Shown here: one piece after another, positions 1 through 35,629 of the stretch | Position numbering within the stretch: the stretch's first letter is position 1 | Layout: each line of letters starts with the position of its first letter | IMG/VR virus record: IMGVR_UViG_3300044949_001473 | Span: 1-35,629 of that record | Length of the DNA stretch: 35,629 nt | Reading direction: 5' to 3' (one strand) | DNA from: a virus | The notes under the pieces: model-generated | The model's database searches: none | Seen by the model: only the letters and a program-made list of their open reading frames with translations | What the model was told of the DNA's origin: nothing | Position numbers and translations under genes: made by a program

Positions 1-1027
1 TACTCCCTGATGATCCTATATCTTCATCTTTAATGATGAGCGACCAATCACCAGAACAACTATATCCGACTAGTCCTGTTATGCTAGCATCCAAACTTTC
101 ATAATTAATATTATCTAAAGTAAAGTTATATGATGATCTTTTATCTAAAATATTCAGATAATAATCCTCATTATCTCTGTTGTTCAAATATACACTTGGT
201 AAAGCTTTATTAGAAAAGGCAAAACTTAAACCATTAAGACTATTATAGTTTTTAATTTTATTATGACTAGACAATAATATCTTTTGTCCAGAAGGAGGAA
301 CAAGTATCATTGATAAGTCTTGAGGATAATTATGAGTCAATTTATCAATAGAAATTTCCACATTGGTTATAATCCCTGTGTCTGCTATACTTATTGTTCC
401 GCTGGTAAAACCAACATCTGGAACATTAAACCCTGATCCAGAATATAGTTTTCCGAACATGTCCATGCCTTGACATAAATATCCACAAAAATCTTCTTGT
501 ATAATATTACATGGCGATATAATTGTTGGAGTGGGCGTGGGTGTTGGGTTGTCGCCCGTGGGAGACACACCACTTCCAGTTCCACTTCCTCCTATAGAAA
601 AACCATTACTGTCCTCACAAGATATGTCGCCGCAATTAGCGCAAGACCTATCTGTACTGCTAGAATTGCAGTCAGGAAAATTATTTTTAATAATTTCAAT
701 TCGTCCTGTTGATATTCTTGTGTTTTGTACGCTCTGACCGTTTAATCCTATATCAAGATCATAAACAGCAGAATCAAAATTAAAGTCTTTTGTAGTTGAT
801 GCTGGTAAGTTCCATATGATATAACCAAAAGCATTTGTTGTTAAACTATAATTACCACATCCAACAGAACTACTATATAATCTTATTGTATTATTACTAT
901 CTTTTAGTCGTAATCTAGCACAATAATTACTTACGTCTATAGGATTACTATTATTGTCTAAGTATTGAAAAGTTATTTGAAAATCAGAACCTTGTTCTAT
1001 ATAAAAATTGTATGTTGCTGCTGCCAT
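1..1027 (-). CDS. Mosaic structural protein with P-domain (3' end cut off by window edge)
   Basis: The frame is open from the ATG at 1027 to the left edge, giving 342 visible residues and no stop. Residues 1-115 form a domain also found alone in the protein at 12170-12592: both start MAA, then share an IEQGS-F motif and a 'P-D-L/V-x-N-Y-C-A-R' motif. This resembles the baseplate/BppU-type N-terminal domain of phage accessory proteins. A Cys-rich stretch follows (residues 120-137: C120, C129, C132, C137), then a short Pro-Thr linker (161-168). Residues about 205-342 resemble a proprotein-convertase P-domain: 'TNVEISIDKLTHNYPQDLSM' followed by 'PPSGQ', and later 'CSGDWSLIIKD'. P-domains usually sit beside secreted peptidases, and any catalytic part would lie beyond the edge. 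The start follows a weak AGGAAA-type site. The virion role is inferred from context. Confidence 0.75.
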   Translation of the reverse strand, partial: MAAATYNFYIEQGSDFQITFQYLDNNSNPIDVSNYCARLRLKDSNNTIRLYSSSVGCGNYSLTTNAFGYIIWNLPASTTKDFNFDSAVYDLDIGLNGQSVQNTRISTGRIEIIKNNFPDCNSSSTDRSCANCGDISCEDSNGFSIGGSGTGSGVSPTGDNPTPTPTPTIISPCNIIQEDFCGYLCQGMDMFGKLYSGSGFNVPDVGFTSGTISIADTGIITNVEISIDKLTHNYPQDLSMILVPPSGQKILLSSHNKIKNYNSLNGLSFAFSNKALPSVYLNNRDNEDYYLNILDKRSSYNFTLDNINYESLDASITGLVGYSCSGDWSLIIKDEDIGSSGS

Positions 1028-1035
1028 AATATTTC

Positions 1036-1548
1036 CTAGAAAAATTCTCTCATGGTGTTATAATTACTTCTTAACATATCAGGAGTAAAATTATTACCAA
1101 CAAAAGGACTAAGAACAGCCTTGGCAACAGTTGCCTGAGCAAGATCCCAATGTGCTGTTAATTCGTCATATGACGCACATGGGCCGTGCGCTAGTAGTAC
1201 TTTTAATCCTTCCATACCTCCACCAACACTTAAACTAGCTGGACCTAATGCTGCCCTTACTCCATCCATAGCCGCTTTGGTTCTGATAGAGCTTTGATCA
1301 ATAAAACATGCTGCTTTTAATGCTACTAAACCAACAAAAATTTCGTCTTTATTAACTGTAGGATCAGGACTAATAGAAGGATTCGTAACATCAACAGCAT
1401 AAGTCTGGTCTAAAGATAAATCAAATTGAACATATTTTGCAGCAACAGTTATTACCTGTAAAAGCCTATCATCACTATATTGTTGTTCTTCACCAAAATC
1501 ATTAATTAGTGTTCTTACTATTATCGGTAATTCTATTTGCCATGACAT
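1036..1548 (-). CDS. Putative head-tail connector / neck protein
   Basis: A 170-aa protein starting MSWQIELPIIVRTLINDF. The N-terminal part combines 'INDFGEEQQYSDDRLLQVI' with 'VAAKYVQFDL', resembling the helical N-termini of phage head-completion/adaptor proteins, which begin with a short 'R-x-L-I-N-D… Y-S/T-D-x-x-L' helix pair. The rest is Ala-rich and probably helical, with no signal peptide or membrane segment. It sits between a small unknown gene and the P-domain protein, and is preceded by a 58-base gap holding a candidate late promoter (1583-1594), so it may head a transcript. The neck assignment is by resemblance only; another small virion protein is possible. Confidence 0.5.
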   Translation of the reverse strand: MSWQIELPIIVRTLINDFGEEQQYSDDRLLQVITVAAKYVQFDLSLDQTYAVDVTNPSISPDPTVNKDEIFVGLVALKAACFIDQSSIRTKAAMDGVRAALGPASLSVGGGMEGLKVLLAHGPCASYDELTAHWDLAQATVAKAVLSPFVGNNFTPDMLRSNYNTMREFF

Positions 1549-1582
1549 AATACGGCCTTTTATAAATGGTTTATGCTATATC

Positions 1583-1594
1583 TATAATATACAC
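1583..1594 (-). promoter_or_regulatory. Candidate phage late promoter motif
   Basis: The minus strand reads GTGTATATTATA, identical over 12 bases to the motif at 17978-17989 and close to those at 12624-12635 and 31125-31136. It lies in a 58-base gap, 35 bases before the ATG at 1548. The position suits a -10-type late promoter for the connector and P-domain genes. No -35 element is evident. Confidence 0.5.
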
Positions 1595-1606
1595 CCATAA
1601 CAACTA

Positions 1607-1945
1607 TTAAGGATTGCCGCTAGTAGGAATGATAGTCACTGTTCCATCTTCATTCATAGTAAACTGGCCAATTAAACTTAGTCCCTGGGTGATAGCTTCT
1701 GGTTTGACCTCACAGATTAATTGACCCAAAGCATAATGCAACTGAAATACCTCTCTGGCATCAGAGCCAAGAGCGCTTGCTATTTCATTTGGAGTTGATT
1801 TGGGATTATTCCAAAAGTTTATAGCTCCAGCATTAAAAGCATTAACCATCATTTGAAAGGTCATTTTCGTAGAACCTTTAAGATTATTAGCAACTAGTTC
1901 TGCTTGAGATAATTCATTTTGTGGATTATTATCTAATATGCTCAT
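1607..1945 (-). CDS. Hypothetical 112-aa protein
   Basis: Not recognised. It starts MSILDNNPQNELSQAELVAN; the middle is helical with small and aromatic residues ('MTFQMMVNAFNAGAINFWNN'), then 'PNEIASALGSDAREVFQLHY', and the C-terminus ends in a short beta-like stretch 'GTVTIIPTSGNP'. It has no Cys, signal peptide or transmembrane helix. The start codon overlaps the stop of the 60-aa gene upstream (ATGA), implying translational coupling. Its place after the long fibre gene suggests a small virion or assembly factor, but nothing in the sequence fixes this. Confidence 0.7.
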   Translation of the reverse strand: MSILDNNPQNELSQAELVANNLKGSTKMTFQMMVNAFNAGAINFWNNPKSTPNEIASALGSDAREVFQLHYALGQLICEVKPEAITQGLSLIGQFTMNEDGTVTIIPTSGNP

Positions 1946-2124
1946 ATTATTTCTCTATCATTAATAGACTGAGACTGCAAATAATTTTCAACTATAGTAT
2001 TTACTTCTTCTTGTGTGGGATAATGATCAAACTTGAAAAATTGAGTTGAATGTTCATTAATCAATACACGAACTCTATACTTGTTCGCAGGATCAAGGAA
2101 TAATTCAGTAATTTGATAATTCAT
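1942..2124 (-). CDS. Hypothetical 60-aa protein
   Basis: A short acidic protein beginning MNYQITELFLDPANKYRVRV and ending in a helix. An AAGG site lies about 8 bases before the ATG, and its stop overlaps the next start by 4 bases, which supports it as a real gene despite its size. The pattern (alternating hydrophobic strands followed by a 'PTQEEVNTIVENYL' helix) suggests a compact alpha/beta fold. It has no known family that I recognise. It lies directly after the 1038-aa fibre protein. Confidence 0.65.
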   Translation of the reverse strand: MNYQITELFLDPANKYRVRVLINEHSTQFFKFDHYPTQEEVNTIVENYLQSQSINDREII

Positions 2125-2134
2125 ATTTTATGCC

Positions 2135-5100
2135 TTATATTTGTATTATGCTTAATTCGTCAATGTATCCGGTATTCGTCGTACCTCCCCAACACTCTGC
2201 TAGTATCTCAACAACTCCGGCTTCTGTAGGAGTAAAACCAATACTAACTTGCTCCCATGTATCAGCCGCAGCGGTCATATAGCTTATGATGTCATTAGTT
2301 ACTCCTGCTATTTGTCCTCCTTTAAGTCTTAATCTAAAAGTTAAGCCTGTACTTGATCTTCTCATCCATGCTTTGACTGTCACCAAACTATTGGCGCTAA
2401 CCGCAACTTTTCCTATTGGGAAACCCAGTGGATAATTATCTCTTCTATAATCGCTCGTTGGAGACATACTCCAAGCAAAACCACTATTGGTATATCTAAT
2501 ACTAGTTTGAGGTCTGATCATTCCAAAATCAGTATATATATAATGATTATTAGCTGTATTATCTAAATTCATACTATATATTCTACCATCTGATCCACCA
2601 TATATGCCAAATTCTACAGATTCTAGGACTGTACAGTTATTAAGAAGCATGGTTCCTCCAAAACTATAAAATCCATTACTTATATTTCCAGAAGTAAAAC
2701 AATTATTAAATGTTTCATTAAATCCGCCGTGTCCAGATCTGTATCCTTCATTTTGATTATTAATAAAATTACAATTGTTCCAAACGTTATTAGATCCAGC
2801 GCCAGCATTTGTGGTAATTCCGAAAGAGCCATTATTGTTCCAAGAACAGTTATTAAAAATAATATTATTTCCGTTGCCCAAATCCATTCCTCTTAAATTA
2901 TTACTCAAAAAATAACAATTTGTAAATTTATGCATATTAAAACCAAAATCTGTTGCCATCCCTATTTGATTACAATTTAGAAACAGATTTTCAAATCTAC
3001 AAAACTGACTAGCAGTAGGAAGCTGTAAATGATTTGTACACGATATAACATAAAGATTACGAAGATCGCAGAACCATGAATTCTGTATCCATACTCTATC
3101 ATATCTAACAAAACCTAGTCTATTTACACCCCAACCAGATCTGCTACTTATACTTAAGCCATATCCAAAACTGTTTTGACCATCAAAAAAAGTGATTCCA
3201 CTTTGGGAACTCATATTTGTTCTATCGTAACCTCCTTCAATAACAATATTAGGAGTAAAATGACTTGCTCCATCATTTATTAAATGAACATTATTACTAG
3301 CAATGCTTTGAGGTGTCGTTTTTATTGTTTCTCTTTTAAATGTATTTATTGTTTCTGTTGTTCCATAATATCCTTTTGTGAAATTGCCCTGAGTTGACAC
3401 TATAGGGCTGGTTGATATTCTTCCATCTATCAACACTCTGGTTCCAACTATGCTTTGTATTGGATACCAAGTTTCGTTTGATGTGTTTTTTCCTATTAAA
3501 GATGCTAAATTTAAGGAATCTGCACTAGAACTAGCTTTACAAGCAATAATATTACTTAGTAAAAATGTTTGAGCCCCAAGATCTTGTGTAACATTAAGAG
3601 CTATGCTTTGAATACTATTACCTAAATTAGTAGCTAGATCAATGGTAAAAACATGCCAAGTATTTAATGCTCCACAATTTGGAATATTAAAAGTATTTAC
3701 AGCTGTAACACCAGCATTATCGCTACAAAGTCGTAATTGTAAAAAGCTTGTACCAAAACCAGTTGTTCCTGCTGTTTGTTGTATAAAAAAGCTTAGTTGT
3801 TGATATCCGCTAAGATTTTTTGTAGAAAAAGCCTTATAAGCAGCAAGACCGGTAGTAAATGCTGCGCCTATAGCAATACTATCAGAAACATTGCCCTGTT
3901 TTGTGGGGGTTGACATGGTGGCAGTTACGTTTGCGCTTGCTACCCAAGCTGTACGACCTTCTCCAACATTACCATGACTAGCAATATTATCTATTGGAGA
4001 TGAAGCTAATCGAACAACACAATTGGTGGCTCTTCTGGATGTGCCAGACGCTCCTCCAATACCATTTCCTGTTGATCCAGTAAGAGTAAATGTAGTGGAT
4101 CCAGTAACGGTTATTTCCCATGTTCCATTAGCGTTTGTGTTTGTTGCATGATCGCAAATAAATACAGTGTCTCCTGTCGAATATCCGTGGGCTGTTGAAG
4201 TAGTAATAGCTATTGGAGCAGCATTAGTTGAGGACGCTATTGCTACAGTAGGTGCTGATCCTGAGCCATTCCAAGTTGCATTACCTATGCTGGTTGGATC
4301 AGGACTAGCCTCAACTCTTATAATATCACAAGAATGAAGTCTAACTGCTGTTAGTCCATTCGTAAATGTTTGTATTCTTCCACCAATAAAATATTGACGA
4401 CCACTAGTATTAGCTAATGCGGTTCCGCCACTGATTGCGATTAGTGTCAAAGAAGTACTATTAATTCTGGCAATTATATGATAATAAGCATAAATACTTC
4501 CATTAAATATGCTTAAAATTTGTCCTGGAGGATCTTCATATGTTGTTACCGAAGAGGCGGCTTCTATTTGAACTCCAGTAAAATAAATTCCTTTGGTTGC
4601 ATCTCCCATATAGCTGACATTTGCCGCATCTAATCCACTATAACTATCTTCAGCTAAATAGAAAGCAAAAATATCAGTTGAGGCAGAGGCGGACGATGTT
4701 GCTGTCATGCTTAATCTATACCATCCACCGCCAATATTACTAATAGCCGCTGTTGCGCTTGCTCCTGTTGCTTCAACAGTTCCGCTAGATAAGTTGAATC
4801 TAGCCGATCTTGCTGTATCATTTGCTAATTGAAAAATAATTTTATTTCTTCCAGCACTTTTAATATATACAGAAAATGTATACTGTGTACTATTTGATAG
4901 TGTAACAAATGGGGATGCTTGGGTTCTAGCAAAGTGTGTTGTGCTGGTTGGGTATTCTTGAAGATAATATCTATAAGAATTTATTCCTGTTGGTCCAGTT
5001 ATAGTTTCGTCAACATAATAATTTAAACTTAATAATCTACAACCATTATATGAACCATAGTTTTGCCAAAAATTAGTATGCCAACAAATATTTTTAAGAG

Positions 5101-5251
5101 GTGCTATGGTATTATCATTGGGAAAATTCGCAGTAGCAGAACTGAATGTTGTTGAAGATATTGCTCCGTCAGATCCAGATGCTAATAGGGTAAAACTAGT
5201 CCCTCCATGATTATCATTTCCTTGTTCATGATCTAAATAAAATGTTGGCAT
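2135..5251 (-). CDS. Tail fibre/spike-like protein with parallel beta-helix
   Basis: A 1038-aa mosaic protein starting MPTFYLDHEQGNDNHGGT. Residues about 105-245 look like a carbohydrate-binding-type beta sandwich often seen in phage fibres ('YTFSVYIKSAGRNKIIFQL', 'GGGWYRLSMTA', 'YFTGVQIE'). Around 345-405 is an 'AHGYSTGDTVFI…NANGTWEITVTGSTTFTLTG' module of the FCCH-like type found in virion proteins. From about 690 to 900 there are repeated Asn/Cys/Phe turns ('FNNCSWNNNGSFGI', 'VWNNCNFINNQNEGY', 'LLNNCTVLES') typical of a right-handed parallel beta-helix as in tailspikes. The last 100 residues form another beta-sandwich-like domain. It probably binds or degrades a cell-surface glycan. An AGGAAA site precedes the ATG. 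No catalytic pair can be identified from reading alone. Confidence 0.8.
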   Translation of the reverse strand: MPTFYLDHEQGNDNHGGTSFTLLASGSDGAISSTTFSSATANFPNDNTIAPLKNICWHTNFWQNYGSYNGCRLLSLNYYVDETITGPTGINSYRYYLQEYPTSTTHFARTQASPFVTLSNSTQYTFSVYIKSAGRNKIIFQLANDTARSARFNLSSGTVEATGASATAAISNIGGGWYRLSMTATSSASASTDIFAFYLAEDSYSGLDAANVSYMGDATKGIYFTGVQIEAASSVTTYEDPPGQILSIFNGSIYAYYHIIARINSTSLTLIAISGGTALANTSGRQYFIGGRIQTFTNGLTAVRLHSCDIIRVEASPDPTSIGNATWNGSGSAPTVAIASSTNAAPIAITTSTAHGYSTGDTVFICDHATNTNANGTWEITVTGSTTFTLTGSTGNGIGGASGTSRRATNCVVRLASSPIDNIASHGNVGEGRTAWVASANVTATMSTPTKQGNVSDSIAIGAAFTTGLAAYKAFSTKNLSGYQQLSFFIQQTAGTTGFGTSFLQLRLCSDNAGVTAVNTFNIPNCGALNTWHVFTIDLATNLGNSIQSIALNVTQDLGAQTFLLSNIIACKASSSADSLNLASLIGKNTSNETWYPIQSIVGTRVLIDGRISTSPIVSTQGNFTKGYYGTTETINTFKRETIKTTPQSIASNNVHLINDGASHFTPNIVIEGGYDRTNMSSQSGITFFDGQNSFGYGLSISSRSGWGVNRLGFVRYDRVWIQNSWFCDLRNLYVISCTNHLQLPTASQFCRFENLFLNCNQIGMATDFGFNMHKFTNCYFLSNNLRGMDLGNGNNIIFNNCSWNNNGSFGITTNAGAGSNNVWNNCNFINNQNEGYRSGHGGFNETFNNCFTSGNISNGFYSFGGTMLLNNCTVLESVEFGIYGGSDGRIYSMNLDNTANNHYIYTDFGMIRPQTSIRYTNSGFAWSMSPTSDYRRDNYPLGFPIGKVAVSANSLVTVKAWMRRSSTGLTFRLRLKGGQIAGVTNDIISYMTAAADTWEQVSIGFTPTEAGVVEILAECWGGTTNTGYIDELSIIQI

Positions 5252-5267
5252 TATTAATTTTCCTATC

Positions 5268-5465
5268 CTAAGTTTTCTTTATATTGTCGTATGCTGCAAT
5301 AAAAGGTTGAGCCTTACTAATAACATCTAATCCAATAGTATTTTCATTTTTCCCAACAACTTCGACAAATGGCTGGGCTTGATACACAGTATCCATACCA
5401 AGAAGGTTTCGTTTTCTAGGTAATCTTGTTGATCGTTGTGTAAAATTTTGTCTTATACTAAACAT
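5268..5465 (-). CDS. Small 65-aa protein with internal 'QAQPF/KAQPF' duplication
   Basis: The ATG at 5465 gives MFSIRQNFTQRSTRLPRKRN. A TTG at 5474 would overlap the upstream stop but lacks a good site, so I prefer the ATG; both share the same frame. The protein has a basic N-terminus and then two copies of a short unit: 'GMDTVYQAQPFVEV' and 'GLDVISKAQPFIAA'. It is squeezed between two large fibre genes and probably co-translated with them. It could be a fibre-associated peptide or assembly factor; I do not recognise a family. Confidence 0.55.
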   Translation of the reverse strand: MFSIRQNFTQRSTRLPRKRNLLGMDTVYQAQPFVEVVGKNENTIGLDVISKAQPFIAAYDNIKKT

Positions 5466-5470
5466 AATTA

Positions 5471-8400
5471 TCAACCATAATTTTGAGAGAAACTACCATA
5501 CCAGAAAGAACCATCACTAATAAAACTATATATATCAACCTTACTAGCAGTAATTGTTGCTGTTGGTGTAGCACTATCAGCCCATCTTACTCCAGTAAAT
5601 GTGGCGGTATAATTTCCTGATCCACTATTTAAAAATAATGTGAAACTTTTTCCAGCGGTTGCTGTTGGCATAGTGAATGTGCAATTACCAGTTAATGTAC
5701 AAGTATGAACTGTTCCGCTGGCTAAACTTAACGTTTTGCTAGTTCCACTATTACCATTAGCTACTACACTTTCAGTAAAACTATCAAAAGTAAGATTGCC
5801 ATCAATGTTAGTATCTCCAACAACATGCAAAGTAGAATCTGGGGTTGTTGTTCCTATACCTATTCTGGCGAAACCACGATCTGTAGATAAAATAACAGCA
5901 CTTCCAGTTCCGCCGTCACCATATATTCTTAATCCATTAGTAGCATCGACAGAAAACATAGGGCCTGGACCGCTATCATTAGATGATATACTACCATCAA
6001 TACCCAAAATAATTCCTTCGTTACCATTTGATACATCGCTTCCGTCAGCAGCAACAGAGAGACTTCCAACAGCTTGAACTTTGGTTAATGGACTCGTTGT
6101 ACCTATTCCTAAATTATTAACAACATAAACATCGTTTCCATCTCCGTCAATAATTAATGCAGAAGATTCATTGATCTTAAAATTAATGCTATCTGATGTG
6201 TTTATATCTAAATTATTACCATTAGCTTTTATAGATTTAGTTGAATCTGCAAAATATAACGAATCACTTATTAAACCACTGCCATTAACGTGAAGCGTTG
6301 CTGATGGCGTTGCAGTATTAATTCCTACATTTCCATCTGTGTTTAAGTATAATTGTGGACTATAACCAGCGGTTATACATAGTGGATTATAGGCCGTGAC
6401 CCCAACATTAAATCCTTGAAATGCTGCAAATGCTGCTGTGCTACCAAAAGTGCCTGATGGATTATCATTAACACCCATACCAACTGATCCATCGCTTGAT
6501 CCTATCCAAGTAATTCCATATGAATCAAAACCTAAACATTTTATTTCTCCGTTGACATCTAATTTTGCGGTTGGAGAATTTGTTCCTATACCAACATCTC
6601 CAGCAGATGTTACAACTAAACTTTCAGCACCAGGAGTACCACCACCATATCCAAATGATCCATCAGAATTTTTAACTGCAAGAACTGACTGATCAGACAA
6701 TAAAAATCCTATTTCGCCACCATACCAATCATCGGACATATATAAGTATTGATTAAATCCAAATCTAACTGTCTGACTTCCATCATCAACAATACTACTA
6801 TTAACTAGTCCACTAGAATTAGTCCACTTTGATATATAATTAGTAGTACCAGTACCAGTTACAGGATTGGTGAGAGTGGCTTGTTTATTATTTAATTGAG
6901 TTTGAATTGCGCTAGTAACACCCTTTACATAGCTCAACTCCGCTAAAGATGGATAAGTTACCGTACTCAATGAAGTTACTTTTTTATTATTATCAAAACT
7001 GGCAATAGTGCTGGCAGTTTGATCATTTAAAAATAACCCGCTAGATATTAATCCACTACCAGTGACTGTTAATAGTGATCCACTAAATGTAAAATTACTT
7101 TCTGCATTGAGTCCAGTACTAGTACCATCAGAAGTAATAAGTCTATTATCACCATAGTTTGATACTGTGGTTGCACTTCCACCACCAGCTAAATTTGTAG
7201 AAGCAGCAGCGCCACCGGACGAAAGATCTAGATAAAATCCACGAGCACTACCTCCTTGTTCAAAAAATCTAATTTTATTTTGATAAGCATCAATAGTTAC
7301 TCCACCAGATAATGTTCCGCTAGGTGGTTTAGCTAGTTGTATTTCTCCTCCTTCATCACCAGAAGCATAAGTAGCTAATAAATATGGTGCGCTCAAATTT
7401 TGTCCATCAAAAGTTAAATTAGATTCAGCATTAATACCTAATGTTGATCCTGTGCTAGTAAGAACTCTATTATCTCCACTATTTGCTATTGTTGGAAGCA
7501 AACCACTAACTCCGCTACCAAAATTACTAATGTCAGAAACTGTGTGAGAATGACCGCTAATGCTAACGCCAGTACCATTAACTTGCAAAGCTTGAGTAAA
7601 ATTTCCTGTTCCTATAACATGCAGTTGAGATGTTGGGCTTGATGTTCCTATCCCAATTAGGCCACTTGTGTTTATTGTTAATCTATTTGCTCCAGCAGTA
7701 ACCGATCTTATATTAAAAAAGCCTGAACCAACAGAATTACCCTGGTTGATTCCAACACTCCAATCGCTAACAGTATCTGTTAATCTTAATTGAGTATCAT
7801 AAGCTAAAGTATTATTTAATCTTACTGTTGGTTGTTGTCCAGAAATATGTATCTTGTCTAGCGGGGAGGTTGTTCCTATACCAAGATTACCATTAGCATC
7901 TAATCTCATTTTTTCGGTAGCAGCTGGTCTAAACAAGATATATTGATTAGCAGCAGTTCCAGCAGAAGAATTACCTATTCTTATCGGAGCATTTCCTGCG
8001 TATATATCAACATCAGCACCTTGATTTCCAACTTTAACATAAGCATTAGTAGCATCTAGATAAAGATTACTACTAGCGTCTGTACGCAATTTAAGCGCCG
8101 TTTCGGATATTCCTGCCTGACCTGTTCTAAGATAAAGATTATTAGAAGTTGCTGCCGTTCCAAAATATGCTGTTCCGTTTACATCCAACTTACCAGACGG
8201 GGTTGTTGTTCCTATTCCAACATTAGTCCCATTATCAAAAACTAGACTATTAGCAAGTATAGAACCACCAGTAAATTTACTTAAATAATTAGTGGTTCCT
8301 CCAGCCCCATATATTAATCCAGAACCATTATAATTAATAGCTGTTCTACTAATAGAAAAAATAGTATCATTACCATCAAAAAATTTAAAAGACATTCCAC

Positions 8401-9286
8401 TAGGAATACTGAACCAAGTATTATTATTTCCAGCATAATCAACACCAATAGCATTATGTCCTAAAGTATTATTGGAACTTAATAATAATCTAACGCCATT
8501 ACTAATTGATCCTACCGAATAACTATTAGGCGTACTAGTATCGTCAAAAGATATGATATTTGGCTGAGATGTTCCAGAGCTGATTATTTGTATTTTATCA
8601 TTAACATTTATATTACTAAATATACCACTACTGGTGGGAATCCATAGACTATTAGTGCTATTATATTGTAAATATTGATTATTTGTAGCACCTGTGGTTG
8701 CTACATTATGAAGTTCTTCTAATTCATATCCGTTCTGAACATTAACATTGATAATTCCTTGTTGAGAATGTTTTCGTATTAATGTTCCAATAAATACAGA
8801 ATGATCTGGAGCATACGGCTTGGTTGTAGTCATACCGCCGGATACTGTTGGACTTAGCCACAGTGCGGTTCCTTCACTAACACTACTAAATTGAGAATTT
8901 GTGTTAAGATTCCTTAATGTTCCATTAACAATAACCGTACCTTTATTTCCAGTAGTAATATCATTAACAACTAATCCATACGTTTTACTACTAGAACCTT
9001 CATTACCAGCTAAAGCTAATGTTATTCTTGGAGTGTCTCCTTGAGCTCCATTAATATAGACAACACTCATCTCTGGTATAGTACTACCAGTATCATTACG
9101 AACCACAGTTATTAAATTATCATTAACAGCAGCAAGGTCTCCCCACTGAGTGGTTCCATCTCCAATTTTTAATATATTAAAATCTGTTACAAAACTTGGT
9201 TCACCACTAGCTAAAATTCCACTACTACTAGCATCCCATTGGGCGTATGTTCCCTTACGAAATTGTATATTATTTTGTCTTGGCAT
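5471..9286 (-). CDS. Very long tail fibre with Mtd-type N-terminus and seven GIGTTSP-type repeats
   Basis: A 1271-aa fibre protein. Residues 1-55 ('IQFRKGTYAQW', 'LASGEPSFVTDFNILKIGDG', 'TTQWGDL') match the N-terminal attachment domain of the major tropism determinant/long fibre type. The shaft carries seven copies of a G-I-G/N-T-x-(T/S)-P-x-x-K/x-L-x-V-x-G unit (for example 'VGIGTTTPSGKLDVNG', 'IGIGTSSPTSQLHVIG', 'VGINTATPSATLHVNG'), a common phage fibre repeat. A segment 'LAELSYVKGVTSAIQTQLNN' has a close partner in the neighbouring fibre. The C-terminal about 80 residues form a beta-rich tip ('CTLTGNCTFTMPTATAGKSF', 'WADSATPTATITASKVDIYS'). There is no chaperone or cleavage domain. The likely role is host adsorption, with the N-terminus docking to the virion. 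Confidence 0.85.
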   Translation of the reverse strand: MPRQNNIQFRKGTYAQWDASSSGILASGEPSFVTDFNILKIGDGTTQWGDLAAVNDNLITVVRNDTGSTIPEMSVVYINGAQGDTPRITLALAGNEGSSSKTYGLVVNDITTGNKGTVIVNGTLRNLNTNSQFSSVSEGTALWLSPTVSGGMTTTKPYAPDHSVFIGTLIRKHSQQGIINVNVQNGYELEELHNVATTGATNNQYLQYNSTNSLWIPTSSGIFSNINVNDKIQIISSGTSQPNIISFDDTSTPNSYSVGSISNGVRLLLSSNNTLGHNAIGVDYAGNNNTWFSIPSGMSFKFFDGNDTIFSISRTAINYNGSGLIYGAGGTTNYLSKFTGGSILANSLVFDNGTNVGIGTTTPSGKLDVNGTAYFGTAATSNNLYLRTGQAGISETALKLRTDASSNLYLDATNAYVKVGNQGADVDIYAGNAPIRIGNSSAGTAANQYILFRPAATEKMRLDANGNLGIGTTSPLDKIHISGQQPTVRLNNTLAYDTQLRLTDTVSDWSVGINQGNSVGSGFFNIRSVTAGANRLTINTSGLIGIGTSSPTSQLHVIGTGNFTQALQVNGTGVSISGHSHTVSDISNFGSGVSGLLPTIANSGDNRVLTSTGSTLGINAESNLTFDGQNLSAPYLLATYASGDEGGEIQLAKPPSGTLSGGVTIDAYQNKIRFFEQGGSARGFYLDLSSGGAAASTNLAGGGSATTVSNYGDNRLITSDGTSTGLNAESNFTFSGSLLTVTGSGLISSGLFLNDQTASTIASFDNNKKVTSLSTVTYPSLAELSYVKGVTSAIQTQLNNKQATLTNPVTGTGTTNYISKWTNSSGLVNSSIVDDGSQTVRFGFNQYLYMSDDWYGGEIGFLLSDQSVLAVKNSDGSFGYGGGTPGAESLVVTSAGDVGIGTNSPTAKLDVNGEIKCLGFDSYGITWIGSSDGSVGMGVNDNPSGTFGSTAAFAAFQGFNVGVTAYNPLCITAGYSPQLYLNTDGNVGINTATPSATLHVNGSGLISDSLYFADSTKSIKANGNNLDINTSDSINFKINESSALIIDGDGNDVYVVNNLGIGTTSPLTKVQAVGSLSVAADGSDVSNGNEGIILGIDGSISSNDSGPGPMFSVDATNGLRIYGDGGTGSAVILSTDRGFARIGIGTTTPDSTLHVVGDTNIDGNLTFDSFTESVVANGNSGTSKTLSLASGTVHTCTLTGNCTFTMPTATAGKSFTLFLNSGSGNYTATFTGVRWADSATPTATITASKVDIYSFISDGSFWYGSFSQNYG

Positions 9287-9354
9287 TTGTTTCCCATAAT
9301 AGAAAGTGTCCCATATACCATACTATATTAATAGAATTTATCAAATTGTCTATA

Positions 9355-11796
9355 TTATGGTGTTCCACCATCAATAATAAAGTTTAGTAAATATGTTGTA
9401 GATGATAATCCACTAATAGAAGTAGTACCAATAATATCTATACTATTACTTAAATATGATACATTAACATTGCCACTAGCATTTTTTAATATTAATGTAT
9501 CGGTATTAGCATTAAACTTTAATCCACTATCTATAAATGGCCTATAATTACCGGTGGATGCTCCACTAATCATTACTAACGATGCTTCAGTCTCAGTTCT
9601 ACTATTAGAATATATATTTAAGTTAAATGCACTAACACCAGTAACACTACTACCGTTGCCAATAAATCCTGTTGCAGTTATATTCCTTGCAGTAAAATCG
9701 CCATTACTATCTCTTAAAACTATAGCATTACCAGTATTGCTACTACTTACAGCATATCCGTTATTGAGTGTTATTCCATCTGTTCCGCTCCATGTCGGAA
9801 TATAACCAGATGTTCTACCACCATAGGCGATCATTTGAGAATTATTAGTTACATTATTCAAACTAAGATCAGACTTAAAGTCAGACAAGCTTCTGGCTGC
9901 TATTGTTTGAACACTGCTAGACGGATTAGTTCCTGTAAATACTGGTATGCTTGTTGCTGTTGTTCCTGTGGCTGGAACTTTATATCTGATAGTCTTATTG
10001 AAATCAAATGTTCCAGCAGCAACACTACTATCAAAAACAAGATTATTATTAAGTCCCTGCCAACTAATTGTGGCAGTATCTGAGCCGTCTTGGAAAGTAA
10101 GAGTACCTGTTCCGTTGGATGCAGTGGCAATATTTACATTGGTTGTTGATCCATTATTAAATGTTTTTGTACCACTAACTGTTTGAGTACCAGTAATCAT
10201 AACAACAACAGATGTGTCAACAGCAACAGTATCTTGTCCAACACTGATACCATATCCTGCGCCGATATTTAAAGTAGGATTACCACTCAAAGAAAGAGCA
10301 CTATTGCCATCTAAACCGCTGCCAGGAAATACTGTCCTATCAGAAGCAAGCTTATTGTTTAATTGGGTTTGAATATTACTACTAACACCGCTCAAGTAAC
10401 TTAATTCTGTTAATGTTGGCGAGCCAGTCGAAACAATTTGCTTATTTCCATCAAATATTGCTATGGTACTAGCAGTAGCTCCAGTTACATATATATTGCT
10501 TCCGCTGATAGCTCCCGTAGTAACTAATGAACCAGCCTTGATTCGACCCAAGGTTCCTGCACCATAATCATTACCACTGATAGATCCTGTGGTGGAACTT
10601 AAAAATGCAAATTCACTATTGTTGTAATCCCAACCCATGAATCCTGTTGCAACTGCTGCTCCTCCCCAATACCTCAATAGCAAACCTCTGTCAAATGTGT
10701 CAGAACCAGTTATTGTTCCTGTTCCACCAAGCACTATAACAGGATCCTCAACAGATATACTAGATACATTAGCAGTAATAGTATCTCCTTGAACAACAAG
10801 ATTACCTCCAATATTAACATCTCCAGTAGTTGTTAAACTAGTAATATTAGTTAATACTGGATTTAATCCAACACTTATATTTCCATTTATGCCATTTCCA
10901 TTACCAATCCATATATTATTACCACTATTTGTTATTTCTCTATTACTAAATGCGCTGTCTCCAGTTCTAACCAATATCCCCGTACCTGTGTAATTATGGA
11001 AAGCTAGTGCTTGTCCGCTTAATGCTAAACTTACAGTATTAGCGTCATATATTAATTGTAATCCTGTACTAGCAACTAATTCAGTATCAACACAAGTTGC
11101 AACGTCATCACAAAATCCTGTTAAATCTGTAATATCGGACCATTGGTGAGTATGTCCCTCTAAACTAACTCCTGTAGCATTTATTCCTCCGTCGCCTGTT
11201 GGACCAACTTTTGGAACATTATCAAAGTATACATCTCCTTGAAATCTAGTCGGATTTCCAGAGTAAGAGATTGGTCCCGAAGCAAGAATTTCTGCGGCCA
11301 AGAGGATATCTATACCTCCGCCTACTGTTAATGTTCCACTAATACCAAGATCATTAAAATTACTAGTTATACCTGTTCCTGTTGCCTGAATTGATCCAAC
11401 ACTAATATTTTCGGACAATCCAATGGTATATCCGCTACCAGATGGTGCTGTTGTTCCATTGCCAACAACCTGATACTGAGCTAAGGTTATATTATTTCCT
11501 GTGGCTAATGGACTATGTAATATATATCTATTGTTAGTTTCATCAAATTGTGTGGCCATACCACTTCCTGGCAATATGGATGATCCACCAGCATATGGCA
11601 GATTTCCCCATGTTGCAAGAGATCCTGAAACATATTTACCTATCTTAAAACGACCAGTATCAATTTCATAACCAATTTCACCCTCAGCAAGTTGAGTATT
11701 AGAGGCCCATTTTGCAGTTAATGGGGTGCTTCCTATGATTGCTCCAGAATATGTTGACGAATAACCTCTTCTTACTTGAATTCTTGTTGCTGACAT
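9355..11796 (-). CDS. Second long tail fibre with Mtd-type N-terminus
   Basis: An 813-aa fibre. Residues 1-70 ('TRIQVRRGYSSTYSG', 'LAEGEIGYEIDTGRFKIGKY', 'TWGNLPYAGG') are the same type of virion-docking domain as in the 1271-aa fibre. The rest is Ser/Thr/Gly/Asn-rich beta shaft without the GIGTTSP unit. It shares 'TELSYLSGVSSNIQTQLNNK' and 'ASTIAIFDGNKQIVS' with the longer fibre, suggesting duplication or recombination. 'DPVIVLGGTGTITGSDTFDR' plus 'LLLRYWGG', near the middle, is another motif known from phage fibres. It is followed after a 68-base gap by the longer fibre gene and may form a hetero-oligomer or an alternative fibre with it. Confidence 0.85.
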   Translation of the reverse strand: MSATRIQVRRGYSSTYSGAIIGSTPLTAKWASNTQLAEGEIGYEIDTGRFKIGKYVSGSLATWGNLPYAGGSSILPGSGMATQFDETNNRYILHSPLATGNNITLAQYQVVGNGTTAPSGSGYTIGLSENISVGSIQATGTGITSNFNDLGISGTLTVGGGIDILLAAEILASGPISYSGNPTRFQGDVYFDNVPKVGPTGDGGINATGVSLEGHTHQWSDITDLTGFCDDVATCVDTELVASTGLQLIYDANTVSLALSGQALAFHNYTGTGILVRTGDSAFSNREITNSGNNIWIGNGNGINGNISVGLNPVLTNITSLTTTGDVNIGGNLVVQGDTITANVSSISVEDPVIVLGGTGTITGSDTFDRGLLLRYWGGAAVATGFMGWDYNNSEFAFLSSTTGSISGNDYGAGTLGRIKAGSLVTTGAISGSNIYVTGATASTIAIFDGNKQIVSTGSPTLTELSYLSGVSSNIQTQLNNKLASDRTVFPGSGLDGNSALSLSGNPTLNIGAGYGISVGQDTVAVDTSVVVMITGTQTVSGTKTFNNGSTTNVNIATASNGTGTLTFQDGSDTATISWQGLNNNLVFDSSVAAGTFDFNKTIRYKVPATGTTATSIPVFTGTNPSSSVQTIAARSLSDFKSDLSLNNVTNNSQMIAYGGRTSGYIPTWSGTDGITLNNGYAVSSSNTGNAIVLRDSNGDFTARNITATGFIGNGSSVTGVSAFNLNIYSNSRTETEASLVMISGASTGNYRPFIDSGLKFNANTDTLILKNASGNVNVSYLSNSIDIIGTTSISGLSSTTYLLNFIIDGGTP

Positions 11797-11810
11797 AGTT
11801 TATCTCTCTT

Positions 11811-12173
11811 TTATTGGTATAGTGTGTCTGGTCGGCCACAATCAAATTTATACTGATTTAAATATCCACTTAATCCAATATTATTATTACCCCAAAGTAG
11901 ATCGTCAACATGAACTGTTGCATTGTCTGTTAAAAATTGTTGTATATAATCATCAAGATCATCAATACGCGATACATGCAAATTGCCACTAATTTTACTC
12001 ATTGGTATATTATCTGGCAAATCACTCCAAAGTATTTTTTCTGTATTAACAATTTCTATATTAAAGCTTTCTGATCGCTCTATTTCAATATTATTTACAT
12101 TCTCAATAAAACTGGTACTAACATCTAAATAATGTATTGTGGGTTCTAATATTTCCAATATAAAATCACTCAT
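11811..12173 (-). CDS. Small fibre-associated protein (120 aa)
   Basis: The ATG at 12173 overlaps the stop of the upstream gene (ATGA), so I prefer it to the in-frame start three codons upstream. The protein (MSDFILEILEPTIHYLDVST) is acidic and beta-rich; 'DLPDNIPMSKISGNL' and the C-terminal 'LLWGNNNIGLSGYLNQYKFD' recall short proteins that accompany fibre genes in aquatic phages. It has no signal or transmembrane segment. It is probably a connector or accessory to the fibre encoded immediately downstream. The function is inferred from position only. Confidence 0.65.
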   Translation of the reverse strand: MSDFILEILEPTIHYLDVSTSFIENVNNIEIERSESFNIEIVNTEKILWSDLPDNIPMSKISGNLHVSRIDDLDDYIQQFLTDNATVHVDDLLWGNNNIGLSGYLNQYKFDCGRPDTLYQ

Positions 12174-12592
12174 GTAGCACACTCCAAATTTGATCCTGAT
12201 TGACTATATCTCTTAACAATATTAATGGTTCCAAATAATATTCTAATAGTATATTTACCACCCTCATTTATGGTTCCATCTCCATAAAAAGGTTCATTAG
12301 ATTGTAATTCAAGATCATATTTTGCTGTACTAAAATTAAACTGGTTTGTTGTATGAGAAGGTAACATAAATGTTAATTTACCTTCTTCATCATTAATAAT
12401 AAACTTATATACACCCTGATTAGCTACATTATCTGAACTAAAAACTTGCAATAGTCCAGTATTAGTTTTCCATGTTATTCTAGCACAATAATTGGTCAAA
12501 TCTACAGGAATACCGGCTGAATCTTTATAAATAATACTCAGTTTAAAAGACGATCCTTGCTCTATAGCAAAATCATATTTGCTTGCTGCCAT
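12170..12592 (-). CDS. BppU-like N-terminal-domain protein (140 aa)
   Basis: It starts MAASKYDFAIEQGSSFKLSI and continues 'YKDSAGIPVDLTNYCARITW', the pattern of a widespread phage accessory domain (E-Q-G-x-x-F … G-x-P-x-D-L-T) related to the upper-baseplate/BppU N-terminal fold. The same domain forms the first 115 residues of the truncated protein at 1-1027, so the two are paralogues. It is the first gene after the capsid terminator, with a candidate late promoter 32 bases before its ATG, and overlaps the next gene by 4 bases. It probably anchors fibres to the virion; the baseplate role is inferred. Confidence 0.65.
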   Translation of the reverse strand: MAASKYDFAIEQGSSFKLSIIYKDSAGIPVDLTNYCARITWKTNTGLLQVFSSDNVANQGVYKFIINDEEGKLTFMLPSHTTNQFNFSTAKYDLELQSNEPFYGDGTINEGGKYTIRILFGTINIVKRYSQSGSNLECAT

Positions 12593-12623
12593 AATAATAG
12601 CGCCTTTATGTTGTAAGATACAA

Positions 12624-12635
12624 TATTAAATACAC
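12624..12635 (-). promoter_or_regulatory. Candidate phage late promoter motif
   Basis: The minus strand reads GTGTATTTAATA, matching the GTGTATATTATA motif of two other gaps at 10 of 12 bases. It lies just past the capsid-gene terminator and 32 bases before the ATG at 12592, a sensible place to restart transcription for the fibre genes. Confidence 0.45.
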
Positions 12636-12637
12636 CT

Positions 12638-12669
12638 AAAAAAAAAGGCCAGCCGTTTGGCTAGCCTTT
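12638..12669 (-). terminator. Intrinsic terminator after the major capsid gene
   Basis: On the minus strand AAAGGCTAGCC, loop AAAC, GGCTGGCCTTT form an 11-bp stem with a single G-U pair, followed by an unbroken run of nine T counting the last stem bases. It lies 28 bases past the capsid stop codon. It should end the head-gene transcript or reduce read-through into the fibre genes. Confidence 0.9.
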
Positions 12670-12696
12670 AATTTTCAGATGTAATTGATTATCTGA

Positions 12697-13707
12697 TCAT
12701 AGAGATCCGAGGATTACTCTGCGGTTATCAAGAACAGCGAAGCCCTGTTCTGCCCATCCGTAGAAGCCAGCTCTCTTTTGACGATGTAGTGTTTCGTCTT
12801 CGAAGATCTGAACTTGCTCACGAACTGGCATAATGAAACTGTCTCTCTTGCGTAAATCAAGACCAACAACAATTTCACTGTCGCCGGATGGAAGTGTGGC
12901 TTGTAGAACATTGCTATAGAATAGCTGATATTCTTGTCCAACTCCCAACTCGTCTCTATCGTGAAGATTAACACCGAAAACTCTGTTAAGAGTTCCGTCA
13001 GCGGCTGTATAGATTTCACGACGAGTAAATTCGTCGATCTGATCGATACCCCAGTTACGGATATCTTCCATAGCTTCTGGTGAAACATAAAGGTCGGTTA
13101 GAATGCCACGATTGGTACTAGCACTGTTACCGCCACCGTTTCTACGCATAACGGTCTTCATCAAGCTTACTAATCTCTTAGTAAATTGATTTGAAGAAGC
13201 ATCGCTATCGTATACAACAATATTGCGGTCAACACCAGCAGCAAGAAGTGTGTGCCAACCGTCATCGTTCATTTTCTTGACGAATGAACCCTCAAGAACT
13301 TCCATAGCACGACCAACAACATCCCAACGAGCATCACGAGCATATTTCAATAGATAGTCTATTGAAGATCCTATGTCATAGGTTGGAACCATGACATAAT
13401 CACTCTCGACATGCTTTTCTGGAATATAGCCGTGATTTGGAATCGTATAGGCTACGAAGTCTTTTTCTGTTCCAGGAGCTAGGAAGTCTAGTGGAAATTC
13501 AGGAGTAGCACCTTGCTGAAGCTGAATTGGCTCGAAGATGCCGTCTAGAATATCACCACTAAGAAGACCTTTTCTCAATGGAAGCTCTAGTGCTTTTGCA
13601 AATTCTGCATTGGCAGCAAGAGCAACTTCTCTGTTTTGCGAGCCAGAACGAACAAGAAGTTCTGTTAATTCTGGCGAAGGCTGAAATCTTTCTGTTTTAG
13701 CTGACAT
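12697..13707 (-). CDS. Major capsid protein
   Basis: A 336-aa protein following the decoration-like gene, with a strong AGGGAG ribosome binding site. The N-terminus is helical (MSAKTERFQPSPELTELLVR, 'NREVALAANAEFAKALELPL'); the core contains 'VEHD-like' glycine turns, 'VLEGSFVKKMNDDGWHTLLA', 'LYVSPEAMEDIRNWG' and a basic C-terminal part ending 'NRRVILGSL'. The position (portal, protease/scaffold, small capsid gene, then this), the length and the terminator immediately downstream fit a HK97-fold major capsid protein. Codon use is less AT-rich than its neighbours, as expected for the most highly expressed gene. The N-terminal ~60 residues could be a delta domain removed by the protease, but no cleavage site can be read with confidence. 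Confidence 0.8.
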   Translation of the reverse strand: MSAKTERFQPSPELTELLVRSGSQNREVALAANAEFAKALELPLRKGLLSGDILDGIFEPIQLQQGATPEFPLDFLAPGTEKDFVAYTIPNHGYIPEKHVESDYVMVPTYDIGSSIDYLLKYARDARWDVVGRAMEVLEGSFVKKMNDDGWHTLLAAGVDRNIVVYDSDASSNQFTKRLVSLMKTVMRRNGGGNSASTNRGILTDLYVSPEAMEDIRNWGIDQIDEFTRREIYTAADGTLNRVFGVNLHDRDELGVGQEYQLFYSNVLQATLPSGDSEIVVGLDLRKRDSFIMPVREQVQIFEDETLHRQKRAGFYGWAEQGFAVLDNRRVILGSL

Positions 13708-13721
13708 TTTTTTCTCCCTTA

Positions 13722-14180
13722 TCAGGTGATATTGATATCTACTTTGACATAACCGTCAGAATCTTTGCCGCCAAGGAATCGACCAACTTTGGTGCTATCT
13801 GTACTAACAGTTGTAAACTTACCGTTTGCATCATAATAAGCATCAGCACCGGCTGTTGGGGATACTCCTGTGGCAACTACGTTAGTAGTAACTTGACCCT
13901 GACGTAGTAGAGTAACCTTGCCACCGACCTGCATTTCATCACGGTACCAATTAATGTGCTGTCTTGTTAGATCAAGATTAACAACATCATTTAATAGAAC
14001 ACCAGCTGGTGTTGTTCCAGCTAGAACTCCGGTTGGATAACTCACAACAGCATTAGCATCATCCATTGAAACACCAGATCCACTGGTTAGATGAACGACT
14101 ACGCCGCCTCTTTCAGCAACTGTGTTCATGAAGTATGAAATGTCTGTGTAAGCTTCGATACGATCTGGTTTAAGAGCCAT
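13722..14180 (-). CDS. Putative capsid decoration/stabilising protein
   Basis: A 152-aa Gly/Val/Thr-rich beta protein (MALKPDRIEAYTDISYFMNT) with an AAGGGAG site before its ATG and only 14 bases to the capsid gene. The final segment 'VGRFLGGKDSDGYVKVDINI' resembles the C-terminal strand of DUF2190/decoration-type proteins, and 'VVVHLTSGSGVSMDDANAVV' fits a beta-tulip-like start. Between protease/scaffold and major capsid is the usual place for lambda gpD-like or similar cement proteins. The assignment rests mainly on context and size. Confidence 0.6.
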   Translation of the reverse strand: MALKPDRIEAYTDISYFMNTVAERGGVVVHLTSGSGVSMDDANAVVSYPTGVLAGTTPAGVLLNDVVNLDLTRQHINWYRDEMQVGGKVTLLRQGQVTTNVVATGVSPTAGADAYYDANGKFTTVSTDSTKVGRFLGGKDSDGYVKVDINIT

Positions 14181-14194
14181 TTTATTCTCCCTTA

Positions 14195-14878
14195 TTAGAG
14201 TTTTTTACCTAATCTGCTTGAAACAAATTCGACTAATGCTGCTCTGGTGGCTTCTACAGTATTGTCTGCTTCTCCACCAACTCCAAGATTAACTTGTTCT
14301 TCAACTTCAACATTTTCTAAAGCTGCTTCTGTAACAACTGGTTGAGAAACTTCTTCTGATTTAGTCATTTTTGCTTCTTCTTCTTTTTTCTTCTTCGTCT
14401 TCATAACCATAGCTAATGACGTAATAGCATCAAAAGTTTCATCATCCAAAGATTCAAATTTATCTACTGTAGCTTGAGCTTCTTCTGAATCTAAGCCAGT
14501 TTCGAGAAGAGCGGCCATTCTTTTCATCTTCTTTTCTTTCTTCATCATCTCTTCTTCTTTGCCTTTGTATGCGGCAATAACTTCTAAAGCAGCATCAAGC
14601 TCAGATTGTGCTTTCTTGTATTCTTCCATTTTTTTCTTCATTGCTTCATCGGCAGTTTTAGCAGCTAATTCTTTTTCTGAGTTTAAAACTTCTAGAGCTG
14701 CTGTAATTTCGGCTATCTTGGCTTCATGATTCTTAATGGTTTCATTATTGGCCTTGATAACTTCTTCTAGTGATGAGATGGTCTCGGATGCCGATTGGGC
14801 TGTTTTGATTTCCATAGCTTCGATCTTGCTTTTGATTTCGGCTACGTCTTTAATCATTGGGTCTAGATCTAAACTCAT
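14195..14878 (-). CDS. Nested scaffold protein from an internal start (candidate)
   Basis: In frame with the protease gene, codon 280 is an ATG (14876-14878) preceded by GGAGA at 14887-14891 with an 8-base spacer, as good as the sites of the surrounding head genes. Translation from here would give a 227-aa protein, MSLDLDPMIKDVAEIKSKIE onwards, made almost only of the coiled-coil scaffold part. Nested protease/scaffold genes are established for lambda (C/Nu3) and relatives; the use of this start is an inference. Confidence 0.55.
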   Translation of the reverse strand: MSLDLDPMIKDVAEIKSKIEAMEIKTAQSASETISSLEEVIKANNETIKNHEAKIAEITAALEVLNSEKELAAKTADEAMKKKMEEYKKAQSELDAALEVIAAYKGKEEEMMKKEKKMKRMAALLETGLDSEEAQATVDKFESLDDETFDAITSLAMVMKTKKKKEEEAKMTKSEEVSQPVVTEAALENVEVEEQVNLGVGGEADNTVEATRAALVEFVSSRLGKKL

Positions 14879-15715
14879 AATATTGTTCTCCATGCTATTG
14901 GTTAACTGTTTATCAGATACACCTGATATTGAAAAATCTTCATTTTTTTCGAGCAAAATATTTTGAACTTGTGCAGAAGATGGTTTTTGAGTAAAAATAA
15001 TACTGTCTGGATTTGCTGGTTTATTAACAAACCCCTTACCAGAAAAAGTAATATTTCTTAATACTCTTCCAATTTTATAGTCTTGGTGTTCGCCTAATCC
15101 GCCATACGCTCTTAGGTATTTTGTTAGATATGCTGTATCATTATTTCTAGCTAATATTTTATATTCGCCAGTATCTTTATTTTGTAATCCATAATCGAAA
15201 CCCTTAAATAGGCATTCCATACTAACATATTTTTGACCATTTTCTATTTCAGCAATTAATCTTTCTGATCTTTCTTTTAGTTCTGGATTAGAAAAAGCTT
15301 TATAGATAACAGATCCAGTTAATATATGATATTTATTTGGTAAATTCTCTAGTGGAGTATTTTCATCAATTAAAATACCATCCTCTGTGATTGGATAGTT
15401 TGATACTATATGGCCAATTATTAAACTTTCATCGTGTTCAAGATTTGTTGGTTTATCTTCTGGCGTATTTTTAGCTAGCCAAATTTCTGCTTTATCAAAA
15501 ATATCATCATTTTTATTCCAGCTTGAAGTTACTAAAATAGATTGTACATAGTATAAATCTTGATCATCTAACGAAGCAATACTTTTGATATGCTTCATTG
15601 TATTTGTTAGATTATTATCGGAACAAGGCTGTGCTAAAGCAGCATAAGAGATTGATGCAGAAGTTCTTATCTGGCCTTCTAATCCGTCATCATATTCTTG
15701 CTGAAATATTTGCAT
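14195..15715 (-). CDS. Prohead protease-scaffold fusion
   Basis: A 506-aa protein with two parts. Residues 1-240 look like a prohead maturation protease: 'SWNKNDDIFDKAEIWLAKNT', 'KPTNLEHDESLIIGHI' with candidate catalytic His94, and 'KYVSMECLFKG' with candidate nucleophile Ser165, the His-then-Ser order of herpesvirus/HK97-type proteases. Residues about 285-465 are Lys/Glu/Ala-rich, a long predicted coiled coil ('EVLNSEKELAAKTADEAMKK', 'KKEKKMKRMAALLE') typical of scaffold. The end 'FVSSRLGKKL' may be the capsid-binding tail. A strong internal start within the gene (14878) could make the scaffold alone. GGGAG precedes the full-length ATG; the portal gene ends 11 bases upstream. The protein probably assembles the procapsid and then digests the scaffold. 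Confidence 0.8.
   Translation of the reverse strand: MQIFQQEYDDGLEGQIRTSASISYAALAQPCSDNNLTNTMKHIKSIASLDDQDLYYVQSILVTSSWNKNDDIFDKAEIWLAKNTPEDKPTNLEHDESLIIGHIVSNYPITEDGILIDENTPLENLPNKYHILTGSVIYKAFSNPELKERSERLIAEIENGQKYVSMECLFKGFDYGLQNKDTGEYKILARNNDTAYLTKYLRAYGGLGEHQDYKIGRVLRNITFSGKGFVNKPANPDSIIFTQKPSSAQVQNILLEKNEDFSISGVSDKQLTNSMENNIMSLDLDPMIKDVAEIKSKIEAMEIKTAQSASETISSLEEVIKANNETIKNHEAKIAEITAALEVLNSEKELAAKTADEAMKKKMEEYKKAQSELDAALEVIAAYKGKEEEMMKKEKKMKRMAALLETGLDSEEAQATVDKFESLDDETFDAITSLAMVMKTKKKKEEEAKMTKSEEVSQPVVTEAALENVEVEEQVNLGVGGEADNTVEATRAALVEFVSSRLGKKL
14887..14891 (-). promoter_or_regulatory. Internal ribosome binding site for nested scaffold
   Basis: The minus strand reads GGAGA followed by eight bases and ATG, inside the protease-scaffold frame. 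The sequence and spacing match the sites before the capsid and portal-region genes, which makes internal initiation plausible. Confidence 0.55.
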
Positions 15716-15726
15716 ATATTAACTCC

Positions 15727-17934
15727 CTAGGTAATATTACTGTACACCATACAATAATAAGATATTTTGGCCTGTTTCTGCTGGTCATTAGACAACGGTT
15801 CTTGTTGGTGTGCCGCAACCTGTTTAATCCAATTTTGGTAGTTATTATAAACTAATAAATTTTCTTGCAAATCTATATCTTGTATATATTCATTTAAATT
15901 ATCTTTACTAATAGATGAATTAGGCTTCATAGACAAAAATAATTTAGTTTTAAGTTTTTCTATCTCTTTAGTTTCTTCTGCAGAAAGGCTTCTGAGATCT
16001 TTCTTGCCATAAAAGTCTAATAGCACTGGATTCATAATTTGATTAATCTGATCTTGTGCTTTTATTGCCCAAATCATAACGGATGCACCAGTTTGTGGTG
16101 AAAATGTTTTGGTCTTTCTTGTTGTCTGATCTTTGGAGTTTTTTGGGCGACCTTGTTGTGGCTGTCCAGATAACGATTCTGGCGAATCGTTTGCCAACTT
16201 AGTTGGCTTTGAAGTCAGTCCAGGAATCTGAGGAGTTTTAAGTTCTATTGCGTTTTTTTCTCCGTTTTTCTTTTTTTCTAATTCTAATCCTATTTGACTA
16301 GGAGACACTATTCCGGTTTGTAAAGCAATTTTTCTTAATGAGTTTTCAAATTGAGGATCAAACCACGGGCCTGATTTTTGAACCATACGATTACTATCTC
16401 TTTCTCTACTTTCTCTATTAAGTCTTGTCTTTTCTATGTCTGGATCAAAACCAAATCTGGTTTGTAATAACTCATCGCTTATTAGATTTCTATCTGCTAA
16501 TTGTACTAATAGAGCTTTTTCTGTATCTTCATTACTAAGATCCATTCTATCAAATTCTATTCTGGCTGGATACTTAAATCCCATTGCTTTTTGAACTAAT
16601 GCTATTTCTTGTTCCCAAAATTCAACAAGAACATCTCGTCCGTATTGTAGTCTTTGCGTTAGTGTTTTAAGACTGATAAAATTATTGGTAGTTCCAGCCG
16701 CACCAAAAGTACCAGTAAGAGTTGGAGGAATACCAAGACCAGCATAAACGGCATTTAAGTGAGGAACATATTTACCTTCGCCAAGAAAATTATGAACGTT
16801 TGTATTACTCTCAATTAATTCTATATCTGGTCCCCAGATCAAATCCATTGTTCCTCCGCCAACATTATTACCTAAAATACTAGCTAGTTTTGATGTTGCG
16901 GCTTTTGTTGGAGCAATTTTATGTTCTAAATTACCAAGTTTAAATATTCTAATATTACTAATCGCCCCATCTAGTGCTGCCATATCAGCTAATTTTAGCT
17001 TTTCTATTACAGCAATATCGTCCATGATAGCATAAATCATTGGATAGGACCAGCTCTGCCAATCGTCTTTTTTGTAATGAAAAACTAATGTTTTATCTGG
17101 GTCTAAAGGATAACCTTTTTTAATCTTAGCTGCCTCAATAATTTGTTGTGGTAAATTTGATACAACTCTTTTTTCTGCTTCTGTTTTGGGATTATTAATA
17201 ATCTTTCTTAAAGAAGGTGGAACTTGTAATTCATATGTTTTATTCGTTACAAAAGAAGACAATGCTCCTGCTGTAACATCAACGAATACAGGATCTATGA
17301 AAGTATATTTCCAAGGTATTTCTTTTTTCTCGATGTTTATTTCATCGATATCAGAAATTACCATATCTGGTGATCCTAGACTTTTGTATAATTTATCTGT
17401 TACTTTTAAGCTAATTTTTGCTGTTCTTCTATCAATAACAATATTTCCGCTTTTGTATAGATTATTTAAAAATCTTTCGCTTCTATCCTTTCCGTTAATT
17501 TTTTTGAACCATCTTCTATAAAATCTTTCTATTCTTTTATTTCTATGTACTAGTCGTATACCCTGACTAGCAAAATCGCCCATAAGATCTATAACATTTT
17601 TGACAAGACCTACTCTCTGATAAATCTCTTCGGCTTTTTTAAGTATTAATTTAGTACGTAATGGAGGAGCTTCTTCTGGTCTAAAATTATAGTAATCTTG
17701 TTTGGTTAGTCCTGGTCGGCTTCCGGTTGGACCATCAAGATTAGAAAAGTCCATACGATATCTACCAAACGAAGCCGTAGACTTATCTACAAGAGTAAAT
17801 TCATCTAATGACGCTCCGGAATTTTTAAGAGCTTCTCTTTTGCTCTCCAGATCGTCTCCCCATGTTATATAGGCTTCTTGTGGGATAATTGATGAGTTTT
17901 TGATAATATCGTCTTTTGTTTTTCTTTTAGCCAT
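15727..17934 (-). CDS. Portal protein
   Basis: A 735-aa protein directly downstream of the large terminase and upstream of the protease/scaffold, the standard place for portal. Motifs of the SPP1/HK97 portal type are visible: 'EIYQRVGLVKNVIDLMGDFA' in the N-terminal wing, 'FIDPVFVDVTAG', 'VFHYKKDDWQSWSYPMIYAI' before the stem, and 'LNAVYAGLGIPPTLTGTFGA' with 'NNFISLKTLTQRLQYGRDVL' in the clip/crown region. The C-terminal 200 residues are basic and low-complexity ('GQPQQGRPKNSKDQTTRKTK') and then helical. The dodecamer would form the DNA entry ring and nucleate the procapsid. The length is above the usual 450-600 aa because of this tail. A candidate late promoter lies 44 bases before its ATG. 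Confidence 0.88.
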   Translation of the reverse strand: MAKRKTKDDIIKNSSIIPQEAYITWGDDLESKREALKNSGASLDEFTLVDKSTASFGRYRMDFSNLDGPTGSRPGLTKQDYYNFRPEEAPPLRTKLILKKAEEIYQRVGLVKNVIDLMGDFASQGIRLVHRNKRIERFYRRWFKKINGKDRSERFLNNLYKSGNIVIDRRTAKISLKVTDKLYKSLGSPDMVISDIDEINIEKKEIPWKYTFIDPVFVDVTAGALSSFVTNKTYELQVPPSLRKIINNPKTEAEKRVVSNLPQQIIEAAKIKKGYPLDPDKTLVFHYKKDDWQSWSYPMIYAIMDDIAVIEKLKLADMAALDGAISNIRIFKLGNLEHKIAPTKAATSKLASILGNNVGGGTMDLIWGPDIELIESNTNVHNFLGEGKYVPHLNAVYAGLGIPPTLTGTFGAAGTTNNFISLKTLTQRLQYGRDVLVEFWEQEIALVQKAMGFKYPARIEFDRMDLSNEDTEKALLVQLADRNLISDELLQTRFGFDPDIEKTRLNRESRERDSNRMVQKSGPWFDPQFENSLRKIALQTGIVSPSQIGLELEKKKNGEKNAIELKTPQIPGLTSKPTKLANDSPESLSGQPQQGRPKNSKDQTTRKTKTFSPQTGASVMIWAIKAQDQINQIMNPVLLDFYGKKDLRSLSAEETKEIEKLKTKLFLSMKPNSSISKDNLNEYIQDIDLQENLLVYNNYQNWIKQVAAHQQEPLSNDQQKQAKISYYCMVYSNIT

Positions 17935-17977
17935 ATTTATAATTATATCTTAATAGAATTGTGATTTGATTACATTA

Positions 17978-17989
17978 TATAATATACAC
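17978..17989 (-). promoter_or_regulatory. Candidate phage late promoter motif
   Basis: The minus strand reads GTGTATATTATA, the same 12 bases as at 1583-1594. It occupies the 56-base gap between the terminase stop (17991) and the portal ATG (17934), so it could start the portal-protease-capsid transcript independently of the upstream operon. Confidence 0.55.
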
Positions 17990-17990
17990 T

Positions 17991-20021
17991 TTATCTATAA
18001 ATTCCAGTATATATATCGTCATTAGCTCCGCCTACAAACCATTCTGGTCCCTTATACATGTTGCCATCAGTTTTATAGGAATCTTTAGCGTTTGCACCAA
18101 TAACATCATAGTCTATAGCTTTTAATGATCTATTAATTTGTCTTGCTAACATATTTGCTATTAATAATGAACTATATCGGTCTTTTCTCATTCGGCCTTT
18201 TTTGCCTCCTGGAAGTTTGGTTTCTGGGGTATCCCATCGATCTCTAGCATTTGGACCATTACTTGTTTGAGTCATTACTATGGTTGTTAATTCATTTTTT
18301 AGTTCTTCTATTTCTAGAATACATTCACTTAAACTATCATATAAGGGACTAAGATCATCTGTAAAGATATCTTTTCCTTCGCTTTCCATAGCTAAGCCTA
18401 AAGTTAAATTATCGAAAGATGGGAATAATAAAGCCTTGTCTTCAAAATCTTTCCTTAATCCGTGATTAGCCTGACTTGTCCATTCTGCTTTGGCGAATTG
18501 TACTAATTCTAATATATGAAGACCGGGTTGATTGTCTGTATCTTTACCTTTATCTTCATTAATGATTGGCCAGATTAATTGTTCTCCTGGCTCTAGTTTT
18601 CCTGGGTCGTGCAGGGCTTCTTCTATAGCAACACCGCCGCCCTGGGCGTCCATTCCTATTTTTATAGGATTAAAGGTTTTCATTAAATTTCTAATTTTTC
18701 TTGTACAAAAACCATAAAAGTCATAGTCCTGAATCAGACCCTTTTTAAGTCTTTCTTTAAAGTTATTTCTATTTGTTGTCCAACAATAGACTATTCTATT
18801 ATGATCAGGATTTACTTCTATAATAACAATACTAAAATTATCTTGTTCACTCGCTGGGTCAATACCATAAATGTATTGTTTTTTAGGGTCTCCTTTGATA
18901 GTAGCGTCAAACAATAAAGGTTTATCATTAATGATGATGTTCGTATTGGAAACAACACAATTTTCTATCAGACTTCTACGGAAAAATCCTTCGCTATCTT
19001 TTACGAAACATGCGGCATATTCCATATTATAAATACCAGTATGGATTGTCGCTTTTGCTCTGCTGACTTGTTTATCATCCATGAATCCTTTAGGAATTAA
19101 TTCATAGGGTATTCTAATTATACTATAATCTCTCCAATTAAAATTACTAGGAACCTCTCCTTTGAATATTTCTTCTAATTTATGATTATCTCCTTTGCTT
19201 TCTATAATTGCTTTATATCTTTTCCAATAGCTTGCAAAATGTTTAAAGTCATAGTCGGCAGTTCCAGATATAATTGCTTGATTACCCATTTTAGTATTTA
19301 ATTCTTCCAAATCATCATTCCATATACCAGCCTGAATCATGGCTTGTTTACGAGCTTGTTCTTTAACGTTTTGTATAGGACTGGCGCTAACAGCAGCGAA
19401 TCCAGACACAACTGTTTCATAGATATCAGGACTTATAGATGCGAATTCGTCTGCTATAATAATATGCGCTCTAAGACCTCTGATTTTACTACCATCGCCC
19501 ATAGGAATAGCTATTGTCCAACTGTCTCCAAGTCTCATAGTACATCTATCAACATCTCTTCTTGGGCCATCATCATTACCACTAAAAATACTTCGTAATA
19601 TTGGACTATTTCTCCAAATAGTTTCCATATATTCGAATATAATTTTGCTCTGTCGAAATGCTGCTCCAACAACAACAATTTTTGTTCCTGGGAAAAATGC
19701 GCACCTTAATACAGAATACAATGCTAACAAAAAACTTTTACCCCAACCACGGCTTGCTATATACATAGGAAACGATCTTATCCAAAATTCTTGTATAATA
19801 GCAATTTGTATTGGATGTAATTCAATATTGAATAATAGTTTGCATGTTGTACCAATATATTTAGGATCTCTTAAAAGCTTTAATAGATGAAGATCAGGAT
19901 TTTCTATATCCCTCTCTTCTCTGTGTATCATGGGATTATCCACCACATTAAGTATGGATAAATCTCCTAATCCTAGCCAAGCATCATCAAAATTAGCAAT
20001 AATATTCTGATTATTTGGCAT
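17991..20021 (-). CDS. terL: Terminase large subunit
   Basis: A 676-aa DNA packaging motor. The ATPase part shows a Walker A loop 'ASRGWGKSF' (about residues 89-97), a coupling/adenine region 'GAAFRQSKIIFEYM', and a Walker B 'HIIIADE' (186-192). The nuclease part has 'YGIDPASEQDNFSIVIIEV' with D388 and 'IGMDAQGGG' with D458; 'RKDRYSSLLIANMLA' near the C-terminus supplies the probable third acidic residue. It cuts concatemeric DNA and pumps it through the portal encoded next. Its start overlaps the end of the CxC protein gene by 11 bases. The length is larger than the usual 450-600 aa, due to a long linker around residues 215-300. Confidence 0.95.
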   Translation of the reverse strand: MPNNQNIIANFDDAWLGLGDLSILNVVDNPMIHREERDIENPDLHLLKLLRDPKYIGTTCKLLFNIELHPIQIAIIQEFWIRSFPMYIASRGWGKSFLLALYSVLRCAFFPGTKIVVVGAAFRQSKIIFEYMETIWRNSPILRSIFSGNDDGPRRDVDRCTMRLGDSWTIAIPMGDGSKIRGLRAHIIIADEFASISPDIYETVVSGFAAVSASPIQNVKEQARKQAMIQAGIWNDDLEELNTKMGNQAIISGTADYDFKHFASYWKRYKAIIESKGDNHKLEEIFKGEVPSNFNWRDYSIIRIPYELIPKGFMDDKQVSRAKATIHTGIYNMEYAACFVKDSEGFFRRSLIENCVVSNTNIIINDKPLLFDATIKGDPKKQYIYGIDPASEQDNFSIVIIEVNPDHNRIVYCWTTNRNNFKERLKKGLIQDYDFYGFCTRKIRNLMKTFNPIKIGMDAQGGGVAIEEALHDPGKLEPGEQLIWPIINEDKGKDTDNQPGLHILELVQFAKAEWTSQANHGLRKDFEDKALLFPSFDNLTLGLAMESEGKDIFTDDLSPLYDSLSECILEIEELKNELTTIVMTQTSNGPNARDRWDTPETKLPGGKKGRMRKDRYSSLLIANMLARQINRSLKAIDYDVIGANAKDSYKTDGNMYKGPEWFVGGANDDIYTGIYR

Positions 20022-20583
20022 TTTTTGCTTTTAGTCTGCGAGAAGTTTTGATTGCTCTGGAGACTACCATTCTGGCAATAGTTTCAACAAAAGGTAAATT
20101 ACGTTTAGCGCTTTCTTCTTTTAGCCATCCAAGAATAGTAGACATATTTTCTTCGCACCAATCATTGCCCTTTTCGTTCATTTGTATCGCGTGTCGTTTG
20201 CAACTACAAGTAGGAGTTGTTTTGATTCCCATTGTTGCTATCATGCCAGATAGTATTGTTCCAGGACCATCAGGGTCTGATTCTAGTGTTTTTGGAAATA
20301 GCGACTGTAGAAAAGATTGAGGATCATGTCCAAATTTAGATAATAAGATAGATTCAAGATTTTCAACGGTTAAGTTTAAAACGCCTATATTATCATTACT
20401 ATCATCTAACAACATAATTGGAGTAGGAATTCCAACAATCTGTGCATACATAGTATTATTAACTGGTCTAATTATATAGGTTACATCCAATTCTGTATAT
20501 GTTATTGGTTCTGGTTTTATTATATTGCCATTTGATCCTGCGTATGGCGGCTGTTGTAATGTGATTTGTTTATTAAGTTTCAT
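20011..20583 (-). CDS. CxC-motif protein of unknown function
   Basis: The ATG at 20583 has an AAGGAG site seven bases away and gives a 190-aa protein (MKLNKQITLQQPPYAGSNGN). A TTG 24 bases upstream keeps the frame but has a poorer site. The C-terminal half contains 'GIKTTPTCSCKRHAIQMNEK' then 'WCEENMSTILGWLKEESAKR' and 'PFVETIARMVVSRAI', a Cys-x-Cys plus helical module that I associate with small phage/bacterial proteins of unknown role, possibly metal binding. It overlaps the ERCC4 nuclease gene upstream and the terminase gene downstream, so it is likely translated together with packaging genes. A small-terminase or packaging cofactor role is conceivable but unproven. Confidence 0.75.
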   Translation of the reverse strand: MKLNKQITLQQPPYAGSNGNIIKPEPITYTELDVTYIIRPVNNTMYAQIVGIPTPIMLLDDSNDNIGVLNLTVENLESILLSKFGHDPQSFLQSLFPKTLESDPDGPGTILSGMIATMGIKTTPTCSCKRHAIQMNEKGNDWCEENMSTILGWLKEESAKRNLPFVETIARMVVSRAIKTSRRLKAKNAK

Positions 20584-21067
20584 TTTTATTCTCCTTTTTT
20601 TTGACAATTTCCTCTATATAATAAATCTTTTTTAGTATGTATTCTGCCATTTTTTGAGCATTTGACGAATCTCCACAAAAATATACTATGATATTATGAT
20701 TAATTTGCAACTCCAAAATATTTTTAATTAGAAAAGCTGGAGTTATTTTTATTTTATCCCACATTTTTTTAGGAACAGTGCTTCCTATCGGATAAATCAA
20801 TAAATCCTCTAAATCAAATTCCATTAATAAAAAAGGATATTTAATATTGCTGAGGCGAGATATTACATCTGCAAATCTGCTTTCCACAATATTATTAGCA
20901 AATTCGCTAGCGCTTTTTTTTCTTTCAATACATACTATATTTTCTAGTCCTTCTACACTATAATCGCCAGTATCTAACTTTCTGTTAGCAGTAGCGTGAT
21001 GGGGAAAATTCCACGGCTGTTGTTCTCTGGTATCTATAACAATAATAAAGTCATTATGATTTGCCAT
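20573..21067 (-). CDS. ERCC4-fold nuclease
   Basis: A 164-aa single-domain protein with the XPF/ERCC4 nuclease pattern: 'IDTREQQPWNFP' (D12 and the following TRE), 'LDTGDYSVEG' (G34-D35) and 'IERKKSASEF' (E48-R49-K50). These supply the acidic and lysine residues that bind metal and cut branched or flap DNA. No helix-hairpin-helix follows, as is usual for compact phage members. It probably resolves replication or recombination intermediates before packaging, given the nearby HNH and terminase genes. It overlaps the HNH gene by 14 bases. Confidence 0.85.
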   Translation of the reverse strand: MANHNDFIIVIDTREQQPWNFPHHATANRKLDTGDYSVEGLENIVCIERKKSASEFANNIVESRFADVISRLSNIKYPFLLMEFDLEDLLIYPIGSTVPKKMWDKIKITPAFLIKNILELQINHNIIVYFCGDSSNAQKMAEYILKKIYYIEEIVKKKENKNET

Positions 21068-21329
21068 ATTTTTTGCTCGCTACTATTTTTAGAAATACTG
21101 ATTCGTATAAGTGTTCTAATCCTTTAATCATTTTATGGTGCTGATAACATAAAGTTATTCCATTATCAATATTAAATCTTAAACCAATATTATGTGCCCA
21201 AGTTTTGATATGATGAGCGTTTAATTTTCTTTTACAATTACAATTTGGCCATTGACATTTAAAGTTATCTCTTTTATAAACATCTTGTCTCCATCTTTTA
21301 TAAATAGGATCGTTAAAGTTTCTATTCAT
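21054..21329 (-). CDS. HNH endonuclease
   Basis: A 91-aa protein with zinc-ligand Cys25 and Cys30 ('FKCQWPNCNCKRK'), the 'LNAHHIKTWA' His pair (39-40), Asn in 'FNIDNGITLC' and His64-His65 in 'CYQHHKMI'. This is the full beta-beta-alpha-metal core with C/H zinc ligands. Small free-standing HNH proteins near the terminase often assist DNA packaging in phages such as HK97, but they can also be homing nucleases; its tight overlap with both neighbours favours the packaging role. The gene overlaps gmd by 8 bases. Confidence 0.88.
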   Translation of the reverse strand: MNRNFNDPIYKRWRQDVYKRDNFKCQWPNCNCKRKLNAHHIKTWAHNIGLRFNIDNGITLCYQHHKMIKGLEHLYESVFLKIVASKKYGKS

Positions 21330-22314
21330 ATCTGCTAGACTCTATATCAGATACCACCATATCCTCTACAAGTTGATTGAATGATATTTTTGGTTTCCAT
21401 CCTAAAACTTTAAGTGCTTTTGTAGAATCCCCTTTTAAAAATTCTACTTCAGCTGGTCGGTATAATTCTGGATCAATTTCTATATAGTCTAAATAGTTTA
21501 AATTAAGAAATTTAAAAGCTTTTTCTAGAAATTCTTCAACCGTGTGTGATTGTCCGGTACTAATAACAAAATCATCTGGCACCCCATTACTTAGCATCAA
21601 TTTCATAGCTTCAACATAATCTTTTGCGTGTCCCCAATCTCTAACAGCTTTAATATTTCCTAGTTTTAATTTTTGGTCTGTTTTTTTATTAACAAGACGT
21701 CCTATATATTTTGTGATTTTACGAGTAACAAAATTTTCCCCTCTTCTTGGACTTTCGTGATTAAATAATATTCCGCTTGTAGCATATATATTATATGCTT
21801 CTCTGTATATTTGTACCATTCTGTGACTAGATAATTTAGATACAGCATAAGGACTTTGCGGTAAAAATGGAGTAGTCTCATTTTGATATTTTCCGCCATC
21901 ATCATCCAATAAGTAGTTACATCCAAACATTTCGCTGGTACTAGCTTGATAGAATCTTGTTGTTGATGAAAATTTTCTAATATTTTCTAGAATGTTAATA
22001 ACTCCAACAGCATTAATCTCAAATGTTGTTGTTGGTTGTTTAAAACTAGTAGCAACATGACTCTGTGCTGCTAAATTATAAAAATGTTGTGGCCTATACT
22101 TAGTTATAATATTTACACAATCAGCAGGATCTGTTATATCAAACTCTTCCATTATAAGTTTTGGATGTTTTAATAAGTGTTTAATTCTCTGAAAATTATT
22201 GTTACTACTACGTCTATACAGTCCAACAACATTATATCCGCTATGAAGCAATGAATCTGCTAAATAACTTCCGTCTTGACCAGTTATTCCTGTTATAGCT
22301 GCTGTTTTAGTCAT
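21322..22314 (-). CDS. gmd: GDP-mannose 4,6-dehydratase
   Basis: A 330-aa extended short-chain dehydrogenase that converts GDP-mannose to GDP-4-keto-6-deoxymannose, the first step to GDP-fucose, rhamnose or perosamine sugars. It has the NAD(P)-binding 'GITGQDG' (9-15), 'VVGLYRRSS' with the two Arg that favour NADPH, 'NLAAQSHV', catalytic Thr126 and Glu128 in 'STSEMFG', and Tyr156/Lys160 in 'YAVSK'. 'NHESPRRGENFVTRKI' and 'RDWGHAKDYVEAM' are family-specific substrate segments. The length is normal (Escherichia coli enzyme 373 aa, phage forms shorter). It lies inside a DNA-processing operon and overlaps both neighbours. It may alter host surface glycans or nucleotide sugars; no epimerase/reductase partner is in the window. 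Confidence 0.95.
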   Translation of the reverse strand: MTKTAAITGITGQDGSYLADSLLHSGYNVVGLYRRSSNNNFQRIKHLLKHPKLIMEEFDITDPADCVNIITKYRPQHFYNLAAQSHVATSFKQPTTTFEINAVGVINILENIRKFSSTTRFYQASTSEMFGCNYLLDDDGGKYQNETTPFLPQSPYAVSKLSSHRMVQIYREAYNIYATSGILFNHESPRRGENFVTRKITKYIGRLVNKKTDQKLKLGNIKAVRDWGHAKDYVEAMKLMLSNGVPDDFVISTGQSHTVEEFLEKAFKFLNLNYLDYIEIDPELYRPAEVEFLKGDSTKALKVLGWKPKISFNQLVEDMVVSDIESSRYE

Positions 22315-23123
22315 TCTATAGTATCCGGTGTTAAAAATGGTTTGTCTACGATACCATCTTGATATTGATGGTATTCTTGTAATTTGTTTTTGTTCTTTTC
22401 TGTTGCAATAGCTAGTATCTCCATTTCTCTTCCTTCTTTTTCTCTTATTGTTTCATCTTCTAGCATACGAATCAATCCTATCCAAGAGCTTTTGCCATCT
22501 TCTATTCTTTTAATCCTTTGCTCTCTTGTTGCTTTGAGATCCTTACTAATTTTTTGTTGTTCATTTAATAGTTTTGTATATTCATTTGTATAATTAGCAA
22601 TACTGTTACGAGCAAAACTTAATTGGGTTTCTAGATTAGCCAATTTTGGTATATCTCGTTGATCTTCTGGTTTTTCGTATTCTTTATCAACAAGTTGTTG
22701 TAATTTATCAGTTTCTGCAATATGTCTTTTTCGTTCTTTCATACTGCGATTAATAAGAATATCAATAGTAATAAATTGTTTAATCTGTAGTTCTTCTGCT
22801 GGCAAAACGTCTTCTCTGAACTGTTGAATTAGACCGACCCATGTATCTTCAAAATATTCTAGTTCACCACTATCTTTATCAAACTGCCTAATTATTTCTG
22901 ACCAGAATGTTTTTGTGTGTAGTTTACGTTTAAGGATCTCAAGGTCTTTAGAATTTTCATTAGAAGTAATATTATTTTCTTTTATATATCTATTAATAGG
23001 ATCAGGATTCCTATTTAATGCTTCAGCTATTTCTTCAACTGATAGTACTACCAAATTTTCTCGTATAAATTTTTCTTCTTCAAGACTCAGTTGTCCTCGT
23101 TTTTTTGGAACATTTCCAGCCAT
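22311..23123 (-). CDS. HTH protein, candidate small terminase subunit
   Basis: A 270-aa protein. The N-terminal 50 residues contain a helix-turn-helix ('EEEKFIRENLVVLSVEEIAE', 'ALNRNPDPINRYIKEN'). The rest is charged and almost all helical with long coiled-coil potential ('LQQLVDKEYEKPEDQR', 'LLNEQQKISKDLKATREQRI'). An HTH plus helical oligomerisation part, a few genes ahead of the large terminase, is how small terminases are built. The distance (four genes) and length are larger than typical, so another DNA-binding regulator is possible. A good AGGA site precedes the ATG, which lies inside the end of the sigma-like gene (37-base overlap). Confidence 0.6.
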   Translation of the reverse strand: MAGNVPKKRGQLSLEEEKFIRENLVVLSVEEIAEALNRNPDPINRYIKENNITSNENSKDLEILKRKLHTKTFWSEIIRQFDKDSGELEYFEDTWVGLIQQFREDVLPAEELQIKQFITIDILINRSMKERKRHIAETDKLQQLVDKEYEKPEDQRDIPKLANLETQLSFARNSIANYTNEYTKLLNEQQKISKDLKATREQRIKRIEDGKSSWIGLIRMLEDETIREKEGREMEILAIATEKNKNKLQEYHQYQDGIVDKPFLTPDTIE

Positions 23124-23725
23124 TTGTCTTTTCCTATTAATAGTTCTATATGATTCTGTAATTTTTTAAGTTGTTGTTTTGGAATTTTCTCGCCATGTTT
23201 TAATCGTAAATAACTTTCTCTAAATTCTGGTTCAATGTTTTCATCAAGTATTTTTATAATCTCTGAGTTTTGCATTTTAGAATCAAAGCTTTTATTATTG
23301 CTTATGTCGTATTCTATATACGATGGCTGCATAATATTCTTTTTTGCAATATTGCGCGATGCCCATGTGGAATATAGTTCGCAGTCATCTTTATTTGTAT
23401 ATTTAGAACATTGGTTTTTTGAAATTTTATAATTGGGATCATATAATGGACAAGATAAACATGGAATATCCGGTCTCTGGTAATTATTACGCTTATAGTT
23501 AAACAAACGATTTCTTACATGCGTCCACAAGAAATTTTCTAGTGGTCTTTTATTGTCATATTTTTCTAGACCTTCTAAAGCAAAGATAGCAGCTTGCTGT
23601 TTCATATCTTCAATGTCGTGGTATCCAAAACGAAATTTATGTGCTAATCTTTTACCTATATTATCTAGTACTCTTAAAAAATCTTCTTCTGATACTTTAT
23701 TATTTGTTTTCTTTTGTTTGCTCAT
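23087..23725 (-). CDS. Sigma-70 region-2-like protein with four-Cys cluster
   Basis: A 212-aa protein. Residues about 14-85 match sigma region 2: 'FGYHDIEDMKQQAAIFALEG' then 'LEKYDNKRPLENFLWTHVRN' and 'RLFNYKRNN', the helices that bind the RNA polymerase clamp and melt the -10. It then has Cys89, Cys92, Cys106 and Cys115 (C-x2-C-x13-C-x8-C), a probable zinc knuckle followed by 'STWASRNIAKKN'. The C-terminal helix 'EFRESYLRLKHGEKIPKQQL' could be a remnant of region 4. Such divergent sigma factors act as late-gene specificity factors, as T4 gp55 does. It is the second gene of an operon behind a host-type promoter, hence expected early or middle. Confidence 0.78.
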   Translation of the reverse strand: MSKQKKTNNKVSEEDFLRVLDNIGKRLAHKFRFGYHDIEDMKQQAAIFALEGLEKYDNKRPLENFLWTHVRNRLFNYKRNNYQRPDIPCLSCPLYDPNYKISKNQCSKYTNKDDCELYSTWASRNIAKKNIMQPSYIEYDISNNKSFDSKMQNSEIIKILDENIEPEFRESYLRLKHGEKIPKQQLKKLQNHIELLIGKDKWLEMFQKNEDN

Positions 23726-23855
23726 TTAATAATTCTGCTATGGTTTTGCCTTCTGGTAAATTTAAATCTGCCGCAATAGCACGATCAGAAACATCACAAC
23801 CAGATGCTTTGATATCCAAAACAGAATCAATTAGATTAATTTGTTCTTTTGTCAT
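23700..23855 (-). CDS. Small early protein (51 aa)
   Basis: The ATG at 23855 follows AAGGAG with a five-base spacer, so I choose it over a longer in-frame start. The product, MTKEQINLIDSVLDIKASGC followed by 'DRAIAADLNLPEGKTIAELL', is acidic and helical. The pattern helix-turn-helix ('DRAIAADLNLPEG') is suggestive but too short to call. It is the first gene after the divergent promoter and overlaps the sigma-like gene by 26 bases, which points to translational coupling. Possibly a leader or a small regulator. Confidence 0.65.
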   Translation of the reverse strand: MTKEQINLIDSVLDIKASGCDVSDRAIAADLNLPEGKTIAELLNEQTKENK

Positions 23856-23864
23856 AAAAACTCC

Positions 23865-23895
23865 TTGCGCGAAACTTGTCAACCTTTAGTATAAT
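23865..23895 (+). promoter_or_regulatory. Possible promoter for the two plus-strand genes
   Basis: A consensus TATAAT at 23890-23895 with a weak TTGCGC 19 bases upstream. It overlaps the minus-strand promoter and the inverted repeat. The -10 is perfect, the -35 poor, so activation or weak basal use is likely. Confidence 0.45.
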
Positions 23896-23903
23896 AAGGT
23901 TGA
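23879..23903. promoter_or_regulatory. Inverted repeat overlapping divergent promoters (candidate operator)
   Basis: TCAACCTT and AAGGTTGA form perfect 8-base arms around a nine-base AT centre. The centre carries the -10 elements of both directions, so a dimeric repressor bound here would block both transcripts. The plus-strand DNA-binding gene 39 bases away is the obvious candidate regulator. Confidence 0.55.
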
Positions 23904-23918
23904 TACGTTTTTAGTCAA
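23891..23918 (-). promoter_or_regulatory. Sigma70-like promoter for the sigma/terminase operon
   Basis: The minus strand has TTGACT (23913-23918) and, 16 bases on, TATTAT (23891-23896); an alternative -10 TATACT would be 19 bases away. The expected start near 23884 leaves a leader of about 30 bases before the ATG at 23855. It is the strongest host-type promoter I see. Confidence 0.6.
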
Positions 23919-23941
23919 TATACATAAAAAGGAACACATTT

Positions 23942-24178
23942 ATGGCTAATTATAAAAAGTGGTCAAATGCAGAACTTGATTTTATTCAAAGTAATCACGG
24001 AATATTATGTGATGAAGCCTTGGCGTCAAAATTAAGCCAAATGACAGGACAAAATATTAGTACTGCTATGGTTCGTCGCCAGAGGCGCAAGCTATCTCTC
24101 AAAAAGAGCAGGGGTCGTCCAAAGAAAATCATTTCAAATAATGTAACACCAGTATCTAATGATGTGGTAGAAGCATGA
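23942..24178 (+). CDS. Small DNA-binding protein with HTH-like part and AT-hook
   Basis: A 78-aa basic protein, MANYKKWSNAELDFIQSNHG. The pattern 'W-x-x-x-E-x-x-F-I-x-x-N … EALASKLSQMTGQNISTAMV' followed by 'RRQRRKL' resembles a Myb/HTH DNA-binding helix set, and 'KSRGRPKKI' is an AT-hook that grips the minor groove of AT DNA. An AAGGA site precedes the ATG. It is divergent from the sigma/terminase operon and next to an inverted repeat, so it is probably the regulator of that switch. It overlaps the next gene by 4 bases. The N-terminal pattern is also recognisable in the HTH of the candidate small terminase. Confidence 0.75.
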   Translation: MANYKKWSNAELDFIQSNHGILCDEALASKLSQMTGQNISTAMVRRQRRKLSLKKSRGRPKKIISNNVTPVSNDVVEA

Positions 24179-24474
24179 AGTATATTTTGATACTAATGTT
24201 ATTGTTTTGCTGTTGTGGCGCCAACTGGTGTCACAAACCGTCCCAACAGTATCAGGTTATTCCCCAACCAGTAGTTGTATACAGTGGACATGCAACTTAT
24301 TACGGGTATTACTCTCATTATTATATTCCTGTTGTAACTCAAAATATAAGGTATGTTCCTTATATCGAAAATAGAATAGATTATAGACAAGTTATAAACT
24401 ATAATGCATATCCTACTGTTCCAATAGAACAATATAATTATATATATCCATATCCATACGGATATAATTATTAA
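24175..24474 (+). CDS. Tyr-rich exported or membrane-anchored protein
   Basis: A 99-aa protein. Residues 1-16 (MKYILILMLLFCCCGA) form a short hydrophobic signal-like segment with three Cys, though a strict lipobox is not evident. The remainder has little charge and is extremely Tyr/Pro/Val-rich ('YYGYYSHYYIPVV', 'YNYIYPYPYGYNY'), like low-complexity envelope proteins. It is co-transcribed with the DNA-binding protein (ATGA overlap) and followed by a strong terminator. A superinfection-exclusion or envelope role would fit a short phage operon expressed apart from the rest, but this is conjecture. Confidence 0.65.
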   Translation: MKYILILMLLFCCCGANWCHKPSQQYQVIPQPVVVYSGHATYYGYYSHYYIPVVTQNIRYVPYIENRIDYRQVINYNAYPTVPIEQYNYIYPYPYGYNY

Positions 24475-24480
24475 ACTAAG

Positions 24481-24506
24481 GGCAAGCGAAAGCTTGCCTT
24501 TTTTTT
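24481..24506 (+). terminator. Intrinsic terminator of the plus-strand operon
   Basis: GGCAAGC, GAAA tetraloop, GCTTGCC, then eight T. It lies six bases after the Tyr-rich gene stop. The opposite strand has no good T run, so it mainly stops plus-strand transcription. Confidence 0.93.
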
Positions 24507-24580
24507 ATGGGGCTATGTCTACTGTAGACGCAACTTCAATACTGAAACTAAATAATATTCTGTCATAATTTATACTTCTA

Positions 24581-26515
24581 TTAGTATGGTGATAATAATA
24601 CATACACAGTTTGAGGATCAGGATTGAATGTAATAGAAGGTTTAATAAAATTACCTGGTTTCCAAATAATATTTGTAAATGGAAGATCACGAACATATTG
24701 CATAACATTATTAGAATTATTTCTAAAAATTGCGAATTTAAACTGAGTTTTAATCCAATTTCTAACGTCTGTTGTGGTATAGTTATTAAAATCAATAATA
24801 TTGATTAATGAATCAATAGGAAGACTATCTGTGCGATAAGCTATTGCATTAACAACAGGGAATACTCTTCCATCAGGATGTGATTTTTTAATATAATATA
24901 TTTTATATTTTGTATAATGGATATACGAATTAAAGTCTGGCTGTCTTGTTGGATCAGCACCATTATATGGATTAACTAATAATCTATCAAATAATTGAGG
25001 ATCTCTATACATTAAATTAATAACATCAATTGAGCATTCAATTTTATCAACATCAATATTAGATCCTCTAATAGTACTACCCATATTAATAGTGCCAAGT
25101 GTGTTTGCTGATATGGCTGGACTGAAGGAGCATGTCTGACTTGGTTCACAACAATATATTGGGGTTGGTGTAGGTAAAGGGCTTCTTGTTGGAACTGGTG
25201 TGGTTTCTGATGGACAGATACTCTCTCTAGTAAATTGACCATTAGAGAACGTGTAAGTATAAGTTCCTAGGCATGTTGTTGAAGAGCATGTATAATTATA
25301 TGCTGTAACATCTATAATTGGGAAATTATGAGATCCTAATAATGTTCCTCCAATGTTAATAAATGAATAACGATCTTGTGGATCTGTTGTCATTATACCA
25401 CCCTTATAGGCATACATGGTTATTCTTACATTACCATTTAGTCTACCAGCATACCAATTAGCTTTGGTTACTAGACTAACTTTATTAACCTCATAATTTG
25501 TTTTAATAGCTTTGAGATCAACTAAAACTTCTTCATTTCCATCCAAACCGGTATTATCTCCAGACCAATAAAAATACGGAGCATCATCTTCTCCCTGTCC
25601 TCCGCTGTTGGATGGACAATATCCTAAAGTTTTGCTTCTAAAAGGATAAGATATATATGTTTCAGTATCTAAATCTCTTCCTGCTCCTGGCAACATGGTA
25701 TATGAAAATACTAAATAGTCTGCACCTGGTAATCGTGGTGGATTTCCGACTCCTGGTTTAGATGGAGTTAATGTAGGAGTTGGTGTTGGGGTTAATGAGG
25801 ATGTTGGAGTAAAACTAGGTGTAGGAGTAGGAGAAGCTCCAGGAGATTTAGTTATTGTTGGAGTATTAGTAATTGTTGGCGTTATAGTAGGAGTAGGTGT
25901 CAATGTTCTAGTAACTGTTGGAGTAGGAGAAAAACTCGGAGGAGGAGTTTGTGTTGGTGATGGACTATTAGTTATTGTTGGCGTAACTGTTGATGTAGGA
26001 GTAACAGTTGGAGTAGGAGACGGAACAATACATCTATAAACACATAAATTAGCAGATACGTCGCAAGTATCAAGATTATGTGAAATGTTAAGACTAACCT
26101 GTCTGGGTATCATAACAGGATTAAAAGATCCAGAGACTTCATCTGTATCAGAAGATCTTACGTATGGATTAATAACGGTTACAGGCACAGTTCCGCAAAC
26201 TGTTTCTATCTGAACATTATCTGGTATAACTTGGCATGGAAGATCAGGATCATCTGTAGGAGGAACATCGCAACAGTAAAATAACCTAAACTCAACATAA
26301 GCTACTTCTGAATTTAAAACCAACGAAGTGGAAGTTTCTAAATTTTGTATATATGCAATATCCGTCCAGTCCATTATGGTTTCATCAGAACTATTAAAAA
26401 ATTTAACCTGTGCCTTTAAACAGTCTCTTATTTCTGTTATTGTAATTTTTAACAAAAGAACAGAATCTTGTATATTAGACTCTAATAAATATGGTATATT
26501 ACAGAACGATGGCAT
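24581..26515 (-). CDS. Mosaic Pro/Thr-linker protein with TerD-like inserted domain
   Basis: The ATG at 26515 aligns with the start of its paralogue and gives 644 aa; a TTG 45 bases upstream is less likely. Residues 1-165 share the paralogue's N-terminal domain ('DIAYIQNLETSTSLVLN', 'VRSSDTDEVSGSFNPVMIPR'). A Pro-Thr-Ser linker of about 110 residues follows. Residues about 280-440 are an inserted domain with 'PGAGRDLDTETYISYP', 'YFYWSGDNTGLDGNEEVLVD' and 'NWYAGRLNGNVRITMYAYKG', resembling the Asp-rich Ca-binding fold of TerD-like proteins. After a second short linker the last 170 residues again match the paralogue ('LPFTNIIWKPGNF', 'VYVLLSPY'). There is no signal peptide. It is probably a virion-surface or adhesin-like protein; the function is unproven. 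Confidence 0.78.
   Translation of the reverse strand: MPSFCNIPYLLESNIQDSVLLLKITITEIRDCLKAQVKFFNSSDETIMDWTDIAYIQNLETSTSLVLNSEVAYVEFRLFYCCDVPPTDDPDLPCQVIPDNVQIETVCGTVPVTVINPYVRSSDTDEVSGSFNPVMIPRQVSLNISHNLDTCDVSANLCVYRCIVPSPTPTVTPTSTVTPTITNSPSPTQTPPPSFSPTPTVTRTLTPTPTITPTITNTPTITKSPGASPTPTPSFTPTSSLTPTPTPTLTPSKPGVGNPPRLPGADYLVFSYTMLPGAGRDLDTETYISYPFRSKTLGYCPSNSGGQGEDDAPYFYWSGDNTGLDGNEEVLVDLKAIKTNYEVNKVSLVTKANWYAGRLNGNVRITMYAYKGGIMTTDPQDRYSFINIGGTLLGSHNFPIIDVTAYNYTCSSTTCLGTYTYTFSNGQFTRESICPSETTPVPTRSPLPTPTPIYCCEPSQTCSFSPAISANTLGTINMGSTIRGSNIDVDKIECSIDVINLMYRDPQLFDRLLVNPYNGADPTRQPDFNSYIHYTKYKIYYIKKSHPDGRVFPVVNAIAYRTDSLPIDSLINIIDFNNYTTTDVRNWIKTQFKFAIFRNNSNNVMQYVRDLPFTNIIWKPGNFIKPSITFNPDPQTVYVLLSPY
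25750..26025 (-). repeat. Pro-Thr-Ser coding low-complexity repeat
   Basis: An array of imperfect ACW-CCW-type codon repeats encodes the linker (T-P-T-P, T-I-T-N-T-P) of the 644-aa protein. Similar arrays occur at 27140-27435, 30060-30150, 31550-31660, 32640-32765 and 34060-34250 in neighbouring genes. Such tracts can expand, contract and recombine between genes. Confidence 0.85.
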
Positions 26516-26517
26516 GG

Positions 26518-26607
26518 TTATGGCACTATAATTATGGTTTGTATTGTTGAGTAACAACAATCATTATCTGGCACTGATTGAATCTTTAATTGTTTATCGT
26601 TATTCAT
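26518..26607 (-). CDS. Possible 29-aa micro-ORF
   Basis: In the gap between the two mosaic genes, ATG at 26607 opens MNNDKQLKIQSVPDNDCCYS and a further nine residues, stopping two bases before the downstream ATG. An AAAGAG site lies nine bases ahead. The stop-start arrangement suggests it could couple translation to the 644-aa gene, which itself has no clear binding site. Coding status is uncertain. Confidence 0.35.
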   Translation of the reverse strand: MNNDKQLKIQSVPDNDCCYSTIQTIIIVP

Positions 26608-26623
26608 AATAGTATACTCTTTA

Positions 26624-27931
26624 TTAACATGGTATTAATTCTACATATACAGTATCTGATCTTGGAGTAAATGCTGGCGATGATGATAAATTTTTCCCTG
26701 GATACCAAATTAAATCGGTATATGGCCAAAATGAAGAATAAAAAACGGTTGTTTTATCTATAGACCTGACAAGCCGACTGAAAATAAATTTAGTTCTTAT
26801 CCATTCTCTAACTACTAGTGATGATGCGTCACTGCCACTAAATTCTCTAATTTTTAAAGGCATCCCGAAAGGAACATTTTCCGTTAAATAGCCAATGCCA
26901 TTTTTAGTTGGAGTATCGAATAGTCCATAACGAACGACCATATATAATTCATATCTTTTATATCCTTGAAAATCGTTTGGTATATTTGGATATGTATAAT
27001 TTAAATTAAGTTGACTTGCAACCTGACCTGAGCACATAGCATCAATATCAATAGGCACAGATTTTGTATAACTGCCTAAATTAATTGTTGGTAAAGTATT
27101 TATATCTACAAATGGAGCAAATATAGCATTGCATTTAGCAGGAATAAAGGATGGTGTTGGGGTGCGAGTATTTGTAACTGTTGGGGTTGGTGTTCGTGTT
27201 AATGTTGCTGTTGGAGTTAATGTAGGAGTATTGCTAATTGTTGGTGTTAAAGTTGCTGTTGGAGTTGGAGATGCTCCTGGCGATTTTGTAACTGTAGGTG
27301 TTGGAGTCTGAGTTCTAGTAGCTGTTGGGCTAACAGTAATAGTTGGTGTTACGGTAGATGTGGGAGTGTATGTTGGAGTTACTGTTGGAGTTGGTGTTAA
27401 TGTTCTGGTTGGTGTTGGAGTAGGTGTTGGCACAATACATCTAACACTACATAAATGAGCGGATAGTTGGCAATTTTCTTCATGATTAATTGTTAATTTT
27501 ATATTTCTAGGAATCATGATAGGATTAAACGAGCCAGAAAACTCATCAACATCCGAAGATCTAACATAAGCATTTTCTACAACAACAGGACTTGATCCAC
27601 AAGCACTAATAACAGAATCGGGTCCTTCTTCTATAACATCACAAGGAAAATCATCTGTTGGAGGATCATCTATTACAGGACCGCAGCATGAATATAGACG
27701 AAATTCTATTTTTGATATTGTATTATTTAATGTTAATGATGTATTTGTTTCTAGATTAGTTATATATGCAACATTAAACCAGTCGGTAGTTAAAGTCTCT
27801 GATAAATCATAAAATCTAGCTTGTAATGTCAAACAATCTAAAAGTCTAGATATGTTTAATTCAATAAACATAATTTCGTTTGTAATACTATGCTGAATAG
27901 TATATGTTAGATCTGGACATTGAAAAGCCAT
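26624..27931 (-). CDS. Mosaic Pro/Thr-linker protein (435 aa)
   Basis: It starts [20 protein letters not shown]. Residues 1-170 form a Cys-containing beta-rich domain, residues about 170-265 a Pro-Thr linker ('[19 protein letters not shown]' style), and the last 165 residues a domain with '[20 protein letters not shown]', '[17 protein letters not shown]' and a final 'VYVELIPC'. Both end domains are shared with the 644-aa neighbour, which has an extra domain in the middle of its linker, so this is the simpler form. There is no signal peptide or membrane helix. The paired arrangement argues for tandem duplication. Probable appendage or surface role. Confidence 0.78.
27140..27435 (-). repeat. 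Pro-Thr-Ser coding low-complexity repeat
   Basis: The linker array of the 435-aa protein, same codon pattern as at 25750-26025. The plus strand shows GTTGGWGTWGGWGTT-like words, giving shadow open frames rich in Val-Gly that I do not regard as genes. Confidence 0.85.
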
Positions 27932-27955
27932 GAATATTCCTCTGTTTTAATTATT

Positions 27956-28726
27956 CTAATTAATATATTTAAAATTATCGCAACAATTTACAATTCTAAC
28001 AAACTCAGTTTCTGACATTTCTCCAGTAAGTAGAACATTTTCCCAGAAGGTCCAATCATTATAATCATATCTCCATCTTATTGGAACACGATATCTTATA
28101 TGAATATATGAATTATTTTTTACATCCGTAGTTGGATATAAAAATATTTCAAAATAATCATCATTTACATAATATTCAAAAGTGCCAAGTACTATTTGGG
28201 GATTTGTACTACTCAATAATTGAGGACCGTCTGTTATTGACCAATTTAATAAATATTCTCCAGTATAGTTAATTGGTATACATTCTACACAGGAATCAAG
28301 ATCTGATCCTACAACTAAACTTGATACATTTTGCATCGGATAGGTGGTGCTTGTATTTGCTGTGCTACTACTAACTTTTGTAGAGCTGGAATTAATAAAT
28401 ACTGTTGATACCTTTTGATTACATACTGGATAAGTAATAGTATTAGGATATCCTGGATTAAATTTGCCTGTAAAAATATTGAATTTAAACTGTCTGATTG
28501 CTTGTGGAGCGTGGGTGATAGTTATATTCTCAATATTATTATTAAGCTTATCTTTATCATTATCAGATATTTTACCATTATCTTTTATAATATAATTTGA
28601 ATATTTTATATTATTTTTATTTATATTTTTACTATCGGTCTTAACAGATGTATATTGGTTAAAACTTGGACCACTTTGAGTGTTCTGAGGCTGGTTCTGT
28701 TTGCTGTCGTGATATATATATTTCAT
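27956..28726 (-). CDS. Hypothetical 256-aa protein
   Basis: Not recognised. The first about 70 residues are Asn/Lys/Asp-rich and probably disordered (MKYIYHDSKQNQPQNTQSGP). The rest is beta-rich with aromatic strands ('RQFKFNIFTGKFNPG', 'GEYLLNWSITDGPQLL', 'YIHIRYRVPIRWRYD') and a Cys pair 'DSCVEC', ending in 'RIVNCCDNFKYIN'. It lies 10 bases downstream of the metalloprotease gene, so the two are probably co-translated; it might be a partner or substrate. It has no signal or transmembrane segment. Confidence 0.7.
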   Translation of the reverse strand: MKYIYHDSKQNQPQNTQSGPSFNQYTSVKTDSKNINKNNIKYSNYIIKDNGKISDNDKDKLNNNIENITITHAPQAIRQFKFNIFTGKFNPGYPNTITYPVCNQKVSTVFINSSSTKVSSSTANTSTTYPMQNVSSLVVGSDLDSCVECIPINYTGEYLLNWSITDGPQLLSSTNPQIVLGTFEYYVNDDYFEIFLYPTTDVKNNSYIHIRYRVPIRWRYDYNDWTFWENVLLTGEMSETEFVRIVNCCDNFKYIN

Positions 28727-28736
28727 ATATTTTTCT

Positions 28737-30005
28737 CTAATTATTATTAATATTATTACAGGTTTTGCAAAAGCCTTCTGCTATTGACGCCGGATTAATT
28801 AATGGAGTTCTTCCATTGTCTACTGTTATTATTCCTGATTCTCTTGCTCCTGGTGATACTTCTTCGTAGCCGAGATCTTGTAAGTATCCAATTGATAAAG
28901 GAGTAATGATATTAGCACGATTATAAGTTTTACCCATTAATTCATTAACTATTCCATTATAATCTGCTCTTCTAAATTGGGTAGATCCTGAGATTACGAT
29001 TCTTGTTGGAACATAATTATTTTGCCAATGAACAAGAGCTGATCCTGTACCGCCACTAGTTTCAACAGGAACAGCTGGTCTAGTTAACGGATTAGTATTA
29101 TTAGCTATTCTATTATATCCCCTAATCGTATCAGGATGGGTCGATTGTGTTAATCTGGGTAAAGATCCTGTAAATGGTTGTGGTTCTGGCGTCAAAACAA
29201 ACTCATCCCAAACTCCTATTCCTAGAGCGTGTCCAAGTTCGTGTGTAAGTATTCTTACCCAATCACTATATGTATAAGAAGAACCTAGTTGACCAATAAA
29301 ATGTTTAGAATTAAGTTCTAAACGAAAAAATTGATAAAATTTAAGGACTGGATCGTCTGAACTAGAAATACCGGATTCATATGGAGCTGCTCCAGCCAAC
29401 CATCCAGCATTTTCATTTTTCTTTGTATAAGATATAAGGGATAATCCATTAAAATTTAATTCAGTATTTGTTATATAGTCTAATATGTATTGTGGATATC
29501 TAATATAATTATTCCATATATTTGCCGCTTCGATTAGTGCGTTTCTGTATGTAACATCTTCAGTAGGAATTAAGTCAAATGATGATATATCGAATATATG
29601 AAATCTAGTGGTAACGGTTAATGTTGCTACTGATGATGTTAGTGTTTGTTGAAATATGTTGCTGTTAAGACCATAGTTTCTTCTTTGATAGGTTATAATG
29701 CATCTATATTCTCTATTGTTGTTAGTAGATGAGGCATTAATTCTTAATGTGTCAGAATATACAGCATTTCTTGTTGTTCCTGTCCATGTATATGACAATG
29801 CTGTGTTTTTAATTTTTTTAGTGGTGATTGATGTCCATATCCCGCCACTAACTCTAGATTGCCAATCATATATTATTCTATAGTCATATTGGATAGGTCC
29901 AGATGATGGAGTAGGATCACCTATTCTATCAACAGCAACTGTGAAAGATGTTTTTGCTCCGCTTCTTACGGTTATTGATACTGGTTGAGTAATAATAGAT
30001 GCCAT
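28737..30005 (-). CDS. Ig-like plus leishmanolysin-like zinc metalloprotease
   Basis: A 422-aa protein. Residues 1-132 look like an immunoglobulin-type beta sandwich ('ITQPVSITVRSGAKTSFTVA', 'YRCIITYQRRN'). Residues about 140-385 form a metzincin: zinc site H255-E-L-G-H259-A-L-G-I-G, a possible third ligand His326 in 'GSALVHWQNN', and Met357 in 'NELMGK' as the Met-turn. The spacing between second and third His, the 'HW' and 'ELM' motifs and the 'ITPLSIGYLQDLGYE' tail match the leishmanolysin (M8) pattern. It likely cuts a protein, perhaps a host surface or virion protein; no signal peptide is present, so it may travel on the virion. Neighbours are PT-rich proteins and a protein sharing the junction sequence. 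Confidence 0.82.
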   Translation of the reverse strand: MASIITQPVSITVRSGAKTSFTVAVDRIGDPTPSSGPIQYDYRIIYDWQSRVSGGIWTSITTKKIKNTALSYTWTGTTRNAVYSDTLRINASSTNNNREYRCIITYQRRNYGLNSNIFQQTLTSSVATLTVTTRFHIFDISSFDLIPTEDVTYRNALIEAANIWNNYIRYPQYILDYITNTELNFNGLSLISYTKKNENAGWLAGAAPYESGISSSDDPVLKFYQFFRLELNSKHFIGQLGSSYTYSDWVRILTHELGHALGIGVWDEFVLTPEPQPFTGSLPRLTQSTHPDTIRGYNRIANNTNPLTRPAVPVETSGGTGSALVHWQNNYVPTRIVISGSTQFRRADYNGIVNELMGKTYNRANIITPLSIGYLQDLGYEEVSPGARESGIITVDNGRTPLINPASIAEGFCKTCNNINNN

Positions 30006-30016
30006 ATTTTATCCCT

Positions 30017-30361
30017 TTATGGTATGTTAAATATTAAAGAGGGTATGTTGTATGACTGAGATGGTGTTGGAGTAAAAACAGGAACACTAGGAGTAGGACT
30101 AAAAACAGGATTAGCTGTAATTTGTGGAGTTGGTGTCGGTTCTGGTGGAGGACACTCATGAACAGATTCATTATTGTCTAGTGCAAAATTAATTAAGTCT
30201 TTACCAGAAGTTCTATCGTAATCTTTAATTTCATTATTAATTTTATTTAATCCGCCTCTATTAGCTTCATTTTTTTTAGAGCTACTAGAAGGACTATTAA
30301 AAGAACCTAATGAATTATTCACTCTTTGATTATAAAAATATGTTGGTTTGTATATGCTCAT
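30017..30361 (-). CDS. Small protein with Pro/Thr linker and IFNIP tail (114 aa)
   Basis: MSIYKPTYFYNQRVNNSLGS, then a Lys/Asn-rich helix, 'CPPPEPTPTPQI' and a Pro/Thr linker ending 'PTPSQSYNIPSLIFNIP'. It has the same end as three longer proteins nearby, without their Cys-rich part, so it is a reduced member of the set. Overlap with the upstream gene is ATGA, and its end is followed by the metalloprotease gene with a CATACCATAAAGG junction. Probable structural or attachment role. Confidence 0.7.
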   Translation of the reverse strand: MSIYKPTYFYNQRVNNSLGSFNSPSSSSKKNEANRGGLNKINNEIKDYDRTSGKDLINFALDNNESVHECPPPEPTPTPQITANPVFSPTPSVPVFTPTPSQSYNIPSLIFNIP

Positions 30362-30765
30362 GGTCTTGCTATTCCTGGTACTGGTACTGTTGTTGGATCA
30401 TTAGGATTTTTGGATGGACATAATACTCCGACTACAATTTTTATTGGACCTTTTGCTCCATCTATAGCTTTTCTTCCTTCACTACCTGGTTTTAAAATAT
30501 TGTCTATAGCTTTTTTATAGACCTCAGCAGCTTTTTCTGGAGGTATCCCATTTGGAAATTGTCTTTCTAAAGGTTTTAATAACTTGTCTAGAGCTGTGCT
30601 TTCATAAAGCACTATTCCTCCTTGTACAACTCTTAATACTCTATCTTTGTCTTTTCCTGGTCCTGTTGGAGGATCTTTACAGTTATTATAGTCATTTTCA
30701 TTTTTTTCAACAGCATCTTCTAATTTATCATTAGGAATATCATTACAATTATTAGGTATAGGCAT
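30358..30765 (-). CDS. Hypothetical 135-aa protein
   Basis: Not recognised. A hydrophilic N-terminal 40 residues with two Cys (MPIPNNCNDIPNDKLEDAVE), then 'RVLRVVQGGIVLYESTALDK' and an alpha-helical, Lys/Glu-rich middle ('PPEKAAEVYKKAIDNILK'), ending in a beta strand 'PIKIVVGVLCPSKNPN' and a Pro-rich tail. A good GGAG site with an eight-base spacer precedes the ATG. It overlaps the next gene by 4 bases. The Pro-rich C-terminus 'TTVPVPGIARP' recalls the PT-tails of its neighbours. Confidence 0.65.
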   Translation of the reverse strand: MPIPNNCNDIPNDKLEDAVEKNENDYNNCKDPPTGPGKDKDRVLRVVQGGIVLYESTALDKLLKPLERQFPNGIPPEKAAEVYKKAIDNILKPGSEGRKAIDGAKGPIKIVVGVLCPSKNPNDPTTVPVPGIARP

Positions 30766-30770
30766 TATAA

Positions 30771-31097
30771 TTACTCCGTAATGTATGTATTTAAATATAG
30801 ATTATATACCATACCAGTTTTAAAGTTATCTACGCCTAAACGCCTATTATTAGCTGGTGAATAGTTTACTCCGAAAGCTAATTCGTCAGGATAGCTAAAA
30901 TTACTAAGATATTTATCTTGTTGATCAAGCTGATTCAAAACGTTTTTATCAATATCATTTCGATCATAATAGATTCTATTATTATTACAAAAATATGTGT
31001 TCGTCGGAGGAAACGTGGTAGAACTTAGTTCAAAAACATCATAAGGGTCTGTTGCTGTTAGACCTGACGGCGGAGTTTGGGGTTTATATGTGGCCAT
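30771..31097 (-). CDS. Hypothetical 108-aa protein
   Basis: The ATG at 31097 is chosen because AGGA lies eight bases before it; longer in-frame starts exist upstream but lack a site. The protein, MATYKPQTPPSGLTATDPYD, is Tyr/Asn/Asp-rich with 'TYFCNNNRIYYDRNDID' and 'FGVNYSPANNRRLGVDN', probably a small structural protein. It lies 28 bases after a candidate late promoter and is the first gene of the group that includes the metalloprotease. Confidence 0.65.
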   Translation of the reverse strand: MATYKPQTPPSGLTATDPYDVFELSSTTFPPTNTYFCNNNRIYYDRNDIDKNVLNQLDQQDKYLSNFSYPDELAFGVNYSPANNRRLGVDNFKTGMVYNLYLNTYITE

Positions 31098-31124
31098 AAT
31101 ATATTTCCTATAAGGCATATCACT

Positions 31125-31136
31125 ATATTTATACAC
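31125..31136 (-). promoter_or_regulatory. Candidate phage late promoter with T4-like TATAAATA core
   Basis: The minus strand reads GTGTATAAATAT, containing TATAAATA exactly, and lies 28 bases before the ATG at 31097. It shares GTGTAT with the motifs at 1583, 12624 and 17978. It could drive the protein block from 31097 down to the metalloprotease and beyond. Confidence 0.55.
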
Positions 31137-31174
31137 TACATTTTGTAAATTTTTAAGATATAACTAAATTTTGA

Positions 31175-31480
31175 TCAGTTTTTAATTCTGAAGCCTGGGC
31201 GAGATTTCCATATATCATCTTGCCATCCTATTAAATTAGCAATAGGATTTGCATTTAATCTATTATTAGTAAAAGTTTCTTGATTATTTTGTGATGATAA
31301 TATTTTACTTTCGTTTAAAAATCTATCATTTGTAAAAGACGATGGAACATTAGATAGTGGTAAATTAGTATCAAAAAAATAACTATCTTTATTGTTTATA
31401 TAGTAGTTATCATTAAATGTTTCCCAAATAGCATTGGGAAGATTGTATGCTGTTTCTGTTTTAATGTTGTATATAGGCAT
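31175..31480 (-). CDS. Small paralogous protein, NLPNA-W-TFN family (101 aa)
   Basis: MPIYNIKTETAYNLPNAIWE, 'TFNDNYYINNKDSYFFDTNL' and a C-terminal 'GWQDDIWKS'. It is the partner of the 100-aa protein at 33707-34009, sharing Y-N-I, 'Y-N/D-L-P-N-A-x-W-x-T-F-N', 'P-L-S/T-N-V' and 'N-D-R-F'. AAAGGA precedes the ATG. Each copy directly follows a Cys-rich protein with the IFxIP tail and probably acts with it, as a chaperone or structural partner. I recognise no known family. Confidence 0.75.
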   Translation of the reverse strand: MPIYNIKTETAYNLPNAIWETFNDNYYINNKDSYFFDTNLPLSNVPSSFTNDRFLNESKILSSQNNQETFTNNRLNANPIANLIGWQDDIWKSRPGFRIKN

Positions 31481-31491
31481 ATAAAATTCCT

Positions 31492-32571
31492 TTATGGTAT
31501 GCTAAATATTGATTGAGTATTGCCACTATAGTACGAAGACGATGGAGTCGGAGTTACCGAAGGAGTGCTAGAACTTGGAGTTGGAGTAACTGATGGTGTG
31601 GAACTTGGTGTTGCTGAAGGAACAGGAGCCGATGGTGTAGGAGTTGGAGTTACACAATCTTCTGGTCTCTCATCTTCTGGTAAACAAGAACACTCGCATT
31701 CTTTTCTTGTTGCATATCCAGACCCTGAAGCACAATTAGAATTACACTCATAACAAAATGAACGGCCTTGATAACTAGAACATAAGTATATCGCATTGAT
31801 ACATGTTGTCTCTATGGTTCCATTCTCATTAGTAACATCTGAGCAAACAATATCAAGACTTTGTTTATGTGCTAATGCTGCCGCGTATCCTGCTTTGCCT
31901 GGTCCAAAAATAACTCCATTATAGTATGTTGGCTCTTCTGAATTTAAATTTTCAATCAAAGCATTGTCGTATGTTGTTAATACTAAATCTCCACATTCAT
32001 CTGGATTAAAATCTTTTGAGCATCCAACCCACCACTTGTTACAATTGCATTCGTCTTCTAATGGCAGAGGATGAAATTCATAGTTTTGCAAAAATAGCAG
32101 TGGATCATCTGATGCTCCACCAATATTTCCTAAAACTCTATTTAAATAATCTAATATTGCTGGACTAATAATAAACTCTGAATCATAACTTGCTCTACTG
32201 GCCAATTGACCTAGTTTCATAGTTTCGATAAATGTTAATCTGGCACAAAATGGTACGTTCTGTCCTGGACCAGGATTTTTTGGAACAACACAATATGGTT
32301 GTCTAATTTCTCCATTTTGTAATTCGTCACAAGGAATATAGTCTTCCCATTCTCTAGCAAGAGGTGGTAAGAAAACATCAGGATCCAATGTTCCTTTTAC
32401 TGGTTCTTGAGGTATTCCAATACCAGTAATAGGATCTTCTATATCAGGATAAATAAACCATACACAAATAGGATCATGGTCAACATTTGGTGGCTCGTTC
32501 TGCTCTGGTGGAGGAACATGTGATTTTGGAACTGGAGCAAATATTGGTTCGTAATCTGGATCGTATCCCAT
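31492..32571 (-). CDS. Cys-rich protein with Pro/Thr linker and IFSIP tail (359 aa)
   Basis: It begins MGYDPDYEPIFAPVPKSHVP and has many Cys: around 'CNCNKWWVGCSKD', and a dense C-terminal cluster 'SFCYECNSNCASG' followed by 'RKECECSCLPEDE'. Then comes a Pro-Thr-Ser linker ending 'SSSYYSGNTQSIFSIP'. It is paralogous to the 371-aa protein at 32595: both have R-x-P-Y-C, C-N-K-W and a closing 'C-x-x-C … EC-x-x-SC' pattern. There is no signal peptide, which is surprising for such a Cys-rich protein; it may bind metal or become oxidised after lysis. Probably surface-exposed. AAAGGT precedes the ATG. Confidence 0.75.
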   Translation of the reverse strand: MGYDPDYEPIFAPVPKSHVPPPEQNEPPNVDHDPICVWFIYPDIEDPITGIGIPQEPVKGTLDPDVFLPPLAREWEDYIPCDELQNGEIRQPYCVVPKNPGPGQNVPFCARLTFIETMKLGQLASRASYDSEFIISPAILDYLNRVLGNIGGASDDPLLFLQNYEFHPLPLEDECNCNKWWVGCSKDFNPDECGDLVLTTYDNALIENLNSEEPTYYNGVIFGPGKAGYAAALAHKQSLDIVCSDVTNENGTIETTCINAIYLCSSYQGRSFCYECNSNCASGSGYATRKECECSCLPEDERPEDCVTPTPTPSAPVPSATPSSTPSVTPTPSSSTPSVTPTPSSSYYSGNTQSIFSIP

Positions 32572-32594
32572 AATGTGACCTTTCTGATGATCTG

Positions 32595-33710
32595 CTAGGG
32601 TATATTAAATATTGATTGAGACACTCCGTACTGATAAGATGATGTTGGTGTTGGTGTTAATGCTGGAATACTAGAACTAGGAGTTACAACCGGAGTACTA
32701 GACGGTTGTGGCGTAACAGTAGGAGTTGGTGTTGGCTGATTTGTTGGAGTAGGTGTTGGAGTTGCTCCACAAGATTCTTCACATTCTTCTATTGTGTCAA
32801 AAAATGGTCCAGAATCACACTCTGTACAAACTTGTGTGCAAATATCAAATGTTCCGATAACAGCTCCATTTTCGTCAATCATCTCTTCTGTAAGACAAGT
32901 AAATTTCAGATTCTCAGCCATTAATTTATTTTTATAGTTTAAAGCATCTTGGTATCTGGCAAAAGATTTTATAACTGAATCAGGGTCGTATGGAAGCTCC
33001 ATGCCTTCATCTGGAATTACATTAGTATTATTACTATTGCCAAGTTGTGGCATTAAATCATTGTCACAATAGATATCCCATTTATTACATATTGAACAAT
33101 CAATTTCCTGTTTGCATTTAGAAGAGGTTGAAATATCTGTAAAGTATACTTCTATCATGGATGAAAGTTGTGGTATGCCTTCTTCATCTATAGGTGTTGT
33201 TCCAATGAATTGTATTTCGTGATCCTCTGCTAATCCGCAGGTTAAAAGTTCTCCACTTTCTTTACCTGTCAAAGGATCATTAGTTTTAAGAATAATACAA
33301 TATGGTCGTTTGATACAGCCAACATCTATGTCTTCTTCTGCAACATTAAATATTTGGCTACATGCTGTTATTGTTGGTGTTAAATATGCTAATAAAAGTC
33401 CAGCATCTAAATTATTTTGATTAAGTAAATATTCTAATTGTTTATAATCATTTAAAATAATACCAATAGCTTCATCTCGTGTTGTTTTTATAGCTCCATT
33501 ACTTGGTAAAGCAATTATTTCAGTAATACCATTTATTGTTAATGGTCCATAAATTAATCCAACAGGAATAAATCTGTCTAGTTCAATAGAGTATGTCATT
33601 CTGCCGTGCAGAATTACACAGTCATTTGGTCCTATGTCGGGATCGATATAAGGAAATCTTTTTGGTGGTACGGGCGGTGTGCCGAATGTTGGTCTATAGG
33701 AAGAACTCAT
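32595..33710 (-). CDS. Cys-rich protein with Pro/Thr linker and IFNIP tail (371 aa)
   Basis: The ATG at 33710 overlaps the stop of the 100-aa gene (ATGA), so I prefer it over a start ten codons upstream. The N-terminal half is beta-rich (MSSSYRPTFGTPPVPPKRFP, 'ITEIIALPSNGAIKTTRDEA'). The middle has 'CIKRPYCIILKTNDPLTGKE' and 'CSICNKWDIYCDND'; the Cys-rich end is 'CTQVCTECDSGPFFDTIEEC' followed by EESCG. A Pro-Thr linker follows, ending 'TSSYQYGVSQSIFNIP'. It is paralogous to the 359-aa neighbour. The small 'C-x-x-C … F-x-T-x-E-E-C-x-x-x-C' unit resembles a compact disulphide or zinc module. Confidence 0.75.
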   Translation of the reverse strand: MSSSYRPTFGTPPVPPKRFPYIDPDIGPNDCVILHGRMTYSIELDRFIPVGLIYGPLTINGITEIIALPSNGAIKTTRDEAIGIILNDYKQLEYLLNQNNLDAGLLLAYLTPTITACSQIFNVAEEDIDVGCIKRPYCIILKTNDPLTGKESGELLTCGLAEDHEIQFIGTTPIDEEGIPQLSSMIEVYFTDISTSSKCKQEIDCSICNKWDIYCDNDLMPQLGNSNNTNVIPDEGMELPYDPDSVIKSFARYQDALNYKNKLMAENLKFTCLTEEMIDENGAVIGTFDICTQVCTECDSGPFFDTIEECEESCGATPTPTPTNQPTPTPTVTPQPSSTPVVTPSSSIPALTPTPTSSYQYGVSQSIFNIP

Positions 33711-34009
33711 GATTTTATAGGTCTCCATGTGGCTTTCCAAATGTTATCTGGCATAGTTAATAAATCTGCTAATAAATTTTCATCAATACTATTATTTGTA
33801 ACATCATCAACATTAGGATCAGAAGAAAATATTAAACTGCTATTAGCGAACCTATCATTACTAAATAAAGATAAAACATTAGTTAGCGGTAATTTTGTTT
33901 TAAATTTATACGATTGTTTTTTATTAATAGAATATGTATTATTGAATGTTTTCCATGTTGCATTGGGCAGATCGTACGATAGTTGATTTTGAATATTAAA
34001 TATTGCCAT
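33707..34009 (-). CDS. Small paralogous protein, NLPNA-W-TFN family (100 aa)
   Basis: MAIFNIQNQLSYDLPNATWK, 'TFNNTYSINKKQSYKFKTKL' and 'LSLFSNDRFANSSLIF', ending 'DNIWKATWRPIKS'. It is clearly related to the 101-aa protein at 31175-31480 along its length. Its ribosome binding site AAGGTG is embedded in the junction after the upstream gene's stop, and its own stop overlaps the next start (ATGA). The repeated pairing with an IFxIP-tailed protein suggests a two-gene cassette that was duplicated. Confidence 0.75.
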   Translation of the reverse strand: MAIFNIQNQLSYDLPNATWKTFNNTYSINKKQSYKFKTKLPLTNVLSLFSNDRFANSSLIFSSDPNVDDVTNNSIDENLLADLLTMPDNIWKATWRPIKS

Positions 34010-34020
34010 TATAATACACC

Positions 34021-35154
34021 TTATGGTATGATAAATACTGATGATGGAGCAGCATAATATGTTGACGGGGTGGGTGTTGGAAACTGTATTTCTGGAGAAT
34101 TTGATGGTGTGGGACTTGGTGTTGGGGGCAAGTCTATTATGTCTTTTGTTGGCGTTGGCGTGACAGTTGTTGTTAATGTTGGAGTAGGAGTTACTGATGG
34201 TTGTGGTGTTGGGGTCGGAGTTGGAGTACTAGTAGGAGTAGGAGTACAACATTTTTCATAATCCTTTTTAACTTTTGGACAATTTACAACAGTAGCAGAT
34301 GTTATTCTGCCGCCACCAAAAGGATGTTGCATTCCAGCATCGAAAGGAATATTAGTATTAACTGGAACTCTTACGGTCCATATTACCTGACCATGAGCAT
34401 TTACATAAGTATCTTTAAAAGTATATTCAATGTAATCTTGACCATTTATGGTAACACATGATGCTCCTGTTATTAAAATAGCGTGTCGTGGAACTAAAAT
34501 ATTGGCGCAGTCCAATGGTTGTCCTGGTCTTTGTGGCTTAATCCATCCGTTGGGTAATGTATAAACGTATGGTGGTGCTATTCCGGCACCATTTTTTATA
34601 TTTTCATACCACTCGGCAAAATCTGGTGGAAAATCTCCAACGCTAAATCCACTCATTATTGATCCAAGTTTACAAACTGCTGTTGCTAATTGTTTATGAT
34701 TTAAAAATCTTTGACTATTAAACCTATAACCTATTTTAATTGTGCATTTTGAAGGATCACAATTACCATCATTTGATTGAACTTCATTGTCACATTTTAC
34801 AGGAATATCAAGACCCCTAGCAGAGTCTATGAGAAATTTTAAGGTTTTAAATGCTCTTGTTGCTCTTTGTATAAATTCATTAGCATCAAAGTTTGGATCA
34901 GCTATTTTTTTACATTCAGCGATTTTTTGTATAAATATAGCAGAGTATTCATTTAATCTCGTGTTTTGTATTTTGGTTTGATTACATGCTAAAAAATTAC
35001 TATAGTCTATATTAATATCACAGGATGATGCTATAGACTGTAGCAGAGTGTTTGTCATGCAGGTTAATTGGTCAATATCGTCTATTCTTTGGTCGATATT
35101 TAATTCGTTTGTGTTATCTTTGCAGTTTTCGTTATTAAAATTTTGGCATGACAT
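34021..35154 (-). CDS. Cys-rich protein with Pro/Thr linker and IFxIP-type tail (377 aa)
   Basis: MSCQNFNNENCKDNTNELNI begins a helical N-terminal part with several Cys ('LTCMTNTLLQSIASSCDINI', 'FLACNQTKI'). The middle is alpha/beta ('FPPDFAEWYENIKNGAGIAP', 'RHAILITGASCVTINGQDYI', 'DTYVNAHGQVIWTVRVPV'), where 'PRHAILITGASC' followed by 'G-Q-D-Y-I' and 'VPV' recalls a papain-like C39 or bacteriocin-type fold, but the catalytic Cys/His arrangement is not convincing. A Pro-Thr linker of about 70 residues follows, ending 'STYYAAPSSVFIIP'. The C-terminal tail is shared with three neighbours; the rest is not. It overlaps the upstream gene by one base (TAATG). Confidence 0.75.
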   Translation of the reverse strand: MSCQNFNNENCKDNTNELNIDQRIDDIDQLTCMTNTLLQSIASSCDINIDYSNFLACNQTKIQNTRLNEYSAIFIQKIAECKKIADPNFDANEFIQRATRAFKTLKFLIDSARGLDIPVKCDNEVQSNDGNCDPSKCTIKIGYRFNSQRFLNHKQLATAVCKLGSIMSGFSVGDFPPDFAEWYENIKNGAGIAPPYVYTLPNGWIKPQRPGQPLDCANILVPRHAILITGASCVTINGQDYIEYTFKDTYVNAHGQVIWTVRVPVNTNIPFDAGMQHPFGGGRITSATVVNCPKVKKDYEKCCTPTPTSTPTPTPTPQPSVTPTPTLTTTVTPTPTKDIIDLPPTPSPTPSNSPEIQFPTPTPSTYYAAPSSVFIIP

Positions 35155-35405
35155 TATTGTGTTACCTGTGATGTTGCGAGTAAATTGCCATTGGGTTGTG
35201 CTCCATTTTGAGCAACTGTTGAGTGTCTATTTTCTCCTATGTACGAAACGGCTCCTGTGGAACTTATTATGTATATACCAGCAATGCTGTTGATAATTTT
35301 GGGCGGTTTAATATAAATGTATTGACGTTCTGTGGCGTTTAGTTTCCATCCTGGTGGAAGAGCGTCATTTTCTGAACTTTCTCCGGTATCTAGATTATAG
35401 ATCAT
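35154..35405 (-). CDS. Hypothetical 83-aa protein, start uncertain
   Basis: The ATG at 35405 has GGA six bases upstream and gives MIYNLDTGESSENDALPPGW, then 'RQYIYIKPPKIINSIAGIYI' and 'GAVSYIGENRHSTVAQNGAQ'. The frame stays open for 22 more codons upstream (…F-L-C-N-N-I-S-L-L-N-T-G-Y-Y) before an in-frame TAG, but offers no ATG, GTG or TTG, so the start may be here or the gene may be damaged. It overlaps the next gene by one base. A beta-rich structural protein is likely; no family recognised. Confidence 0.5.
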   Translation of the reverse strand: MIYNLDTGESSENDALPPGWKLNATERQYIYIKPPKIINSIAGIYIISSTGAVSYIGENRHSTVAQNGAQPNGNLLATSQVTQ

Positions 35406-35629
35406 ATAGTATCCAGTGTTTAATAAAGATATATTGTTACATAAGAAAATTACACCTTTGGGGCTTAATAACTAAAGAAACTATAGTGGGTTAAAAGGGG
35501 AAGTTTAGGTGATACATTTTAGTTTTATGGGTCCGTATTGTGTTTGCACCACCTGGCGGTTTTCGGAAAATATTCGATTGACCAAAAATAAACAAAAAAA
35601 CCCCCTCCCGCAAATTTGATGTAAACTCT
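35406..35629. other. Non-coding right end, composition shift
   Basis: No convincing gene on either strand, apart from short frames under 10-20 codons. From about 35550 the base content becomes less AT-rich ('CACCACCTGGCGGTTTTCGG') and the last part has a run of seven A followed by CCCCCTCCCGC on the plus strand (GCGGGAGGGGG then seven T on the minus strand), which could be one arm of a terminator whose partner lies outside the window. No complete hairpin is visible. Confidence 0.6.

Follow-up and report, generated by a model that had tools for sequence, protein, structure and literature searches.

Four proteins encoded by a freshwater tailed phage end in nearly the same short tail, in which a Pro/Thr linker and a Tyr residue precede a closing [I/V/L]-F-x-[I/V]-P at the stop codon. 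Looser versions of the tail recur on several protein families of related phages, in which the linker and tail have been gained and lost. The reading of these sequences that we favor, tentatively and with somewhat less than even confidence, is that the tail is a C-terminal docking peptide on a flexible Pro/Thr stalk, which would tether diverse proteins to a common site on the virion.

A shared C-terminal tail on four phage proteins

The stretch of DNA analysed here (the window) is a whole 35.6-kb IMG/VR record, a tailed-phage fragment from freshwater, and its minus strand carries nearly all of the likely genes. Tail and fiber genes lie on one side of the terminase gene (17991-20021; annotated phage terminases are distant matches), and on the other side, at 24-35 kb, is a block of genes whose products have no Pfam matches. 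An earlier note on this DNA described four proteins of the block as sharing a tail after a Pro/Thr linker and a Tyr, and we confirmed this in the sequence, with all four genes on the minus strand. A Cys-rich protein of 377 amino acids (34021..35154) ends in STYYAAPSSVFIIP, with the linker at about 34060-34245 and the tail, YYAAPSSVFIIP, at 34021-34059. Another Cys-rich protein (32595..33740; the probable start is an ATG near 33710, giving MSSSYRPTFG) ends in SSYQYGVSQSIFNIP, with the linker at about 32637-32756 and the tail, YQYGVSQSIFNIP, at 32595-32636. The Cys-rich protein of 359 amino acids at 31492..32571 ends in SSYYSGNTQSIFSIP (linker at about 31534-31644; tail YYSGNTQSIFSIP at 31492-31533), and a protein of 114 amino acids with the N-terminus MSIYKPTY, at 30017..30361, ends in SQSYNIPSLIFNIP (linker at about 30053-30151; tail YNIPSLIFNIP at 30017-30052). 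The four bodies had also been taken to be different; they do represent three independent families, but the 31492 and 32595 proteins are paralogues that are 34-42% identical.

Matches to [IVL]F.[IV]P number four in the 11,008 amino acids of the window's proteins; all four sit at the exact C-terminus, none is internal, and each follows the Pro/Thr linker and Tyr. From composition, approximately 0.002 such C-termini would be expected among 33 genes (P ~4e-13), and only two of the 4,770 distinct ORF ends in the loci that we fetched match the pattern, one of which belongs to an orthologue. At the DNA level, a 20-nt consensus of the tail, with up to three mismatches allowed, finds exactly the four sites versus 0.07 expected. 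Moreover, the window's tails agree at third codon positions more than codon usage would lead one to expect; every one of the seven Ile codons is ATA, whereas ATA accounts for 47% of usage. Because the third positions are alike and the tailed genes lie only 11-23 nt from the next start codon, it is likely that the window's tails share some nucleotide ancestry, and their exact likeness may stem in part from recent duplication.

The tail in related phages

At least 595 related terminase stretches are present in IMG/VR viral contigs, and related contigs are as long as 244 kb. Most proteins of the block turn up solely in a near clade of three genomes (G053, G052 and G056) that are 92-94% identical at gene 23087, the neighboring gene through which we reached them. 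A direct search for relatives of the 32595 protein in phage records and viral contigs found none because the block is clade-specific, and alignment searches with the 34021 and 30017 proteins returned the same near-clade records and nothing further. Relatives of the terminase were present in three genome bins from three different groups (Alphaproteobacteria, Flavobacteriales and SAR202), and thus a host could not be inferred from them. (A protein at 21322-22314 that starts TAAITGITGQDGSYLADSLL and resembles GDP-mannose 4,6-dehydratase is encoded beside the terminase and is retained throughout the group. Searches for RNA families and tRNAs found none.)

Outside the window, the strict motif occurs in one orthologue only, as TIFNVP. 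A looser form, usually comprising a Pro/Thr linker, then a Tyr 8-15 residues before the end, hydrophobic residues and [I/V]P at the stop, is found in about eight protein families of the relatives, including a tail-fiber protein and a 29-residue mini-gene product. The earlier note had regarded confinement to this genome, taken together with absence of the proteins from virions and envelope, as evidence against a tag; strict F-x-I-P is indeed limited to the genome and one orthologue, whereas the looser form recurs across the group.

Relatives of the 34021 protein are 47% and 40% identical to it. Its G053 orthologue keeps the linker and tail (SYNINPTIFNVP) with a linker of different length, whereas a different Cys-rich stretch closes the G056 orthologue, which has neither; a G056 relative of the 31492 protein likewise ends without linker or tail. 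As two of the tailed proteins have relatives that are without them, the linker and tail form a module that is gained and lost. The three orthologues of the small 30017 protein end in YTNPITITEIP, YTLPNLVNNIP and YGPISAIINFVP; the Tyr and [I/V]P are constant and the middle residues and linker length vary. Even within the G053 genome the tails differ (IFNVP, ITEIP and FTIVP). Across genomes the codons of the tail vary while the Tyr and [I/V]P stay, and the tails of other families and of the mini-gene use different codons.

In distant members of the group, G019 and L033 encode small Pro/Thr proteins that end in SYTIELLSAMVGLIP and SYSFGPLSFTLNKSVP, from genes that immediately precede the same terminase cluster, some 530 bp upstream of the same gene. 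The looser tail is also present on a G015 protein and on a second G019 protein; tails from distant members include those of proteins of 690 and 886 amino acids, which end in TYYFIAQREINYIP and YQYITLPSICTNLIP. The tail-fiber protein of L410 and L445, which starts in the manner of phage tail fibers (FRKG...W...SGEPGYD), ends in PPYMGGQKYNFIP. Other Pro/Thr proteins of these phages end a few residues past the linker with no such tail, and therefore the tail is not just how every such linker ends. Genes ending in [I/V]P numbered 12 of 244 in the near clade and 13 of 1,912 in distant group members (a few of these 13 are probably chance matches). Of these, 11 of the 12 and 9 of the 13 have a Tyr placed 8-15 residues before the end, compared with 82 of 232 and 615 of 1,899 among the remaining genes (about 33%); note that these counts include orthologues, and so are not independent, and come from simple longest-ORF gene calls.

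A search of viral contigs with the strict DNA pattern of the tail gave 105 matches with no genuine tail among them. A gapped pattern (linker, Tyr and [I/V]P-stop) gave at least 119 stretches, of which the real ones were the known members and the L410/L439/L445 fiber. (In distant members, the DNA preceding the terminase cluster, at L032 1-4800 and L033 1-1600, contains short ORFs only, with recurring near-identical peptides such as MSTKKN and GEVFPxKIFSFGMIFAGG; these regions are probably non-coding repeats.)

A mini-gene that is almost tail only

A fifth tail, overlooked earlier, is at the end (CCYSTIQTIIIVP) of a predicted, unannotated ORF of 29 amino acids on the minus strand at 26518..26607, whose product, MNNDKQLKIQSVPDNDCCYSTIQTIIIVP, would be almost tail only. 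Counterparts occupy the same place in G053 (MQNNIKIQSNEDDCCYSLTQTIIIIP) and G056 (MQNNIKIQSDPDDNCCYSLTQIITIIP) with different codons, such that the mini-gene is kept in three genomes. Because its start and end both resemble those of a Pro/Thr protein of 546-570 amino acids in the relatives (start MEVSNNIQTQSQPD, end CCYTLGNIIDFTIVP), the predicted product resembles a version of that protein from which the body is missing. Just after the mini-gene, at 26515, is an ATG (MPSFCNIPYLL) that is probably the start of the 24581 ORF.

Bodies, neighbors and an N-terminal motif

The body of the 34021 protein has no Pfam or PDB match. We entertained the idea that it is a papain-like peptidase (Cys32, His224 and HAILITG), and found no support for it: there was no profile or structural match, the model was of low confidence, and only Cys32 and His224 are conserved in three sequences. 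AlphaFold models were of very low confidence; the low-confidence AF2 model of the 31175..31480 protein is disordered save for short strands at residues 3-5 and 10-12 and one helix at 77-83. The protein at 28737-30005, which has no Pfam match, contains a zinc-protease-like motif, HELGHALGIG, after an N-terminal part that appears Ig-like by eye. The motif is kept in G052, G056 and the distant G025; one G053 copy has HELGY instead and a second G053 paralogue is intact. A second kind of Pro-ended terminus, PG-[I/V/L]-x-RP, is found in all near-clade genomes in the family of a small protein of 135 amino acids (30358..30765, minus strand) that ends in PVPGIARP; its relatives end in PGVARP, PGLSRP and PGIFRP. 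In G052, a remnant of the start of a 27956-like gene (MYIYHSSILNKSQN) lies between two genes (L332 11245-11319), which suggests gene loss in the block.

Many of the block proteins, and hardly any from other regions, start with M-x-I-[F/Y]-N-I or a similar sequence (MAIFNI, MPIYNI, MNIYNI, MSIFNIN, MAVFNT, MIYNI or MSIFVPN). In the window, a tail-like MAIFNI begins a protein of 100 amino acids (33707..34009, minus strand) and MPIYNI begins its paralogue of 101 amino acids (31175..31480, minus strand). A regular expression for the motif, composed after the sequences had been seen, matched 20 of 214 near-clade genes (several of them orthologues or paralogues) versus about one expected, and 9 of 1,509 genes in distant members, which is near background. 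Since the codons vary, it is the peptide that is conserved. What ties this motif to the C-terminal tail is resemblance only.

Discussion

A body, a flexible stalk and a short hydrophobic tail with a Tyr and a terminal Pro make up the anatomy of a tethered docking peptide. The earlier note had taken the tail for a tag, borne on a flexible stalk, that serves in docking or assembly, and this reading is partly supported by the differing bodies, the gain and loss of linker and tail, the retention of Tyr...[I/V]P and the near tail-only gene. We infer that the tail binds something, and the likely partner, given that the group's tail also sits on a tail-fiber protein, would be a repeated virion protein. 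In such a scheme, unrelated accessory proteins of a variable block upstream of the terminase genes would carry the tail, one repeated virion site (in the capsid, neck or fiber base) would capture them, and the stalk would present the Cys-rich body at its opposite end. Contacts would be made by the Tyr and the closing hydrophobic-Pro, leaving the middle free to drift with the partner, and the N-terminal M-x-I-[F/Y]-N-I might be the same plug at work from the opposite terminus. Against this scheme stand the dissimilar tails within G053, the restriction of the strict motif to one clade, the possible recent duplication of the window's tails and the anchor-bearing L445 fiber discussed below. We consider doubtful the more general proposal that one plug, at the N-terminus (M-x-I-[F/Y]-N-I) or the C-terminus ([I/V]-F-x-I-P), loads swappable unrelated proteins onto a common virion socket, with bodies recruited by gaining stalk and plug.

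The likeness of the window's tails at the nucleotide level raises the possibility, which we consider rather unlikely, that the Pro/Thr linker and tail are a 3'-end cassette. Duplication and gene conversion would have carried it from gene to neighboring gene, and descent would have kept it there although it does little or nothing specific. The paralogy of two of the proteins, the excess of shared third positions (including the uniform ATA codons), the 20-nt consensus that picks out the four sites, and the relatives without linker and tail all fit such a history. It accounts less readily for the 47%-identical G053 orthologue, which retains F and [I/V]-F-x-[I/V]-P though its linker differs in length, for the different codons in other families and the mini-gene, and for the survival of Tyr and [I/V]P through large divergence. 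The fiber protein bears on another alternative. The L445 fiber has a typical N-terminal virion-anchor sequence, and therefore its C-terminal tail would be distal rather than the anchor; a ligand role is thus conceivable. That the tail is a distal ligand for the host surface or for another displayed protein, with the N-terminus attaching to the virion, would suit both the tail at the far end of this fiber-like protein and the N-terminal motif of many block proteins, which could be an anchor. Nevertheless, we regard it as unlikely, as the 34021 protein has the tail and no N-terminal motif, and a receptor ligand is more usually a folded domain.

A signal that sorts proteins to an export machine of the host, which the earlier note had also suggested, or to one for surface attachment, could explain a short C-terminal element on a stalk-like linker in Cys-rich proteins. 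In the ends, however, we saw neither a membrane-spanning hydrophobic segment nor a charge cluster or basic end, and neither LPXTG nor PEP nor any other known sorting pattern; moreover, lysis is the usual route by which phage structural proteins leave the cell. That part of the earlier note thus found no support, and we consider such a signal highly improbable. Specifically, an LPXTG or PEP-CTERM signal is at odds with proteins that stop right after F-x-I-P, and a type IX secretion CTD (about 70-100 residues) with a C-terminal end that is linker plus tail and not a folded domain. It is scarcely credible, and we disfavor the idea, that SIFNIP is a chance reading of a DNA element such as the following gene's promoter or ribosome-binding site. 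The tail DNA does include an AT-rich run, lies directly before the next gene and in three of the four cases is followed by a stop codon that merges with the ribosome-binding region. Even so, promoter-like sites are no more frequent than background, none overlaps the four tails on the coding strand, and in relatives other codons encode the peptide pattern. Release at a C-terminal Pro has been described as inefficient (PMC7246954), the four genes stop 11-23 nt before the next start and Pro also ends other block genes, all of which would accord with Ile-Pro-stop slowing release so as to tune coupling to the next gene. We nonetheless think such a role very unlikely: it leaves the Tyr and hydrophobic residues 8-15 positions upstream unaccounted for, the tail is not always near a start in distant members (L032 and L033), and the Pro-ended 30358 gene has a 4-nt overlap.

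If the tail is a docking peptide, it can be set beside several known systems. Phage tail fibers and receptor-binding proteins have a conserved N-terminal anchor, one attachment module on different bodies; the tail is similarly one module on different bodies, but is at the opposite terminus and much shorter. As with LPXTG, PEP-CTERM and the type IX CTD, it is a C-terminal element past a flexible region, common to unrelated proteins, yet it has none of their defining elements. The N-terminal adenovirus fiber peptide FNPVYPY, which docks in the penton base and so fixes the fiber to a capsid site (PMC3457955), is like the tail in being short, conserved and terminal and in containing Phe, Asn, Pro and Tyr. 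It is, however, N-terminal and on one protein of a eukaryotic virus, whereas the phage tail is mostly C-terminal, on many unrelated proteins, with a putative partner. In T4 Hoc the binding domain is C-terminal, and in the related phage PG7 a binding domain is N-terminal on a second protein (PMC10385173). Hoc thus parallels the tail in having a conserved C-terminal end and variable bodies, and PG7 parallels the two-ended motif that we suspect in the window's phage. We rejected a Hoc-type domain for the tail itself: the capsid-binding domain of Hoc is folded and comes after Ig-like domains, unlike a peptide of only 11-15 residues after a low-complexity Pro/Thr linker. Homology of the tail to the adenovirus peptide or to Hoc is neither shown nor claimed.

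The block proteins of this aquatic phage group match no known family. Should the tail prove to be a docking plug, it would provide a sequence handle for the accessory proteins of a large and mostly uncultured group of aquatic phages, and a minimal peptide of ~12 residues could be used to attach foreign proteins to the phage particle.
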